A stretch of DNA of 64,000 bases, taken from Flavobacterium franklandianum (lineage in GTDB: Bacteria > Bacteroidota > Bacteroidia > Flavobacteriales > Flavobacteriaceae). Position numbers and translations under genes: made by a program. Shown here in pieces: positions 1 to 64,000 of the stretch (the stretch's first letter is position 1; every line of letters starts with the position of its first letter). The DNA lies in assembly GCF_007097365.1 (NCBI RefSeq), contig NZ_VJZR01000002.1, positions 143,464-207,463 on the forward strand, in the 5' to 3' direction. The notes under the pieces were generated by a model that had not been told where the DNA came from, ran no database searches, and worked only from the letters and a program-made list of their open reading frames with translations.

Positions 1-80
1 TCCGGAGTTTTTTATTTTTCAAACAAAACTTCCGGTCTGTTCGCAGAAATGCTCGGGTTTCCGGAGTTTTTTATTTTTAA
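1..80 (+). repeat. Tandem terminator-like repeat (TCCGGAGTTTTTTATTTTT)
   Basis: The 19-base string TCCGGAGTTTTTTATTTTT occurs at 1-19 and again at 60-78. The second copy is the 3' arm and T-run of a hairpin: AACTTCCGG at 27-35 pairs, with one bulged T, with CCGGAGTT at 61-68, and the T-rich run follows. The first copy looks like the 3' end of a similar terminator cut by the window edge. This would end a rightward gene lying before the window. The loop holds the short repeat described at 34-60. Confidence 0.55.
34..60 (+). repeat. Short dispersed repeat, copy 1 (GTTCGC..GCTCGGGT)
   Basis: GTTCGC at 39-44 and GCTCGGGT at 51-58 are separated by six bases (AGAAAT), longer than the three or four bases in the other copies. 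It is the most divergent member of a five-copy family in this window (others at 4527, 25637, 42113 and 45141). It sits in the loop of the terminator-like hairpin at 27-68. Confidence 0.45.
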
Positions 81-99
81 CCTGAACTTGTTTCAGGTT
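79..99. repeat. Palindrome AACCTGAA-cttg-TTCAGGTT
   Basis: An inverted repeat with eight-base arms at 79-86 and 92-99 lies between the terminator-like repeat and the rpe promoter. Palindromes of this CTGAA..TTCAG type are, from memory, common between genes in Flavobacteriaceae. It has no T-run on the + strand, so it is more likely a dispersed palindrome than a terminator. Confidence 0.5.
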
Positions 100-113
100 C
101 TCTAATTATAATT

Positions 114-121
114 TACTTTTG
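114..121 (+). promoter_or_regulatory. Bacteroidota -7 box for rpe
   Basis: TACTTTTG fits the TAnnTTTG consensus used by the primary sigma factor of Bacteroidota. It lies 58 bases before the rpe ATG. I see no convincing TTTG -33 element. Confidence 0.5.
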
Positions 122-179
122 TACAAATAACACTAACTACTTTCAGTATTAAAAGATGCTGGAATAAATTCAGCATAAA

Positions 180-842
180 ATGAAGAATACACTTATCGCA
201 CCATCAGTTCTTGCTGCTGATTTTGCCAATTTACAACGAGACATCGAAATGATTAATAATAGTGAGGCCGACTGGTTTCATATTGATATTATGGACGGTG
301 TTTTTGTTCCCAATATTTCTTTTGGAATGCCCGTTTTAGCCGCCATAGCCAAACACGCCAAGAAAACCATCGATGTCCATTTGATGATTGTTGATCCCGA
401 TAGATATATCAAAACTTTTGCTGAATTAGGAGCAAATATTTTATCGGTTCATTATGAAGCTTGTCCGCATCTTCACAGAACTTTACAAGCCATCAAAGCC
501 GAAGGAATGAAAGCTGGTGTTGCCATAAATCCACATACTAACATTGATTTATTGGAAGATGTTATCAACGATATCGATTTGGTTTGTGTTATGAGTGTGA
601 ATCCTGGTTTTGGAGGACAATCGTTTATCGAGAACACCTATGCTAAAGTTGAAAAACTTAAAGCATTGATTACTCGAAAAGGTGCAAATACAATTATAGA
701 AATTGACGGTGGTGTTACCAATAAAAATGCAGTACAATTAATAAATGCTGGTGCTGATGTTTTGGTCGCTGGGAGTTTTGTTTTTAAAGCTGAAAATCCG
801 ACTACAACAATTGCTGATTTGAAAAAGTTGACTTGTTTCTAA
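180..842 (+). CDS. rpe: Ribulose-phosphate 3-epimerase
   Basis: Rpe interconverts D-ribulose 5-phosphate and D-xylulose 5-phosphate in the non-oxidative pentose phosphate pathway, in the cytosol. The 220-residue length is usual for the family. The start APSVLAADF carries the conserved Ser9. H34 and D36 lie in HIDIMDG, H67 in DVHLMI, and D176 in IEIDGGV; these are the metal and acid-base residues of the TIM barrel. The phosphate-binding NPGFGGQ is at 141-147 and VAGSFVF is near the C-terminus. The ATG start leaves the family N-terminus intact. It is a single-gene unit with its own -7 box and a hairpin terminator at 867. Nothing is missing. Confidence 0.97.
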   Translation: MKNTLIAPSVLAADFANLQRDIEMINNSEADWFHIDIMDGVFVPNISFGMPVLAAIAKHAKKTIDVHLMIVDPDRYIKTFAELGANILSVHYEACPHLHRTLQAIKAEGMKAGVAINPHTNIDLLEDVINDIDLVCVMSVNPGFGGQSFIENTYAKVEKLKALITRKGANTIIEIDGGVTNKNAVQLINAGADVLVAGSFVFKAENPTTTIADLKKLTCF

Positions 843-866
843 AATCAAAACTCTTATTATAAAGAT

Positions 867-893
867 AATCCGAAGCCATAAACTTCGGATTTC
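867..893 (+). terminator. rpe terminator hairpin
   Basis: AATCCGAAG (867-875) pairs with CTTCGGATT (883-891) and a short, weak T-rich tail follows. It lies 25 bases after the rpe stop. Confidence 0.6.
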
Positions 894-1008
894 TTGTATA
901 AGCATATTTCTTTTGTATTAACATTTAGCAACATTACCTTAAACTACAAAACACAAAGAGATAATAATAAAATAACTTTTACATCAAATGGAGAGGTTGA
1001 TTGTAAGA

Positions 1009-1016
1009 TACTTTTG
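1009..1016 (+). promoter_or_regulatory. -7 box for the LTD-domain gene
   Basis: TACTTTTG fits TAnnTTTG and ends 23 bases before the ATG at 1040. It therefore supports that start and the unusually long N-terminal region of the product. Confidence 0.5.
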
Positions 1017-1039
1017 TAAAGAATTAAAACAATTACTTT

Positions 1040-3787
1040 ATGAAAGAATTTTTACAATTAAAACAAATGAATTTTTCAGCTTCTTTAAATTTTGACTTGA
1101 CGCATCGTTCAAGATCATTAATTGAAAATATCGAAACCAAATCATTAAAAACTATTTCTAATCTGGGATTGTTTTTATATTTTATTTTATTGGGTTTCAA
1201 TCAAAATGCAATGGCTCAATCTGTAGATCTTTCTACTTACGTTAGGGTAGGTCGTTATAATTTGCCAGAACCTACTCGAACTACAGCTCCAGCTAATAAT
1301 TTATTAGCTCAAGAAGTTTCGGGAGTGACTTACAATTGGGATACAGACACTCTTTTTCTTATTGGTGATGGAAGTACTTCAGTGGTTCAGGTTTCAAAAA
1401 CGGGTCAGTTAATCAATACGATGACTTTGGCTCAAGGGTCGAGTCCTCAAGGCACAGAGTTTTATGATACCGAAGGGATTACCTATATTGGTGGCGGTCA
1501 ATTTGTACTATGTGAAGAACGTGACAGAAAGGTAGTTAAATTTACTTATGTTGCCGGAACTACTCTTACCAGAAGTAATACACAAACTGTAACATTGGGA
1601 ACATTTATTGGTAATGTTGGAACAGAAGGGCTTTCATATGACCCAATAACTTCTGGATATATTGTTTTAAAAGAAACAACGCCGATAGGAATTTTCCAAA
1701 CAGCTGTTGACTTTACAGCTGGAACGGGAACAAATGGTTCGGCAACAACAACAAATTCAGTTAACCTTTTTGATCCATCTTTAATGTTAGTTAATGATGT
1801 TGCTGATGTTTTTGCATTGTCAAATTTACCTTCTCTTAACGGCCAGCCTTTATATAACAATTTATTGGTTTTAAGTCAAGAAAATGCTAAGGTTTTGAAT
1901 ATCGACAGAAATGGTGTTATTTCCAGCTCGTTAACTATTGTATCAGATCCTGGAAATATTTTAGACGTAGCTAACCAACAACACGAAGGACTTACGATGG
2001 ATCGTGATGGTGTTTTATATATTGTAAGCGAAAACGGTGGCGGAGATATTGATCATCCACAACTTTGGGTTTATACCTCTACTGCTAAATCAAATGCTGC
2101 TCCAACAGCAATTGCCTTGACAAATACCACTGATGCCATTTTAGAAAACTCTAATACCTCTACAGCCGTTAAAGTATCAGATATTGTTGTTACAGATGAT
2201 GGTTTAGGCACAAACATTTTATCTTTATCAGGAGCTGACTCCAATTTTTTCCAAATTACAGGTTCAAGTTTGTATATCAAAGCTGGAACTGTACTTGATT
2301 ATGAAACCAAAACAAGTTACAGCGTTACCATCAATGTTGACGATACAACGGTTGGCACTACTCCAGATGCTTCTGTTAATTTTGTGTTATCTGTTACAGA
2401 TGTTGTTGTTGAAACAGTTCCAGTTGCCGAGGTAAGTATTACAGAAATAGCTTCTTGGTCTAGTGGGAACACTCTAGTTGCTGCGGATTGGTTTGAAATT
2501 ACCAATAATGGAACCTCCGCTCTTGATATTACGGGTTGGAAAGTAGATGATAGTTCTAATTTATTTACTTCAGCACTAGCTTTAACAGGCATCACAAGTA
2601 TTGCTGCGGGTGAATCTGTAATTTTCTTAGAAACAAGTGCTTCAAATTCAGCAACTATTATTGCTAATTTCAAATCTGCTTGGTTTGGGTCTAATGTGCC
2701 TGCAAATTTACAAGTAGGTTCTTATACAGGTGGCGGAATAGGTTTAAGTTCATCTGGCGATGCAGTAAACCTATTCGATTCTAGTGGAGCTGTAAAAGCC
2801 AAAGTAACTTTTGGGGCAGCTACTACAAATTTCACCTTTAATAATGCTGCAGGTTTTAACAATACTGCAATAACAACATTGAGTCAAGTAGGCGTTAATG
2901 AAGCATTTGCCGCAGTAAATGATACTAATCAAATTGGCTCTCCAGGTTCTATAGGAAAGCTTTTTATATCCGAAGTAGCTCCTTGGTCTAGCGGTAGTAG
3001 CCCAGTGGGTGCCGATTGGTTCGAAGTAACCAATTCAAAAGCTGTGGCGGTTGATATTACTGGATGGAAAATAGATGACAATTCACAATCTCCAATAGCA
3101 GCTTTAGCATTAAACGGAATAACCAGTATCAATGCTGGTGAATCTGTAATTTTTATAGAAACTAATGATTTGGCTGGAAAAACTGCTGTTTTCCTAAACA
3201 ATTGGTTTGGTGCTAATCCTCCATTGGGTTTAAGAATAGGAAATTATACAGGAAGTGGCGCAGGTTTGAGTTCAGGAGGTGATCAAGTAAATTTATATAA
3301 CGCGACAAGTGCAACTCCAAGAACATCGGTATTATTCGGAGCTTCATCGATTACGTCCTTTGCAACTTTTGATAACTCTGCAGGACTTAACAGTATCACA
3401 ACTCCCATAACTCAATTGAGTTCCGTTGGTGTTAACGGTGCTTTTGTAGCAGCAAACAGCGCTACCGAAACTGGTTCGCCAGGAACTTTCATCTTATCAA
3501 GTGGTAGTTTATCAACGAATACTTTTATGAACCTGAACGCTGCTTTTGATGTAATTGCTTATCCAAATCCTTTTGATTCAGCATTTCATTTAAATTTCAA
3601 AACATCTAGCAATGATACAGTAGAAATGAAAGTATATGATATGGTTGGAAAACTTATAGAAGTTTGTAAGTTCGATGCGACTGAAATGAATAATCAAAAA
3701 GCGGGAAGTAATTTTAAATCTGGCATTTATAATGTTATAATAACTCAAGGTGAGAAAACTAAAACACTTCGTGTGATTAAGAAATAA
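1040..3787 (+). CDS. Secreted LTD-domain protein with T9SS sorting signal
   Basis: A 915-residue exported protein of unknown substrate. In order: a long basic N-region of about 35 residues; a hydrophobic stretch ending NAMAQ near residue 60, the likely signal peptidase site; a propeller-like region to about 350 with SGVTYN, EGITYI, EGLSYD and EGLTMD repeats, resembling SdiA-regulated or esterase-like phytase domains; a cadherin-like stretch to about 455; two tandem lamin-tail domains (about 462-630 and 640-810), each beginning ISE(I/V)A.WSSG and containing ADWFE(I/V)TN; and a type A T9SS C-terminal signal beginning AYPNPF and ending LRVIKK. The two LTDs are similar enough to suggest an internal duplication. 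LTDs often accompany extracellular nucleases or phosphatases, but I see no nuclease domain. The role is unassigned; a surface-bound or released hydrolase-like protein is an inference. Confidence 0.85.
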   Translation: MKEFLQLKQMNFSASLNFDLTHRSRSLIENIETKSLKTISNLGLFLYFILLGFNQNAMAQSVDLSTYVRVGRYNLPEPTRTTAPANNLLAQEVSGVTYNWDTDTLFLIGDGSTSVVQVSKTGQLINTMTLAQGSSPQGTEFYDTEGITYIGGGQFVLCEERDRKVVKFTYVAGTTLTRSNTQTVTLGTFIGNVGTEGLSYDPITSGYIVLKETTPIGIFQTAVDFTAGTGTNGSATTTNSVNLFDPSLMLVNDVADVFALSNLPSLNGQPLYNNLLVLSQENAKVLNIDRNGVISSSLTIVSDPGNILDVANQQHEGLTMDRDGVLYIVSENGGGDIDHPQLWVYTSTAKSNAAPTAIALTNTTDAILENSNTSTAVKVSDIVVTDDGLGTNILSLSGADSNFFQITGSSLYIKAGTVLDYETKTSYSVTINVDDTTVGTTPDASVNFVLSVTDVVVETVPVAEVSITEIASWSSGNTLVAADWFEITNNGTSALDITGWKVDDSSNLFTSALALTGITSIAAGESVIFLETSASNSATIIANFKSAWFGSNVPANLQVGSYTGGGIGLSSSGDAVNLFDSSGAVKAKVTFGAATTNFTFNNAAGFNNTAITTLSQVGVNEAFAAVNDTNQIGSPGSIGKLFISEVAPWSSGSSPVGADWFEVTNSKAVAVDITGWKIDDNSQSPIAALALNGITSINAGESVIFIETNDLAGKTAVFLNNWFGANPPLGLRIGNYTGSGAGLSSGGDQVNLYNATSATPRTSVLFGASSITSFATFDNSAGLNSITTPITQLSSVGVNGAFVAANSATETGSPGTFILSSGSLSTNTFMNLNAAFDVIAYPNPFDSAFHLNFKTSSNDTVEMKVYDMVGKLIEVCKFDATEMNNQKAGSNFKSGIYNVIITQGEKTKTLRVIKK

Positions 3788-3805
3788 GAAAATTAATTAT
3801 TTTAC

Positions 3806-3849
3806 ACAAACCCTCGCCTGAGTCTAAGGCGAGGGTTTGTTTTTTTTTT
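3806..3849 (+). terminator. Strong intrinsic terminator
   Basis: ACAAACCCTCGCC (3806-3818) pairs perfectly with GGCGAGGGTTTGT (3828-3840), followed by nine T residues. It ends the LTD-domain gene. Confidence 0.92.
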
Positions 3850-3874
3850 AAATTGACTATAAAATAACTTTAAT

Positions 3875-3909
3875 AAAAAATCCAAAGACAAAATCTTTGG
3901 ATTTTTTTT
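3875..3909 (-). terminator. Bidirectional terminator after tRNA-Arg
   Basis: ATCCAAAGA (3880-3888) pairs with TCTTTGGAT (3894-3902). An A-run lies to its left and a T-run to its right, so it has a U-tract in both directions. It sits just beyond the 3' end of the leftward tRNA. Confidence 0.75.
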
Positions 3910-3910
3910 A

Positions 3911-3987
3911 TGGTGACCGCGGCAGGGTTCGAACCTGCAACCTTCAGAGCCGAAATCTGAAATTCTATCCAGTTGAACTACGCAGCC
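3911..3987 (-). tRNA. tRNA-Arg (anticodon UCG)
   Basis: Read on the minus strand, the acceptor GGCTGCG pairs with CGCGGTC, including two G-U pairs. The anticodon stem TCAGA/TCTGA encloses the seven-base loop TTTCGGC with anticodon TCG (reads CGA). The T arm has the usual GGTTCGAACC core. The 3' CCA is encoded (3911-3913). Length is 77 bases. Confidence 0.94.
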
Positions 3988-4056
3988 ATTTTATAATTAC
4001 AAATTTTAAATTACGAATTATGTGAACTTATTTGGTAATTTAAAATTTGTAATAAT

Positions 4057-4506
4057 TTATACTAATAGTTTTTTGACAATCGATGAGATGGTTTTTCCTT
4101 CGGCTGTTCCGCCTAATTGCGCTGAGGCTAATCCCATTACTTTGCCCATTGATGCTATTCCGTTTGCGCCAGTTTCTGCAATAATTTTTGCGATAATAGC
4201 TTCTACTTCGGCTTCGCTAAGTTGTGCTGGCAAGAATTTTTCGATTACTGCAATTTGAGCTAATTCTGGTTCAGCTAAGTCCAACCTATTTTGTTCTGTA
4301 AAAATCTTAGCGCTGTCCTTACGGGTTTTTACTAATTTTTGAAGTAATTTAATTTCGTCTGCTTCAGTGATTTCTTCTTTGGATCCTGTGGCAGTTTGAG
4401 CTAAAAGGATTTCAGATTTAATTGCTCTTAAGGCTTCTAATGCTATAGTATCTTTGGCTCTCATGGCGGTTTTTATTTCCTCCATGATTTGTGTTGATAA
4501 GCTCAT
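4057..4506 (-). CDS. yqeY: GatB/YqeY domain protein
   Basis: A 149-residue stand-alone YqeY-like protein, resembling the tail domain of GatB, the Asp-tRNA/Glu-tRNA amidotransferase subunit. Its exact role is unknown; tRNA binding is proposed for the family. Visible family features are the start MSLSTQIMEEIKTAMRAKD, the central AEPELAQIAVIEKFLPAQLSE and the C-terminal MGKVMG and GKTISSIVKKLL. It follows ftsZ in the same direction but is separated from it by 227 bases containing a strong terminator, a dispersed repeat and a second hairpin. It is therefore probably its own transcription unit rather than the end of the dcw operon. Confidence 0.93.
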   Translation of the reverse strand: MSLSTQIMEEIKTAMRAKDTIALEALRAIKSEILLAQTATGSKEEITEADEIKLLQKLVKTRKDSAKIFTEQNRLDLAEPELAQIAVIEKFLPAQLSEAEVEAIIAKIIAETGANGIASMGKVMGLASAQLGGTAEGKTISSIVKKLLV

Positions 4507-4526
4507 ATTAATTTATTATTTGCTAC

Positions 4527-4549
4527 GCCAGTTCGCTGACGCTCGGGTT
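4527..4549 (+). repeat. Short dispersed repeat, copy 2
   Basis: GCCAGTTCGCTGACGCTCGG followed by GTT. It lies between yqeY and ftsZ, 20 bases upstream of the yqeY start, so in the mRNA it would be part of the yqeY leader. It is a close match to the copies at 25637 and 45141. Confidence 0.6.
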
Positions 4550-4562
4550 ATGTTTTTGTTTT

Positions 4563-4607
4563 CAGATTGAAACCTCCTTTTATCCAAAAGGTTTTAGTAG
4601 CAATCTG
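4563..4607 (-). promoter_or_regulatory. Long imperfect hairpin upstream of yqeY
   Basis: Outer arms CAGATTG (4563-4569) and CAATCTG (4601-4607) enclose a second pair, AACCT and the complementary GGTT, on either side of CTTTT and AAAAG. This makes a stable structure in the yqeY leader or ftsZ trailer. No terminator-type U-run follows on the minus strand. Its function is unknown. Confidence 0.4.
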
Positions 4608-4674
4608 GAGCACAAATTTATGTTTTTTTAATGAAATTAGCAACTGATTCTAGTGGTGTTCATTAATGAAATTG

Positions 4675-4712
4675 AAAAAAATAGCCCGAAAATTAAATGA
4701 ATTTTCGGGCTA
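4675..4712 (-). terminator. ftsZ / dcw operon terminator
   Basis: TAGCCCGAAAATT (4682-4694) pairs with AATTTTCGGGCTA (4700-4712), a 13-bp perfect stem. On the minus strand it is followed by seven T residues (4681-4675). It lies 22 bases past the ftsZ stop. Confidence 0.92.
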
Positions 4713-4733
4713 GGCAACTTTGGTTATAATCAG

Positions 4734-6668
4734 TTAGTCAACATTATCGTGTAAGAATGAATTGTTTGACCTCAATTGGAGGTCATCATTACTGTCCATC
4801 CCAACTGAAATTCTAGAATTCGTTCCAGTTATTTGTCCTTTTGAAAGCTCTATGTTTTGTCTTTTATAAGCTGGTACTCTTTCTAATTCATCAACTTTTG
4901 AAATCGTATTGTGAAATTTATAATTGAAATCTTTTAATTTTTTTCTTCTTTCTTCAGTTCTTAATTTCATTGATTCTTGAATGGTCATATCCATTGGAGA
5001 AATATTTTCGAAAGTAGCGGTTGTGTTTTCAACGACCTCAATCTTTTTCATGGTGATGTTCAACTCTTCTGGAATTATTTCCTCTACTACTGCTACAGTA
5101 GGTTTTGAGTCTAACAAGGCATTCTCAACTTCGGTATATTCTTCTAGAGAATATCTTATGATTCCATTGTCAATTAATTCTGTTACTGGAACAAATTGAA
5201 CAGGCTCATTTACTTTAATATCTCTTGTTTCATTACTTAGTTCAAATAAAGTTCTGGTTTCTTCCTTTTTTACTGGCTCAGACTTAAATAGTGGCAAGTC
5301 GAATGATAAAGTGGCTTGTTCTTCTTTATGGTATATTTTTGCTTCAACGACTTCTATCTGTTTAACTTCTGTTGATGAAACAACAAAATCCAAGTCTTTG
5401 ATAGGTGAAACGATTTCGAAAGTAACATCTAAATTTCTAATAAACTCATTCATACCCATAAGTTCTTCGCTTTTAAGAATAACTTTTGCTGGTTCTTCAA
5501 CAAGTACTTTTTCTTCTTCTAATAGTTCAAAAACAATTCTGTCTTCGGTTTTAGCAAGAGGTGTTTCTGTTTCGTGGTTAAATGCTGTAACGGATTTTTT
5601 TGTTAAATCATACTCATTTTTTTGTTCGTCACCAAGTGTATGTATGATCCTAGCGGGTTCAACATTTACAATTTCACGTTGTTGTTCGATGTCAAAACCT
5701 GTTGCAATAATGGTTATAGAAATTGATTCGCCTAGAGATTCGTCTTCACCAACCCCCATAATAATATTGGCGTTGTGTCCTGCTTCGGCTTGAATATAAT
5801 CGTTGATTTCTCCAATTTCATCAATTGTGATTTCGTCAGATCCAGAAACGATGAGCAACAATACGTTTTTGGCTCCAGCGATTTTATTATCATTTAAAAG
5901 AGGGGAGTCTAAGGCTGAAATAATTCCTTCTTTGGCTCTGTTTTCACCTGTAGAAACAGCTGATCCCATAATGGCAGTTCCACTATTGGCCAATACTGTT
6001 TTGGCATCTTTTAAATCTATATTTTGAGTATAGTGATGTGTAATTACTTCGGCAATACCTCTTGAGGCTGTGGCCAAAACTTCATCGGCTTTCGAAAATC
6101 CAGCTTTAAAACCAAGATTCCCATATACTTCTCTTAATTTATTGTTGTTGATTACTATCAAAGAATCAACTTGTTTACGCAATTTATTAATCCCTATTTG
6201 CGCTTGTTCAAGACGCACTTTTCCTTCAAATGAGAAAGGCAAAGTCACTATTCCAACGGTTAAAATATCTCTTTCTTTGGCCAATTGAGCAATTACTGGC
6301 GCTGCACCTGTCCCAGTTCCTCCACCCATTCCTGCGGTTATGAAAACCATTTTGGTGTTACTGTCAAGCATTTTTTCAATTTCAGCAATACTTTCAATCG
6401 CTGATTGCTGTCCTACATCTGGATTTGCTCCTGCTCCAAGTCCTTCGGTCAAGTTAACACCTAACTGAATTTTATTTGGTACAGAACTGTTATCTAATGC
6501 TTGAGAATCGGTATTACAAACGATAAAATCTACGCCTTTGATACCTTGCTTGAACATATGGTTTATAGCGTTACTCCCGCCGCCGCCTACACCTATAACT
6601 TTTATTACATTTGATTGGTTTTTTGGTAAATCAAACGAAATACTGCCAAATTCTGAGTTGCTCATCAT
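4734..6668 (-). CDS. ftsZ: Cell division protein FtsZ
   Basis: FtsZ is the tubulin-like GTPase that polymerises into the division ring at midcell. The GTP-binding fold is intact: GGGGSNA at 28-34 and the tubulin signature GGGTGTGAAP at 115-124, followed by the FEGKVRLEQA region and an RAKEGI segment. The core ends near residue 320. About 300 further residues follow, an acidic, Val/Glu-rich linker, and the C-terminal conserved peptide SNNSFLHDNVD. At 644 residues it is far longer than the roughly 380 of E. coli FtsZ; the long linker is usual for Flavobacteriaceae. Two ATG codons (6668 and 6665) could start it. It follows ftsA by 39 bases and ends the dcw operon. Confidence 0.98.
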   Translation of the reverse strand: MMSNSEFGSISFDLPKNQSNVIKVIGVGGGGSNAINHMFKQGIKGVDFIVCNTDSQALDNSSVPNKIQLGVNLTEGLGAGANPDVGQQSAIESIAEIEKMLDSNTKMVFITAGMGGGTGTGAAPVIAQLAKERDILTVGIVTLPFSFEGKVRLEQAQIGINKLRKQVDSLIVINNNKLREVYGNLGFKAGFSKADEVLATASRGIAEVITHHYTQNIDLKDAKTVLANSGTAIMGSAVSTGENRAKEGIISALDSPLLNDNKIAGAKNVLLLIVSGSDEITIDEIGEINDYIQAEAGHNANIIMGVGEDESLGESISITIIATGFDIEQQREIVNVEPARIIHTLGDEQKNEYDLTKKSVTAFNHETETPLAKTEDRIVFELLEEEKVLVEEPAKVILKSEELMGMNEFIRNLDVTFEIVSPIKDLDFVVSSTEVKQIEVVEAKIYHKEEQATLSFDLPLFKSEPVKKEETRTLFELSNETRDIKVNEPVQFVPVTELIDNGIIRYSLEEYTEVENALLDSKPTVAVVEEIIPEELNITMKKIEVVENTTATFENISPMDMTIQESMKLRTEERRKKLKDFNYKFHNTISKVDELERVPAYKRQNIELSKGQITGTNSRISVGMDSNDDLQLRSNNSFLHDNVD

Positions 6669-6707
6669 CTTATGGTTTTTATTATTTTATTAATATATTT
6701 TTATTCT

Positions 6708-8072
6708 TTATTCTGCGTTGTCCAAAAATTCTTTTATTTTTCCTAGGTAACCACTTAAATCAAAAAAGTTTTTTTTATTTGAAGGAGCCATTGGAGGAGT
6801 TTTTATATCCTGAATGTCGTCTTTTATAATTTCCTCTGCTATAATTTCTAGTTTTGGTGGTCTAGCGATTTTTTGTTCCGCGTATTTTTCAACTCTAACA
6901 GCGCTTTGTGTTTTGTTTTCAATACTATTCATCACTAAACCAACTACTGTTGCATAAAGTGGGCAAGATATTTCTTCGTCAGAGTTTCCAGCTAGATGTT
7001 CATTTGGATATCCAATTCTTGTATCCATGCCGGTGATGTATTCTACTAATTGTTTGATGTGTTTCAATTGAGCGCCACCACCAGTCAAAACAATTCCAGC
7101 AATTAGTTTTTTGCGCGGATCATCGTGTCCATACTCTTTGATTTCTGTAAAAACTTGTTCAATAATTTCTACTACACGAGCGTGAATTATTTTTGATAAA
7201 TTCTTTAACGAAATTTCTTTTGGCTCTCTTCCTCTTAATCCTGGAATTGAAACGATTTCGTTGTCTTTATTTTCTCCCGGCCATGCTGATCCAAATTTAA
7301 CTTTCAATAATTCAGCCTGCTTTTCGATAATAGAACAGCCTTCCTTTATGTCATCTGTGATTACATTTCCACCAAAAGGGATTACTGCTGTATGTCGAAT
7401 AATACCGTCTTTGAAAATGGCTAAATCTGTTGTTCCTCCTCCAATATCTATTAATGCGACACCTGCTTCTTTTTCTTCTTGGCTTAAAACGGCATTTGCC
7501 GAAGCTAAAGGTTCTAAGGTTAGACCAGAAAGTTCAATGTCTGCACTTTGAATACATCTTGCAACGTTGCGAATGGATGAAGCTTGTCCTACTACGACGT
7601 GAAAACTCGATTCCAATCTGCCGCCATACATTCCTATAGGTTCTTTTATATCGGATTGTCCGTCAATTTTGTATTCTTGTGGCAAAACGTGTATAATTTC
7701 TTCACCTGGCAACATAGCCAACTTGTTTACTTGGTCTATCAAAAGTTGAATATCATTTCCGGAAATTACTTCCTCTGCATTATTTCTTATGATATAATCG
7801 CTATGTTGAATACTACGAATGTGTTGACCTGCAATTCCGACAACTACATTATTTATTTTGTATCCTGATTTGGTTTCTGCTTCAAGCACCGCTTGCTGAA
7901 TGGACTGAATGGTTTGAGTGATATTGTTTACAACACCTCTTGCAACACCGAGACTTTTTGATTTCCCAACGCCTAAAATTTCTAGTTTTCCGTACTCATT
8001 TTTTTTGCCTATCATGGCAACTATTTTTGTTGTCCCAATATCTAGACCTACTGCAATATTCTCTTTTTCCAT
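6708..8072 (-). CDS. ftsA: Cell division protein FtsA
   Basis: FtsA is the actin-like ATPase that tethers FtsZ to the membrane and recruits later division proteins. It has 454 residues. Phosphate 1 motif VGLDIGTTK lies at the N-terminus, the 1C domain follows, and phosphate 2 motif IDIGGGTTD is near residue 210. A variable tail leads to the C-terminal amphipathic segment FDLSGYLGKIKEFLDNAE, which fits the membrane-targeting helix. It lies three bases after ftsQ and 39 before ftsZ, the usual order. Confidence 0.98.
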   Translation of the reverse strand: MEKENIAVGLDIGTTKIVAMIGKKNEYGKLEILGVGKSKSLGVARGVVNNITQTIQSIQQAVLEAETKSGYKINNVVVGIAGQHIRSIQHSDYIIRNNAEEVISGNDIQLLIDQVNKLAMLPGEEIIHVLPQEYKIDGQSDIKEPIGMYGGRLESSFHVVVGQASSIRNVARCIQSADIELSGLTLEPLASANAVLSQEEKEAGVALIDIGGGTTDLAIFKDGIIRHTAVIPFGGNVITDDIKEGCSIIEKQAELLKVKFGSAWPGENKDNEIVSIPGLRGREPKEISLKNLSKIIHARVVEIIEQVFTEIKEYGHDDPRKKLIAGIVLTGGGAQLKHIKQLVEYITGMDTRIGYPNEHLAGNSDEEISCPLYATVVGLVMNSIENKTQSAVRVEKYAEQKIARPPKLEIIAEEIIKDDIQDIKTPPMAPSNKKNFFDLSGYLGKIKEFLDNAE

Positions 8073-8075
8073 TTT

Positions 8076-8801
8076 CTATTTTTTAGTACATACCACTTGC
8101 TGTTCAAATCTCAGGTCGATTGTTTTGTATTTATATAACGAACTATCTAAAACTGCTTTTTGAAAAAAAACTTTATAATTATTGAATTTAGCGTTCATTC
8201 TTTTTGTTCCACCAAAATCTATTTGATAATTATAATTTCTGTTTAGCATTTTTAAGCTTTCGTTTGGCATAATCTGAACACCAATGATGTTTTTTTTCAA
8301 AAACTCATCGTCGTATATTACACGAAATAATTCGGCTAATTTTTCTCTGTTTTTTTTATTTATTACCCCCGAAACAAGTGGAACCCTAGCTGTATAATTT
8401 GCCGACAAAGGCATTCTATTTCCTTTATAATCAATGTAGAAAGAATTGTCTCCATCAAAAACTCTTGCTACTGGAGTTTTTTGTTTCACTACTGCTTTCA
8501 CTACTCCATCAATGCTCACAAACACATCAGATTTTTCTATCATTTCGTGTGAGTTCAGCCGTTTTTCCAATCTATTCAAATCTAATTTATCTTTACCTAT
8601 ACTTTTAGCGTCTTTATTATTTTCTATTAACAATTTATTAACCGTTTCTTGATTGATATATGGTGCGTTCTCTCCTACAAAAACAACAGTTGTTTTCGTC
8701 AATTTTTTGTTATTATTTCGATTTGAAGTAAACGAATACAAAAAAATTACCAATGAAAACATTAGTATTAATCGAAAATTTGTCCAATTAAAGAGTTTCA
8801 T
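8076..8801 (-). CDS. ftsQ: Cell division protein FtsQ
   Basis: FtsQ is a bitopic inner-membrane protein linking early and late division proteins. It has 241 residues: a short cytoplasmic start (MKLFNWTNFR), one transmembrane segment (LILMFSLVIFLYSF), then a periplasmic POTRA-like region starting VVFVGENAPYI and a beta domain with the YIDYKGNRMPL motif. The family is poorly conserved; the assignment rests on topology, the ARVFDGDNSFYID region and position between murC and ftsA. Its start overlaps the murC end by 14 bases, suggesting coupled translation. Confidence 0.93.
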   Translation of the reverse strand: MKLFNWTNFRLILMFSLVIFLYSFTSNRNNNKKLTKTTVVFVGENAPYINQETVNKLLIENNKDAKSIGKDKLDLNRLEKRLNSHEMIEKSDVFVSIDGVVKAVVKQKTPVARVFDGDNSFYIDYKGNRMPLSANYTARVPLVSGVINKKNREKLAELFRVIYDDEFLKKNIIGVQIMPNESLKMLNRNYNYQIDFGGTKRMNAKFNNYKVFFQKAVLDSSLYKYKTIDLRFEQQVVCTKK

Positions 8802-10137
8802 TTAATGCTTTTTTAATTGTTGATACCATTTCTCCAATATCTCCTGCACCGATTGTTACAATAACCGTTGCCTCACTTTCTAAAACGGTTTGAATTAATT
8901 CTTTTTTTGTAGCTAATTTTTTATTTAAGTTGTCGATTTTATCCATTAACCAACTCGAAGTTATTCCTTCCATTGGTAATTCTCTTGCGGGATAAATATC
9001 TAATAAAATTATTTCATCAAAAGCAGCTAAGCTTTTGGCAAAATCATCGGCAAAATCTTTAGTTCTGCTAAACAAATGGGGTTGAAAAATAGCCAAAACT
9101 TTTTGGTTTGTATACAATTCTCGAACCGCTTGATGAACCGCATTTATTTCGGTTGGATGATGCGCATAATCATCAATATAAACTAATTTTTCGCTTTTAA
9201 TTTGATACGAAAATCGGCGCTTGATTCCTTTAAATGAGCGCAAAGCACTAGTAATGTCTTCAGTTGGGAGACCGAAAGTTTTTGCCATTGCCAATGCCAT
9301 TAACGCGTTCATTAAATTGTGTTTTCCGGGTAAGCCGAATTCAATATTTTCTAAAGTTTCTGTTGGTGTTTTTACATCAAAAACGTATTGACTATTAATG
9401 ATTCTTATGTTGAAAGCGGAGAAATCAGCAGCTTCATTTATCGCACAAGTAATTCCTTTTAAAGGCAATCCTTTTGTGACGAAAAGCTTGCTTTTGTCTT
9501 CTACTTTATCTGCAAATTCTGTAAAGGAAGCTTCAATCGCCGATTTGTCTCCGTATATGTCCAAATGGTCTGCATCCATTGAGGTTACGCAAGCAATATC
9601 GGGATGTAAATGCAAAAAAGAACGGTCAAATTCATCAGCTTCGACAACGGTTATGGTTTTTCCGTTTCCTATTAAATTTGAATTATAATTTTCGACAATT
9701 CCGCCAACAAAAGCGGTTACATCTACGCCACTTTCGTATAAGATGTGTCCTAAAATACTAGAAGTTGTTGTTTTTCCGTGTGTTCCAGCTACCGCAAAAC
9801 AAAACGTATCTTTTGTTATAATTCCAAGAACTTCGGCTCTTTTCTTTACTTCATAATCTCTCTCCAAGAAATAATTCCATTCCGAATGTGTTTTTGGAAC
9901 TGCTGGAGTGATAATTACCAAGGTGTTTTCTGGATAGTAATCAGCAGGAATTAAATCGATTTTATCCTCAAAATGAATGTCAATCCCTAGCTGCTGTAAG
10001 TCTATTGTAAGTTCGGTTTCGGTTTTGTCATAACCAGACACATTCTTGCCAATGGCTTTGAAATAACGTGCCAAAGCACTCATCCCAATTCCTCCGATTC
10101 CTATAAAATAAACGTTATGTATTTGGTTTAGATTCAT
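8788..10137 (-). CDS. murC: UDP-N-acetylmuramate--L-alanine ligase
   Basis: MurC adds L-alanine to UDP-MurNAc, the first amino acid of the peptidoglycan stem peptide, in the cytosol. At 449 residues it is of normal length. The N-terminal nucleotide-sugar motif is FIGIGGIGMSALA, the ATP-binding P-loop AGTHGKTTT is near residue 118, and HHPTEI and AIFQPHLFSRTKDF lie in the C-terminal domain. It is preceded by a small membrane ORF and two palindromes that interrupt the usual murG-murC junction. Confidence 0.98.
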   Translation of the reverse strand: MNLNQIHNVYFIGIGGIGMSALARYFKAIGKNVSGYDKTETELTIDLQQLGIDIHFEDKIDLIPADYYPENTLVIITPAVPKTHSEWNYFLERDYEVKKRAEVLGIITKDTFCFAVAGTHGKTTTSSILGHILYESGVDVTAFVGGIVENYNSNLIGNGKTITVVEADEFDRSFLHLHPDIACVTSMDADHLDIYGDKSAIEASFTEFADKVEDKSKLFVTKGLPLKGITCAINEAADFSAFNIRIINSQYVFDVKTPTETLENIEFGLPGKHNLMNALMALAMAKTFGLPTEDITSALRSFKGIKRRFSYQIKSEKLVYIDDYAHHPTEINAVHQAVRELYTNQKVLAIFQPHLFSRTKDFADDFAKSLAAFDEIILLDIYPARELPMEGITSSWLMDKIDNLNKKLATKKELIQTVLESEATVIVTIGAGDIGEMVSTIKKALNETL

Positions 10138-10156
10138 TTTTTTTCCTCACCCCCAA

Positions 10157-10177
10157 CCCCTCTCCAAAGGAGAGGGG
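10157..10177. repeat. Palindrome CCCCTCTCC-aaa-GGAGAGGGG
   Basis: A perfect nine-base inverted repeat with a three-base loop lies 20 bases upstream of the murC ATG. The flank ACCCCCAACCCCTCTCC resembles the left arm of the broken element at 45126-45178. From memory, this type of CCTCTCC..GGAGAGG palindrome is frequent between Flavobacterium genes. Confidence 0.75.
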
Positions 10178-10212
10178 AGCCGAAACTGGAAAGGGTTATT
10201 TTAAAATTATTA

Positions 10213-10431
10213 TTATTTATTATTACTCATAAAAAAAAAGACCCACTTATAAATTGAAAAATTAAATATCTGTAGAATAATTAGGATTAATCCAAAAATA
10301 ACAAATCCAATTCCACAAAAATAGCCTATCCAATAACTTTCCGGTTTCTCTATCTCCGTATTCATAATATAGAAATAAATACTTATCCCACTTATAACAA
10401 AAATACTTCCTAAAATTAATTGATTATACAT
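10213..10431 (-). CDS. Small two-helix membrane protein, unknown
   Basis: A 72-residue ORF with an ATG start. It contains two hydrophobic segments (about 3-23, LILGSIFVISGISIYFYIM, and about 34-58, the stretch IGYFCGIGFVIFGLILIIL and beyond) joined by a polar loop NTEIEKPESYW. It ends in FFFMSNNK. I do not recognise a family. It lies in the dcw operon between murG and murC, flanked by the palindromes at 10157 and 10445, and is not a standard dcw member. The clean two-helix topology argues for a real gene, but the short length leaves doubt. Confidence 0.6.
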   Translation of the reverse strand: MYNQLILGSIFVISGISIYFYIMNTEIEKPESYWIGYFCGIGFVIFGLILIILQIFNFSIYKWVFFFMSNNK

Positions 10432-10444
10432 ATTTTATGTTTTT

Positions 10445-10476
10445 CGCTCCGCAAAGTCTCTGACTTTGCGGAAGCG
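10445..10476. repeat. Perfect hairpin CCGCAAAGTC-tct-GACTTTGCGG
   Basis: A ten-base perfect stem (10449-10458 with 10462-10471) is extended by CGCT/AGCG (10445-10448 with 10473-10476) past one bulge. A half copy, GTGACTTTGCG, appears at 10526-10536, just before the murG stop. It lies in the murG-ORF72 gap and lacks a T-run, so it is a dispersed palindrome or mRNA processing site rather than a terminator. Confidence 0.7.
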
Positions 10477-10540
10477 TTGGACGGTCTCAGAACGCATATA
10501 CATTATTCTATTCAAGTTGGTCAGTGACTTTGCGTAGCTT

Positions 10541-11641
10541 CTATATCAATTTCACAATTTCGTCAACTATTTGTTTGGTTGCATTTGGCAAAGCCAATTG
10601 TTTGATGTTTTTGCTCAATTGTTCTTGTTTTCCGCTGTCCTTTAATAAGGCTTCAAAAACAATACTGAATTGCGAATCCAACTCTGATTCTTTTAGCATT
10701 AAAGCTCCTTTTTTATCGACAATCGATTTAGCATTTTTCGTTTGATGGTCTTCGGCGACATTGGGTGACGGAATAAAAATCACTGGTTTCCCCACAATAC
10801 ACAATTCTGAAACTGATGAAGCTCCTGCTCTAGAAATCACAATATCTGCTGCTGCATAAACCAAATCCATCCGGTCTATAAATGCAACGACTTGAACATT
10901 GAAATTGCCATTGCCATTGCTATTGTACTTTTTGTAATCTTCAAAATATAATTTGCCGCATTGCCAGATTACTTGAACATTTAGCGCTTTCAAATTATCC
11001 AATTCTTTTTCAATTAATTGATTGACTCTTCTCGCTCCAAGGCTTCCGCCAAGGACTAAGAGCGTTTTTTTATTGGTATCTAAATTTAAATTATGAATGG
11101 CTTCTGTTTTTTTGCTTTCGATGTCGATTAAATCCTGACGAACTGGATTTCCGGTTAAAATCATTTTTTCTTTTGGAAAAAAATGTTCTAAATTTTCATA
11201 GGCTACACAAATTTTATTGGCTTTCTTACTTAATAATTTATTGGTTATTCCTGGGTATGAATTTTGTTCCTGAATCACCGTTGGAATAGTTAACATATTG
11301 GCCACTTGCAATAGCGGACCCGATGCAAAACCTCCAGTTCCAATAACCACATTGGGTTTGAATTCTTTAATTATTTTTCTTGATTTCCATAAACTATCGA
11401 TTAATTTGAATGGAAACATTGCGTTTTGAAAAGTCAATTTTCGCTGTAAACCGGCAATCCAAAGACCTTCGATTTTATATCCAGATTGAGGTACTTTTTG
11501 CATTTCCATTTTATCTTTGGCTCCCACAAAAAGAAATTCGGCATTAGGGAAACGAGATTTTAGTTCATTGGCAATCGCAACGGCTGGGTAGATATGTCCA
11601 CCAGTCCCGCCACCACTTAATATGAATTTTAATTTTTCCAT
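10541..11641 (-). CDS. murG: MurG glycosyltransferase (lipid II synthase)
   Basis: MurG transfers GlcNAc from UDP-GlcNAc to lipid I, forming lipid II on the cytoplasmic face of the membrane. It has 366 residues. The N-terminal G-loop [15 protein letters not shown] is near residue 10, GTGGFASGP near 103, the second G-loop [13 protein letters not shown] in the C-terminal half, and [12 protein letters not shown] with [10 protein letters not shown] in the UDP-GlcNAc site. It follows ftsW by 33 bases. Confidence 0.98.
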
Positions 11642-11674
11642 TTTTCCTAAAATTTATTTTAACCAATCAAGTTC

Positions 11675-12976
11675 TTATTTATTCAGAACTGCATTCATTG
11701 GAATATTGGTGTTATCTTCGATAGAATAGTTTTCATTTGCATTCATTGCATCTTCATTTTCTTCTTCTAATTGCTTGTCAATTAATTTTTGTAAAGCCGC
11801 TTCACGTTTTGCTTTATCACTTAATTCTTGAGCGATTTCTTCATCTTTTTTAGTTACATTGATGATTATTCCTAGAGCGATACAAGACATCCAAATAGAA
11901 CTTCCTCCGCTACTTATTAGGGGTAAAGTTTGTCCTGTTACGGGTAATAATTCTACTGCAACAGCCATATTGATCATGGCTTGAAAAATCATTGGAAATC
12001 CTAAACCAACGACTAAAAGTTTGCCAAATAAGGAATTTGCTTTATGAGCCGCAATGACGAATCTAAAAAACAATAATAAATACAAGAGCAATATTCCAAA
12101 ACCACCGATTAAGCCCCATTCTTCGACAATAATTGCATAAATAAAATCGGAGGAGGATTGCGGTAAAAAATGTTTTTGAACACTTTTCCCTGGCCCAAGT
12201 CCGTATATTCCTCCCGAAGCTATTGCGATTTTAGCTTTTTCTATCTGATAATCATCTTCCCCAGGTTTGTCGGTGCTAAAGTTTTCAATTCTACTTTCCC
12301 AAGTATCGACTCTACTAAACAAATGTGAATCAGGAAATGCTTTGGATAATAAAATGAATAATAATAAGGCTGCAACGCCAAAACCAATTATAGCACCTAA
12401 AAATTTTATTGGATATTTTCCAACAAATGTCAACATCAATACCATTGAAAATATTAAAGCTGCGGTAGAAAAATTGGCCGGTAATATTAAAGATAAGGTA
12501 GTAAATACTGGTAACCAAAGTTCTATAAGTGACCCTTGAAATCCTATTTCTTCTTCTCGTTTTTTCGACAAATACCTCGCAACAAAAATTAATAAAACTA
12601 ATGTTGCCAATGTAGATGTTTGAAATGATATTCCAATAAATGGTACTTGTATCCATCGGCTTGCGTTCGCTCCTGCGATTACAGTTCCTTTTATTAAGGT
12701 GTAGCCTAGCAAAATCCAAACTATTGGTAAAGCAAACTTTGAAAGTCCTCTATAATAATGAAATGGCACCTTATGCACACAAAAAATAATTATTAGTCCA
12801 ATAAAAATATGAGCTAAATGTTTTAATAAATAACTAATGGTGTTGCCTGTTCCTTGACCTATGTAAGCCAAATTACTACTGGCACTAAAAACAGGCATAA
12901 ACGAAAACAAAGCTAATAAAGCCACGAATGTCCATATTACTCTGTCACCTTTAAGATTGTTTACTAGTTCTTTCAT
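11675..12976 (-). CDS. ftsW: FtsW peptidoglycan polymerase
   Basis: A SEDS-family integral membrane protein, the division-specific peptidoglycan glycosyltransferase that works with its cognate class B penicillin-binding protein. It has 433 residues and about ten transmembrane segments. The extracellular segment PGKSVQKHFLPQSSSDFIYA and the motif LPVTGQTLPLISSGGSS are typical of the family. The C-terminal 70 residues are charged and cytoplasmic, rich in Glu, Lys and Asn. Its position between murD and murG favours FtsW over RodA. Confidence 0.96.
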   Translation of the reverse strand: MKELVNNLKGDRVIWTFVALLALFSFMPVFSASSNLAYIGQGTGNTISYLLKHLAHIFIGLIIIFCVHKVPFHYYRGLSKFALPIVWILLGYTLIKGTVIAGANASRWIQVPFIGISFQTSTLATLVLLIFVARYLSKKREEEIGFQGSLIELWLPVFTTLSLILPANFSTAALIFSMVLMLTFVGKYPIKFLGAIIGFGVAALLLFILLSKAFPDSHLFSRVDTWESRIENFSTDKPGEDDYQIEKAKIAIASGGIYGLGPGKSVQKHFLPQSSSDFIYAIIVEEWGLIGGFGILLLYLLLFFRFVIAAHKANSLFGKLLVVGLGFPMIFQAMINMAVAVELLPVTGQTLPLISSGGSSIWMSCIALGIIINVTKKDEEIAQELSDKAKREAALQKLIDKQLEEENEDAMNANENYSIEDNTNIPMNAVLNK

Positions 12977-13003
12977 TTTATTTATTGTTTAAAAGTTTAA
13001 TTT

Positions 13004-13043
13004 GTTTTAAAGTTTAATGTTAAATAACTTTAAACTTTAAAAC
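13004..13043. repeat. Inverted repeat between murD and ftsW
   Basis: GTTTTAAAGTTTAA (13004-13017) and TTAAACTTTAAAAC (13030-13043) are a perfect 14-base inverted repeat with a 12-base loop. It fills much of the 78-base gap between the murD stop and the ftsW start. A second inverted repeat lies on the other side of murD at 14410-14440. Confidence 0.7.
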
Positions 13044-13054
13044 CTTAAACATTT

Positions 13055-14395
13055 TTACAAATGTTTTACCGCTTGCTTAAATTGATTTCCTCTATCTTCA
13101 TAATTTTCGAATAAATCGAAACTCGCACAAGCAGGGGATAATAAAACGGTATCTCCTTTTTCAGACAATCTTTGAGCCATTTTTACAGCATCTTCCATAG
13201 TATTAACCTCAATCATTATATCGACTACATTTCCAAACATGTCAATAATTTTTTTGTTGTCAACACCTAAACAAATAATGGCTTTGACTTTTTCGCGAAC
13301 TAATGACATCAATTCGTTATAATCATTTCCTTTGTCAACGCCACCCACAATCCAAACAGTTGGGGTATTCATGCTGTCTAATGCAAAGAAAGTTGCGTTT
13401 ACATTAGTTGCTTTTGAATCGTTGATGTATTGCACATTTTGAATTTTAAGCACTTTTTCTAAACGGTGTTCTACACCTTGAAAATTGGATAAACTTTCTC
13501 TAATTGTTGCATTTCTAATTTTCATCAATTTTGCTACAGAAGTTGCTGCCATTGCATTTTTCATATTATGCTTTCCTTCAAGTGCCATAGTTTCGGTTTC
13601 CATTGTGAATTCTTCCTCGTTGATGATGTTTACTTCCATTGTTTTTTCTTTTATAAAGGCTCCCAGTTCGAATGTTTTTGTTAGCGAAAAAGGAATTAAT
13701 TGAGCTTTTGTTTTATTGTTTTTTAACCATTCTGAGATTGCTTCATCATCGGCATCATAAATAAGGTAATCATCCTCAGTTTGGTTCATTGTTATTCTAA
13801 ATTTTGATGCAATGTAATTTTCATATTTGTAATCGTATCGGTCTAAATGATCTGGACTTATATTGGTGATTATGGCTATATGTGGCTTGAAATCTAGGAT
13901 TCCGTCCAACTGAAAACTGCTCAACTCTAGCACATAATTGTCGTATTTATCATCGGCAACTTGCCATGCGAAACTCTTTCCGATATTGCCTCCCAAAGCC
14001 ACATTTAACCCCGCTGATTTTAGTAAATGATAAGTCAACATTGTCGTTGTTGTCTTTCCGTTACTTCCTGTTATTCCTATTGTCAATGCTTTTGTGAATG
14101 GTGCTGCAAACTCAATTTCTGAAATTACTGGAATTCCTTTTTCGACAAGTTTAATTACTATTGTTGATTTTTTTTCAGGAATTCCGGGACTTTTCATTAC
14201 CAGATCAGCATTTAAAATCAATTCTTCTGTATGCTTTTCTTCTTCCCAAGCAATGCCGTTATTAATAAGAACTTCTTTGTAATTTTCTTTTATTTTTCCA
14301 TAATCGGACACAAAAACATCATATCCTTTTTTCTTTCCTAGAATAGCTGTTCCAACTCCGCTTTCTCCACCACCGAGAATTACTAATCTTTTCAT
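13055..14395 (-). CDS. murD: UDP-MurNAc-L-alanine--D-glutamate ligase
   Basis: MurD adds D-glutamate to UDP-MurNAc-L-Ala in the cytosol. From the chosen ATG the protein has 446 residues. It begins MKRLVILGGGESGVG, the conserved nucleotide-sugar motif, has the ATP P-loop GITGSNGKTTTT near residue 100, and contains NDSKATN and LLSPACASFD in the C-terminal domain. A longer reading from TTG at 14437 would add 14 residues, but that stretch lies inside the inverted repeat and before the family N-terminus, so the ATG at 14395 is preferred. Confidence 0.97.
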   Translation of the reverse strand: MKRLVILGGGESGVGTAILGKKKGYDVFVSDYGKIKENYKEVLINNGIAWEEEKHTEELILNADLVMKSPGIPEKKSTIVIKLVEKGIPVISEIEFAAPFTKALTIGITGSNGKTTTTMLTYHLLKSAGLNVALGGNIGKSFAWQVADDKYDNYVLELSSFQLDGILDFKPHIAIITNISPDHLDRYDYKYENYIASKFRITMNQTEDDYLIYDADDEAISEWLKNNKTKAQLIPFSLTKTFELGAFIKEKTMEVNIINEEEFTMETETMALEGKHNMKNAMAATSVAKLMKIRNATIRESLSNFQGVEHRLEKVLKIQNVQYINDSKATNVNATFFALDSMNTPTVWIVGGVDKGNDYNELMSLVREKVKAIICLGVDNKKIIDMFGNVVDIMIEVNTMEDAVKMAQRLSEKGDTVLLSPACASFDLFENYEDRGNQFKQAVKHL

Positions 14396-14409
14396 TTTTA
14401 TTTTATTTA

Positions 14410-14440
14410 GATTTGACAGCTTTTTTAAAGTTGTCAAATC
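14410..14440. repeat. Inverted repeat between mraY and murD
   Basis: GATTTGACA (14410-14418) pairs with TGTCAAATC (14432-14440); the loop contains the A/T-run TTTTTTAAA. It occupies nearly all of the gap between the mraY stop (14444) and the murD ATG (14395), 15 bases before that start. It could slow or process the transcript. Confidence 0.65.
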
Positions 14441-14443
14441 TCA

Positions 14444-15673
14444 TTATCTTAATTTTAAAGTAACTATTGAAAGTATTGCTAGTAAAATTGCAACAATCCA
14501 AAATCGGGTCACAATTTTACTTTCGTGATAACCTTTCTTTTGATAATGATGATGCAAAGGCGCCATTAGAAATATTCTTTTGCCTTCGCCAAAACGTTTT
14601 TTAGTGTATTTGAAATAAGCAACTTGCAGGACAACTGAGAAATTTTCAGCCAAGAATATTCCACATAATAATGGGATTAGCAATTCTTTTCTGACGGCGA
14701 TAGCTAATACAGCAATTACACCACCAATAGTTAAACTTCCCGTATCTCCCATAAATACAGATGCTGGATAGGAATTATACCATAGAAATCCGATTAACGA
14801 TCCTACAAATGCAGAAATGAATACCGTCATTTCACCAGAATAGGGGATGTACATAATATTCAAATAATTAGAGAAAATAATATTCCCCGAAACGAATGTG
14901 AAGATACCCAGCGCAAGCACCGAGACGGCTGAGGTTCCAGCAGCCAAACCGTCGATTCCATCGGTTAAATTGGCTCCGTTTGAAACCGCAGTTATAATAA
15001 AAATTACCATTGGTATAAAAATCAACCATGCCCATTTCTCATAGCCTTCACCCATCCAGGATAATGCTTCAGCATAATCAAATTGATTATTTTTTACAAA
15101 AGGAATCGTTGTTGCGGTCGATTTTTCGTAAACAGGTACTGGTTTAATTTCGTTTAAGGATGCTTCTTTTATAATATTACTTGTAGAGGTATCTGTTCTT
15201 ATGGTTACATCGGGGTTGAAATATAAAACTGAGCCCACAATTAGACCTAAACCCACTTGTCCAAAAACCTTGAATATTCCTTTTAGACCTTCTTTATCTT
15301 TTTTGAAAATTTTGATGTAATCATCTATAAAACCTATGATTCCCATCCACAAAGTGGTCACAACTAGCAATACAATGTAAATATTTTGAAGTTTTGCGAG
15401 TAGAAATACGGGAATTAAAGTAGCAAAAATGATAATTAATCCACCCATTGTTGGGGTTCCTGCTTTTTCTTTTTGACCTACTAAACCTAGTTCACGAACG
15501 GATTCTCCTATTTGTTGTTTCTGCAAAAAAGCAATCACTCTCTTTCCATAAATGGTAGATAAAAGCAAAGAAAGAATAAATGCCAATGCTGATCTGAATG
15601 TGATATATTGAAAAACTCCTGTCCCAGGAATATCCATTGTTTTGTTTAAATATTCAAATAAATAGTATAGCAT
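14444..15673 (-). CDS. mraY: Phospho-N-acetylmuramoyl-pentapeptide transferase
   Basis: MraY moves phospho-MurNAc-pentapeptide from UDP to undecaprenyl phosphate, making lipid I in the inner membrane. It has 409 residues and about ten transmembrane segments. Catalytic motifs present are GFIDDYIK (Asp pair), [15 protein letters not shown] and MGDTGSL, followed by [12 protein letters not shown] near the C-terminus. An insert of roughly 50 residues before NGANLTDG makes it longer than E. coli MraY (360). It lies four bases after murE. Confidence 0.98.
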
Positions 15674-15677
15674 ATTT

Positions 15678-17141
15678 CTATTTGTTGAGTTGGTTTAGTA
15701 ATTCAGTTACTGTTTTCATATCGTCAAAATCGTGACGAACGCCTTGAATTTCTTGATATGTTTCGTGTCCTTTTCCTGCAATTAGAATAATATCATTGGG
15801 TTGAGCGAGCTGACAAGCTGTTTTTATGGCTTGTTTTCTATCAGTAATGGATAATGATTTTTTGAAATTCTGAGGTTCAACCCCTTGTTCCATTTCGTTG
15901 ATAATTACCTCTGGATCTTCATTACGCGGATTGTCTGATGTTAAGATTGTTATGTCACTCCATTCAGTAGCAATTCCTGCCATAATTGGTCGTTTGGCTT
16001 TGTCTCTGTTGCCTCCACAACCCACAACGGTAATCAATTGTTCGTTTTTAGTTCGAATGTCATTAATCGTTTTTAGTACATTTTCTAAAGCATCGGGAGT
16101 GTGCGCATAATCTACAATCGCCGTGATATTCGAGTTTGAAACTATAAATTGAAAACGACCCGAAACACTTTCTAATACGGATAATAATCTTAGGACTTCT
16201 ATACTTTCTAGTCCTAATTCGACAGCAGTTCCATAGATTGCCAACAAATTATAAGCATTGAAAGTTCCGATTAGTTTTACCCAAACTTCATTGCCGTTAA
16301 TTTTTAACAATAACCCAGATAGTTGATTTTCTAAGATCTGTGCTTTATAATCTGCATAAGATTTTAGTGCATAAGTCAATTTTTTGGCAGCCGTGTTTTG
16401 CAACATAACGGGACCATTTTTATCATCAATATTTGATAATACAAATGCAGTTTTTGGCAAATTGTCGAAAAATGATTTTTTCACATCTCGATATTCGGCA
16501 AAAGTGGGGTGGTAATCCAAATGGTCGTGCGATAAATTGGTAAAAATCCCACCAACAAAACACAAGGCTTCGGTGCGTTTTTGATGAATCCCGTGGGAAC
16601 TCACTTCCATAAAACAATATTCGACCCCAGCCTCAACCATTTCTTTCAAGTAATGATTGATTGTAATTGAATCGGGTGTAGTGTGTGTCGCTTTATATTC
16701 TAATTCATCAACCAATATTTTTACTGTAGATAATAATCCAACTTTAAAACCTGCTTTTTTAAATAATTGGAACAATAAAGAAGCAATTGTTGTTTTGCCG
16801 TTTGTTCCAGTTATACCAACTAATTTTAAGTTTTGCGAGGGATTTCCAAAATAATTGGCAGCCACAAAAGCTAAAGCTTTATTGGTGTCTTTCACTTGAA
16901 TATAAGTAATTCCGGGTGTTATGATTTCTGGAAAAATGTCGCAAATAATGGCAATAGCACCATTCAAAATTGCCGTTTCAATATAATCGTGACCGTTTGA
17001 AATCGTCCCTCGAATAGCTACAAAAGCATCATTGGCTCCGATTTTTCTAGAATCAAATTCTATTTTATCGATAGCAATATCTGTCGAACCTTTTACAGCT
17101 TCGATTGCGACTTTGTATATTATTTCTTTTAAAATAATCAC
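15678..17141 (-). CDS. murE: MurE ligase (UDP-MurNAc-tripeptide synthetase)
   Basis: MurE adds the third stem-peptide residue. It has 487 residues. The P-loop [10 protein letters not shown] is near residue 110, [12 protein letters not shown] is in the C-terminal domain, and the DNPR motif (in [10 protein letters not shown]) marks meso-diaminopimelate as the substrate rather than lysine. The start codon is GTG at 17141, overlapping the ftsI stop as GTGA. There is no in-frame ATG that keeps the N-terminal LKEIIYKV segment expected for the family. murF is not in this cluster. Confidence 0.97.
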
Positions 17142-19144
17142 GATAATTCTAATATTATAGTTGCGTTTTTATCTAATGTTTGTCCGGCTTGTATGGATTG
17201 TTTTTTTACTTTTCCAACGCCAATAATTTTTACTTTCAATCCAAGATTTCCAAATAATGCCACAGCATCCATTCCTGCCATTCCTTTTGCATTAGGGATT
17301 GTTGACGATTGCTCTTTCTGTGTTTTTGCATAATAAGAGTCATAATCTTTTTCCTGTTTTAATATTTTCTTATTGATGTTATTTATTTCATTTGTCGAAG
17401 GAGCATCTGTAAAGATCTTTTGTGCAATTCTTTTAAAAACTGGGCCTGCAACATCGGCACCATAATAATTGTTATTCGAAGTGTTAGGCTTATGAACCAC
17501 AACAATGCAAGAATATTTGGGACTTTCAGCCGGAAAATAGCCTACGAATGATGAGGCATAATATTTCTCGGAGCCACCATTTTTAGCATAATTTACTGCG
17601 GCTGTTCCAGTTTTTCCTGCCATTGAAAAATCTTTGGAATACAACTTTGCACCGGTTCCTTTTTTGACAACATTCTGTAAAACAGCTTTTAATTTCAAGA
17701 TGGTTTCCGTAGAGCATATTTTAGGATTTAGAACCACTGTGTTGTATTTTTTTATGGTTTTATCCCATTGTCTTATTTCGGAAACAAGTTGTGGTTTGAC
17801 CATTTTTCCGTCATTGGCAACAGCATTATAAAAAGTGAGCGTTTGCAACGGTGTTACCGAAACACCATATCCAAAAGCCATCCAAGGAAGAGAAATATTT
17901 GACCAGTTTTTGTCGCTTGGTTGAGGTATAAATGGTGCGCCTTCGCCTTTGAATTCTAAGCCTAATTTTTTGTTCAGACCAATTGCGTTGATGTGATTTA
18001 CAAATTGACTTGGATTATTTTTGTAATTATTATACACCGCCTGAACCATTACCGTATTGGAAGAAACTTCAAATCCACGTGCTAATGATATTTTTCCATA
18101 TCCTCCTTCGTGTGAATCTCTTACTGATTTTCCGGAATATTTAATAACTCCGCCATAGGTATTGAAAACGGCACTCGTATCTATTTTTTTATCCTCCAAA
18201 AGAATCATTAAATCAACAAGTTTAAAAGTGGAGCCTGGTTCGTGAGACTCGGTGTAAGCATAGTTTGTAGTTTCAAAATAAGTACCATCATTATGCCTTC
18301 CTAAGTTAGAAATAGCTTTTATATTTCCGGTTTTTGTTTCCATAACTACAACGCAGCCATGATCCGCTTGATATAATTCTAATTGTTTTAACAAAGCGTG
18401 GTGTGCAATATCCTGAATGTAAACATCGATTGTAGAGAGTACATCATAACCATCTTGCGGATCTACTTGGTTAACATCACTTATCGGTTTCCATTGTCCT
18501 TTGGCAATTTTTTGTTTTAAAATTTTACCGTCTTTACCATCAAGAAATTTTCTGTACGCCCACTCAATTCCTTTTCCTGTTGCAGTACCGTCAGGATTTT
18601 TTCTTTCGTATCCAATAGTTCTCTCGGCAATTTCGCCAATGGGATGTTCTCTAACGGTTTCTTGTTCTACAATAATTCCCCCTTTGTAAGGGCCTAATTT
18701 AAATAATGGAAATCCCTTTATTTTTACAAACTCGGTATAACTCAAATTCCGAGCTATTAAATAATATCTGTTTTTGTTCGCTCTCGCTTTTCGCAATTCA
18801 TTTAAGTAAAAACCACTTGGTTTCTTCAAAAGGAGTGATATAGAATCGGCCAATGGTTTTACATTTTTCTCGAAAGCTTCTGCTTTTGGTGCTATAGCAT
18901 CAAATCGTATTTCGTAATTTGGAATTGAAGTTGCCAAAAGACTTCCGTCGGCGGAATAAATATTTCCTTTATTGGCAGGAATAACAAAATTCTTTACTGT
19001 TCTGTCTTTAGCTAATTTTCTATAATAATCGCCCTCGACCCATTGAATATTGGTTAATTTTATAGCAATAGCCAATGCCATCATAAAGATGACGAACGCT
19101 ACCAGATATATTCTGTAAGAAATGTTTTTATCTTCTATTGCCAT
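17138..19144 (-). CDS. ftsI: Division penicillin-binding protein FtsI (PBP3) with PASTA
   Basis: A class B transpeptidase that cross-links septal peptidoglycan with FtsW. It has 668 residues. One N-terminal transmembrane segment (about 10-29, IYLVAFVIFMMALAIAIKL), a dimerisation domain with FVIPANKGNIYSADGS, then the transpeptidase domain: SxxK as STFK at 305-308, SSN at 361-363, and KTG in MAGKTGTAAVNY. A single PASTA domain closes the protein (IPNAKGMAGMDAVALF.. to the end). PASTA in the division PBP is usual for Bacteroidota. It overlaps ftsL by ten bases and murE by four. Confidence 0.97.
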   Translation of the reverse strand: MAIEDKNISYRIYLVAFVIFMMALAIAIKLTNIQWVEGDYYRKLAKDRTVKNFVIPANKGNIYSADGSLLATSIPNYEIRFDAIAPKAEAFEKNVKPLADSISLLLKKPSGFYLNELRKARANKNRYYLIARNLSYTEFVKIKGFPLFKLGPYKGGIIVEQETVREHPIGEIAERTIGYERKNPDGTATGKGIEWAYRKFLDGKDGKILKQKIAKGQWKPISDVNQVDPQDGYDVLSTIDVYIQDIAHHALLKQLELYQADHGCVVVMETKTGNIKAISNLGRHNDGTYFETTNYAYTESHEPGSTFKLVDLMILLEDKKIDTSAVFNTYGGVIKYSGKSVRDSHEGGYGKISLARGFEVSSNTVMVQAVYNNYKNNPSQFVNHINAIGLNKKLGLEFKGEGAPFIPQPSDKNWSNISLPWMAFGYGVSVTPLQTLTFYNAVANDGKMVKPQLVSEIRQWDKTIKKYNTVVLNPKICSTETILKLKAVLQNVVKKGTGAKLYSKDFSMAGKTGTAAVNYAKNGGSEKYYASSFVGYFPAESPKYSCIVVVHKPNTSNNNYYGADVAGPVFKRIAQKIFTDAPSTNEINNINKKILKQEKDYDSYYAKTQKEQSSTIPNAKGMAGMDAVALFGNLGLKVKIIGVGKVKKQSIQAGQTLDKNATIILELS

Positions 19145-19485
19145 AATTTTTGAAAGAAATTTTTCTTTTCTACTGTTTTTTTGACTTTTATTTTTGTTGG
19201 TGGTACTGTCGATGGAAAAATTTGTTTTGTTGCCATTTTTTCAGAAACAGTAGATTCCATTTTTAGTTTCATTAATTCCGAACGCCTATCTACAAATTCT
19301 GAACGAAGTTCTTTTACTTGGTTTGTCAGTTCAGCTATTTTAAACACCTTTTGTTCAAAACGCTGTGTGTTTGCAATCATTATTATAGCAAGAACAATCA
19401 AAAAAACGATAAAACGCCAGCTTTTTATAGCATCATCTTCAATAAGAAATCGCGCTTTTAATATATCGTATACTCCAGTTTTCAT
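19135..19485 (-). CDS. ftsL: FtsL-like division protein
   Basis: A 116-residue bitopic membrane protein. It has a cytoplasmic N-terminus of about 25 residues, one transmembrane helix (about 25-40, FIVFLIVLAIIMIA), a coiled-coil-like segment (FEQKVFKIAELTNQVKELRSEF and on to LMKLKMESTV) and a basic tail. Sequence conservation in FtsL is low; the call rests on topology and position between rsmH and ftsI. It starts with ATGA overlapping the rsmH stop and overlaps ftsI by ten bases. Confidence 0.85.
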   Translation of the reverse strand: MKTGVYDILKARFLIEDDAIKSWRFIVFLIVLAIIMIANTQRFEQKVFKIAELTNQVKELRSEFVDRRSELMKLKMESTVSEKMATKQIFPSTVPPTKIKVKKTVEKKNFFQKLWQ

Positions 19486-20378
19486 TTTTTCTCGGCTATT
19501 CTTAATTTGGCACTTCTAGCTCTATTGTTGATTTTTATTTCGGCATTATCTGGAACAATCAGTTTTTCAATGATTTTGAATGGAACCGAATAATTACCAA
19601 AAAAATCGCGTTCTGGTTCCCCTTCAAACATTCCGTTTTTGATGTATCTTTTAACCAGTCTGTCTTCTAATGAATGGTAAGAAATCACGCTTAATCTGCC
19701 ACCTGGATTTAATATTTCTAATGATTGTTCCAGAAATTCTTTTAAAACATCCATTTCCTGATTGACTTCAATTCGTATGGCTTGATAAATTTGTGCCAAC
19801 ACTTTATTTCGAACTTTTTCAGGTAAATATTTTGCCAATATGTCTTTTAGTTCATCTGTAGTGTTTATGGGTTGATATTCCCTAGCCTCTATAATAGTTT
19901 TTGCCAATGCAGGAGCATTTTTCAATTCTCCATAATCCAAAAACACTCTTCTTAGGTTGGCATCATCATATTCATTGACCACTCTAAAGGCATTCAAATC
20001 ATTTTTTTGACTCATTCTCATATCTAATTCGGCATCAAAACGAGTCGAAAAGCCTCTTTCAGCAACGTCAAATTGATGAGAGGAGACGCCTAAATCAGCC
20101 AAAATCCCATCGACACTTTTCACGCCATAAAAACGTAAAAACCTTTTTATAAATCTGAAATTTTCATTGATTAGTGTAAATCTATCGTCACGCAAAGCAT
20201 TAGCTAATGCATCTTCATCTTGATCAAAAGCAAACAATTTACCGTTTGGTCCTAATCGACTCAAAATTTCTCTTGAATGCCCGCCACCGCCAAAAGTCAC
20301 GTCAACGTAGATTCCGTCGGGTTTTATGTTCAAACCATCTACCGATGTTTGAAGCAAAACTGGATTATGATATTCCAT
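19482..20378 (-). CDS. rsmH: 16S rRNA m4C1402 methyltransferase RsmH
   Basis: RsmH (MraW) N4-methylates C1402 in 16S rRNA near the ribosomal P site. It has 298 residues. The start YHNPVLLQTSVDGL, the SAM motif VDVTFGGGGHS, DGILADLGVSSHQFD, RGFSTRFDAELDMRM and SYHSLEDRLVKRY are all family hallmarks. The gene overlaps mraZ by 14 bases and ftsL by four, the usual order. Confidence 0.98.
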   Translation of the reverse strand: MEYHNPVLLQTSVDGLNIKPDGIYVDVTFGGGGHSREILSRLGPNGKLFAFDQDEDALANALRDDRFTLINENFRFIKRFLRFYGVKSVDGILADLGVSSHQFDVAERGFSTRFDAELDMRMSQKNDLNAFRVVNEYDDANLRRVFLDYGELKNAPALAKTIIEAREYQPINTTDELKDILAKYLPEKVRNKVLAQIYQAIRIEVNQEMDVLKEFLEQSLEILNPGGRLSVISYHSLEDRLVKRYIKNGMFEGEPERDFFGNYSVPFKIIEKLIVPDNAEIKINNRARSAKLRIAEKK

Positions 20379-20835
20379 TGTCGTTATTTGTATTTCCCAT
20401 TACTTCTTCGGCTAAATCTGCAAAATCCACATCTTCACCGTTAATCGATTTTTCGTATAAATCTTTATCCCAAATCTCTACAATATTCACTGCTGATGAG
20501 AAAACAACTTCTTTCGAAATATTGGCAAAAATCACCAAATCTTTTGGCACCAATAATCTTCCTAAAGCATCGATTTCAACCACTTTTACACCAGCTGTAA
20601 ATCGGCGAATGAAGTCATTGTTTTTCTTGACAAATCGGTTGAGTTTATTGATTTTTTGCATCATCAAATCCCATTCTTCCATTGGATACAATTCTAAACA
20701 GGGTTGAAATACGGAACGCTTCAAAACAAAGCCGTTTAAAAGTGACGAAGTCAACTGCTTTTTCAAAGGCGCAGGCAGAAGCAGCCTTCCTTTGGCATCG
20801 ACTTTACATTCATAAGTTCCGACAATTGTATTCAA
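20365..20835 (-). CDS. mraZ: MraZ transcriptional regulator
   Basis: MraZ is a ring-forming DNA-binding protein with two SpoVT-AbrB-like domains that controls the dcw operon, including itself. It has 156 residues. The two family signatures are visible: CKVDAKGRLLLPAPLK near the start and EIDALGRLLVPKDLV in the second half. The start is TTG at 20835, read as NTIVGTYECK; there is no in-frame ATG between the promoter and this point. Directly upstream are three GTGG boxes with a 10-bp period, the layout expected for a MraZ operator. Confidence 0.96.
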   Translation of the reverse strand: MNTIVGTYECKVDAKGRLLLPAPLKKQLTSSLLNGFVLKRSVFQPCLELYPMEEWDLMMQKINKLNRFVKKNNDFIRRFTAGVKVVEIDALGRLLVPKDLVIFANISKEVVFSSAVNIVEIWDKDLYEKSINGEDVDFADLAEEVMGNTNNDNGIS

Positions 20836-20860
20836 GATAAAATTTTTAATTGATGTAGAG

Positions 20861-20868
20861 CAAAAATA
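20861..20868 (-). promoter_or_regulatory. -7 box of the mraZ promoter
   Basis: On the minus strand TATTTTTG fits TAnnTTTG, placing the transcription start near 20853-20856, about 20 bases before the TTG start of mraZ. The -33 region falls inside the GTGG-box array. Confidence 0.6.
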
Positions 20869-20880
20869 TAAAAATTATTA

Positions 20881-20925
20881 CCACAATTTACCACAATACC
20901 CCACTTTGTTAATAAGTTTTACCAC
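20881..20925 (-). promoter_or_regulatory. Predicted MraZ operator (GTGG direct repeats)
   Basis: CCAC (GTGG on the coding strand) begins at 20881, 20891 and 20901, an exact 10-bp period, with a fourth at 20922. On the minus strand the units read GTGGGGTATT, GTGGTAAATT and GTGGTAATAA. In E. coli and Mycoplasma MraZ binds about three direct repeats of this kind, spaced one helical turn apart, in front of its own gene. The array covers the expected -33 region, consistent with repression. Confidence 0.75.
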
Positions 20926-21169
20926 TTTCCAATAAAAACGACTAGTTTTGAGTGGATCAGGGTATTAGCTGTTTTTTAATACCGTGTTAAGAACCATTGA
21001 ATTTTAGAAACGATTCTACAGGAAAAATTTAAAAACATTGTTTTTCAAACTGTAATTGGAATGAATTAAAAACGAAAAATAGTAGAGCCAAAATCGATAG
21101 CTTTTTTACAAATTAAGATTATAATGCATAAAATTTGATTTTAAGAATTTTTTTTAATTTATTAAAACC

Positions 21170-21177
21170 TATCTTTG
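21170..21177 (+). promoter_or_regulatory. -7 box for the alpha/beta hydrolase
   Basis: TATCTTTG fits TAnnTTTG and lies 28 bases before the ATG at 21206. No clear TTTG -33 element is seen. Confidence 0.5.
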
Positions 21178-21205
21178 TTGCAATTGAAAATTCGCTATAT
21201 AAAGT

Positions 21206-21979
21206 ATGGAAAAATACTATAAAAAAGAAGGCAAATACAGCTATTATGAAGCTGGTGAAGGAACTCCAATTGTTGTATTGCATGGTTTAATGGGAGGTTT
21301 GAGTAATTTTGATGCTGTCGCCAGTCATTTTTCTGAAAAAGGGTACAAAATAGTGATACCCGATTTGCCGATTTACACTCAGAGTATTTTGAAAACTAAT
21401 GTTAAAGCATTTGCAAGATATGTGAAGGATTTCATCACTTACAAAGGATTTGATAGAGTAATTTTGTTGGGAAATTCATTAGGAGGTCACATCGCTTTAT
21501 ACCATACTAAGATGTATCCTGAAAAAGTAGCTGGCCTTGTATTAACAGGAAGTTCAGGACTTTATGAAAGTGCTATGGGTGATAGTTATCCTAAAAGAGG
21601 CGATTATGAATACATAAAAAAGAAAGCACAAGATGTTTTTTATGATCCAAAAATGGCTACCAAGGAACTAGTAGACGAAGTATTTGCTTCTGTAAACGAT
21701 AGAATAAAACTGATAAAAACGTTGACTATCGCTAAAAGTGCTATACGGCATAATATGGCGAAAGATTTGCCAAAAATGCATGTTCAAACTTGCCTGATTT
21801 GGGGAAGAAATGACCTTGTAACGCCACCTTCTGTTGCCGAAGAATTTAATGAATTATTGCCAAATGCGTCATTATATTGGATTGACAAATGTGGTCATGC
21901 AGCAATGATGGAAAGTCCAGATGAGTTTAATCGTTTGCTTGAAGACTGGCTTTCTCATACTCATTTAAAAGCACACTAA
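21206..21979 (+). CDS. Alpha/beta-fold hydrolase
   Basis: A 257-residue cytosolic serine hydrolase of unknown substrate. It has the oxyanion region VLHGLMGG, the nucleophile elbow GNSLGGH with the catalytic Ser near residue 94, the acid Asp in LIWGRNDLVTPP and His in CGHAAMMESPDEF, so the triad is complete. No signal peptide. It lies 13 bases before engB and probably shares its transcript. Esterase, lipase or C-C hydrolase activity cannot be told apart here. Confidence 0.92.
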   Translation: MEKYYKKEGKYSYYEAGEGTPIVVLHGLMGGLSNFDAVASHFSEKGYKIVIPDLPIYTQSILKTNVKAFARYVKDFITYKGFDRVILLGNSLGGHIALYHTKMYPEKVAGLVLTGSSGLYESAMGDSYPKRGDYEYIKKKAQDVFYDPKMATKELVDEVFASVNDRIKLIKTLTIAKSAIRHNMAKDLPKMHVQTCLIWGRNDLVTPPSVAEEFNELLPNASLYWIDKCGHAAMMESPDEFNRLLEDWLSHTHLKAH

Positions 21980-21992
21980 GTTCTAAATACTT

Positions 21993-22613
21993 ATGAAAAT
22001 TAACACAGCCGAATTTATTGTAAGCAACTCAGAAGTAGACAAATGTCCGAAAGACTTCTTGCCAGAATATGCTTTTATAGGCCGATCTAATGTTGGAAAA
22101 TCATCATTGATTAATATGTTGACCAATCATAAAAATTTGGCCAAAACATCAGGAAGACCAGGAAAAACTCAGTTGATAAATCATTTCAAAATCAATAACA
22201 ATTGGTTTTTAGTCGATTTGCCAGGTTATGGTTATGCCAAAGTTTCAAAGAAAACAAAATCGGTTTTTCAACAGTTTATCACTGATTATTTTGAAACACG
22301 AGAACAACTCGTTTGTGCTTTTGTTCTAATTGACATTCGCCACGAAGCACAAAATATCGACATCGAATTTATGGCGTATATGGGCGAAAGTGAAATTCCG
22401 TTTTGTATTGTTTTTACCAAAGCCGATAAAATTAGCAAAGTGAAAATAGATTCCCATATTGCAGCATACAAAAAGAAAATGTTTGCGAACAACTGGGCCG
22501 AAATGCCTCAGTATTTTGTGACTTCTGCAACAGAATCTACGGGAAAAGAAGATGTTTTAAATTACATCGAAGAAGTAAATCAGGAAGTTTTCAAGAACAA
22601 TAGTGAGTTTTAA
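21993..22613 (+). CDS. engB: Ribosome biogenesis GTPase EngB (YsxC/YihA)
   Basis: An essential small GTPase for late assembly of the large ribosomal subunit. It has 206 residues. G1 GRSNVGKSSLIN, the switch region SGRPGKTQLIN, G3 DLPGYGYA and G4 FTKADK are all present, with the G5 region TSATESTGKEDV. The N-terminus AEFIVSNSEVDKCP is typical. It is the second gene of a unit with the hydrolase and ends at a bidirectional terminator. Confidence 0.97.
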   Translation: MKINTAEFIVSNSEVDKCPKDFLPEYAFIGRSNVGKSSLINMLTNHKNLAKTSGRPGKTQLINHFKINNNWFLVDLPGYGYAKVSKKTKSVFQQFITDYFETREQLVCAFVLIDIRHEAQNIDIEFMAYMGESEIPFCIVFTKADKISKVKIDSHIAAYKKKMFANNWAEMPQYFVTSATESTGKEDVLNYIEEVNQEVFKNNSEF

Positions 22614-22625
22614 AAACATATAATT

Positions 22626-22676
22626 AAAAAGGGATAAAAAATGCAGAACTAATTCTATATTTTATCCCTTTTTTTG
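22626..22676. terminator. Bidirectional terminator, engB / GH9
   Basis: AAAAAGGGATAAAA (22626-22639) pairs with TTTTATCCCTTTTT (22660-22673). A and T runs at the arms serve both the rightward engB and the leftward glycosidase gene. Confidence 0.8.
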
Positions 22677-22682
22677 TAAAAT

Positions 22683-25136
22683 TTATTTTCCAAAATGTTT
22701 TTGTACCGCCAACACTAAAAACATAAAATCCGTAGAGCCGCCTCCCATAACATATTCTGTTTGTTGCCAAAAGTAAGGCCATTTTTTAAGCTCAGGCAAG
22801 TTAGGTCTAATTAGTGCTGTGCCAGAAGTTACTCCTCCTGGAATGTACGACCAATCTGCACGATTCATACCATAAGCTACTAACAATGAATTTGATCCAA
22901 TTCCCGAAGCAAAAGAGGCTGTATTATTGCCCGGATGAACTCCAAGTATAAAATTCAAAGCATTACTATACACTTCATAATTAGCATACTCCGGCCAAGA
23001 TTTCGAAAAATAATATTGTTCAACTCCAAATTCTTGCAAAGTCCAACCTGCTCCCCAAATATTGGGTTTATAAGGAACTCCATAAGGAGAATCAGTAAGC
23101 GAATTATTTTTAGTTTTGTCACTCCATTTTTTAGCCTCAGAATTTAATTTATTAAGGAAAGATTTATCACTAATAAGATGTTTCATCCTACCGACTTTCC
23201 AGCCTAAATTTTCGAAATTTTTTAATACTTCTGCTTGTGAATTGACGATTTCTTTAGTATAAATTGCTTCGTTTGTTGCCAATGCCAATTCAACTAGCAA
23301 TGTTACTTTGCTGTCTATTCTTTTTGATTTCAAAAAAGAAGTTTGATAAAGGGCTTTTGCTGTTTCTAAACATTCTGTTGCTAATTTTGGGTTCTTCACT
23401 TTTAAAACACGGTAAGAAGCGGCAAGTCCCGCAGCTACATACAACTCCCGATCAGGATTATCTTCCGTAAAAACCCATCGATCATCATCTTTTGCACTTG
23501 GATTTGGATTCCAAAGACCATCTGTAACTCCTCCAAAATCACCAAGAAGCACATATTGTTTCAAACTGTTTGTAATTATCCCTCTATATAAGCGACCCAT
23601 AGAACGATATCCTGCCAAAATTGAAGCAAGCCCATGTTCCATTTGCTGTAAGGCATCCGATTTTCCGTCTGGTTGGTGAATTTCAACTATTTTTTTATCA
23701 TAATCAATACTTGTTGCATCATAGGACTCTATGTTAAATTCCTCTAACATTAGTGCGAGATTCCAAACCGTGCCAATTTGAGATTCTACCCTTAAATCAT
23801 CATCACCAGCATCATGCCACCCGCCTTGATTTAAATCGGGAACAATTTCATGAGATTTAAATTTTGTTAGTGTTGATGGCCCTTGAACATAACCATCAAA
23901 ATGATTGATATTTGTGGGTGCCATTTGAGCATCATCTAAATGACAGAAATCATGCCAAATTCTGTATTTTTCATTCACTCTAACGTGACACATTTGTACA
24001 GGCAAGAAATATTCTAGAATAGGTTGCCAAACATTTCTGTCATATAATTTTTTACTTATTTGGAAAGGGGATGTTTCATTTCCTCTATAACTTAGCGTGT
24101 ACATTCCTTCCTCTTTTATTTCAGAAAAGTCTATTTGGTAATAGTTATATCTTAAAAAGTCTCCCCATTTTTTAGGTTTTATGGTTTTGATGTTTTTTTT
24201 ACCAAGCGCATCGTGTTTTATCAAAATCACTTCTGATGGTTCTTCATCATTGGGATCATTTTCTAAAATAGCGACTTTAGATTGTGTTGGATAATAGCCA
24301 ACTTGTGAAACCTGAACTACAGGTTTGTATGTCCAATTTGGAATTACATTTGGAGAAACTACAATATCTACAACTCTTTTTCCGGATGTTGAAGAAATTG
24401 GAGCACGGATAATAAACCAACCGTTGTTATGATTGATTCGTCCATCCCACAAAGCAATATCCTCTAAATTAGATTCAATAGTCACTCTTGATAAATCGCT
24501 TTCGGGAGCAATTGTGATTTTTTTCCCTTTACATAGTGGCGTTCCCAGATTTTGACCATCAATTTGGGCTTCAAGAGGTCCGTAGGGAGAATGAGTGAAA
24601 ATTCCAAAATTCCCATCACATAAGTAAGATTTACCGAATAAATCACCTGGAAATAACTCGATATTAAAACCAATTTTTCCTAGCCATTTTATATCAACAT
24701 CATTTTCTAAATCTACTGTAATACGAAAATTATTGCCTTCAGTAGGTGTTACGTTTACTTTGTATTTTAAATTCAAATCGGGATAGTCTATCGGGTTAAA
24801 ACCAATATGATTTTTAGTTTCATCTGGGTAAGATAATGATTGAGAAATAGTTTGTGTTGCAATATCTATTTTTTTTTCTACCTCTTTTGGCACAGGAGAC
24901 CATTGACCTGGTGAAATTTCTAAACGCAAATCTCCATTAGCCATAACACGCTCTCCGTGCTGAATCATTGTAACTCCAGTTTGATGACCGTCGGGATATA
25001 TATCATCAAAGACCGTTACATCAATTCCTCTAGCAGAAAAATAACCTTTAGGATGAAGTTTCAGATTTTGAGCGTCAACCTTTATTTGTGACATTAATAA
25101 TAGTGTCACAAGAATAAAACCAATTAATTTTTTCAT
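22683..25136 (-). CDS. Glycoside hydrolase family 9 (endoglucanase-like)
   Basis: An 817-residue exported glycosidase. A signal peptide (MKKLIGFILVTLLLMSQIKVDAQ) is followed by about 260 residues of beta-rich sequence without an assigned family, an N-terminal Ig-like CelD_N domain beginning PVVQVSQVGYYPTQSKVAI, and an (alpha/alpha)6 catalytic region. GGWHDAGDDDLR carries the catalytic base Asp pair; YFWQQTEYVMGGGS near the C-terminus supplies a candidate proton-donor Glu. No T9SS C-terminal signal is seen. GH9 enzymes cleave beta-1,4-glucans or chitooligosaccharides; the substrate is not clear. It stands alone, without SusC/SusD genes or a second glycosidase, so it is not in a polysaccharide utilisation locus here. 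Confidence 0.88.
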   Translation of the reverse strand: MKKLIGFILVTLLLMSQIKVDAQNLKLHPKGYFSARGIDVTVFDDIYPDGHQTGVTMIQHGERVMANGDLRLEISPGQWSPVPKEVEKKIDIATQTISQSLSYPDETKNHIGFNPIDYPDLNLKYKVNVTPTEGNNFRITVDLENDVDIKWLGKIGFNIELFPGDLFGKSYLCDGNFGIFTHSPYGPLEAQIDGQNLGTPLCKGKKITIAPESDLSRVTIESNLEDIALWDGRINHNNGWFIIRAPISSTSGKRVVDIVVSPNVIPNWTYKPVVQVSQVGYYPTQSKVAILENDPNDEEPSEVILIKHDALGKKNIKTIKPKKWGDFLRYNYYQIDFSEIKEEGMYTLSYRGNETSPFQISKKLYDRNVWQPILEYFLPVQMCHVRVNEKYRIWHDFCHLDDAQMAPTNINHFDGYVQGPSTLTKFKSHEIVPDLNQGGWHDAGDDDLRVESQIGTVWNLALMLEEFNIESYDATSIDYDKKIVEIHQPDGKSDALQQMEHGLASILAGYRSMGRLYRGIITNSLKQYVLLGDFGGVTDGLWNPNPSAKDDDRWVFTEDNPDRELYVAAGLAASYRVLKVKNPKLATECLETAKALYQTSFLKSKRIDSKVTLLVELALATNEAIYTKEIVNSQAEVLKNFENLGWKVGRMKHLISDKSFLNKLNSEAKKWSDKTKNNSLTDSPYGVPYKPNIWGAGWTLQEFGVEQYYFSKSWPEYANYEVYSNALNFILGVHPGNNTASFASGIGSNSLLVAYGMNRADWSYIPGGVTSGTALIRPNLPELKKWPYFWQQTEYVMGGGSTDFMFLVLAVQKHFGK

Positions 25137-25251
25137 AAAGTATTTTAAAAGAATAAGCTAATATAAATTAAATAGTTGGAAATTAATTTAGATTGTAAAA
25201 AAATTACAAAAAATTATAATAACCCATTTTAAAATAAGCAATACAAAATTT

Positions 25252-25298
25252 TATAAAAAATCCCAAATCCCAATATTTAAAATTGGAATTTGAGATTT
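25252..25298 (-). terminator. gldBC operon terminator
   Basis: A long hairpin with arms built of AAATC, CAAAT and CCAAT (25258-25274) and their complements (25282-25298), with mismatches at two matched positions. On the minus strand it runs into a T-tract (25260-25255). Confidence 0.75.
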
Positions 25299-25317
25299 CT
25301 CATTTTTGGTGATTTTT

Positions 25318-25680
25318 CTATTTTTTCAATTCTAATTTCTCTGCAAAATAATCGCAAAAATCTTGCATTGTTGCCGACATTTTTTCGTCGCCTGTAGCTC
25401 TTTGAAAAGTTTCAGTCATCGAAAGCAAGGTTTGGTGAAAAAAGATTTTCATTTCATCCATAGACATATCTTTTGTCCACAATTCGATGCATTTTGTTGA
25501 TTTTTCGTCACTGTTCCAAACCGAAAGCATAAAGGCTTTTGCTTCTTCTAGTTCAACACCTCCTTCAACTGCAGCCCATGATAATTTTTCAGGAATTCGG
25601 TTTTCGTCTAATTGGATGTTTATTTTAATTTGTGATGCCCGTTCGCTATTGCTCGGGTCGGGTGTATTATTATTCGCCAT
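25318..25680 (-). CDS. gldC: Gliding motility protein GldC
   Basis: GldC is a small cytoplasmic protein needed for efficient gliding in Flavobacterium, where it is made with GldB. From the ATG at 25680 it has 120 residues: ENRIPEKLSW, GGVELEEAKAFMLSVWNSDE, LWTKDMSMDEMKIFFHQTL and a C-terminal DFCDYFAEKLELKK are typical. The N-terminus carries an extra-looking stretch PDPSNSERAS, which is the in-frame translation of the short dispersed repeat at 25637-25659. A longer frame open upstream to 25725 lies inside gldB and is rejected. It overlaps gldB by 11 bases. Confidence 0.95.
   Translation of the reverse strand: MANNNTPDPSNSERASQIKINIQLDENRIPEKLSWAAVEGGVELEEAKAFMLSVWNSDEKSTKCIELWTKDMSMDEMKIFFHQTLLSMTETFQRATGDEKMSATMQDFCDYFAEKLELKK
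25637..25659 (+). repeat. Short dispersed repeat, copy 3, inside gldC
   Basis: GCCCGTTCGCTATTGCTCGG followed by GTC lies wholly within the gldC coding sequence. On the coding strand it reads in frame as P-S-N-S-E-R-A, near residues 9-15 of GldC. It is the clearest coding copy of the family. Confidence 0.65.
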
Positions 25681-26635
25681 TTTTTTTGGGTTTGTATTTA
25701 GATTTTTCAAAAAGTTCTTTTGCATTCATTTTTAACATTTCTTTAAGTGGCACATCATTATTTTTCATATACGAGCGCACCATTTGCCAGCCTATCCAAG
25801 TGCCCACTCTTCCGGGAGACTCATTGTCAATTTCTAGGTAAAACTTAGAAAATGGAGCTGTATTTATAAAACGATTGCCCAATTTATGGTCGTCGCTATA
25901 CAGCAATTCATTCTCTAGAAAATACCGCCACATATAACCTTCATTTTCTTCGCACCATTTATTTTGTTCTAGTGTATATCCTATTTTGTCAGCATCAGTA
26001 TAACCAGGTAAAAGCAAGTCTTTTAGATATAATTCTTTTCCGTAATAAACCAGTTGACTCAATAAAGAGGTATCTGTAAGAGGAGCAATTTGTTGTGTCG
26101 AAAAACTCGAGACTACATCGGGAAGGATTTGTTTCTGCTCGAAATTTTGTTTTAAATAGTTGGGAAATTGATAAAATTTATGGTCTTTACCCAAATACAA
26201 TTCCAGCGAAATAATGACTAAACTATCGGTATAAATAACCTTGCTGTTATAATCCATTTCGGAAATTACTGTGATTACTTTTGGAGTTTTTGTCTCTGGG
26301 AAATAATATTTTATGTGTTTGAAGAGGGTGTTGAGTTCTTTTTGGACAGGCTCAAAATTGGAGTATTTTTTTTGAACTTCGGTATATAATTCTCTCCAAA
26401 GAGGATTTTGCATTTTGTTTAACCAAACGCTGTCTGGATTTCCTGGTGGAAAAAAGAAAGGGAATTGTTTTTTTAATTGGGCTATATCCTTTGGTGAAGT
26501 TTCAAAAAATAGCTTGTCGAAACGTTCTACTTTGATTTCTAACGGAATTTCTTCGACCGCTTTTTCTACTTTTGTTTTCTTATCGCAAGAAACTAAAGAG
26601 ATTGTTATAGCAAATATTAGAATTATTCTTTTCAT
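25670..26635 (-). CDS. gldB: Gliding motility lipoprotein GldB
   Basis: GldB is a membrane-anchored lipoprotein required for gliding in Flavobacterium. It has 321 residues. A lipoprotein signal peptide (MKRIILIFAITISLVSC) has its acylated Cys at 17. Family features are VERFDKLFFE, FPFFFPPGNPDSVW, the C-terminal ESPGRVGTWIGWQMVRSYM and NDVPLKEMLKM. The GTWIGWQMVRSYM block recalls DUF2268-type zinc-protease relatives, but no HExxH motif is visible, so it is probably not a peptidase. It is followed by gldC with an 11-base overlap. Confidence 0.96.
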   Translation of the reverse strand: MKRIILIFAITISLVSCDKKTKVEKAVEEIPLEIKVERFDKLFFETSPKDIAQLKKQFPFFFPPGNPDSVWLNKMQNPLWRELYTEVQKKYSNFEPVQKELNTLFKHIKYYFPETKTPKVITVISEMDYNSKVIYTDSLVIISLELYLGKDHKFYQFPNYLKQNFEQKQILPDVVSSFSTQQIAPLTDTSLLSQLVYYGKELYLKDLLLPGYTDADKIGYTLEQNKWCEENEGYMWRYFLENELLYSDDHKLGNRFINTAPFSKFYLEIDNESPGRVGTWIGWQMVRSYMKNNDVPLKEMLKMNAKELFEKSKYKPKKNGE

Positions 26636-26651
26636 TTTTATTTTTTGTTAA

Positions 26652-26725
26652 CTATAACGATGTAAATCCTTTACTTTTCATAAAAAAGAAAAGATTAAAA
26701 TGGATATCGGAAATAGCTCCTGAAA
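26652..26725 (+). repeat. Structured intergenic repeat, copy 1
   Basis: A hairpin with arms AATCcTTTaCTTTT (26665-26678) and AAAAGaAAAGATT, followed by a spacer and then GGAAATAGCTCCTGAAAATTA at 26709-26729 in outline (conserved tail GGAAATAGCTCC). The same layout occurs at 47600-47690 with different stem bases. It lies between the divergent gldB and nadE genes, immediately before the nadE -7 box. Confidence 0.6.
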
Positions 26726-26730
26726 ATTAT

Positions 26731-26738
26731 TATTTTTG
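26731..26738 (+). promoter_or_regulatory. -7 box for nadE
   Basis: TATTTTTG fits TAnnTTTG, 39 bases before the ATG at 26778. It contains the TTG at 26736 that a naive reading would use as the nadE start, which argues against that start. Confidence 0.6.
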
Positions 26739-26777
26739 CAAATATACAATACCTACATTTTAAAAACCCAAACTATT

Positions 26778-27584
26778 ATGTCTAAAATAAGTACTCTTCA
26801 AGTCGAGAAAGTAAATACGCATATTGTCAATTGGTTAATAACCTATGCTGAAAACGCAAAAGTTAATGGTTTTGTTGTGGGAATTTCTGGAGGAGTAGAT
26901 TCGGCTGTTACCTCAACACTTTGTGCGCAAACTGGATTGTCAACCTTGTGTGTAGAAATGCCTATTCATCAGGCGCCAAGTCACGTAAGTCGAGGTCGTG
27001 AACATATAGAACAATTGAAAAAAAGATTTCCAAATGTTACAAATGTTGAAGCAGATTTGACAACTATTTTTGATGGTTTCAAAACTATTGTTCCAATAGT
27101 ATCCGATTCGGATAAGGTAAATTTGTCTTTGGCCAATACTCGTGCCCGGTTGCGAATGGCGACTTTGTATTATTTTGCTGGAATTCACGGTCTTTTGGTA
27201 GCTGGTACAGGAAATAAAGTAGAAGATTTTGGAGTTGGTTTTTATACAAAATATGGTGATGGAGGAGTAGATTTGAGTCCAATTGCAGATTTGATGAAGT
27301 CGGATGTTTATGCTTTGGGCAAATATTTGCAAATTCCAAATTCAATATTAGAAGCGTCACCAACCGATGGATTATTTGGTGATGATAGAACAGATGAAGA
27401 TCAATTGGGTGCTAGTTATGATGAATTGGAGTGGGCCATGCTTGAGGAAGAAAAGGGCAAAATCAGCGAAAATTTTTCAGGAAGAGAAAAAACCGTTTTC
27501 GATATTTACAAAAAATTGAACACTATAAATCAACACAAAATGAATGAAATCCCAGTTTGTATTGTGTCAAACGATATTAAGTAG
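26778..27584 (+). CDS. nadE: NAD(+) synthetase
   Basis: NadE amidates nicotinic acid adenine dinucleotide to NAD+ with ATP. From the chosen ATG it has 268 residues: it is the short ammonia-dependent form, without an N-terminal glutaminase domain. The PP-loop motif GISGGVDSAVTS is near residue 34; RARLRMATLYYFA, GTGNKVEDFGVGFYTKYGDGG and DLSPIADLMKSDVY are conserved. The frame is open up to a TTG at 26736, but that codon lies in the promoter. It precedes the LuxR-type regulator by 87 bases. Confidence 0.97.
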   Translation: MSKISTLQVEKVNTHIVNWLITYAENAKVNGFVVGISGGVDSAVTSTLCAQTGLSTLCVEMPIHQAPSHVSRGREHIEQLKKRFPNVTNVEADLTTIFDGFKTIVPIVSDSDKVNLSLANTRARLRMATLYYFAGIHGLLVAGTGNKVEDFGVGFYTKYGDGGVDLSPIADLMKSDVYALGKYLQIPNSILEASPTDGLFGDDRTDEDQLGASYDELEWAMLEEEKGKISENFSGREKTVFDIYKKLNTINQHKMNEIPVCIVSNDIK

Positions 27585-27671
27585 TATTTTCCTAATATTT
27601 TTTGTGAGTTTAATAAAATTTTCATTAACTTTACTAATTCGTAAAATTGGGTAACTCTAAAAATTAATATT

Positions 27672-28301
27672 ATGATAAAAGTTTGTTTAGCAAATAATCA
27701 TCCAGTAGTGCATTTCGGGGTAAAATCGTATTTTAAAGATCACGATACTATTTCGATAGTTGCCAATGTAGGGAATTTTTTAATGGTAAGAGACATACTC
27801 CTGACTAAGGAGATTGATGTGTTAATCTTGGATCTTGAATTAGAGGGTCTTTCTAGTATTTTTGAAGTTAAAAATATTTTGAAAAATTTTCCAAAAACAA
27901 AAATCATTATATTTAGTGATCTTTCAGAACAAATTTATGCGCCAAATGCTATAAAAGCGGGTGTTTCTGGATTTGTTTCTCAAAAAGAAAAATTAGAAAC
28001 CTTAGGTCAGGCAATTGTAAAAGTGAATCAAGGTAAAATAATAATTGACGAAACCGTTAAGAAAAACCTTGCGCTGATTGCTAAACAAAACAAGAGCGAG
28101 CGTTTATACCGTAAACTTTCCAATCGTGAAGTTGAGGTTTTACGCTATTTAAGTGATGGTAAAAAGAATAATGAAATTTCTAAAATCCTTGGACTTAACG
28201 AAAAAACAATAAGTACTTATAAATTAAGATTGTTGCAAAAATTAAACGTTACGAACCTAGTAGATTTAGTAAACAAGGCAAAAACCCTAGAAATAGTTTA
28301 A
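27672..28301 (+). CDS. LuxR/NarL-type response regulator, atypical receiver
   Basis: A 209-residue DNA-binding protein: receiver domain (about 1-120) and a C-terminal LuxR-type helix-turn-helix (about 143-205, LSNREVEVLRYLSDGK and ISKILGLNEKTISTYK). In the receiver the phospho-acceptor Asp is present (VLILDLELEG), but the acidic pair normally at the end of the first strand is replaced by Asn-Asn in CLANNHPVV. The conserved Thr/Ser (IIFSDL) and a Lys (VSQKEK) are present. It may therefore be weakly or not phosphorylated. No partner kinase adjoins it. Its end overlaps the convergent dnaG end by four bases. Confidence 0.9.
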   Translation: MIKVCLANNHPVVHFGVKSYFKDHDTISIVANVGNFLMVRDILLTKEIDVLILDLELEGLSSIFEVKNILKNFPKTKIIIFSDLSEQIYAPNAIKAGVSGFVSQKEKLETLGQAIVKVNQGKIIIDETVKKNLALIAKQNKSERLYRKLSNREVEVLRYLSDGKKNNEISKILGLNEKTISTYKLRLLQKLNVTNLVDLVNKAKTLEIV

Positions 28302-30274
28302 CTATAGCGAGACATTACTCTACCCAATTTTTTTGAAAAAGAATTAATTAGTTTATAGTAATCCATTGCCATAGATAAAGGCTCTATATTATCTGAATCC
28401 GGTTCAGAAGATATAGAGCTTTTTATTTCTTCTATAATTTTATCTACTAAATACCAACGCATAGTCAAGATGGTTTCAGAAACATATTGACTAATTGAAT
28501 CGGCTTTAGTTTTTGGAAAAATATTTTGCCCTTCCCAATTATGCAAAACTACGCGTTCATCTTCCATTAAAATATCAGTTACTTCCTGTGCAAAGTCAGG
28601 CTGTAAGTGCATTAAATACAACTCTATACTGAAGTTTTCGTTTTGAAGGTAATAATTTATCAAATTATTAAATATATCCCTAAATAAAGGATTTGCCAAC
28701 TCGACTTCATCTTCCTGCAAGCTCAAATAGATTCTTTGAAAAACTTTGTATTCTTTCTTTTCAATTACATTTTCTATTTCGCCTACTTCATTTGCTTTTA
28801 AAAGAACATCTTCAAACACTTCCGTTTTATTTCCATAAAGCAAAAGAATTTCAATGATTTTACGTTCTAAACCATAGAGAATATCAATTTTTTGTACCTG
28901 GGCTGGCGCTTCATTTTTTACTACTTCAAAAGCTTTTTGATCTTGTTTTTGTTTTTTTCCAACCTCAGCAACATCTTTTTGAACCAATTGTGCTAAAGTG
29001 CTTACCAAAACCTGCTCCGAAATATCCATAATTCGAGAACATTCCTGAATGTAGATTTCGCGTTGTATTCTATCTGGAATCTTGGAAATACTCACCACCA
29101 TATCCCGAATTAAATCGGCTTTTTTTATCGGATCATTTTTGGCATCATTCATCAACATAGATGCTTTGAATTGGATAAAATCTTTAGCATTTTCATCTAA
29201 ATATTTAACTAATTCCTCATAAGGGGTTTTCTTGGCAAAACTATCAGGATCTTCTCCGTCAGGAAACGAACATACTTTCACGTTCATTCCTTCCTCCAGA
29301 ATCAAGTCTATTCCCCGAACGGAAGCCCGCAATCCAGCAGCATCACCGTCAAAAAGAACTGTAATATTTTTCGTCAATCTGTTGATTAATCGAATTTGGT
29401 CTGGCGTCAAAGCCGTTCCAGATGAAGCAACTACATTTTCTATTCCGGCTTGATTGAACTGGATTACATCCGTGTAACCTTCGACCAAATAGCAATTATT
29501 TTGTTTGGCAATAGCTTGTTTGGCTTGGAAGATTCCATACAAAACTTTGCTCTTGTGGTAAATATCACTTTCGGGCGAATTGAGGTATTTTGCAGCTTTT
29601 TTGTCGTTGGTCAAAATTCTTCCTCCAAAACCCAAAATCCTTCCCGACATACTTTGAATAGGAAACATTACACGTCCTTTAAAACGGTCGAATGGTCTGT
29701 CATCTTTAGGAATTGTCAATCCTGTGCTTTCTAAAAATTCTAATTTATATCCTTTTCCTAAGGCTTCTTTGGTTAAAGCATCCCAAGTTTCGGGTGAATA
29801 TCCAAGCACAAATTTCTTAATAGTTTCGCTTGTAAAACCTCTTTCTTTGAAATAGGAAAGACCTATAGCTTTGCCTTCTTCGGAGTGTAAAAGTGTATTG
29901 TGAAAATAATCTTTGGCAAATTCAGAAACCAAATACATACTTTCGCGAACATCGGTATTGGCTTTTTCTTCGTCGGTTTGTTCCGTTTCTTCGATTTCGA
30001 TATTGTATTTATTGGCTAAATATCGAATAGCTTCGGGATAGGTAAAATGCGAGTGTTCCATTAGGAAAGCTACAGCATTTCCGCCTTTTCCAGAACTAAA
30101 ATCTTTCCAGATTCCTTTTGCAGGCGAAACCATAAACGATGGAGAACGCTCATCTGAGAACGGACTCAAGCCTTTGAAATTACTCCCAGCGCGTTTCAAT
30201 TGTACAAAATCACCAATAACTTCCTCAACTCGAGCAGTTTCGAAAACGATGTCTATAGATGCTTTTGAAATCAA
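28298..30274 (-). CDS. dnaG: DNA primase DnaG, zinc ligands lost
   Basis: DnaG makes RNA primers at the replication fork, working with the DnaB helicase. It has 658 residues. The N-terminal CHC2-type fold is recognisable (FKGLSPFSDERSPSF.. GKGGNAVAFLMEH), but the four zinc ligands are S37, S40, D58 and S61 instead of Cys/His/Cys/Cys. The RNA-polymerase core has the Toprim motifs VEGYTD and LFDGDAAG. A C-terminal region of about 220 residues should bind helicase. The start is TTG at 30274, read as ISKASIDIVFETARVEEVI; this keeps the family N-terminus. No rpsU or rpoD adjoins it. Confidence 0.96.
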   Translation of the reverse strand: MISKASIDIVFETARVEEVIGDFVQLKRAGSNFKGLSPFSDERSPSFMVSPAKGIWKDFSSGKGGNAVAFLMEHSHFTYPEAIRYLANKYNIEIEETEQTDEEKANTDVRESMYLVSEFAKDYFHNTLLHSEEGKAIGLSYFKERGFTSETIKKFVLGYSPETWDALTKEALGKGYKLEFLESTGLTIPKDDRPFDRFKGRVMFPIQSMSGRILGFGGRILTNDKKAAKYLNSPESDIYHKSKVLYGIFQAKQAIAKQNNCYLVEGYTDVIQFNQAGIENVVASSGTALTPDQIRLINRLTKNITVLFDGDAAGLRASVRGIDLILEEGMNVKVCSFPDGEDPDSFAKKTPYEELVKYLDENAKDFIQFKASMLMNDAKNDPIKKADLIRDMVVSISKIPDRIQREIYIQECSRIMDISEQVLVSTLAQLVQKDVAEVGKKQKQDQKAFEVVKNEAPAQVQKIDILYGLERKIIEILLLYGNKTEVFEDVLLKANEVGEIENVIEKKEYKVFQRIYLSLQEDEVELANPLFRDIFNNLINYYLQNENFSIELYLMHLQPDFAQEVTDILMEDERVVLHNWEGQNIFPKTKADSISQYVSETILTMRWYLVDKIIEEIKSSISSEPDSDNIEPLSMAMDYYKLINSFSKKLGRVMSRYS

Positions 30275-30590
30275 TTTATATATTTTTGAAAGCCAAAGTT
30301 ACAAAGTTTAATTTTACTAAATTATCTATTGTAACAAATAAAAACTTAACTTTAATTAAATTTAAATCTGTAGAGATAAAGACATAAAAATATTGATTCT
30401 ATTTTTAGATACATCTCACAAGAAATTATTCTTTTGATTTTATACCTAATGTTTCATAGTTTTACGACTCTCAAAGTATTAATTTATAACGAAATAAATA
30501 TTAACTTGCATAATTGTTTTCCAAATTACAATAATCACTTTATTGCCCCCTAAAATGATTATATGAGCAGAACCTATAATCAATATTAAA
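30275..30590. other. Divergent gap, dnaG / PAS kinase
   Basis: 316 AT-rich bases. The only signal I can support is the leftward dnaG -7 box at 30294-30301. I see no convincing promoter for the rightward kinase, no hairpin and no small ORF. Confidence 0.5.
30294..30301 (-). promoter_or_regulatory. -7 box for dnaG
   Basis: TAACTTTG on the minus strand fits TAnnTTTG. It lies 20 bases upstream of the TTG start of dnaG and supports that start. Confidence 0.55.
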
Positions 30591-33500
30591 ATGAATCCAG
30601 AAGCATATAAATTGTCTGATGCAATAAATTTTCAGCAAGAATTCAATGATATTTTATCATTCATTTCTGAAATATGCGAAGTACCTCATGTATTAATAAG
30701 TCAAGTAGATAATGAAGTCCCTATTATTAAGGCTCAAATAGGTCTGGAACTCAAATCTATTCCTCAAGAAATTGTATTAAATATCATTTCTGTTATTGAA
30801 CAAAATACAATTATAACAGTTTCAAAAAATAAAGTTTCTACAAAAAAATCCTTCGAATTCTTTATTGGTTTCCCTTTATGTAATGATGACAATCTACCTG
30901 TAAGAACCCTTTGCCTTTTTGACGTAAAATCCCGAAAACTTTCCTCAATCCAATTAAAAACTTTAAGTATTGCTGCAAAACAAATTCAATCTTTTTTAAG
31001 TCAATTTCAGAAAAACCAAGATCTTCTGAAACTGTTAAAACTAAAAGAAACCCAATTTCAATTATTTATTGACAATTCAAAAGAAATTTTTTACGAACTT
31101 AATACAGAAGGAGTCATCATCTATGTGTCGAATAATTGGACTACTTTTCTTGGCTATGAACTCGACGAAGTGATAGGTAAAAGCATCAGCTTGTTTTTGC
31201 ATCCTGAGGATTTGGAAATAGTTACTGCTTTTTTAAATAATAAAATTGAAATAGGGGAAAATAAAATTACCTATAGAATCTTGCACAAAGAGGGTCAGTA
31301 CACCTGGCACACTTCTAGTTTTAAATTATCAGAAAAAAATGGGGAAATTATTTACATTGGAAACTGTAGAGATATTACGGAACACATTGAAATACAACAA
31401 AAAATATTGCAACAAAAAGAATTTTATGAAAAAATACTAGATCAAGTCCCAACAGATGTAGCTGCTTTTGACCAAGATCACAGATACCTATATCTGAATC
31501 AAGCTGCCATAAAAGACAATGAACTTCGAAAATTCATTATAGGAAAAGATGATTTTGAATATGCAAAACACACTGGAAGGGATGATTCCTCGGCAAAAAA
31601 AAGACGTGCAAAGTTCTTGCAAGCTATGGAATTTAAAAATTTGATTCAATGGGAGGACTGCATCACTAGTCCATATACCGGCTTGACTTCTTATCACACC
31701 CGAAAATTGAATCCGGTTTTCCATAAAGATGGTACTTTTGAAATGATGATTGGATTTGGAGTTGACATCACCCAAAGCAAAAAAGCACAAGAAGAAATCC
31801 TTAAAAGCAAGCAACTTCTGAGTAGCATTATGGATAATGTTGCTGTCGGAATATTGGTGCAAGGGCCTGAATCTGAAATTTTGGAGAACAATAAAGCCGC
31901 TTGTGAAATGCTAGGTCTTACCAATGATCAATTGATTGGCAAGACCTCGTTTGATAAACTTTGGAAAATAATTCACCTTGACGGTTCCGATTTTCTTCCT
32001 GAAGATAATCCTGTGCCTATGGCAATTAAATTATTGAAACCGGTAAAAAATGTAGTTATGGGTGTTTATCGCCCCATTTCTATGGATATGGTTTGGCTTT
32101 TAGTTGATGCCATACCGGTATTTGATGACTCAGGAATATTGCTATATGTTGTATGCTCGTTTAATGATATCACTGAACTTAAAAAGATTGAAGACAAATT
32201 AAAAATAAGCAATGAGCGCTTTACATACTCTAGCGAAGCTACTTCGGATGCTATTTGGGATTGGAATATATTAAATGACGATATTTTTGTTGGAGCCAGC
32301 TATTCTAATCTATTTGGGCACAAGTTTAAGGACAATATGATTAAAGGTCAAGTATGCGAAAATTTTGTGCATCCAGAAGATAGAAAATCCTGTTTTATAA
32401 ACTTAGAGAATACTTTAAGAAATAAAACTATTACTAAATGGTCTGATGAATATCGCTATTTAAAATCAGATGGAAGTTATGCTTATGTTCATGATAAAGC
32501 AATAATAATTAGAGATGAAAAAGGTAAAGCAATCCGAATGATTGGAGCAATGCAAGACATCACTAACAAGAAAAGACTGGAAGATGAATTGAGGCAAAGT
32601 GAAGAGCAGTTTAAAGGAGCCTTTGAACATTCGCCAGTAGGAATGGCATTAGTTGACATTGAAGGATATTATACAGAAGTAAATGATATACTTTGTGAAA
32701 TGCTAGGTTATTCTAACCAAGAAATGAAATCATTAACATTTCAAGAAATAACATATTATATTGACTTAGAAGTTGACTTAGAACATAAAAAAAGTTTAGA
32801 TTCGGGCAACACTACCAACTTCAACTCTGAAAAAAGGTTTATTAAAAAAAATAATTCTCTTGTATGGACATACAATTCTGTTTCATTGGTGAAAAATAGT
32901 AAAAATGAAACCTACTACATCGTTCAAATCATTGACATCACAAAAAGAAAAGAAATAGAGCTTCAAAACAAATTATTAATCGAAGAGAATAATAAAAACA
33001 GAACCATTCAACTTAATGAGGCTAAAAATATGTATCGTTTTTTAGCAGAAAATTCAGTTGATTTAATATGTTTACATAATTTAGACACTTCATTTCAATA
33101 TGTTTCTCCTTCTGTCATAAACATCTTGGGATATACTCCTGAAGAAATGGTTGGAAAATCCCCTATGGATTATGCTCATCCTGAAGAATTAAAACACCTC
33201 CAAGACAGTTTTATGGGTTTTATTGACGAGAAAGTAAACGACTTCACGATTGCAAGATTTTTGAATAAAGATGGAAAATATATATGGCTGGAAACCAAAG
33301 CCAATATTATAAAAGAAAAAGGTGTAAATACAGGATTTCAGTCTAGTAGCCGTGACGTAACGACAAGGAAAATTGAAGAAGAAATTATTAAAAAAACCTT
33401 GGAAAAAGAAAGAGAACTCAATGAATTACGATCAAATTTAGTCTCTACCGTTTCCCACGAATTCAGAACTCCAATGACTACCATAAGAACAAGTGCTGAA

Positions 33501-34112
33501 CTGATTTCTATTTATCTTGAAGGTCAAACTTTTGAAAAAAAACCACGATTAGAGAAACAATTAATGACGATTACTGGAGAAATTGATAGAATAGTTGAAC
33601 TGATGAATTCAGTGTTAACCATTTCAAGAGATGATGCTGGAAAAACTAACTTCAACCCTGTTTCAGTTGATTTAAAACAACTTTGTATTGATGTAATTGA
33701 AACTAGTTTTGATAATCAGAAGGATGGAAGCAAAGTGCAAACATTTTTTAAGGGAACTAATTTTCGTGTTTTTGCAGATAAAAATTTGATGGAATACTCA
33801 ATTTTCAATTTATTAAATAATGCTTTCAAATATTCTGTAGGTTCTGGAAATATCCTAATGAACCTTTTGACGACCTCATCAAAAGTTGTTCTTGAAATTA
33901 TTGATTTTGGAATAGGAATACCTGACGAAGACCAACCTAAATTATTTAATACTTTTTTTAGAGCAAGCAACACCAATGGAATATCAGGGACAGGTTTAGG
34001 GCTTTATATTGTCAAAACCTTCACCGAAAAAAATTCAGGAAATATAAAATTAGAAAGCAATTTAGGAAAAGGAACTAAAGTAAGCTTGCAATTCCCTTTG
34101 CAGAAACCTTAA
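30591..34112 (+). CDS. Multi-PAS sensor histidine kinase
   Basis: A 1173-residue soluble kinase without transmembrane segments. A GAF-like N-terminus (about 10-145) is followed by six PAS units (roughly 155-270, 280-400, 405-535, 545-665, 670-785, 815-930), several ending in the typical GxxxDIT motif with PAC-type sequence. The HisKA H-box is STVSHEFRTPMTTIR, with the phospho-acceptor His. The HATPase domain has N-box LLNNAFKYS, G1 DFGIGIPDED and G2 GTGLGLYIV. No receiver is fused. It is monocistronic, lies divergent to dnaG, and may signal to the AraC-type regulator or the receiver-kinase protein downstream. The sensed signal is unknown; cytosolic cues such as redox or gas are typical of PAS arrays. 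Confidence 0.93.
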   Translation: MNPEAYKLSDAINFQQEFNDILSFISEICEVPHVLISQVDNEVPIIKAQIGLELKSIPQEIVLNIISVIEQNTIITVSKNKVSTKKSFEFFIGFPLCNDDNLPVRTLCLFDVKSRKLSSIQLKTLSIAAKQIQSFLSQFQKNQDLLKLLKLKETQFQLFIDNSKEIFYELNTEGVIIYVSNNWTTFLGYELDEVIGKSISLFLHPEDLEIVTAFLNNKIEIGENKITYRILHKEGQYTWHTSSFKLSEKNGEIIYIGNCRDITEHIEIQQKILQQKEFYEKILDQVPTDVAAFDQDHRYLYLNQAAIKDNELRKFIIGKDDFEYAKHTGRDDSSAKKRRAKFLQAMEFKNLIQWEDCITSPYTGLTSYHTRKLNPVFHKDGTFEMMIGFGVDITQSKKAQEEILKSKQLLSSIMDNVAVGILVQGPESEILENNKAACEMLGLTNDQLIGKTSFDKLWKIIHLDGSDFLPEDNPVPMAIKLLKPVKNVVMGVYRPISMDMVWLLVDAIPVFDDSGILLYVVCSFNDITELKKIEDKLKISNERFTYSSEATSDAIWDWNILNDDIFVGASYSNLFGHKFKDNMIKGQVCENFVHPEDRKSCFINLENTLRNKTITKWSDEYRYLKSDGSYAYVHDKAIIIRDEKGKAIRMIGAMQDITNKKRLEDELRQSEEQFKGAFEHSPVGMALVDIEGYYTEVNDILCEMLGYSNQEMKSLTFQEITYYIDLEVDLEHKKSLDSGNTTNFNSEKRFIKKNNSLVWTYNSVSLVKNSKNETYYIVQIIDITKRKEIELQNKLLIEENNKNRTIQLNEAKNMYRFLAENSVDLICLHNLDTSFQYVSPSVINILGYTPEEMVGKSPMDYAHPEELKHLQDSFMGFIDEKVNDFTIARFLNKDGKYIWLETKANIIKEKGVNTGFQSSSRDVTTRKIEEEIIKKTLEKERELNELRSNLVSTVSHEFRTPMTTIRTSAELISIYLEGQTFEKKPRLEKQLMTITGEIDRIVELMNSVLTISRDDAGKTNFNPVSVDLKQLCIDVIETSFDNQKDGSKVQTFFKGTNFRVFADKNLMEYSIFNLLNNAFKYSVGSGNILMNLLTTSSKVVLEIIDFGIGIPDEDQPKLFNTFFRASNTNGISGTGLGLYIVKTFTEKNSGNIKLESNLGKGTKVSLQFPLQKP

Positions 34113-34580
34113 AAAAGGGTTAAGTCATTCATTATTGATGGTGAAATAAATTAAAATAAACAATTAGTGAAATTGTTTGCGATTTCTGAATTTGAAGTAA
34201 ATGATTGATTCCAAAGGCGGATTGAAAGTGTTAAAAAGTTCTATAAATACAGAAAAATGAGACTGTTTCTGATGTAAATATGATCAAATTATAGTGTTGT
34301 GGATTTATTTATAGAACAGCAAAAAAGACTGATGGAACAAATGTTGCTGGGGTGTTTTAGCAGTAAGAATTGAACTAGTGAATCGATAAAGAGGCGCTTC
34401 ATTCCGAATCAAAGTGTATTTTATGAAACTTTTATTTTGGCCAATTCAAAATGTTGTAGAAGTTTATTTTTGGTTTAAAATAAGTGTAATAGTCAAAAAT
34501 AGTTGATAAAGAAGTGGTAAGTCGTATAAAACGAATGTTGTAATATTTCTAATTAGATTACATGAAAATTAAGAAATTAA
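34113..34580. other. Long gap, possibly a decayed gene
   Basis: 468 bases between the PAS kinase and the first small membrane protein. A + strand frame around 34293-34476 reads like protein (VDLFIEQQKRLMEQMLLG..) but is broken by a TGA at 34371 and closed by TAA at 34476. I cannot match it to a family. No RNA gene, repeat or strong terminator is seen. Confidence 0.3.
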
Positions 34581-35015
34581 TTAAACTTTTTTATAGTCAT
34601 TTTTAAAAAAAGAGACATAATATACGGCATAGGGTTCGTCTTTTTTTGACAATCTCAATTTCTTAAAACCTAATTGGCGCATATTAATATACAATACATA
34701 ATTGTAATTTTCTATCGAAAGAGAAATTATACTTAATGCTATAGTAATTATAAATAAAAAAATATTCCAGAGAGAATTTATTTCAAAATAATCAGTTAAA
34801 AAGGAATAAATTAATATGGTTAATAGGCATAAAAAGATGTTTATCGAAAAGTTTCTTTTTTTTAGAAATCTAACATTTGAAATTTCATTCAAGCTAAAAA
34901 CTTTTTCTCCCTCTTTATGATTCATAACAAAATGATTTTCATACAGACTAAAGAGTGACGTTTTTAACATGCCATACTTCGTGTTTTGAGCTTTATTTTC
35001 AAAAATTGTATTCAT
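34581..35015 (-). CDS. Small membrane protein, PH-like, paralogue A
   Basis: A 144-residue protein of unknown function. Short beta-like segments (LKTSLFSLYENHFVMNH, EKVFSLNEISNVRFLKKRN) are followed by two transmembrane helices (about 59-73 and 80-100) and a C-terminal strand-rich tail (NYVLYINMRQLGFKKLRLSKKD). This pattern, PH-like strands around a helical hairpin, recalls bacterial PH-domain membrane proteins, but that is inference. It is clearly homologous to the protein at 35661-36104: both share NFSLNEI/NLSEITNVR, KKRNF, SIENY(N/T)YVL and KLRLSKKD. It belongs to the duplicated cassette described at 34581-36700. Confidence 0.8.
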   Translation of the reverse strand: MNTIFENKAQNTKYGMLKTSLFSLYENHFVMNHKEGEKVFSLNEISNVRFLKKRNFSINIFLCLLTILIYSFLTDYFEINSLWNIFLFIITIALSIISLSIENYNYVLYINMRQLGFKKLRLSKKDEPYAVYYVSFFKNDYKKV

Positions 35016-35310
35016 AATTTTTAGGAAATATTATTTATTTCTATTCTGGACTCAAGCAGCTCATTAATTTCTTCGTCATTATCTCCAAATAACAATAATA
35101 AAATATAATTCAATAAACTGCAAAATGGCAAGGCATATATTCTATATCTTGACTCAAAAATATAATGTAAAATGATAAAAAAAATATTTTAACGTATGCT
35201 TTAAAAAAAAATGCACATAAGTTAAAATGCCATACATAAAACAATTCTGAAAAGATTTAATCCCCATAACTAAGAGTCATATAGAGTAATTATGTTTTAT
35301 ATTTTATAAG

Positions 35311-35565
35311 GATTTTATATAATCTCGTCTAGTAAGATCAATATAAGTATTAGTAGTTGCCGAAGAATAAAAAAACGAATTAAATCCAGTTTCATTCACT
35401 AAAAAATTGATGTTTCTTTCAACTAAATCAATAAGTTTAATGAGATATTATTTATGGGTAAGTTTCCTGATTTTTTTATCTAACGTTGATTTGCTAAAAA
35501 AAGGAAAGGTAATTAGTCAGTGATGATTTTTGATTTTAATAAATTAATAAACACTGGAAAACTCA
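35311..35565 (-). pseudogene. Remnant of an AraC-type response regulator
   Basis: Minus-strand translation gives pieces matching the C-terminal helix-turn-helix of the intact regulator next door. FFSKSTLDKKIRKLTHK ends at a TAA; then, after loss of about 14 residues (NITQYIREFKLEYA in the intact copy), LIDLVERNINFLVNETGF and SATTNTYIDLTRRDYIKS follow in frame. No receiver domain remains. A faint match at the nucleotide level runs to about 35565. It cannot make a working regulator. Confidence 0.85.
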
Positions 35566-35660
35566 TTTACTTCTTGAATAATAACTTAAAAAGAAGCAAG
35601 CTTTCAAATTATTATATCTTGACGCCATAATCGTTTCGCTATTATTGTAAAATCAAGTAT

Positions 35661-36104
35661 TTAACAATTTTTTTTCAAATAACCACTTTTAAAAACCGAA
35701 ACAAAATACAAGGCATAAGGCACATCTTTTTTGGACAATCTCAATTTTCTGAAAGCAAGGTGGTTCATATTAATAAATAACACATATGTATAATTCTCGA
35801 TCGAAAGAGAAACTAGACTTAATACTATAGTTAAAACAAATAATAAAATATTGCTAACAAAATCTCTAACACAATAGTCGGATATAAAAGAATAAATAAG
35901 AAGTGTGAATAACAAAAACAAGATATTTTTGAAGAAATTTCTTTTTTTTTGAAGTCTCACATTTGTAATTTCACTCAAATTAAAAACTTTTTTTTCGTCT
36001 TTGAGTTTAATGACTATGTGGCTATTATATAATGTAAATAAAGGCGTTTTGAGAACGTCATCCCCGATTTTATCCGCGCTTCCCAAAACTAAACTCATAC
36101 TCAT
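35661..36104 (-). CDS. Small membrane protein, PH-like, paralogue B
   Basis: A protein of about 147 residues from the ATG at 36104 (another ATG is at 36098; a TTG at 36125 would add seven residues). It has the same layout as paralogue A: LKTPLFTLYNSHIVIKLKD, KVFNLSEITNVRLQKKRNF, two transmembrane helices, then IENYTYVLFINMNHLAFRKL and RLSKKDVPYALYFVSVFK. Function is unknown. It lies 257 bases downstream of the intact AraC-type regulator in the same direction, which suggests regulation by, or common use with, that regulator. Confidence 0.8.
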   Translation of the reverse strand: MSMSLVLGSADKIGDDVLKTPLFTLYNSHIVIKLKDEKKVFNLSEITNVRLQKKRNFFKNILFLLFTLLIYSFISDYCVRDFVSNILLFVLTIVLSLVSLSIENYTYVLFINMNHLAFRKLRLSKKDVPYALYFVSVFKSGYLKKNC

Positions 36105-36360
36105 GACTATTACAAAATAATACAAAGTAAATCTTGCATAAAGCAGCCTATTAGTTACCTAAATACTTTTTCCCCCGAAAAACAATTTAATAAGCTGCAA
36201 TATGACAAGATTATTTAAACATCTTGGGACAAAACTATAATTTCACATTGAAAAAAATTAACAATTAATTAATATCTTAAAAAAAAATACTCATAAGTTA
36301 TTTATATGCCCGAAAACAATTCGAACAAGCCCTAATCAATATCAAAGATTGGTTAAAAGA

Positions 36361-37122
36361 TTAATCCTGTAAAGATTTTATATAATCTCGTGTTGTAAGA
36401 CCTACATAAGATTTAAAACTTGTAGAAAAATAAGAAAATGAGTTAAACCCTGTTTCATCAACTAAAAACTGAATATTCCTTTCCCCTAAATCAATAAGTT
36501 TAATCGCATATTCCAATTTAAACTCTCTTATATATTGAGTAATATTTTTATTGGTAAGTTTTCTAATTTTTTTATCTAACGTTGATTTGCTAATAAAAAG
36601 ATGAATTGATATTTCCTCAATACTAATTTTTGATTTTAAATTTTTTAAGATGAAGTCATCTACAGATTCCAGAAAATCTTTTTTGGATAATTTTATTGTT
36701 ACTTTAGAAAACGGATCCGGTTTGTATTTTTTTTCAATATTATTCCTAAGAACTAGTAAATTTTTGATTTTAAAAATCAATTCGTTTGCCTTGAAAGGCT
36801 TCATTATATAGTCATTAACCCCGTTTTCAAGCTGCTTGTACTTGACTCCGTCATCCATATTTGCAGTAATTATTATAAAAGGAATAGCGTTGAATTTGCT
36901 GTTTTTTCTAATTTTTGTAAACAATTCTCCACCGTCCATATGCGGCATCATCAAATCACTAATTATGATATCTGGCAAATAATTTTGCAGATAATCAAGT
37001 GCTTCCAAGCCATTAGTAAACCAATTCACTTTGAAATCACTTAACTGCAAAACCTCTGAAATTGAACTACCCAAAGCTAGATCATCTTCTATTAGCAGTA
37101 TTTCACTTTTTTTAAATTTCAT
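36361..37122 (-). CDS. AraC-type response regulator
   Basis: A DNA-binding response regulator of about 253 residues from the ATG at 37122; an ATG at 37143 would add seven residues. Receiver domain (about 1-125): acidic pair ILLIEDDLAL, phospho-acceptor Asp in IIISDLMMPHMDGG, Thr in FIIITANMDD and Lys in YIMKPF, all intact. The C-terminal AraC-family helix-turn-helix spans about 150-250 (SIEEISIHLFISKSTLDKKI, LVDETGFNSFSYFSTSF). It is divergent from the GAF/PAS kinase gene, 134 bases away, and these are the likely partners. A decayed copy of its 3' end is at 35311-35565. Confidence 0.93.
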   Translation of the reverse strand: MKFKKSEILLIEDDLALGSSISEVLQLSDFKVNWFTNGLEALDYLQNYLPDIIISDLMMPHMDGGELFTKIRKNSKFNAIPFIIITANMDDGVKYKQLENGVNDYIMKPFKANELIFKIKNLLVLRNNIEKKYKPDPFSKVTIKLSKKDFLESVDDFILKNLKSKISIEEISIHLFISKSTLDKKIRKLTNKNITQYIREFKLEYAIKLIDLGERNIQFLVDETGFNSFSYFSTSFKSYVGLTTRDYIKSLQD

Positions 37123-37255
37123 TATACGAAAATAAGTTACCATATTTTAAATTATAAGTTTATATTTTTAAATCATAAGTAATTACTCTTTATGCTTATT
37201 AATATCAAAATATCTTTGGAGGTATACAATTACTCCATAAAGTTACGCAATTATT

Positions 37256-39262
37256 ATGAAAAATCTTCTGTTAGGGATCTCAAATGCTAATAATCATCTT
37301 TTAAAAGAAATTTCGATTGACGAAGCGTTAAATTTGTGTATTACTGCAATTGGTAAAAGTCAGGATATTGACAGATGTTATATTTTTAAAAATGAGACCG
37401 AGAACGAAAAAGTGAAGTTATTTTACATCTACGAATGGTGCAATGAAGGTATTGATTCCTATTTGGGCAGTCCAGACTTAAATGGGCTTTCTTATGACAA
37501 TTTTCCGGGACTATATCAACCTTTGAGTAACGATATACCATTATATGGACTGGTCAAAAATAGCGACAACAAATTATTCGTAGAAACGATGGAAATGCAA
37601 GGAATAAAATCCTATCTTTTTACGCCTATATTTTCTGAAAACAAATTTTGGGGTTGGATTGGCTATGACGATTGCAAAACAGAACGAGAGTGGGCTGATG
37701 AAGAGGTTAGTGCATTGCATACTGTTGCTAAAAATATAGGGATTCGATTAAATCAAGATCAAACCAATGCAAAATTAGAAGCTCATTTAGACTTATTTGA
37801 TTTTTATCTAAAGGGCTCTAATCAAGGTATGTGGGAATGGAATATTATAACAAATATAGCTACTTTTTCTTATAATTATGCAGGAATGCTAGGTTACCGT
37901 TTAGAAGAAATAGACCAAAATTTCGAATTTTGGAGAAAAAATGTTCATCCAGATGAAATTATCCAAATTGAACTTGATCTAAGAGATTACATAAATGGCA
38001 AAACCAACAGTTATGGTGGAATAAAAAGAATGAAACACAAACAAGGCCATTATGTGTGGATAAAATATTCCGGTTTGGCTATAAGAAATGTTATTGGAAA
38101 CCCCATTAAGATTATTGGAACACATATAGACATTAGCGAGATAAAAGAAAAAGAACGCCAACTAGAGTTATCCGAGGAAAAATTTAGATTTATTGCTGAA
38201 AACACGACTGATCTAATTACCCAACGCTATAATGATGGAACTTTCTCCTATGTTTCGAACTCTTCTAAAGATATCATTGGATATAATCCCGAAGAATTGA
38301 TTCACCGTAGTCCTTATGAATTCATACACCCAGATGATCTGGGCCTAATGCAAGATTCTAGCCGAGAAATTCCAATAAAATTAGAACTAATAGCCACAAC
38401 TTATCGATTCAGGAAAAAAGACAACAACTATATTTGGCTAGAAAGCACCTCAAAAGTTATCCTTAATAACAAACAAGAAATTATAGGAATACAATCTTCC
38501 TCCAGAGATATTAGTGAAAGAATAAATGCTGCCGAAGAAATGAGATTAAACCTTTTAAAAGAAAAGGAACTCAGCGAATTAAAAACGAAGTTTGTTGCTA
38601 TGGCATCACATCAATTCAGAACTCCATTAACAATTATATATTCTAATGCAGAACTTATTGATATTAAAAGCAAGACAAATCTAAGAAAAGACACCAGTTA
38701 CTTAGAGCTAAATACTGAAAGAATAAAAAATGAAGTAGATAGACTTACCGAATTGATGAATAATATTCTAATATATGGAAAATATGAGTTAGAAGAAACA
38801 AAGAAAGATTTAAAAGAAATAGATTTTGTTATCTTTATAAAGAATATAATTGAAACTTATTTTAATAATGAAATTGATGGACGTAAGATAAAAATTTCAA
38901 TTAAAGGAGAAAAACAAAAAATTAGTACCGACGAAACCTTATTGATTCAAATTGTTACTAACATTATAGGAAATGCCTTTAAATATTCGGCAGGCAAACC
39001 AGAACCAGAACTAATCATAAATTATTTGGAAAATAAAATCAAACTCGAAATAATAGATTTTGGTATTGGAATTCCAGCAAAGGAAAAACAACATTTATTT
39101 ACTTCCTTTTTCAGGGCTACAAATACTAGCACAATTGTGGGATCGGGATTGGGGTTAACGATAGCAAAACAATTCACCGATCTACTTAACGGAAAAATAT
39201 CTATAAAAAGCAGAGAGAATTTTGGAACAACTATAACATTGATACTCCCTTATGAACAATAA
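37256..39262 (+). CDS. GAF/PAS sensor histidine kinase
   Basis: A 668-residue soluble kinase. GAF domain at about 10-165 (DEALNLCITAIGKSQDIDRC, FSENKFWGWIGYDDC); two PAS domains at about 180-305 and 315-430, both with PAC-type ends (GTHIDISE, QSSSRDISE); HisKA with the H-box AMASHQFRTPLTIIYSNAE; HATPase with N-box IIGNAFKYS, DFGIGIPAKE and GSGLGLTIAK. There are no membrane segments. It overlaps the receiver-kinase gene by 11 bases and is divergent from the AraC-type regulator. The three probably form a phosphorelay. Confidence 0.94.
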   Translation: MKNLLLGISNANNHLLKEISIDEALNLCITAIGKSQDIDRCYIFKNETENEKVKLFYIYEWCNEGIDSYLGSPDLNGLSYDNFPGLYQPLSNDIPLYGLVKNSDNKLFVETMEMQGIKSYLFTPIFSENKFWGWIGYDDCKTEREWADEEVSALHTVAKNIGIRLNQDQTNAKLEAHLDLFDFYLKGSNQGMWEWNIITNIATFSYNYAGMLGYRLEEIDQNFEFWRKNVHPDEIIQIELDLRDYINGKTNSYGGIKRMKHKQGHYVWIKYSGLAIRNVIGNPIKIIGTHIDISEIKEKERQLELSEEKFRFIAENTTDLITQRYNDGTFSYVSNSSKDIIGYNPEELIHRSPYEFIHPDDLGLMQDSSREIPIKLELIATTYRFRKKDNNYIWLESTSKVILNNKQEIIGIQSSSRDISERINAAEEMRLNLLKEKELSELKTKFVAMASHQFRTPLTIIYSNAELIDIKSKTNLRKDTSYLELNTERIKNEVDRLTELMNNILIYGKYELEETKKDLKEIDFVIFIKNIIETYFNNEIDGRKIKISIKGEKQKISTDETLLIQIVTNIIGNAFKYSAGKPEPELIINYLENKIKLEIIDFGIGIPAKEKQHLFTSFFRATNTSTIVGSGLGLTIAKQFTDLLNGKISIKSRENFGTTITLILPYEQ

Positions 39263-40352
39263 TAAAATACTCATTGTTGACGATGAACAGGATCTAAGAG
39301 AGACTATTACAGAACTACTTATTCACAACAATTACAACGTAAAAGGTGCTGCCAATGGTCACGAAGCATTAAAAATTTTAGATGAATGGATTCCAGATTT
39401 AATAATAAGCGACATAATGATGCCTATTATGGATGGCTATGTATTTCACGAAATAGTCAAAGAAACCAAGATTCTGAATCAAATACCTTTCATTTTTTTG
39501 ACCGCAAAAAACAATTCTGATGAAGTAGAGAAATGTACCTTAATGGGAGTGGATCATTTCTTGTCTAAACCTTTTAAAATCGATGATCTAATAAAAATTA
39601 TTGAAGTGAAAATTGAAAGATTCCTTAAAATAAAAAATGGGAATAGTAATCCAAACTTTAGCAATAACAAATACTTTTCACATGAAGTAAACACTCCTCT
39701 TCATGGAATTTTAGGTTCGATAGAACTTTTAATCAAACACAAAGAAAATTTCAAAGAGAATGAAATCAATATGTTTTACGATTCAATTAAAACATCCGGT
39801 ATTAGGCTAAACCGAACATTAAAAAATTCTATTCTTTATGATAATTTAAACAACGATAAACTTGATTTTATAAATGATTCATATACTGAAATACTAAATG
39901 AATTTTTAAAGGTCAAGAAAAAAATTACCGAAATTGATGAAACTCAGCTGGAAAGAATCCAATTTGATATTGATGAATCTGATATTAAAATAAAAGAAGA
40001 ATATTTGCATTTCATTCTTTTTGAATTATTGGATAATGCCTTGAAGTTCTCAAAAATGGAGGAGAAAATTATAGTCTCTGGCAAAAAATATAATTCCGAA
40101 TTCTATGAATTGACTATACAAGATTATGGAATTGGATTTAATGAAACACAACTAAAAGAAATCAATGCATATCAACAATTCGATCGTGACAAGAGAGAGC
40201 AGCAGGGATTGGGTTTAGGCCTTTTTATGAGCAAGACCTTTATGAAAAAAACAAGTGGCGTTTTTAGTATCATATCTCAAAAAAATGTGGGCACAACAGT
40301 CAAATTATTTTTTCCGTTACACATTAGTCAAACCGATATTCCCGTTCAATAA
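39252..40352 (+). CDS. Receiver-histidine kinase (reversed hybrid)
   Basis: A 366-residue protein with a receiver first (about 1-125; ILIVDDEQD, acceptor Asp in LIISDIMMPIMDGY, FLTAK, FLSKPF) and then a compact kinase: an H-box YFSHEVNTPLHGILGSIELL, N-box ELLDNALKFS, G1 IQDYGIGF and G2 GLGLGLFMSKTF. The reversed order suggests the receiver regulates the kinase, or that the kinase is read by the neighbouring HK. It overlaps the upstream kinase gene by 11 bases, so translation is coupled. A long palindrome at 40357 follows. Confidence 0.93.
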   Translation: MNNNKILIVDDEQDLRETITELLIHNNYNVKGAANGHEALKILDEWIPDLIISDIMMPIMDGYVFHEIVKETKILNQIPFIFLTAKNNSDEVEKCTLMGVDHFLSKPFKIDDLIKIIEVKIERFLKIKNGNSNPNFSNNKYFSHEVNTPLHGILGSIELLIKHKENFKENEINMFYDSIKTSGIRLNRTLKNSILYDNLNNDKLDFINDSYTEILNEFLKVKKKITEIDETQLERIQFDIDESDIKIKEEYLHFILFELLDNALKFSKMEEKIIVSGKKYNSEFYELTIQDYGIGFNETQLKEINAYQQFDRDKREQQGLGLGLFMSKTFMKKTSGVFSIISQKNVGTTVKLFFPLHISQTDIPVQ

Positions 40353-40356
40353 TTAA

Positions 40357-40400
40357 TTCAAAATTAGTCTGTAAAACTATGATTACAGCCTAATTTTGAA
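40357..40400. terminator. Convergent palindrome after the kinase operon
   Basis: TTCAAAATTAG-t-CTGTAA (40357-40374) pairs with TTACAG-c-CTAATTTTGAA (40383-40400). It sits between the convergent kinase and outer-membrane protein genes. The T-run is weak, so terminator function is likely but not certain. Confidence 0.6.
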
Positions 40401-40423
40401 TTTATAATAACATTTGGTAGAGC

Positions 40424-41500
40424 CTAATTGAAATCAAAGCGAACACCAAGCGAAATGTTGTTTTGATCTACTGCATTATTTTTGAATAATGGATTTAAAT
40501 CGTATTTCAAATACAGACTGGTTTCTTTGTAGCCAAGGTATGTGCTCAGGCCATAAATAAAATCATTAGTATTAAAATCGCCTTTGGTTTTTATCCTCAC
40601 TTTATCCTCATCAATGTTATAATACATTTTTTGTTTTGATTTGATGCGGAAACCGCCATAACCTCCAATTCCGAAACGAACGCCTTTGTGAGAAGAAAAA
40701 CTTGAATTTCCGTAGTTTGATTTATTGCCCGAAAAATCAAATTCTAAATGTAATGGAGCAACCAAATAGACATTTTTGAAACTTGAATCTTCTAATTCAT
40801 AAGGGAAAACTTCAAGATTGGTTTGGCTATTTGGAGCCGAAACGAAATAGCGATTATCGGTAGGGCGAATGTTATTGTACATTACCGAAAACCCATATTT
40901 CAGATGCAATAAATTATGGTTTTTGAAAATTCTGGTATTCTCAGTAAATCCCCATTCGAAGAAATGAGATTGCCAATAATAGAAATCCGAGTTGGCAACG
41001 GCTTTATTTGTCACAAGATTATTGGCTCCAAAAGCAAGGACAAACTGTGAAGTAGTTCTTTTTTCGGGTTTAGATTCCTTAACAAAATCCTTATCTCCTT
41101 TTTCCCATTTTAGGATTAATTTAGTTGGTTTTTTTATGGTGTCTAATCCTGTAATTTGTCCGTCAACTTTCTGTTGGACTAAATTTTTAAGATTTTCCTG
41201 CTCTTTAGCCACTCTATCTTCGATGTTTTTAGCTCTAGTTTCGGCTAATTTTTGTTTTTTAGTTTCAGCTTCTTCTTTAGTGATTTCGCCATTTTCCAAT
41301 GCTACATTTACAGCTTCAACCTCGATTTTTAAAGCCGATTTTTCTTCTTTTGTAATGTTTTCAATCTTGGTCGAGATTATTTTCACTTCTGATTCAAAGG
41401 TTTTCTTCGCCTGCTCGCCTTTCTGGTTCGAGTCTTGTGCTTGCATTTTGCTTATGCAAAGAAGGATAAATACTGTAATGTAAAAGATAATTTTTGTCAT
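40424..41500 (-). CDS. Outer-membrane beta-barrel protein with coiled-coil N-domain
   Basis: A 358-residue exported protein, last gene of an ECF sigma operon. A signal peptide (MTKIIFYITVFILLCISKMQAQ) is followed by about 110 charged, heptad-like residues (KTFESEVKIISTKIENITKE, AETKKQKLAETRAKNIED) predicted to form a coiled coil, then a beta-rich C-terminal domain (HNLLHLKYGFSVMYNN, VRFGIGGYGGFRIK, ISLGVRFDFN) with the alternating pattern and aromatic ends of an outer-membrane beta-barrel. The function is unknown; its place suggests it is an output or sensor of the envelope-stress-type sigma system. Confidence 0.8.
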   Translation of the reverse strand: MTKIIFYITVFILLCISKMQAQDSNQKGEQAKKTFESEVKIISTKIENITKEEKSALKIEVEAVNVALENGEITKEEAETKKQKLAETRAKNIEDRVAKEQENLKNLVQQKVDGQITGLDTIKKPTKLILKWEKGDKDFVKESKPEKRTTSQFVLAFGANNLVTNKAVANSDFYYWQSHFFEWGFTENTRIFKNHNLLHLKYGFSVMYNNIRPTDNRYFVSAPNSQTNLEVFPYELEDSSFKNVYLVAPLHLEFDFSGNKSNYGNSSFSSHKGVRFGIGGYGGFRIKSKQKMYYNIDEDKVRIKTKGDFNTNDFIYGLSTYLGYKETSLYLKYDLNPLFKNNAVDQNNISLGVRFDFN

Positions 41501-41544
41501 GATTTTAAGATTTTAATTGTTCGATTTTTGATTGATGATGATGA

Positions 41545-42243
41545 TTATTGATTGTTTCTGTTGACCAAAGCTTCTTTGGCTTCTTTGTATTTTTGGGTTA
41601 TGGTGTTTAATGCTTTTTCTCTAAATGAAACCTGCAATTCTCCGTCAACTTGATTTAATAAATCGGTTGAATTTATTTTTAATGTAGATGTTTTTAATTC
41701 TGATTTTTGGGTTTTTTCTGCCGAAGCTAGTAAATTGTCAATGTTTTCGTGGATTACATTTTTATTTTCTTCAATTTGTAAGTTTAGATTATTGAGTTGA
41801 ATTTCAGCTACAGCATTTTCCTGAGTTTTAAATGTTGGATTTTCAACATTGCTTTTAGTATTTTTTTGAGTTTGAACCAATGGTTTTGTTTCTGACTTTA
41901 ATATAGTTTTAGAAAAATTAGGCTCTATTTTTATTGACTTAATTTCAGTTTTTGAACTTTCTTTTTGGCTTGTGTTATCAGTTAGAACAGTATTTTTTTT
42001 AATGTCAATTGCATTTTCTTTTTGATTAAAAAAAATTGTTGTAATCAATAAAAACCCAATAAAACTGGCTGCAATATAAAGCCAACTGAACTTGCTTTTA
42101 GGTTTTTGCAACGCCTGTTCGCTATCGGTAGAGTCTGCTGTTGAAAGCATTGAATCCAGCTTATCCCAAGCCATTTCTGTTGGTTTGATTTCACGAGAAT
42201 TCAATTTTTCCTTGAATTGTGTTTCTAATTTATGCTGTTCCAT
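41545..42243 (-). CDS. Anti-sigma factor-like membrane protein
   Basis: A 232-residue protein with one transmembrane helix (about 52-68, FSWLYIAASFIGFLLITT). The cytoplasmic N-terminus (about 50 residues) has the EMAWDKLDSML motif seen in many Bacteroidota proteins encoded next to ECF sigma factors; the periplasmic part is Lys/Thr/Asn-rich and of low complexity. It overlaps the sigma gene by 14 bases. No zinc-binding HxxxCxxC is seen. The coding sequence contains an in-frame copy of the short dispersed repeat (42113-42135), read as TDSEQAL. Confidence 0.85.
   Translation of the reverse strand: MEQHKLETQFKEKLNSREIKPTEMAWDKLDSMLSTADSTDSEQALQKPKSKFSWLYIAASFIGFLLITTIFFNQKENAIDIKKNTVLTDNTSQKESSKTEIKSIKIEPNFSKTILKSETKPLVQTQKNTKSNVENPTFKTQENAVAEIQLNNLNLQIEENKNVIHENIDNLLASAEKTQKSELKTSTLKINSTDLLNQVDGELQVSFREKALNTITQKYKEAKEALVNRNNQ
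42113..42135 (+). repeat. Short dispersed repeat, copy 4, inside the anti-sigma gene
   Basis: GCCTGTTCGCTATCGGTAGA followed by GTC. It reads on the coding strand as S-T-D-S-E-Q-A, closely like the P-S-N-S-E-R-A encoded by the copy in gldC. It lies just before the transmembrane helix of the protein, in a part that may tolerate insertion. The right half (GGTAGAG) has diverged from GCTCGGG. Confidence 0.5.
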
Positions 42244-42790
42244 TGCTATAATTTTTTAGCGTCAGTATTTGCTCTTTCAATATTTTTCGAGCGTGTGACA
42301 ATTGCGATTTCGACGTTCCTTCGTTAATGCCTAGCATACTCGAAATTTCCTTGTGTTTGTAGCCTTCTATCGCATACAAATTGAAAATTATTTTGTATCC
42401 GTCGGGTAAACTGTCTATTAAAAACTGAATATCTTCGACAGAAAATTGACTTTCAATGTTGTTAAAACTGTCCTCAAAGTAATGTTCCTCTTCCAGAAAA
42501 CTAACTTTTTTATGAACTCTGATTTGCGAAATACATTCGTTGACCATAATTCGTCTAATCCAACCTTCAAAACTTCCTTTTTTTTCAAAATTTTTCAAAT
42601 TGGTAAACACTTTCATAAAAGCGGTAATCATTATGTCTTCGGCTTGATGAATGTCCTTTATATATTGCCGGCACACACTTAACATTTTCGGGGAAAATTT
42701 GGCGTAAATCTTTTGTTGGGCAGATCGATTGTTCTCGATTGCCAAACGAATGTTTTCATTTTCTTCCTGGTTAAAGTGAATTACTTTCAA
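42230..42790 (-). CDS. ECF-type RNA polymerase sigma factor
   Basis: A 186-residue sigma-70 family group 4 factor. Region 2 is at about 25-95 (YIKDIHQAEDIMITAFMKVF, GSFEGWIRRIMVNECISQIR) and region 4 at about 120-175 (LPDGYKIIFNLYAIEGYKHK, SSMLGINEGTSKSQLSHARK). The start is TTG at 42790; no suitable ATG exists before region 2. It is first in a three-gene operon with the anti-sigma and outer-membrane protein genes, behind a promoter at 42818-42847 that it may itself recognise. Confidence 0.95.
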   Translation of the reverse strand: MKVIHFNQEENENIRLAIENNRSAQQKIYAKFSPKMLSVCRQYIKDIHQAEDIMITAFMKVFTNLKNFEKKGSFEGWIRRIMVNECISQIRVHKKVSFLEEEHYFEDSFNNIESQFSVEDIQFLIDSLPDGYKIIFNLYAIEGYKHKEISSMLGINEGTSKSQLSHARKILKEQILTLKNYSNGTA

Positions 42791-42817
42791 TTTTGTTTTA
42801 TAAAGTGTTTCTATAAG

Positions 42818-42847
42818 TAAGACGAGTTTGACTGCAAAAAGGTTGCA
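42818..42847 (-). promoter_or_regulatory. ECF-type promoter of the sigma operon
   Basis: On the minus strand a -35 like TGCAACC (42847-42841) and a -10 like CGTCTTA (42824-42818) are separated by 16 bases. It lacks TAnnTTTG. AAC and CGTC elements are the standard signature of ECF promoters, and many ECF operons drive themselves. It lies 27 bases upstream of the sigma start. Confidence 0.7.
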
Positions 42848-42928
42848 TAGACAATGAAAGTTTTTAGATAGAAAATAAAAACTTCAATATAATCAGGACT
42901 TGCGGAGGTATAATTTTATTTAAAAAAA

Positions 42929-43906
42929 TTATTTTTTCCTTTCGATAACATAGTTTACCATCAAGATCAATGCGTCTCGAAACTCGGATTTCGGATAATT
43001 ATTTAAAAGTAATAATGCTTCTTGCTGAAATTCGGCCATTTTTTTTTCGGCATAAAGCAATCCGTTATTGTCTTTTACAAAAGCGATAACTTCTTTCACC
43101 CGTTTCTTGTCTTTGTTGTGATTTTTGATGGAATTGATAAGCCACGTTTTTTCTTTGGAAGTACAACTGTTTAAAACATGAATTAAAGGCAAAGTCATTT
43201 TTTGTTCCTTAATGTCAATCCCTGTTGGTTTACCAATGGCATCATCCGTATAATCGAATAAATCGTCTTTGATTTGAAAAGCCATCCCGATAAGTTCTCC
43301 AAATTTGCGCATATTCTCTACCTGAATGTCATCTTCAATCACTGATTTTGCTCCCAAGGCGCAACAAGCCGCAATTAAAGTAGCGGTTTTTTTACGGATG
43401 ATTTCGTAGTAAACGTCTTCGGTAATGTCTAGTCTTCGGGCTTTTTCGATTTGGAGTAATTCGCCTTCACTCATTTCGCGAACGGCAACCGAAATAATTC
43501 TAAGTAAATCGAAATCGCCATTATCAATGGATAATAACAAGCCTTTTGAAAGTAAATAATCGCCAACAAGTACTGCAATTTTGTTTTTCCAAAGCGCATT
43601 AATAGAGAAAAAACCTCTTCGACGATTGCTGTCATCGACCACATCATCGTGAACTAATGTTGCGGTGTGAATTAATTCGATAACACAAGCCCCACGGTAC
43701 GTTCTTTCGTTTACAATTCCCGCCGAAACCATTTTGGCAGTCAAGAAAACAAACATCGGACGCATTTGTTTTCCTTTACGATTGACGATATAATACGTGA
43801 TTCTGTTGAGCAAAGCCACTTTAGAAATCATCGATTCATAGAACTTTTTTTCGAAAAGTTCCATCTCGTTAAAAATGGGCTGCTTTATTTGTGAAGTGAT
43901 ATTCAT
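42929..43906 (-). CDS. Polyprenyl diphosphate synthase
   Basis: A trans-isoprenyl diphosphate synthase that extends allylic diphosphates with isopentenyl diphosphate, most likely to make the isoprenoid side chain of menaquinone. It has 325 residues. The first aspartate-rich motif is HDDVVDDSNRRRG, with the KGKQMRPMF substrate motif before it; the second is KDDLFDYTDD. A chain length of about seven to eight isoprene units is common in the clade but cannot be read directly here. The ATG lies only eight bases after its -7 box. Confidence 0.94.
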   Translation of the reverse strand: MNITSQIKQPIFNEMELFEKKFYESMISKVALLNRITYYIVNRKGKQMRPMFVFLTAKMVSAGIVNERTYRGACVIELIHTATLVHDDVVDDSNRRRGFFSINALWKNKIAVLVGDYLLSKGLLLSIDNGDFDLLRIISVAVREMSEGELLQIEKARRLDITEDVYYEIIRKKTATLIAACCALGAKSVIEDDIQVENMRKFGELIGMAFQIKDDLFDYTDDAIGKPTGIDIKEQKMTLPLIHVLNSCTSKEKTWLINSIKNHNKDKKRVKEVIAFVKDNNGLLYAEKKMAEFQQEALLLLNNYPKSEFRDALILMVNYVIERKK

Positions 43907-44246
43907 TTAGAATCCAAATATACTATTTTCGGTTAAAATAACGTTATCTATTTTATGTAAATGAAAATGTTTGTTTGATTATTTTTTGATTTATAACGAT
44001 TTCAATTAAAGTCCCGCTTTTGGTTATAATGTACTAAAATAGCTAAATTTCAAAAAAATATTTTAGGCTTATATTTCTTACGTTATTGAATATATGTTAA
44101 TTAATGTTGATTCAGAAAGTGAAGTTCATTGATGATTTTCCATTTTTAAATATTTTGACATTTATTAGTAAAAATTTAATACCCCTAATTAAACCTTATA
44201 ATGATTCCTTTATCAAAGAAATGAACCTTTAAAATCTTAATTTATT
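43907..44246. other. Divergent gap, polyprenyl synthase / lipoprotein
   Basis: 340 AT-rich bases. The leftward -7 box at 43915 is the only clear signal. I see no confident promoter for the rightward lipoprotein gene and no ORF or RNA structure. Confidence 0.5.
43915..43922 (-). promoter_or_regulatory. -7 box for polyprenyl synthase
   Basis: TATATTTG on the minus strand fits TAnnTTTG. It ends eight bases before the ATG, so the transcript would have a leader of only a few bases. Confidence 0.55.
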
Positions 44247-45116
44247 ATGAAAACAAAATTTTTATTATTCGTTACAATGTTATCCGTTGCTGTTTTTATT
44301 GGTTGTAATTCCAATGAATCTGTTGATGGAACTACCACTTCAGCAGCAATTACAGCTGATGAGACAGTCATAAATGCCGAAATCGATGCCACAGTTGATG
44401 ATGTTTCTATCATTGCTGAAGACCAATTTGATATGCAAAAAAGTTCGGGTGCCAAAACTAGTGCTGGAATGAAAAGTATGTTGCCACTTTGTGCAACAAT
44501 CACATCAGTTTTGGCAAATGATACTTGGACAAGAACCGTTGATTTTGGCACACAAGGTTGTGCATTGCCAAACGGAAATAGTGTAAAAGGAAAAATTATC
44601 ATTAGTTTTTCTAAAAATTTTGCAACTCCAATAAGAACGATTTCTTATAAATTGGAAGGGTTTTATCACAATGATAAATTAATTGAAGGCAGCAAAACAA
44701 TTACTCACGAACTAAAAACTTCTGATTTATTATCTGATATTCATCCTGTAACTACCCATTCTATAGATGTGAAAGTTACTTTTCCTGACGGAAAAATTTA
44801 TTCAAGAATTGGAACAAGAGTTCGTGAAATGGTTGAGGGATTTGCGACAATGACCAATTGGGAAGACTATGTTTTCAAAGTTTGGGGATACCATATTACT
44901 GCTTTTCCTAATGGTTCAAAATACACTTGTACTACTCAAAAAACAACTCCACTTCTAATTAAAATGAGTTGCAAAATGCCTTACCCAGTTTCTGGTGTTG
45001 TTGAAATTGTAAAAAATGATGCTACAGCAACGTTAGATTTTGGAAATGGAGATTGTGATAAACTCGCAACCATTACTGCACAAGGTGTTTCAAAAGAAAT
45101 AGTACTGAGAAAATAG
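44247..45116 (+). CDS. Lipoprotein, unknown
   Basis: A 289-residue lipoprotein. The signal peptide MKTKFLLFVTMLSVAVFIGC has its acylated Cys at 20. The first third of the mature protein is Thr/Ala/Asp-rich; the rest is beta-rich with paired cysteines (LPLCATITS, GTQGCALPNG, KYTCTT, KMSCKM, GDCDK). I do not recognise a family; secreted hypothetical proteins of this size and Cys pattern are common in Flavobacterium. It is not in an operon. Confidence 0.8.
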   Translation: MKTKFLLFVTMLSVAVFIGCNSNESVDGTTTSAAITADETVINAEIDATVDDVSIIAEDQFDMQKSSGAKTSAGMKSMLPLCATITSVLANDTWTRTVDFGTQGCALPNGNSVKGKIIISFSKNFATPIRTISYKLEGFYHNDKLIEGSKTITHELKTSDLLSDIHPVTTHSIDVKVTFPDGKIYSRIGTRVREMVEGFATMTNWEDYVFKVWGYHITAFPNGSKYTCTTQKTTPLLIKMSCKMPYPVSGVVEIVKNDATATLDFGNGDCDKLATITAQGVSKEIVLRK

Positions 45117-45125
45117 AATCCTGAC

Positions 45126-45178
45126 CCAACAGCCCTCTTCACACGAGCGACAGCGAACTGGCCAAGTAAAGGAGAGGG
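45126..45178. repeat. Interrupted CCCTCT..AGAGGG palindrome
   Basis: CCCTCTTC (45133-45140) and GGAGAGGG (45171-45178) are the arms of the same palindrome type as at 10157-10177, but the loop has grown from three to about 30 bases. The loop holds the short dispersed repeat at 45141-45162. It is best read as one repeat inserted into the other. Confidence 0.6.
45141..45162 (-). repeat. Short dispersed repeat, copy 5, nested
   Basis: On the minus strand GCCAGTTCGCTGTCGCTCGT followed by GT, close to the copy at 4527. It lies in the loop of the palindrome at 45126-45178. Confidence 0.6.
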
Positions 45179-45210
45179 AGCTTGGAAAGAAGACCAAATT
45201 TATATTCGAT

Positions 45211-45247
45211 AAAAAAAGGAGTTCACCGCAATAAACTCCTTTTTTTT
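45211..45247. terminator. Bidirectional terminator, lipoprotein / rlmN
   Basis: AAAAAGGAGTT (45213-45223) pairs with AACTCCTTTTT (45234-45244), with a longer A/T extension on both sides. It serves both convergent genes. Confidence 0.85.
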
Positions 45248-46286
45248 ATGCTTCTTTATTGGCCAATTGACCACAAGCTGCATCTATGTCTTTGCCGCGG
45301 CTTCTTCTTACTTTTACAACGATTCCATTGGCTTCAAGTGCTTTGATATAAGCATTGATTGACTCTTCAGAAGCTTGTTGAAACTCGCCATCATCAATCG
45401 GATTATATTCTATTAAATTGACTTTACAAGGAACATATTTACAAAATTTCACTAAAGCATCTATAGATTCTTTAGTGTCATTGATTCCTTTCCAAACGAC
45501 ATACTCGTAGGAAATTTTGCTTTTAGTTTTCTTATACCAATATTCTAATGATTCTCTCAACTCAGCCAAAGGAAAGTTTTCACTAAAAGGCATAATTCGA
45601 GAACGAATTTCATCGATTGCAGAATGCAAAGAAACCGCCAATTTGAATTTCACATCATCATCGGCCAATTTTTTTATCATTTTTGGAACACCTGAAGTCG
45701 AAACCGTGATGCGTTTTGGCGACATCCCCAAACCTTCGTTTGAAGTAATCATTTCGATGGCTTTCATCACATTGTTGTAATTCATAAGCGGCTCGCCCAT
45801 TCCCATAAAAACAATATTCGACAAAGGACGATTGTAATACAAACGGCTTTCTTTATCGATAGCAATTACTTGGTCATAAATTTCAGCAGGTTCCAGATTT
45901 CGCATTCTTTTTAAGCGTGCTGTGGCGCAAAAATTACAATCCAAACTGCAACCCACTTGGCTAGAAACACAAGCTGTTGTTCGAGTATTGGTTGGAATCA
46001 AAACGCTTTCGACTACAAGACCATCGTGCAAACGAACTGCATTTTTTACTGTTCCGTCTTCACTTCGTTGCATCGTATCGACCTTAATGTGATTGATAAC
46101 AAAGTGGTTTTCGAGCATCGTTCGAGTCGCTTTTGCCACATTGGTCATATCATCAAAATTATGCGCACCTTTGCTCCACAGCCATTCATAGACTTGGTTT
46201 CCACGAAAAGCTTTATCATCATTGGTAACAAAAAAATCACGTAATTGTTCTTTTGACAAGGCTCGAATGTCTTTTTTCTCCATCAT
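45246..46286 (-). CDS. rlmN: Dual-specificity RNA methyltransferase RlmN
   Basis: A radical SAM enzyme that C2-methylates A2503 in 23S rRNA and A37 in some tRNAs. It has 346 residues. The radical SAM cluster motif CSLDCNFCA is present, with FMGMGEPLMNY, RITVSTSGV and a C-terminal RRSRGKDIDAACGQL containing the second conserved Cys. An upstream Cys is in TTACVSSQVGC. The promoter box is only four bases from the first of two ATG codons (46286 and 46283), so the mRNA may be leaderless. Confidence 0.97.
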   Translation of the reverse strand: MMEKKDIRALSKEQLRDFFVTNDDKAFRGNQVYEWLWSKGAHNFDDMTNVAKATRTMLENHFVINHIKVDTMQRSEDGTVKNAVRLHDGLVVESVLIPTNTRTTACVSSQVGCSLDCNFCATARLKRMRNLEPAEIYDQVIAIDKESRLYYNRPLSNIVFMGMGEPLMNYNNVMKAIEMITSNEGLGMSPKRITVSTSGVPKMIKKLADDDVKFKLAVSLHSAIDEIRSRIMPFSENFPLAELRESLEYWYKKTKSKISYEYVVWKGINDTKESIDALVKFCKYVPCKVNLIEYNPIDDGEFQQASEESINAYIKALEANGIVVKVRRSRGKDIDAACGQLANKEA

Positions 46287-46290
46287 CGTG

Positions 46291-46298
46291 CAAAGTTA
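46291..46298 (-). promoter_or_regulatory. -7 box for rlmN
   Basis: TAACTTTG on the minus strand ends four bases before the ATG at 46286. The transcription start would fall at or just before the start codon. Confidence 0.55.
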
Positions 46299-46350
46299 GT
46301 TACAAATTTGAATAATTTTGAATTTTTCTGACGCTCAAAATTTTATTTTG

Positions 46351-46358
46351 TAACTTTG
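46351..46358 (+). promoter_or_regulatory. -7 box for the toxin-antitoxin operon
   Basis: TAACTTTG fits TAnnTTTG and lies 21 bases before the antitoxin ATG. It is divergent to the rlmN promoter. Confidence 0.55.
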
Positions 46359-46379
46359 TTTTTGTAAAAATGAAATGCT

Positions 46380-46673
46380 ATGGGACTTCCAGAATTAAAA
46401 CAGAAAATTCAAATGCAAATCGAAAATGCGGATGAACGTTTATTGCGTATCGTTTCTTCGGTTTTTGATAATTATTTGAATGTAGATGAGTTTGTTGAAA
46501 CTACTATTGATAGTGTTTCTGAACCAACTGTTGCATATGATGTGTCAGGAAAACCTTTGACATTAAAACAATACAATGAGGAAATCGACAAAGGAATTGC
46601 TGATTTTGAAAATGGAAGATATATTTCTCAGGAAGATTTAGAAAAAGAAATAGATAGTTGGTATGATGAGTAA
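46380..46673 (+). CDS. Antitoxin of a type II pair
   Basis: A 97-residue acidic protein. The N-terminus is helical (LPELKQKIQMQIENADERLL); the C-terminal half has LTLKQYNEEIDKGIADFENG and EDLEKEIDSWYDE, the shape common in Bacteroidota antitoxins paired with RelE/ParE toxins. No DNA-binding motif is obvious. It overlaps the toxin gene by 11 bases and would be co-translated with it. The pairing is what supports the call. Confidence 0.8.
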   Translation: MGLPELKQKIQMQIENADERLLRIVSSVFDNYLNVDEFVETTIDSVSEPTVAYDVSGKPLTLKQYNEEIDKGIADFENGRYISQEDLEKEIDSWYDE

Positions 46674-46935
46674 ATTTAAAATAATTTGGTCATCAGAATC
46701 AAAAAAAGATTTAAAAAAAATTAAAAATAATGTTTCAAAATCTAAATTGATAAACATTTCGATAGCGCCTAAACAAATAATCTTTGGAGAACAATTTCAA
46801 ATTGATGACTATCGAAAGGATTGCAGAAGAATAATCGTAGGCAATTACAAAATTTTATATCAATTTAAAAACAATGAAATCAGAATAGTCAAAATTTTCA
46901 ACTCCCTTCACGATCCAATAAAAAGTTTACTTTAA
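46663..46935 (+). CDS. RelE/ParE-like toxin
   Basis: A 90-residue basic protein. It has the RelE/ParE layout: helix ESKKDLKKIKNN, then the strand-rich core GEQFQIDDYRKDCRRIIVGNYKILYQFKNNEIRIVKIFNS in segments, and the conserved Arg in the C-terminal half. ParE-type (gyrase) or RelE-type (mRNA) targeting cannot be told apart. A second ATG at 46666 is equally possible. It overlaps the O-methyltransferase start by one base (TAATG). Confidence 0.85.
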   Translation: MMSKFKIIWSSESKKDLKKIKNNVSKSKLINISIAPKQIIFGEQFQIDDYRKDCRRIIVGNYKILYQFKNNEIRIVKIFNSLHDPIKSLL

Positions 46936-47576
46936 TGCACTTCATTTCCCAAGATTTAGAAAATTATATCGAACAACATTCTGAAAAAGAACCTGAATTG
47001 TTGGCCGCTTTAAACAAAGAAACCTATCAAAAAGTTTTGTTGCCACGAATGCTCAGCGGTCATTTTCAAGGACGTGTTTTAAGTATGTTGTCCAAATTGA
47101 TACGTCCCGTAAATATTCTTGAAATAGGTACTTATACGGGTTATTCAGCTTTGTGTTTGTGCGAAGGTATGCAGGAAAACGGAACGCTTCACACGATTGA
47201 CATAAAGGAAGAATTGGTCGATTTTCAGCGCAAACATTTTGACAAATCACCTTGGGGAAATCAAATCGTACAACATCTTGGCGAAGCTTTAGATATTATT
47301 CCAACTTTGGAACTCAAATTTGACTTAGTTTTTATTGATGCCGACAAGGAAAATTATATCAACTATTTTGAATTGATTGTGCCAAAAATGAACAAAGGAG
47401 GAATTATTCTTTCGGACAATGTTTTGTGGAGCGGAAAGGTGCTCGAACCCTTAAATCCAAAAGACATCAGTACCAAAATAGTATTGGAGTACAACCTTTT
47501 ATTGAAAAATGACCCGAGAGTGGAAACGGTTTTGTTGCCCATTCGTGATGGTTTGACGGTGAGTAGGGTTTTGTAA
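46935..47576 (+). CDS. SAM-dependent O-methyltransferase
   Basis: A 213-residue class I methyltransferase of the caffeoyl-CoA or catechol O-methyltransferase type. SAM motif I is ILEIGTYTGYSALCL; LHTIDIKEE and DLVFIDADKENYINY carry the acidic and metal-binding residues; GGIILSDNVLWSGKV follows. The substrate is unknown. It begins at the toxin stop (TAATG), so it is translated from the same message as the toxin-antitoxin pair, though it is not related to it by function as far as can be seen. Confidence 0.93.
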   Translation: MHFISQDLENYIEQHSEKEPELLAALNKETYQKVLLPRMLSGHFQGRVLSMLSKLIRPVNILEIGTYTGYSALCLCEGMQENGTLHTIDIKEELVDFQRKHFDKSPWGNQIVQHLGEALDIIPTLELKFDLVFIDADKENYINYFELIVPKMNKGGIILSDNVLWSGKVLEPLNPKDISTKIVLEYNLLLKNDPRVETVLLPIRDGLTVSRVL

Positions 47577-47596
47577 AATAACAGATTTATAGTTAA

Positions 47597-47690
47597 AAAC
47601 GAATGCCCTAGCCCTGATGGAAACGGTATCCTTTTTCTGGCTCCTTTAGCCAGGAAAAGATATAGTGTACAGCGGGAATAGCTCCGGAAA
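47597..47690 (+). repeat. Structured intergenic repeat, copy 2
   Basis: GCCCTAGCCCTGATGGAAAC, then a hairpin with arms ATCCTTTTTCTGG and CCAGGAAAAGAT, a spacer, and the conserved tail GCGGGAATAGCTCC followed by GGAAAATTA. It matches copy 1 at 26652 in layout and tail, but the stem bases differ while pairing is kept. It lies between convergent O-methyltransferase and PAP2 genes. From memory, elements like this are frequent in Flavobacterium. Confidence 0.7.
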
Positions 47691-47691
47691 A

Positions 47692-48255
47692 TTAAGCTGT
47701 AAAATTTCTTTTTTGGAAAATTTGATACAATTTGAATGTCAAAAACCCAAATATTGCACCAAACAAATACCCAAAAATAATATCTAAAGGATAATGTAAT
47801 CCTAAGTAAATCCGGCTATAAGCGAAGATTAACGGCCATAAAAAAAGCAGCCAAAAGTATTTGAAATTCGTCTTGAAAATCAGGTATAAGAATGTGGCAA
47901 CTGCCATTGTATTGGATGCGTGTCCAGAGAAAAAACTAAAAGAATTACGGGATTGTACTATTCGAATAATGGAATTTATTTCGGGATTGTTACACGGGCG
48001 AAGTCTTTGAAATCCATTTTTGAACAAGTTGGTAATTTGGTCAGTAAAAACCAATAAAACAGCCACAAATAAAAGTAAATGCAACGTTTTCTTTGTCCCC
48101 AATTCCTTGAAAATCAGAAATAACAGAAGTGAAAAAAGCGGAATCCAAGAAGTTTGTTTGGTGATAATTAACCAAAGTTCATCATAAGTATTTGAACCTA
48201 GACTGTTTAAATAAATAAATAATTTTTCGTCGAGCGATAGGATTTTATCCAACAT
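47692..48255 (-). CDS. PAP2-family membrane phosphatase
   Basis: A 187-residue integral membrane protein with about five transmembrane helices. All three PAP2 motifs are present: KNGFQRLRP, FFSGHASN and SRIYLGLHYPLD. Such proteins dephosphorylate lipid phosphates, for instance undecaprenyl pyrophosphate or phosphatidic acid; which of these is not known here. It starts one base inside the tatA stop (TAATG), so the two are co-translated. Confidence 0.93.
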   Translation of the reverse strand: MLDKILSLDEKLFIYLNSLGSNTYDELWLIITKQTSWIPLFSLLLFLIFKELGTKKTLHLLLFVAVLLVFTDQITNLFKNGFQRLRPCNNPEINSIIRIVQSRNSFSFFSGHASNTMAVATFLYLIFKTNFKYFWLLFLWPLIFAYSRIYLGLHYPLDIIFGYLFGAIFGFLTFKLYQIFQKRNFTA

Positions 48256-48722
48256 TATTTTTTACGTTTTATAGGTCCGATAGCCTCTTCAATTTCATCC
48301 TCCTTATGGGATTCGTCTGTTGCTGAATCCGTTTTGAGTTTGTCGATTTCAACTGAAGATGGAGATAAATTTTCTTTTACAGCAGTAGGATTTTCGTCAA
48401 CAATACTACTTTTTACTTTGTCAATTTCTGACGAAAAATTATCCGAAATTCCTTTTAAAGGATCCGAGTCTCCGAGCAAATTTGTTTTGGCACTATTGAT
48501 TTCTTTTGTGATATTGTTGGTTAAATCGCTCAACATATTTTGGTCGAAACCATTGGCTTCTGCACCTTTTTGAATTTCGTTTTTGATGTCGTTGGTGGCA
48601 TTTTTTAATTGTGCCATCGCTTTTCCCATTGTACGCGCCATTTCTGGAACTTTATCAGATCCAAAAAGCATTAGAACAACAAACATTATAAAAATTAATT
48701 CGCCTCCACCAATTCCAAACAT
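48255..48722 (-). CDS. tatA: Twin-arginine translocase protein TatA/TatB
   Basis: A 155-residue TatA/B-family protein. The short N-terminal transmembrane segment (FGIGGGELIFIMFVVLMLFG) and the hinge-amphipathic helix (SDKVPEMARTMGKAMAQLK) are characteristic. The charged, Ser/Asp/Lys-rich C-terminal part of about 100 residues is longer than in TatA proper and is more TatB-like, so the A or B label is not firm. A -7 box (TAACTTTG, 48741-48748) precedes it. Confidence 0.9.
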   Translation of the reverse strand: MFGIGGGELIFIMFVVLMLFGSDKVPEMARTMGKAMAQLKNATNDIKNEIQKGAEANGFDQNMLSDLTNNITKEINSAKTNLLGDSDPLKGISDNFSSEIDKVKSSIVDENPTAVKENLSPSSVEIDKLKTDSATDESHKEDEIEEAIGPIKRKK

Positions 48723-48740
48723 AATCTATTTTTTAAGTTG

Positions 48741-48748
48741 CAAAGTTA
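48741..48748 (-). promoter_or_regulatory. -7 box for tatA-PAP2
   Basis: TAACTTTG on the minus strand; a TTTG lies 16 bases further upstream, as expected for a -33 element. It separates this unit from the M1 peptidase gene. Confidence 0.6.
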
Positions 48749-48794
48749 CAAAGATGTACAGATACAAAATAGTGTAATTTTAAATAAATTAACA

Positions 48795-51041
48795 TTAATC
48801 AAATTTTGATTTTACTTCTGCCTTTGGCCAAGTATTATTTGTCAGATCGATATCTGCTGTTTCTAGCTTTGGATCTATCTGAATCGTTTTAATTGCTTTC
48901 TCGGTTGCAAAAACTCGTTTAGCGGTCTCATTATTTTTTCTCCAAATTTGTGCTGGAAATTTAAAATTTTCTTTGGTATTGTCATCATAAGTTATCTCTA
49001 CTATGATAGGCATTAGCATTCCTCCAGGTTTGTTAAACTCTACTTCATAGAAATATTTAGGAGTCTTCATACTTGCTTTTTCTTCAGCCGAAAAATTTTG
49101 ATTCACATAATCCGAAAGTAATTTAGCAGAATCCAATTGGAAAGCTTGTTTTTTGCCAAAACTTAAATCTACATTATTCTCAGAAATCAAGTAGATGTAA
49201 GGTCCATTTTCTTTGCCAAAACGTCTTTTGTTGATGGTTACATCTTTCAATTCAGTTGGTGCATTCTCTGTAACATAGTATTGTTTCACCTCTTTAATGC
49301 CAATATCAACATAGTCTGTAGTGTAAAACCAACCACGAAAAAACCAATCTAAATCTACTGCCGAAGCATCTTCCATAGTTCTAAAAAAATCTTCGGGAGT
49401 GGGATGTTTGAATTTCCAACGATTTGCATATACTTTAAACGCATAATCAAATAATTCTCTTCCCATAATGGTTTCTCTCAAAATATTTAGACCTGTTGCT
49501 GGTTTTGCATAGGCGTTGTTCCCAAAATCGATAAGGCTTTCTGAATTAGACATAATGGGTTCTAAGAATTTTTTGTCTGAACTCATATAAGGAACTATGC
49601 CCTTTGGGGAACCACGCCTAGAAGGGAAGTTAGTTCCTAACTCTTGCTGAGCCATATATTGCATAAAAGTATTGATTCCTTCGTCCATCCAAGACCATTG
49701 ACGCTCGTCTGAATTGACTATCATTGGAAAAAAATTATGTCCCACTTCGTGAATTATAACTCCAATCATTCCGTTTTTGATTTGTGTACTCGTCACGCCG
49801 TTTTCGTCAGGTCGCCCAAAATTCCAACAAATCATTGGGTATTCCATGCCTTGATCTTCAGCCGAAACCGAAACTGCTTTTGGATATGGATAATCAAAAG
49901 TATGAGATGAATAACTTTTTAAAGTGTGTGCTACGGTTAAAGTTGAAGTTTCTCCCCAAAGTGGATTGGCTTCTTTTGGATAAACCGATTCTGCCATTAC
50001 TATTTTTCCATTCAATTGCACAGCCATTGCATCGTAAATGAACTTTCTGGAAGTTGCAATTCCAAAATCTCTAACATTCTTAGCGCTAAATTTCCAAGTT
50101 TTTTTCTTGTCTGAAAATCCTTTTTCAGTAATTTCTGCTTCCCCTTGTGTGACAATAACAACGGGTTTGTCAAATGTTTTTTGAGCTAATTCATATCGTT
50201 TAACTTGAGCAGCAGTAAACACTTCGTTTCTATTCGTCAATTCACCAGTTGCATTCAACACATGGTCAGCTGGAACAGTAATATTCACATCAAAATTCCC
50301 AAAGGGTAGTGTAAATTCTCCACTTCCCCAAAACTGCATATTTTGCCATCCTTCAACATCGTTATACACAGCCATCCTCGGATAAAACTGAGCGATTATA
50401 TAAAGTTTATTTCCGTCTTTTTCGAATAATTCATAACCAGATCTGCCTCCGTCTTGTCGGTAATTATTAATGTTATACCACCATTTTATAGAAAAAGATA
50501 ATTTTTCGCCTGACTTCATAGCCGCAGGTAAATCGATACGCATCATCGTTTGATTGATGGTGTAATTCATCGGGTTTCCTTTAGAATCCTTAATATATTC
50601 GATGTTAAATCCACGTTCTAATTCTTTTTTTAAAAATTTATTAGCAAAATTATTTGGGGTAAATACCTCTTGTGTTCTTTGGTTTTCTGCCAGTGGAGAT
50701 AGTGAATTTTTTGCAGCTTGGTTTTGGTCTAATTGTACCCATAAATACGACAAAGTGTCTGGCGAATTGTTGTAATAAGTGATAGTTTCTGAGCCACTTA
50801 ATCTAGAATTTTTGTCGTCCAACTCAATGTCAATTTTATAATCGGCTTGTTGCTGATAATAGGCAGGTCCGGGAGCGCCTGATGCTGTGCGAAACATATT
50901 AGGAGTTGCCAATATATCATACATTTGACTGAATTTATTGGCGTCATAACTTCCTGATTCTTTTGTTGGCTTTTGTTCAGGAATGTTTTGTGACCAAGCA
51001 AGCATTGGAAAAATAAACAGTAGTATGATAGTATTTTTCAT
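48795..51041 (-). CDS. M1 family zinc metallopeptidase
   Basis: A 748-residue exported peptidase from the ATG at 51041, which starts the signal peptide MKNTIILLFIFPMLAWSQ. An ATG at 51071 would add ten residues ahead of it and is less likely. The N-terminal beta domain is followed by the M1 catalytic domain: GMEYPMIC replaces the usual GAMEN-type motif, and HEVGHN with downstream WMDEGINTF gives the HExxH-E zinc site. C-terminal beta and tail regions follow; no T9SS signal is seen. Substrate is unknown; M1 enzymes cleave N-terminal residues. It neighbours a DUF6702 gene, a set common in Flavobacteriaceae. Confidence 0.92.
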   Translation of the reverse strand: MKNTIILLFIFPMLAWSQNIPEQKPTKESGSYDANKFSQMYDILATPNMFRTASGAPGPAYYQQQADYKIDIELDDKNSRLSGSETITYYNNSPDTLSYLWVQLDQNQAAKNSLSPLAENQRTQEVFTPNNFANKFLKKELERGFNIEYIKDSKGNPMNYTINQTMMRIDLPAAMKSGEKLSFSIKWWYNINNYRQDGGRSGYELFEKDGNKLYIIAQFYPRMAVYNDVEGWQNMQFWGSGEFTLPFGNFDVNITVPADHVLNATGELTNRNEVFTAAQVKRYELAQKTFDKPVVIVTQGEAEITEKGFSDKKKTWKFSAKNVRDFGIATSRKFIYDAMAVQLNGKIVMAESVYPKEANPLWGETSTLTVAHTLKSYSSHTFDYPYPKAVSVSAEDQGMEYPMICWNFGRPDENGVTSTQIKNGMIGVIIHEVGHNFFPMIVNSDERQWSWMDEGINTFMQYMAQQELGTNFPSRRGSPKGIVPYMSSDKKFLEPIMSNSESLIDFGNNAYAKPATGLNILRETIMGRELFDYAFKVYANRWKFKHPTPEDFFRTMEDASAVDLDWFFRGWFYTTDYVDIGIKEVKQYYVTENAPTELKDVTINKRRFGKENGPYIYLISENNVDLSFGKKQAFQLDSAKLLSDYVNQNFSAEEKASMKTPKYFYEVEFNKPGGMLMPIIVEITYDDNTKENFKFPAQIWRKNNETAKRVFATEKAIKTIQIDPKLETADIDLTNNTWPKAEVKSKFD

Positions 51042-51087
51042 AGAAAGAAAGTTCTTTGTGATTTGAGCCATAATTATTGATTGGGAA

Positions 51088-51588
51088 TTAATATTTTAAC
51101 GATTTGGAAGTTATTGAATTGGTTAAAAGAAAACTTTTTTTCACCTCCAAAACAGTAACATTAATCATATTTTGTTGATCAGAGAACAAATCAACTAAGA
51201 CAGTGTTGTAAATTTCAAGAGAATTTATTTTAGAAATATTTCTAATGTTCCAATAGCAAACAAGTTCTTCACCATCTATTTCTTTACTCAAAAAACTTAA
51301 AGATCTAACTTGTCCATTTACTTTTATTGAAAAGCAACTGGATAAATATTCTTCTAATAACAATTCTTCAGAACTATTATTTTCGTTTTCGACAGAGATT
51401 TTCTTTTTGTGTTTTTTTTCAAGCGCTTTGTTCAAATCGTCGATGTGTATTCGAGAAGTAATTTGTAGCATTTTCTTGTCCGAAGCATAATTTATTTGAT
51501 ACAAAGCCATGTGAAATTTATGGACAGTAGAAGCAGTTAATGTAAATAAAAGTATTGGTAATAAAATAGATATAATTTGTTTTTTCAT
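51088..51588 (-). CDS. DUF6702 family protein
   Basis: A 166-residue exported protein with a signal peptide (MKKQIISILLPILLFTLTAS). The family mark HKFHMALYQINYASDKKMLQ at the start of the mature protein, and RIHIDDL and ELVCYWNIRNI further on, fit DUF6702. Function is unknown. It lies between the M1 peptidase and two CarboxypepD_reg-like proteins in the same direction; the set is widely conserved in Flavobacteriaceae, as I recall. Confidence 0.85.
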   Translation of the reverse strand: MKKQIISILLPILLFTLTASTVHKFHMALYQINYASDKKMLQITSRIHIDDLNKALEKKHKKKISVENENNSSEELLLEEYLSSCFSIKVNGQVRSLSFLSKEIDGEELVCYWNIRNISKINSLEIYNTVLVDLFSDQQNMINVTVLEVKKSFLLTNSITSKSLKY

Positions 51589-51637
51589 TTTTCAAAAGTA
51601 GTGAAACTTATGGGTTTATCATTTTTTGAATCAAAAA

Positions 51638-52435
51638 TTAATTTGTTTCAAAACCTTGTTTTTTATCTGTAATAATTTCGTTGTATTTGACTGCCAGTTC
51701 TCCCATTTCAAATTCTATTTTTGTTTTGTTTTTAGATTTTAAAACTTCTGAAATTCTGCTGTCTTCCACACAGTAATACTGAAATCCTTTGACGTATTCC
51801 GAAGGGATTTTTAGTGTTTTTGTAAAATAAGTGTCGTCAAAAAGCGAACCCAGTAGCACTAATAAACGCTCTTTCTTTTCAACTTCGAGTTCTTTTTTGA
51901 GCATTGTGGTTCTTCCACTGATAGCATTCAAAATAGGATCAACAGGCATTGAACCTCCCAAAATCCCTAATAATTGAATAGGTTTGAAATCTCCAGCAGT
52001 TTTTAGTCTCCTTTCGGCAGGGGTGTATTTTTTTATGCCTTTGGGAGAAATTCCCAATGCAACTGCATTTATTTCAGGATTTTTATTGATAATTACTTCA
52101 TCTAGTTCTGTGATTTTTGAAACCATTTTAATGATTATAATGTCTGGTTTCAAATCTTCTTCTTCGATTATCTTTCGGTGATATTCTAAATTTACTGAAG
52201 TGAATACCAATAAATCATCGGCTTTCGCCAGAATAAAAAACTCTCCATTACTGTTGCTAATAGTGCTCTTTTCATTCACCAAATTAATAATACTAACTCC
52301 AGCTATAGTGCGTGATTCTACAATTATTTTTCCGTGAATTAATTTCTCGCCAGCAGTTTGACCAAAAGTAATTTGATGTAGAAATAGCAAAAAAAGTATC
52401 AGTGTATTATTCGTTCTCACTAGCAATAATTTCAA
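51638..52435 (-). CDS. CarboxypepD_reg-like protein, copy A
   Basis: A 265-residue exported protein. Signal peptide, then an Ig-like CarboxypepD_reg domain at about 30-105 (KIIVESRTIAGVSIINLVNE, NGEFFILAKADDLLVFTSV), then a region with NAVALGISPKGIKKYTPAER and KIPSEYVKGFQYYCVED. The start is TTG at 52435; a GTG at 52420 would give a slightly shorter signal peptide and a 14-base rather than 29-base overlap with the gene before it. It is paralogous to copy B. There is no TonB plug or barrel. Function unknown. Confidence 0.8.
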   Translation of the reverse strand: MKLLLVRTNNTLILFLLFLHQITFGQTAGEKLIHGKIIVESRTIAGVSIINLVNEKSTISNSNGEFFILAKADDLLVFTSVNLEYHRKIIEEEDLKPDIIIIKMVSKITELDEVIINKNPEINAVALGISPKGIKKYTPAERRLKTAGDFKPIQLLGILGGSMPVDPILNAISGRTTMLKKELEVEKKERLLVLLGSLFDDTYFTKTLKIPSEYVKGFQYYCVEDSRISEVLKSKNKTKIEFEMGELAVKYNEIITDKKQGFETN

Positions 52436-53129
52436 TGTATTTTGTTGCCAATTCGCCCATCAAAAACTCAGTTGTTGTTTTGTTGTTCGTTTTTAATATT
52501 GTTGTAAATTTATCGTTTTCAACGGCGTAGTATTTAAAACCTTTTACATATTCCAAAGGTATTTTTAAAATGCTTACAAAATGATTTTGGTCAAACATAT
52601 TGTCTATGAGTTGTATATATGACCATTTTTTTTCCACTTTAACTTCTTTTTTGAGCATCGCAGTTCTTCCAGACATAAAATTTAAAAGAGCATCACCAGC
52701 TGTGGATTTAGCAGTGTATAATTTTTTTTCTACCTGAGTTAAATGTTTAATGCCTATTGATGAAATCCCTAGAGTAACGGCATTAATATTGTCATATCTT
52801 TTTATGACTACTTCCTTTAATATAGTAATGTTCGCTTCCATTTTTACAAGAAATAATTCTTCTTGAAAATGGTTTGACTCCAAAACAATGCAATTTTCTT
52901 TGAGCTGAATTGCCGAAAATAAAAGAGTATCTCCTGGTGTTGCAGTTATCGAAAAATAGCCGTCCTTTAGGGTTATCGTCGATTTTTCTGTCTTTAGATT
53001 GATGACATAAACCCCCTCGAGATCCATACTATTGGCATTGATTTTACCGTTTATTACAATTCTAGGAGATTCTTGAGCCAAAACTGTGTTGGCAATAAAA
53101 ACAAAGAACACACAGATTCCTAATTTCAT
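52407..53129 (-). CDS. CarboxypepD_reg-like protein, copy B
   Basis: A 240-residue exported protein with a signal peptide (MKLGICVFFVFIANTVLAQ), the same Ig-like domain (KINANSMDLEGVYVINLK, DGYFSITATPGDTLLFSAI) and the shared C-terminal block (NAVTLGISSIGIKHLTQVEK, SGRTAMLKKEVKVEKKW, KIPLEYVKGFKYYAVEND). It is first in the group and overlaps copy A. Paralogy by tandem duplication is likely; both keep full length. Function unknown. Confidence 0.82.
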   Translation of the reverse strand: MKLGICVFFVFIANTVLAQESPRIVINGKINANSMDLEGVYVINLKTEKSTITLKDGYFSITATPGDTLLFSAIQLKENCIVLESNHFQEELFLVKMEANITILKEVVIKRYDNINAVTLGISSIGIKHLTQVEKKLYTAKSTAGDALLNFMSGRTAMLKKEVKVEKKWSYIQLIDNMFDQNHFVSILKIPLEYVKGFKYYAVENDKFTTILKTNNKTTTEFLMGELATKYIEIIASENE

Positions 53130-53288
53130 TAATTGGATGAATCATATATTATAAAGTTGTAAAATTATTCCAATGTCTTCCAAATTAAATATTAAGGACT
53201 TTATAAGAAAATGTTAATTATAATTTTTGAATTGCCACACTAAAAGCACTATTTCATATCTTTAACCCAAACTTATTTTGTTGAAACT

Positions 53289-53999
53289 ATGAGTAAAAAT
53301 ATAATTATAGCCAGTACATCTACGCTTCACGATGGTGATTATTTAGAGTATTTATTACCCGAATTAAAAATCCATTTCGAGAATTGCAAAACGATTTTGT
53401 TCATTCCTTTTGCAAGACCAAGCGGTATAACTCACGAGGAATATACTGCTAAAGTAGCATTGGCTTTCGCCAAAATAGGAAAGGTAGTAAAAGGAATTCA
53501 TCAATTTGATGATTATTCTATTGCAATCAAAAATGCTGAAGGGATTTTTACGGGTGGTGGAAATACTTTTTTATTGGTTGCTCAATTGTATAAAAAGGAT
53601 TGTATGATTGCGCTTACTGAAGCTGTCAAAAATGGCACACCTTATCTAGGAACAAGTGCAGGAAGTAATATTTGCGGACTATCAATGCAAACAACTAATG
53701 ATATGCCTATTGTTTGTCCGCCAAGTTTTAAAACATTAGGAGTGATTTCTTTTAATATAAATCCACATTATCTAGATGCTGATTTGCTATCCAAACATAT
53801 GGGAGAAACTAGAGAAACAAGAATAAACGAATATCATTCGTTCAACAATGTTCCTGTTTTAGGATTACGAGAGGGAAGTTGGTTAAAAGTGACAGGAGAC
53901 AAAGTGGTTTTAAAAGGAAATTTGACCGCTCGCCTCTTTTTACAAAATCAAATTCCGGTCGAAATTGAAAGCGAAACAGACATAAGTTATGTAAAATAA
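53289..53999 (+). CDS. pepE: Alpha-aspartyl dipeptidase (peptidase E)
   Basis: A 236-residue cytosolic serine peptidase of family S51 that cleaves N-terminal Asp from dipeptides. The nucleophile is in GTSAGSNICG, after GIFTGGGNTFLLV; the FNINPHYLDADL and GLREGSWL regions are conserved. No signal peptide. It runs convergent to tRNA-Gly with a shared terminator. Confidence 0.93.
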   Translation: MSKNIIIASTSTLHDGDYLEYLLPELKIHFENCKTILFIPFARPSGITHEEYTAKVALAFAKIGKVVKGIHQFDDYSIAIKNAEGIFTGGGNTFLLVAQLYKKDCMIALTEAVKNGTPYLGTSAGSNICGLSMQTTNDMPIVCPPSFKTLGVISFNINPHYLDADLLSKHMGETRETRINEYHSFNNVPVLGLREGSWLKVTGDKVVLKGNLTARLFLQNQIPVEIESETDISYVK

Positions 54000-54028
54000 A
54001 AAACCCCAAACTTTCGTTTGAGGTTTTT
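53998..54028. terminator. Bidirectional terminator, pepE / tRNA-Gly
   Basis: AAAACCCCAAAC pairs with GTTTGAGGTTTT around the loop TTTC, with A- and T-runs on both sides. It directly abuts both genes. Confidence 0.8.
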
Positions 54029-54030
54029 AG

Positions 54031-54103
<73 letters not shown>

Positions 54104-54361
54104 AGTACAACGGTGCAAATATACATAACAAGTTAGCTTCTTTGCAAGTTTTTTTTTGAAATTCTTACTAAATGGCATTATTTTTTTATAACCATTTTAA
54201 AACTAAATCATTATAAATTCATTATTTTTATATCTTAACATCATTCTTAAATTATTCAGTGACTACAGATGCTTATTTGATAGACAATTCAATTTTTCTA
54301 ATAATTTCAACTTTTGTAAAACCAAAGCACAAAAACAATTTAATTTTAAAAATATATAAAA

Positions 54362-55945
54362 ATGAATAAATTTTTATTTTTTCTATTAATTTTTACTTTT
54401 TTTAGTTGTGATAAAGAGCCGAAAAAAAAAATTGTGGCTCCAATTCCTACTTCAATTCCTGTAATTCTAGCCGTGGGTAAAGTGGTAACAATTGACAGTC
54501 TTTTGCTAAAACCTTTCCATAGTAAAGTGCTAGAAGAGTTCTATTTAGCTGCAGGTTATAAGTCTGTTTGGCAATCAAATAAAAACAGGGCAACTATTTT
54601 AGAACAACTTTCTAATTCCGATGACGAAGGTCTAAATTCGGATAATTATAAAGTAAATATTTTAAAGAAATTCGAAAAAAAATATGCCACTTTAAAAGAT
54701 AAAGAAAGAGCAAGTTATGATGTTTTGCTTACTCATTGCCTTCAAAAATATATCTTGCATTTGAGCAATGGGCAATTGAATCCCAGAAATTATTATAGAG
54801 ATTGGGATTTAAAGGAAAATGCAATTGACATTAACAAAACGATAGCTTTAATGCTAAAAAGTGATTCGGTTCAGTATAAAATCGAACAATTAAAACCCAA
54901 TTATATTGTTTATAAAAGTTTGAAAAAGGCACTCAAAATCATTAACTCTTTTCCAAATGATGATTTTAAAGCGATTGAAATAGCCAATAAAATTGTGTTG
55001 AACGATACAAACCCATCATTAATTGAGATTAAAAAAAGATTGATTTATTGGAAACAGATGAAGCCAATAGACAGTCTTTCTAGTATTTACGACAGTATAA
55101 CCAAAGAGGCGATGAAAAAATTCCAAATTCGTCATGGTTTAGCCGCTGATGGAATCATTGGAAAAGGAACAGTTGAAGCTCTAAATTTTTCAAAAAGGAA
55201 GCGAAAAGAACAAATTCTGGCCAATCTCGAACGTTGGAGATGGTTTCCAAAACAAATGGGAAAGGAATATATAATTGTAAATATTCCAGATTACAAATTG
55301 ATTCTGGTCAAAAATAATGATACTTTGAGAACTCATAAAGTCATTGTTGGAAGAGCTAAAAGGGCAACTCCTGTGCTTTCGTCAAGATTAAGTAATGTGA
55401 TTTTGAACCCTACTTGGACTGTGCCGCCTACAATTTTGCGGGAAGACGTGATTCCTTCTATTTCTAGAAATAGAAACTATTTAGCTCAAACCAATATGAA
55501 AGTTTATGACAGCAATGGAAATGAAGTTTCTTTCAATAATTGGAAACTTTCAAATGCTAAGGGGTATCGTTATGTGCAAACGCCAGGAACTTTTAATTCC
55601 TTGGGGATGGTTAAATTCTCTTTTCCAAATAGGTTTTCGATTTATTTGCACGATACTAACCATAGAGATTTTTTCGGAAAACAAAAGCGTTCCTTGAGTT
55701 CAGGTTGTGTGCGAGTGGAAAATCCGTTGAAATTGGCACAATATCTATTGGCCGATGAAGCTAATTGGAATATAGAAAGAATTACCGAAACTCTGAAAAA
55801 CGGAAAGACAAAGGCTATTAAAATAAACAATGAAGTTAACGTTCATGTTTTATATTGGACCGCTTGGAGTGAAAACAATACTTTAATTTTTAGAGACGAC
55901 ATATATAATCTTGATGCCGATTTGTTTCAAAAATTAGGACGATAA
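54362..55945 (+). CDS. L,D-transpeptidase, YcbB-type lipoprotein
   Basis: A 527-residue lipoprotein (Cys at 16 in LIFTFFSCDKE) with a peptidoglycan-binding domain (about 235-275, ITKEAMKKFQIRHGLAADGI) and a YkuD catalytic domain (about 300-450). The catalytic motif is intact: the His in YLHDTNHRDFFG and Ser-Gly-Cys-Arg in SSGCVRVENPLKLAQYLL. Such enzymes make 3-3 cross-links in peptidoglycan or attach proteins to it. The N-terminal region (about 60-230) matches the scaffold domain of YcbB (LdtD). It runs convergent to a second L,D-transpeptidase with a 12-base overlap. Confidence 0.94.
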   Translation: MNKFLFFLLIFTFFSCDKEPKKKIVAPIPTSIPVILAVGKVVTIDSLLLKPFHSKVLEEFYLAAGYKSVWQSNKNRATILEQLSNSDDEGLNSDNYKVNILKKFEKKYATLKDKERASYDVLLTHCLQKYILHLSNGQLNPRNYYRDWDLKENAIDINKTIALMLKSDSVQYKIEQLKPNYIVYKSLKKALKIINSFPNDDFKAIEIANKIVLNDTNPSLIEIKKRLIYWKQMKPIDSLSSIYDSITKEAMKKFQIRHGLAADGIIGKGTVEALNFSKRKRKEQILANLERWRWFPKQMGKEYIIVNIPDYKLILVKNNDTLRTHKVIVGRAKRATPVLSSRLSNVILNPTWTVPPTILREDVIPSISRNRNYLAQTNMKVYDSNGNEVSFNNWKLSNAKGYRYVQTPGTFNSLGMVKFSFPNRFSIYLHDTNHRDFFGKQKRSLSSGCVRVENPLKLAQYLLADEANWNIERITETLKNGKTKAIKINNEVNVHVLYWTAWSENNTLIFRDDIYNLDADLFQKLGR

Positions 55946-56656
55946 GACAGCAATTTTCTCGAAACTTCTTGATGGATGGTAAATAAAAAGGCAAGATTTG
56001 TTTTTTATTGTGTTGACAATTCCTGAAAGTAATTCATGTGGAATGGCAGGACAACCTTGACTTCTTCCTAATCTTTTGTTGGATTTAATATAAGAATTTG
56101 ACACATAATTTGCCGAGTGTATAACTACGCCTCTTTGTCTAGCATTGTCGTTAATACCTTTTTCTATACCGTCAAGTTTGAGCGACATTCCGTGTTTTCC
56201 TTGGTAAACTTCACCAGTAAGATAAAAACCCAAACTGCTTTTGTAAGAGCTGTTGGTATTCGAAAAGCTGTTTGCATATTCCTCTCCAGTATTTCTTCCG
56301 TGGGCAACTAAGGAATTGTATAAAATAGTATTGGTACTCAAATCGATTACCCAAAGCCTTTTGATATTTGATGATAAGCTAAAATCCACTAAGGTCAAAA
56401 TGTCCTTTTGGATTAATCCTCTCTCCTTTAGTGAATAATATCCTTTTAAGGCTTCCTTAAAACTTTCGAGATTCGGAAGGTTGAAATTATTGGAATTCAG
56501 GTGGTTATAAATTGTTTCGATGTTTGAATCTGAACTTGGGCTTAAAACACTTGCGATTTCTGGTTTTTTTGGTTTTACGGTTTCAGTAATAATTATTTCA
56601 CTTGAAAACATTGAAAAAATCAAAAAAAATATATGGGGAAATATCTTATAAATCAT
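55934..56656 (-). CDS. L,D-transpeptidase catalytic-domain family protein
   Basis: A 240-residue exported protein from the ATG at 56656 (TTG at 56695 lies within the promoter). A signal-like N-terminus is followed by a YkuD_2-type domain: LWVIDLSTNTILYNSLVAHG, the His in VVIHSANYVS, and SQGCPAIP with the catalytic Cys. This is a different subfamily from the 54362 enzyme, resembling the murein L,D-transpeptidase catalytic domain family. The function is probably in wall remodelling. No peptidoglycan-binding module. Confidence 0.9.
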   Translation of the reverse strand: MIYKIFPHIFFLIFSMFSSEIIITETVKPKKPEIASVLSPSSDSNIETIYNHLNSNNFNLPNLESFKEALKGYYSLKERGLIQKDILTLVDFSLSSNIKRLWVIDLSTNTILYNSLVAHGRNTGEEYANSFSNTNSSYKSSLGFYLTGEVYQGKHGMSLKLDGIEKGINDNARQRGVVIHSANYVSNSYIKSNKRLGRSQGCPAIPHELLSGIVNTIKNKSCLFIYHPSRSFEKIAVLSS

Positions 56657-56692
56657 TGATAACGTTTGGGTTAGATATTGGACTTGGGGCTG

Positions 56693-56700
56693 CAAATATA
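56693..56700 (-). promoter_or_regulatory. -7 box for the second L,D-transpeptidase
   Basis: TATATTTG on the minus strand, 36 bases before the ATG at 56656. It includes the TTG at 56695. Confidence 0.6.
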
Positions 56701-56816
56701 CAACAGAAATATAATTTACCGACCAATTTTAAGAAATAAATATGAATTAGATGCTAATTTAGAGGTGTTTATAACTTATAATATATGTATTTTTTTGTTT
56801 TTTGTGTTAATTTTAC

Positions 56817-56824
56817 TATTTTTG
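56817..56824 (+). promoter_or_regulatory. -7 box for the DUF5916 gene
   Basis: TATTTTTG, with a TTTG at 56794-56797, 19 bases upstream. This matches both elements of the Bacteroidota promoter. It lies 20 bases before the ATG. Confidence 0.7.
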
Positions 56825-56844
56825 CTTAACTATTATCTTAATTT

Positions 56845-59337
56845 ATGCCGAAAATTTACCCTTCTTTTTTCCTTCTTCTCGTTTTTATAAGTTTTGATAC
56901 TTATAGTCAAAAGAAGACCATTCAGGCTAAATTTTCTGCAGAAAACATTACTATAGATGGCAAAATAAATGAAGAGATATGGAAAACAGCGCCAATTGCC
57001 ACTGATTTTATAATGTTTGAGCCTGATAACGGCAAGCCAATTAGCGAAAGTAAAAAAACAGAGGTTAAAGTTCTGTATGATAATAATGCAGTTTATGTTT
57101 TGGCCGTTTTATACGATGACGAACCCAATAAAATTTCTCGTGAATTAACCAATAGAGATGAGTTTGGTGTTGCTGATGTTTTTTCGGTTTCAATCAACGG
57201 AAATAATGACGGACAACAAGATTTTCGATTTTTTGTAAGTGCAGCTGGAGTTCAAATGGATTGTTTGGCTACAGAAGGAGGTGAAGATTTTAATTGGGAT
57301 GCGATTTGGGATAGCGAAGTAAAAATAACCGATTTTGGCTGGGTAGTCGAAATGAAAATCCCATATGCTGCGCTTCGTTTTTCAAAAGAGATCAAACAAA
57401 CCTGGGGTATAAATTTTAAGCGAGATATTTTACGTGGTGCGATAGATCAAAGTTATACTTGGAATTTTGTGGACACCAAAATAGGTGCTGTGATTGTTCA
57501 AGCGGGGATTTTAGAGGGAATCGAGAACATAAAAACACCAACACGTCTCTTCTTTATTCCTTATTCATCTGCTTATTATCAGAAAGATGATTTTGCCTCG
57601 GATAGTACTTTTAAAGTTGGAATGGATATTAAATACGGCATTAATGACGCCTTTACGCTAGATGCTATATTAGTGCCCGATTTTGGTCAAACAAAATTTG
57701 ATAAAGCCATTCTTAATCTAGAGCCGTTCGAACAACAATTTGATGAAAATAGATCCTTTTTTACTGAAGCGACCGATTTGTTTTCTAAGGGAAACCTGTT
57801 TTATTCCAGAAGAATTGGTGGGAGTCCCATAAAAGACATTTATACTCTTCAGGATGAATTAGCAGCAAATGAAGAAATCATAAATTTTCCCAGCACTGTC
57901 GATTTAATAAATGCTGTGAAAATTTCAGGTCGAACAGAAAAAGGCCTTGGGATAGGCTTTTTGAATGCTGTCACTGCTAAAACGGAAGCCACAATTTTAA
58001 AAACAATTACAAATACAAGTGTTGACCCGATTACAAACTCAACAGCGACAACAACTACAGAAACCACTCGAGAAGAAGTTGTACAACCTTTGACAAACTA
58101 TAATGTTTTTGTCCTCGATCAGCGTTTTAATCAGAATTCATCGGTTTCTTTTATAAACACAAATACCATTAGAAACGTAGATTTTCGAGATGCCAATGTT
58201 TCAGCATTATTATTTGATTTGAACACCAAAAAAAACGCCTATAAATTATCGGGTGATTTTAAATACAGCAGTATCAAAGACAATGATTTTTATACTCTTT
58301 TGAATAATGGTTTAGAAAATTATAATGGTTTCAAAACCCAATTGAACTTTGCCAAAACTAGCGGAAAATACAGGTATATGTTTTCTGGAAAATACCTATC
58401 CGAAAATTATGACGTCAATGACTTAGGAATTATTTTTGTTAATAATTACCGTTCGGGTTATGGAGAAATGACCTATAGAATTATTAATCCAACTAAGACT
58501 TTTAACTCACTAAAGATCAACCAAAATATAAACGTTGAAATACATAACACTACTGGAAAAACCCAAGAAGCTTGGTATCAGGCTGTGTTTGCTGCTATTA
58601 ATAAAAAAAATCAAATTTGGGAAGGGAAAGTACAGGTAAGTCCATTTGATAGGTATAATTTTTATGAACCAAGAGTGCAGGGTAAATATGTTTTTGTGCC
58701 CCAGAGCATCGTTTCTTATTTGTACTTTGCCTCAAACGATAACAAAAAGTTCACTATCGATATTGATGGCTCAATTGAAAAATTTAATGAGGAAGGCAGA
58801 ATTATATACATGATTTCACCGGCAATTAGTAACCGTTTCAGTGATAAATTTTCGTTGTCTTATAATCTAATCTACACACGAAGAGTTAATGATCGTGGTT
58901 GGGTAGGATATGTTGGTGATGATGTAATTTTTGCAGAGCGCAATCGTGAAATAGTGGATCATTATTTTACAGGGAAATATTCGATAACAAATAAAATGTC
59001 CTTTAATCTAGTAGCACGATACTACTGGTCGTATGCCGAGAACCACGAATTTTTTACGCTGGAAGACAATGGTAAATTAACGACTAACTCAACTTATTCC
59101 GAAAATAAAAACAGGAATTTTAACTCTTGGAATTTCGATTTTTCGTATTCGTGGTGGTTTGCTCCCGCAAGCGAAATATCAGTTTTGTATCGAAATTATG
59201 CTGTAGAAAGTACCAATCTTGTGCAAAAAAACATGCAAACAAACTTAAACAATGTTTTTGATACTAATCTGACTTCCATTTTCTCGGTTAGCCTTAGGTA
59301 TTATATTGACTATAATTCCTTGAAAAGAAAGCACTAA
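56845..59337 (+). CDS. DUF5916 protein with CBM9-like domain
   Basis: An 830-residue exported protein. A signal peptide (MPKIYPSFFLLLVFISFDTYSQ) precedes a CBM9-like domain (about 30-225; TIDGKINEEIWKTAP, VKVLYDNNAVYVLAVLYDD, GWVVEMKIPYAALRF) and a long beta-rich DUF5916 region that ends with alternating aromatic strands (FDFSYSWWFAPASEISVLYR, FSVSLRYYID), like an outer-membrane barrel. Family members are surface or outer-membrane proteins of unknown role. A Thr-rich low-complexity stretch (SVDPITNSTATTTTETTREE) interrupts it near residue 395. No T9SS signal is visible. Confidence 0.88.
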   Translation: MPKIYPSFFLLLVFISFDTYSQKKTIQAKFSAENITIDGKINEEIWKTAPIATDFIMFEPDNGKPISESKKTEVKVLYDNNAVYVLAVLYDDEPNKISRELTNRDEFGVADVFSVSINGNNDGQQDFRFFVSAAGVQMDCLATEGGEDFNWDAIWDSEVKITDFGWVVEMKIPYAALRFSKEIKQTWGINFKRDILRGAIDQSYTWNFVDTKIGAVIVQAGILEGIENIKTPTRLFFIPYSSAYYQKDDFASDSTFKVGMDIKYGINDAFTLDAILVPDFGQTKFDKAILNLEPFEQQFDENRSFFTEATDLFSKGNLFYSRRIGGSPIKDIYTLQDELAANEEIINFPSTVDLINAVKISGRTEKGLGIGFLNAVTAKTEATILKTITNTSVDPITNSTATTTTETTREEVVQPLTNYNVFVLDQRFNQNSSVSFINTNTIRNVDFRDANVSALLFDLNTKKNAYKLSGDFKYSSIKDNDFYTLLNNGLENYNGFKTQLNFAKTSGKYRYMFSGKYLSENYDVNDLGIIFVNNYRSGYGEMTYRIINPTKTFNSLKINQNINVEIHNTTGKTQEAWYQAVFAAINKKNQIWEGKVQVSPFDRYNFYEPRVQGKYVFVPQSIVSYLYFASNDNKKFTIDIDGSIEKFNEEGRIIYMISPAISNRFSDKFSLSYNLIYTRRVNDRGWVGYVGDDVIFAERNREIVDHYFTGKYSITNKMSFNLVARYYWSYAENHEFFTLEDNGKLTTNSTYSENKNRNFNSWNFDFSYSWWFAPASEISVLYRNYAVESTNLVQKNMQTNLNNVFDTNLTSIFSVSLRYYIDYNSLKRKH

Positions 59338-59456
59338 AACGTTATTGTTTTAAGAAAATTCTGCATATAATTTACATTCATTATTTATTAGTTTATTTCT
59401 ACTTTATTTGTGTAAAATAGTAGTTTTAGTAACACACTGTTTTTTCATAAATACTT

Positions 59457-59464
59457 TATCTTTG
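59457..59464 (+). promoter_or_regulatory. -7 box for gpmI
   Basis: TATCTTTG fits TAnnTTTG and lies 17 bases before the ATG at 59482. Confidence 0.6.
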
Positions 59465-59481
59465 CATAAAAATATAACAAA

Positions 59482-60999
59482 ATGAGCAAAAAAGTAATCC
59501 TTATGATTCTTGATGGTTGGGGAAATTCTCCAGATCCAAAAGTATCTGCAATAGATAATGCCAATATCCCTTTCATCAAAAGTTTATATACAAAATATCC
59601 TGTTGGGCAACTTCGAACAGATGGTTTAAACGTAGGTTTGCCTGAAGGTCAAATGGGAAATTCCGAAGTGGGACATATGAACCTTGGTGCTGGTAGAATT
59701 GTGTATCAAGATTTAGCCAAAATCAATTTGGCTGTAGCCAATAATTCCTTGGCACAAGAACAAGTGCTTGTTGATGCCTTTCAATATGCTAAAGACAAAA
59801 ATGTAAATCTACACCTTCTTGGATTGGTTTCTGATGGTGGTGTGCATTCTCATACTTCACATTTACGCGGTTTGATCGATGCAACACAAGCTTTCGGATT
59901 GAAAAAAGTATTCGTTCACGCTTTTACCGATGGTCGTGATGTGGATCCAAAATCGGGAGCAACTTATATCCAAAATTTAGAAAATTATATTGCAAATACT
60001 TCAACAAAAATTGCTTCGGTGGTGGGAAGATATTATGCAATGGATCGTGACAAGCGTTGGGAAAGAGTGAAAATTGCCTACGATTTATTGGTAAACGGAA
60101 CTGGAACACATTCTAAAAATGTTGTAAAAAGCATCAAAGAAAGTTATGAAAATAACGTAACCGACGAATTTATCAATCCAATTATTGCCGTAGATGAAGA
60201 CGATCAACCGTTGGCTACAATAAAAGAAGGTGATGTTGTTGTTTTCTTTAACTTCAGAACTGATAGAGGTCGCGAATTGACCGAAACACTTTCTCAAAAA
60301 GATTTCCACGAGCAAAACATGCACAAACTCAATTTGTATTATGTTACACTTACCAATTATGATGAAACATACGAGAACGTAAAAGTAGTTTATAACAAAG
60401 ACAACGTTACAGAAACTCTTGGCGAAGTCTTAGAAAAAGCCAACAAAAAACAAATAAGAATCGCCGAAACTGAGAAATATCCTCACGTGACTTTCTTCTT
60501 TTCTGGTGGTAGAGAAATACCTTTTGAAGGCGAATCAAGAATCTTGAAAAACTCTCCAAAAGTGGCAACTTACGATTTGCAACCAGAAATGAGTGCTTTT
60601 GAATTGGCAGACGCTTTAGTTCCCGAACTTGAAAAGGGCGAAGTAGATTTTGTTTGTTTGAATTTTGCCAATGGCGATATGGTTGGTCATACTGGCGTAA
60701 TGAGTGCAGCAATTCAAGCTTGTGAAGCGGTTGATAAATGTGTAGAAAAAGTGATTACTGCGGCTTTGGCCAACGATTATACAACATTAATTATCGCCGA
60801 TCACGGGAACTGCGAAACGATGATTAATCCTGACGGAAGTCCGAACACAGCACACACCACAAATCCAGTGCCAATTATTTTGGTTGACAAAGAATTGAAA
60901 TCTATAAAAGACGGTGTTTTAGGAGATTTAGCTCCAACTATTTTAGAATTGATGGAAATTGAAAAACCTGTAGTTATGACTAGATTTTCACTTTTGTAA
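59482..60999 (+). CDS. gpmI: Phosphoglycerate mutase, cofactor-independent
   Basis: Interconverts 3- and 2-phosphoglycerate in glycolysis and gluconeogenesis without 2,3-bisphosphoglycerate. It has 505 residues. Metal ligands and the phosphorylated Ser are in LMILDGWGNS and GQMGNSEVGHMNLGAGR; GRYYAMDRDKRW, the FNFRTDRGRE segment, NFANGDMVGHTG and IIADHGNCETM are typical. It is a single-gene unit with its own promoter and a strong terminator. Confidence 0.98.
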   Translation: MSKKVILMILDGWGNSPDPKVSAIDNANIPFIKSLYTKYPVGQLRTDGLNVGLPEGQMGNSEVGHMNLGAGRIVYQDLAKINLAVANNSLAQEQVLVDAFQYAKDKNVNLHLLGLVSDGGVHSHTSHLRGLIDATQAFGLKKVFVHAFTDGRDVDPKSGATYIQNLENYIANTSTKIASVVGRYYAMDRDKRWERVKIAYDLLVNGTGTHSKNVVKSIKESYENNVTDEFINPIIAVDEDDQPLATIKEGDVVVFFNFRTDRGRELTETLSQKDFHEQNMHKLNLYYVTLTNYDETYENVKVVYNKDNVTETLGEVLEKANKKQIRIAETEKYPHVTFFFSGGREIPFEGESRILKNSPKVATYDLQPEMSAFELADALVPELEKGEVDFVCLNFANGDMVGHTGVMSAAIQACEAVDKCVEKVITAALANDYTTLIIADHGNCETMINPDGSPNTAHTTNPVPIILVDKELKSIKDGVLGDLAPTILELMEIEKPVVMTRFSLL

Positions 61000-61024
61000 T
61001 AGTTATAACCGAGTTTGTATAATG

Positions 61025-61050
61025 AGTCCCGCAATTTGCGGGACTTTTTT
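61025..61050 (+). terminator. gpmI terminator
   Basis: AGTCCCGCA (61025-61033) pairs perfectly with TGCGGGACT (61037-61045), followed by a T-run. It overlaps slightly with the end of the convergent CoA-transferase gene. Confidence 0.9.
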
Positions 61051-62323
61051 ATTTACAATTGGTCAAATTATAATATTCTTTGTCAATCCATTCCTGATGG
61101 TTGGGATGGGCTATTTTGACCATTTCGTCAACACGTTGTCGCAGTGTTTTTCCGTACAAATCGGCAATGCCATTTTCAGTAATAATATATTGAATATGAG
61201 AACGAGTGGTAACCATACCAGCTCCTTGTTTCAAAAAAGGAACAATTCTGCTATCGCCATTTTTTGTGATCGAAGGCAAGGCAATAATTGCTTTTCCACC
61301 TTCGCTCAACGAAGCGCCTCGAATAAAATCCATTTGGCCTCCAACTCCAGAATACATTCTTGCCCCAATAGAATCTGCGCAAACTTGACCAGTTACATCT
61401 ACTTCTATGGCTGAATTGATGGCTACCATTTTTGAATTTTTTCGAATTCTAGCCGTGTCATTTACATAAGACGACTCTTTCATTTCGACAAAAGGATTGT
61501 CGTTTACAAAATCATACAATCGCTTAGAACCAATTAGAAATGTGGCTAAGGCTCTTCCTCTTGATACGCCTTTGTAATTGCCATTAATTACATTGCTTTC
61601 GATTAAATCGATCACCCCATCCGAGAACATTTCGGTGTGCAGTCCTAGATTTTTATGATTGGTTAATTTTGATAAAGCTGCATTTGGAATCGAACCAATT
61701 CCCATTTGTAATGTGCTTTCATCTTCTATTAGGGAAGCGATATAGTTTCCTATTTTGTCTTCTAATGGGGAAGTTTCTTCTATTGAGTGGCTGTAAATGG
61801 GCGTATTAACTTCCACCATGAAATCTATTTCGGAAATATGAAGAATGCCGTCTCCAAAAGTTCGTGGCATTTGCGGGTTCACTTGTGCAATGACAGTTTT
61901 TGCGCTTTCAATTGCAGCTAAAACTGCTTCAACTGAAACTCCCAGAGAGCAATATCCGTGGCTATCTGGTGGTGAAACATGAATAAAAACCACATCAAGA
62001 GGCAATACTTTTTTTCTAAATAAATTAGGCAATTCACTCAAAAAAACAGGAGTATAAGAACCATTTCCTGCTGCCAAAGTATGTCTGACATTGGAGCCAA
62101 TAAAAAAAGAATTCACGTGAAAACTATCAGCAAATTTTGGATCAGCATATCGGGCTTCTCCCTCAATATGCAGGTGACAAATTTCAACATTTCTTAATTC
62201 GGACGCTCTTTCTGTTAGTGCGTTTGCCAAAATCGTTGGAGCTGCCGCCGCCGCATGAAGGTATATTCTGTCACCCGATTTTACAATTTTTACTGCTTCT
62301 TCTGCGGTAATATATTTTTCCAT
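61049..62323 (-). CDS. Acetyl-CoA hydrolase/transferase family protein
   Basis: A 424-residue CoA-transferase of the family that includes 4-hydroxybutyrate and acetate CoA-transferases and acetyl-CoA hydrolase. It has IYLHAAAAAPTILANAL near the start, LQMGIGSIPNAAL, LGLHTEMFSDGVIDLIE (with the likely catalytic Glu) and the glycine-rich GVGGQMDFIRGASLSEGG. Whether it is a transferase or hydrolase, and its acyl donor, cannot be told. It is a single-gene unit with its own promoter. Confidence 0.92.
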   Translation of the reverse strand: MEKYITAEEAVKIVKSGDRIYLHAAAAAPTILANALTERASELRNVEICHLHIEGEARYADPKFADSFHVNSFFIGSNVRHTLAAGNGSYTPVFLSELPNLFRKKVLPLDVVFIHVSPPDSHGYCSLGVSVEAVLAAIESAKTVIAQVNPQMPRTFGDGILHISEIDFMVEVNTPIYSHSIEETSPLEDKIGNYIASLIEDESTLQMGIGSIPNAALSKLTNHKNLGLHTEMFSDGVIDLIESNVINGNYKGVSRGRALATFLIGSKRLYDFVNDNPFVEMKESSYVNDTARIRKNSKMVAINSAIEVDVTGQVCADSIGARMYSGVGGQMDFIRGASLSEGGKAIIALPSITKNGDSRIVPFLKQGAGMVTTRSHIQYIITENGIADLYGKTLRQRVDEMVKIAHPNHQEWIDKEYYNLTNCK

Positions 62324-62340
62324 AATTGCTATATTTGCAA

Positions 62341-62348
62341 CAAATGTA
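62341..62348 (-). promoter_or_regulatory. -7 box for the CoA-transferase gene
   Basis: TACATTTG on the minus strand fits TAnnTTTG and lies 17 bases before the ATG at 62323. Confidence 0.55.
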
Positions 62349-62436
62349 TAGAAATATTGAAAAGTAGAATATGATAAAACTCATATTCTAAAAACACAAA
62401 TAAAAGTTAAAAACCTATATTCAATAGTAATACTAT

Positions 62437-62444
62437 TATATTTG
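62437..62444 (+). promoter_or_regulatory. -7 box for the LRR gene
   Basis: TATATTTG fits TAnnTTTG and lies 34 bases before the ATG at 62479. Confidence 0.55.
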
Positions 62445-62478
62445 CAATAATTATTATTGATAATTTAATTTTAGAATT

Positions 62479-63120
62479 ATGAAAAATCTATATTCATTAG
62501 TTTTGTTTAGTTTACTATTTTCTCAATTTGGTTTGGCTCAAATAGGAAGTAAAGAAAAAAACGAGGAATACACGGACTTAAAAGAAGCATTATTAGAGCC
62601 AGAATTGGTGGTTCGATTGAATTTGAGTGGTCAAAATATTGATTTAGAGAATCAAAATTTCGGAGTTTTTAAAAACTTAGAATATTTAAATTTAAAGAAC
62701 GATCATTTAAAATCAATCCCCAAATCGATTTCCCAGCTTGTTAAGTTAAAAGTACTTGATTTAAGTGGAAATGACTTTATAGAACTTTCAGATGATTTTT
62801 ATAAACTTGCAAGTTTGGAAGAATTGTATTTAAATGATGAGAAAAACATCAATTTGCCAATAACGCTGAGACTATTGGGGAAACTTCCCAATCTAAAATC
62901 ATTACATCTTGAGAATGACAATTTGAATTCTCTTCCGGTAGAAATTAAAAGCCTTCAAAATCTAGAATTTTTGTACCTGAATCAAAATAGTTTTAAAGAA
63001 ATACCAAAAGAACTTAAAGGTTTGGATCATTTGCAATATTTGGATTTAAAACACAATAAAATAGCACCTACACTATTTGTCCCTGAAAACATTAATTTTG
63101 GATTCAAAATTAGTTTGTAA
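62479..63120 (+). CDS. Secreted leucine-rich-repeat protein
   Basis: A 213-residue exported protein. A signal peptide (MKNLYSLVLFSLLFSQFGLAQ) precedes about six or seven leucine-rich repeats (LEYLNLKNDHLKSIPKSI, LKVLDLSGNDFIELSDDF, LEELYLNDEKNINLP, LKSLHLENDNLNSLPVEI, LEFLYLNQNSFKEIPKEL, LQYLDLKHNKIAPTLF). There is no catalytic domain or anchor. LRRs bind proteins; the partner is unknown. It lies 51 bases before the TetR gene. Confidence 0.88.
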   Translation: MKNLYSLVLFSLLFSQFGLAQIGSKEKNEEYTDLKEALLEPELVVRLNLSGQNIDLENQNFGVFKNLEYLNLKNDHLKSIPKSISQLVKLKVLDLSGNDFIELSDDFYKLASLEELYLNDEKNINLPITLRLLGKLPNLKSLHLENDNLNSLPVEIKSLQNLEFLYLNQNSFKEIPKELKGLDHLQYLDLKHNKIAPTLFVPENINFGFKISL

Positions 63121-63171
63121 TTGTGAAAATTATATAAGTTAAAAAATCAATTAATAGAATTATAATAAACA

Positions 63172-63846
63172 ATGGATCAACTTTCATCAAATATCAAAAT
63201 TCAAGTCAACGAAAAACTCTTTGTCAAAGACCCTGAAACCTCGGCTTTAGGTAAAAAAATCATTCAAGAGAGTATTCTTTTGATCGACAGTGTTGGTTTT
63301 GATGAGTTTACTTTTAAAAAATTGGGAGAAAAAATTGGTTCTAATGAAAGTTCCATTTATCGCTATTTCGAAAACAAACATAAATTATTAGTGTATTTAT
63401 CTTCTTGGTATTGGAGCTGGATGGAATATAAACTAGTATTTGCCACGACAAATTATTCTAATCCTTTTGAAAAACTAAAAAAAGCAATTTCGATAGTCAC
63501 TGAAAAAGTAGAAGACGATCAAAACACGATACATATAAATGAAGCTGTTTTGAATAAAATCATTATTGCAGAGCATACTAAAACCTTTCATACTAAAGAA
63601 GTAGATCAAGAAAACAGTGAAGGATTTTATTACATTTACATTAGAGTCATTAATAGATTGACATCCATAATAAAAGAGGTAAATCCCGACTATTTGTATG
63701 CCAAAAGCCTTGCCTCTAGTATTGTTGAGGGCGCAATGCATCAACATTTTCTTAAGGATCATATGCAGGCTATTACCGATTGTAGTCAGTCAACAAGTCC
63801 AACTCATTTTTATTTAAACCTGATCGAAAACATACTTAAAAAATAG
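63172..63846 (+). CDS. TetR-family transcriptional regulator
   Basis: A 224-residue regulator. The N-terminal helix-turn-helix spans about 27-75 (IIQESILLIDSVGFDEFTFK, LGEKIGSNESSIYRYFENKH); the C-terminal ligand domain is diverse. It starts at an ATG and lies four bases before an ABC-transporter gene in the same direction, so it probably controls that transporter. Confidence 0.93.
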   Translation: MDQLSSNIKIQVNEKLFVKDPETSALGKKIIQESILLIDSVGFDEFTFKKLGEKIGSNESSIYRYFENKHKLLVYLSSWYWSWMEYKLVFATTNYSNPFEKLKKAISIVTEKVEDDQNTIHINEAVLNKIIIAEHTKTFHTKEVDQENSEGFYYIYIRVINRLTSIIKEVNPDYLYAKSLASSIVEGAMHQHFLKDHMQAITDCSQSTSPTHFYLNLIENILKK

Positions 63847-63850
63847 AACT

Positions 63851-64000
63851 ATGACTTCATTAAAAAGACTATTCAACCTTTTAGAATTGGACAAAAAAGA
63901 TGTTTCACAAATCTTTTTTTACGCCATTTTTGCTGGAATCGTTAGTTTATCCTTGCCATTAGGTATCCAGGCTATTGTAAACTTTATTCAATCGGGTCGA
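63851..64000 (+). CDS. ABC transporter (membrane/ATPase), 5' part only
   Basis: The first 50 codons are present before the window ends. The sequence MTSLKRLFNLLELDKKDVSQ is followed by a hydrophobic segment (IFFYAIFAGIVSLSLPLGIQ) and AIVNFIQSGR. This start is typical of Bacteroidota type 1 secretion-like ABC exporters (a permease fused to an ATPase, often followed by a HlyD gene). The ATPase lies beyond the window. It is the second gene after tetR and probably co-regulated. Confidence 0.75.
   Translation, partial: MTSLKRLFNLLELDKKDVSQIFFYAIFAGIVSLSLPLGIQAIVNFIQSGR

Follow-up and report, generated by a model that had tools for sequence, protein, structure and literature searches.

The window analyzed here is a 64,000-nt stretch of the Flavobacterium franklandianum genome (contig NZ_VJZR01000002.1, positions 143,464 to 207,463). 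Between two histidine kinase genes it contains two head-to-tail units, each made up of one gene for a small membrane protein (MP), the DNA upstream of it, and the terminal (3') part of a gene for an AraC-type response regulator. Alignment of the two units with blastn (34565-35539 against 35649-36639) gave 67.2% identity over 1027 columns (E 1.6e-87), which confirmed the duplicated cassette proposed in an initial annotation of this DNA. About 109 bp between the units (35540-35648) falls outside the alignment. The intergenic DNA described there as shared is indeed common to both units, but the annotation missed an RNA element and a promoter box inside it, which together form the best-conserved part of the unit. 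The features of the locus are as follows.

30591..34112, plus strand: HK1, a multi-PAS histidine kinase (Pfam)
34118..34204, plus strand: decayed start of a single-receiver gene (blastn; the gene is whole in relative L020)
34565..35539, no strand: left copy of the unit (blastn against 35649-36639)
34581..35015, minus strand: MP1, a 144-aa membrane protein, frame open, 53.8% identical to MP2
35042..35136, minus strand: degenerate left copy of the hairpin RNA (9.3 bits, E 0.31, with filters off only)
35155..35162, minus strand: -7-like element TATTTTTG of the MP1 promoter (TAnnTTTG-like)
35187..35225, minus strand: 39-bp MP1 promoter box (second-best of 29,926 positions, matrix without its own clade)
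35307..35501, minus strand: remnant of the regulator helix-turn-helix, with one stop and 33 bp lost (tblastn and codon alignment)
35649..36639, no strand: right copy of the unit (blastn), its upstream end within the regulator gene
35661..36098, minus strand: MP2, a 145-aa membrane protein, frame open, with an in-frame ATG also at 36104
36129..36210, minus strand: intact hairpin RNA (covariance model 46.2 bits, the sequence being in the seed; fold z -5.67)
36230..36237, minus strand: -7-like element TAGTTTTG of the RNA/MP2 promoter (TAnnTTTG-like)
36263..36301, minus strand: 39-bp RNA/MP2 promoter box (best of 29,926 positions, matrix without its own clade)
36361..37122, minus strand: intact AraC-type response regulator, receiver plus helix-turn-helix (Pfam Response_reg 1.4e-25, HTH_18 3.1e-12)
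37147..37184, plus strand: promoter box between the divergent regulator and HK2 genes, pointing towards HK2 (ranked third among 29,926 positions; genome-wide E 0.04)
37256..39262, plus strand: HK2, a GAF/PAS histidine kinase (Pfam)
39252..40352, plus strand: receiver-kinase protein (Pfam)

Both domains of the right regulator score above their Pfam cut-offs, which identifies it as an AraC-type response regulator; a PADLOC search with it returned weak matches only. The left copy is a remnant that matches the helix-turn-helix part of the right regulator over 64 codons, with DNA homology extending to about 35539. The stop directly after KKIRKLTHK was as first described, but the supposed 14-residue loss is 11 residues net in the alignment. 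Of the regulator, the duplication took in only about residues 162-251, and we found no receiver part in the left unit; therefore, the dead remnant, read earlier as one decayed regulator copy, may have been born truncated instead of having decayed from a whole gene. The related proposal, that selection keeps two MPs and only one regulator, holds as a description of two MPs and one intact regulator, but the lone intact regulator may simply reflect a breakpoint within the regulator gene.

Orthologs of the regulator (E 1e-60 or better) occur at 46 places in 45 of 398 Flavobacterium genomes. We compared 41 loci, namely the window and 40 of the 45 other places (G377, G366, G247, G282, and G182 were left out). 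The usual gene order is dnaG, HK1, single receiver, MP, regulator, HK2, and receiver-kinase, with many variants. The single-receiver gene is intact behind HK1 in L020 and in many other loci and is lost in the window, where tblastn with the intact L020 protein found nothing at 34118-34204. MP-like genes were found at 24 of the 41 loci (26 genes, some weak; that of L091 was recovered by tblastn), so this protein family does occur beside such regulators in other genomes. The MP gene lies upstream of HK1 in four loci (L068, L084, L088, and, as an extra copy, L090). HK1 was split into several open frames in L024 and L026, which implies that HK1 decays there while the RNA, MP, and regulator stay.

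The duplication looks lineage-specific. A scan of genome contigs found one relative (BC.034, which is L020 and probably the same locus as L083), and it carries the same island with a single MP. Two MP copies are present at only 2 of the 41 loci, the window and L090. A tree built from 24 MPs joins MP1 and MP2 as sisters with support of 93/89, slightly below the tool's starred level. Across the regulator remnant, pS is 0.40 against the window regulator and 0.63 against the L020 regulator, compared to 0.49 between the full window and L020 regulators in the same region, and these values imply that the unit was probably duplicated after the window and L020 lineages had separated. Both MPs and both boxes have been kept since the duplication, and one RNA and one regulator are intact.

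Both MP frames are open, as initially reported, and dN/dS between them is ~0.30 at dS ~1.06, so both proteins look constrained; the MP evolves faster than the regulator, for which dN/dS between the window and L020 is 0.07. Neither MP matched Pfam or NCBIfam above any cut-off. DUF6232 (PF19744) overlaps the MPs weakly at about residues 28-113 (E 0.07 and 0.23), at 12.4 and 14 bits compared to a gathering threshold of 27.4. An AlphaFold model of MP2 built with 11 relatives (pLDDT 80.5, pTM 0.62) consists of four strands, a hydrophobic hairpin (residues 56-75 and 80-99), two strands, and a C-terminal helix. Its structural neighbors, among the 50 displayed, are mostly PH/PTB folds with Z of 6.5-8.3, middling by the tool's grading, and include the bacterial PH domains 3dcx and 3hsa (both Z 8.2). 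The PH-like fold guessed in the initial annotation thus agrees with the predicted structure at middling Z values, but the best PDB E-value in a Foldseek search was only 0.24. We regard the modeled MP as a likely PH-like domain with an inserted transmembrane hairpin. Searches of PADLOC-DB (E up to 0.1) with MP1, MP2, and the L086 MP gave no match to anti-phage defence proteins, a viral structure library gave no named relative (best E 0.018), and a plasmid search with MP2 gave no match. Strongly hydrophobic segments are absent from HK2 and the receiver-kinase, and HK1 has a single borderline one, so the MP may serve as the membrane arm of a system that is otherwise cytosolic.

The RNA upstream of MP2 is a hairpin of ~90 nt in which an outer helix is followed by an inner one built around an invariant CAG/CUG and then by an AU-rich hairpin whose loop is G-rich, mostly GGGG. 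Covariation was scored over 25 pairs in 24 sequences (22 distinct). In this set 91.8% of cells are paired and 13 of the 25 pairs have changed on both sides, for a structure drawn from one member, which is somewhat favored thereby. None of 500 shuffles reached any of five measures, and slid controls paired at 36-53%. Across the pairs, 68 cells are G-U compared to 7 that are A-C, and therefore the MP-sense strand is the working strand. In the left unit mainly the inner helix still folds, and the whole-fold z is -1.21.

At E 0.001 the RNA model had a single match in each of 26 of the 398 Flavobacterium genomes, and all 26 are among the 45 with the regulator (hypergeometric 6e-29 if genomes are taken as independent, which they are not). 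Two of the 26, L022 and L068, lie outside the model seed and score 67 bits. This covariation and co-occurrence mark a structured RNA that is conserved and linked with the regulator. Among 397 genomes sampled across the family (237 genera; a few of the genomes are Flavobacterium), only the genome of the window was matched; both the genus and the family searches used stricter filters, with which weak matches are lost. Rfam 15 had no match in window positions 34000-38000 (E up to 1), and in four relatives it gave just a sub-threshold AdoCbl-II match, elsewhere in L090. A candidate second RNA upstream of HK1 (30501-30571, minus strand) was rejected at 20.2 bits, genome-wide E 7, and z -0.88; its position, between dnaG and HK1, is one at which other species have an MP gene, and it is perhaps an old relic, perhaps chance.

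An MP gene stands behind the RNA in 17 of the 26 genomes (the window, L065, L067, L075, L076, L083, L086, L087, L089-L092, L094, L096-L098, and L022). The gap from hairpin to MP start is 23-31 nt in 13 of these, with the window gap measured to the ATG at 36104 and that of L091 read directly off the sequence; in the remaining four it is 15 (L022), 51 (L075), 52 (L083), and 104 nt (L092, start uncertain). No MP gene lies directly behind the RNA in the remaining nine (L063, L066, L068, L088, L095, and L099-L102), where the RNA nevertheless scores 67-99 bits, in seven of them at least 83 bits and among the best overall. Retention at such scores without an MP behind implies a probable role for the RNA itself. 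Of these genomes, six look closely related, so the independent losses number fewer than nine. In G110, box, RNA, and MP are found together at a distance from the regulator, in a locus of exopolysaccharide type.

Upstream of the RNA, a conserved 39-bp block is followed by an element like the Bacteroidetes -7 consensus, TAnnTTTG. The block has a repeat-like pattern, TTAAnTTAT and TTAAnnTAT ~21 bp apart. A box of at least 10 bits lies within 350 nt of 18 of 26 MP genes compared to 8 of 370 other genes, with the proviso that AT richness may raise the box scores of intergenic DNA over those of coding DNA; in 14 of the 18, the box starts 194-223 nt before the start codon. Two of the eight other boxed genes belong to the regulator/HK region, another is a small transmembrane ORF, and three encode short proteins in the position of an MP. 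For the remaining 8 of the 26 MP genes, no box reaches 10 bits. Scored with matrices that left out each clade in turn, the regulator/HK2 region, which was never in training, holds a top-four site in 35 of the 41 loci and, in 25, one of at least 5 bits; 10 of the 35 sites score below 5 bits, three of them negatively, and L063, L065, L074, L088, L090, and L102 have no top-four site there. A box of at least 8 bits facing the regulator gene itself was found in none of the 41 loci. Because a box lies in the MP promoter, an output role is more likely for the MP than that of a sensor, which narrows the initial suggestion that these proteins are sensors, outputs, or partners of the kinases.

Genome-wide, the regulator/HK2 box of the own genome (E 0.04) is outranked by one unrelated site, and the two best sites are in the seed. 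In 12 relatives, the strongest sites lie mostly in the island and weaker ones are scattered elsewhere; G153 has one off-island site at E 4e-5. Off-island boxes (two in the own genome and those in six regions of relatives) had no common extra target except the relocated MP of G204. A short motif, ATAAGT, was too crude by itself and looked poorly conserved; the 39-bp alignment superseded it.

Other small genes were seen around these islands. Short proteins behind a box, with an MP-like layout, occur in L069 (2745-3167), L078 (7865-8311), and L082 (7858-8313), the last two numbered in the orientation used in the analysis. They fail the MP profile, were left out of the MP count, and are possibly distant MPs; that of L078 has no transmembrane segment at threshold. 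In 13 of 20 loci looked at, a small ORF (~48-79 aa, one hydrophobic segment) lies between regulator and RNA, just downstream of the regulator (L067, L076, L086-L092, L094, L095, L097, and L101). Several start with a motif like IRPSxxxWxKLD, some, as in L067, L087, and L097, also have a box ahead of them, and two searched against Pfam had no match. Further along the window, an ECF-like sigma factor (41545-42243, minus strand; Sigma70_r2 and r4_2) is followed by another protein (42230-42790, minus strand), which may be anti-sigma-like and whose N-terminus, IKPTEMAWDKLDSML, resembles the small-ORF motif by eye.

Duplication, RNA covariation, a common box, and linkage are all present at the level of sequence. 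On these grounds we think it probable that a local two-component system has the duplicated unit as its output cassette, switching on the RNA and the MP. The PAS kinases (HK1, HK2, and the receiver-kinase) would pass phosphate to the AraC-type response regulator, which would bind the box upstream of the -7-like element and switch on transcription of the ~90-nt hairpin RNA together with the MP. The box in the regulator/HK2 promoter would raise HK2 as well and so close a feedback loop. The MP would act at the membrane through its predicted PH-like domain, split by the transmembrane hairpin. In the window lineage, the cassette and the regulator 3' end would have been copied in tandem, after which the RNA of the left unit degenerated and its piece of the regulator was dead, so that MP would have been doubled under one switch and a single RNA stayed.

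The observations admit other explanations. That the inverted repeat is a DNA element, such as a protein site or mobile repeat, is very improbable: inverted repeats can be DNA sites, and the whole box-RNA-MP unit is at another place in G110, but the excess of G-U over A-C cells, the single copy in each of the 26 genomes, and the constant position behind a promoter-like block all argue against it. We also consider it unlikely that the locus is an ordinary tandem duplication in neutral decay, with regulator, RNA, and MP as functionally unconnected neighbors. Tandem copies and remnants are common, a dS near 1 allows time for decay, and one MP suffices in nearly all relatives; against this stand the two open MP frames with their dN/dS ~0.3, the retention of both boxes, and the confinement of the RNA to regulator-bearing genomes.

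That the hairpin is solely a cis-acting leader of the MP gene, working by attenuation or translation control and having no role of its own, we regard as possible, though somewhat doubtful. The MP gene behind the hairpin in most RNA-bearing genomes, the narrow range of most gaps, and the joint move of RNA and MP in G110 are as expected for a leader. The strong RNAs of the nine genomes without an MP directly behind, even counting the relatedness of six, and the retention of MP1 despite its degenerate RNA copy are not. In the output cassette that we propose, the RNA may act in trans, in cis on the MP, or both, and its retention without an MP favors some independent role. A broader reading, which we put forward tentatively, is a module so far limited to Flavobacterium, in which a regulator with very few targets would act mainly on a single trans-acting hairpin RNA and a membrane-anchored PH-like protein, on a mobile and duplicable cassette with exactly one working RNA and a varying number of MPs. 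The loop, which stays G-rich while the stem covaries, is consistent with a trans-acting hairpin.

In the papers searched on flavobacterial RNAs and regulators we found no description of this cassette, and the hairpin RNA, its arrangement, and the predicted PH-transmembrane partner appear to be new. What had been an unknown membrane protein beside a regulator becomes a testable circuit, with a defined box, a strongly covarying RNA unmatched by Rfam over the stretches searched, and an output predicted to be PH-like and membrane-bound. Natural test cases are available in species whose RNA is not followed by an MP, in MPs that lack the RNA, and in the tandem copy of the window.

Response regulators that drive small RNAs are a known kind of system, as in GacS/GacA with RsmY/RsmZ. 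The cassette may be likened to that system in its predicted phosphorelay beside a structured RNA gene, its common upstream promoter box, and its G-rich loops; unlike it, the cassette has an AraC-type regulator, a genus-limited RNA that adjoins the regulator gene, and an MP behind the RNA. Rfp18 of Flavobacterium psychrophilum is likewise a structured flavobacterial small RNA conserved beyond one species; it has at least three stem-loops and wide conservation in the genus, as described (PMC9723704), in contrast to the single two-part hairpin in 26 of 398 genomes, although the two may be one and the same RNA. The predicted fold of the MP resembles, at a middling Z of 8.2, the bacterial PH domains of PF08000/DUF1696, to which 3dcx and 3hsa belong (PMC2817789). 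The MP differs from them in its inserted transmembrane hairpin and its lack of a sequence match, and its DUF6232 overlap is as weak as given above.
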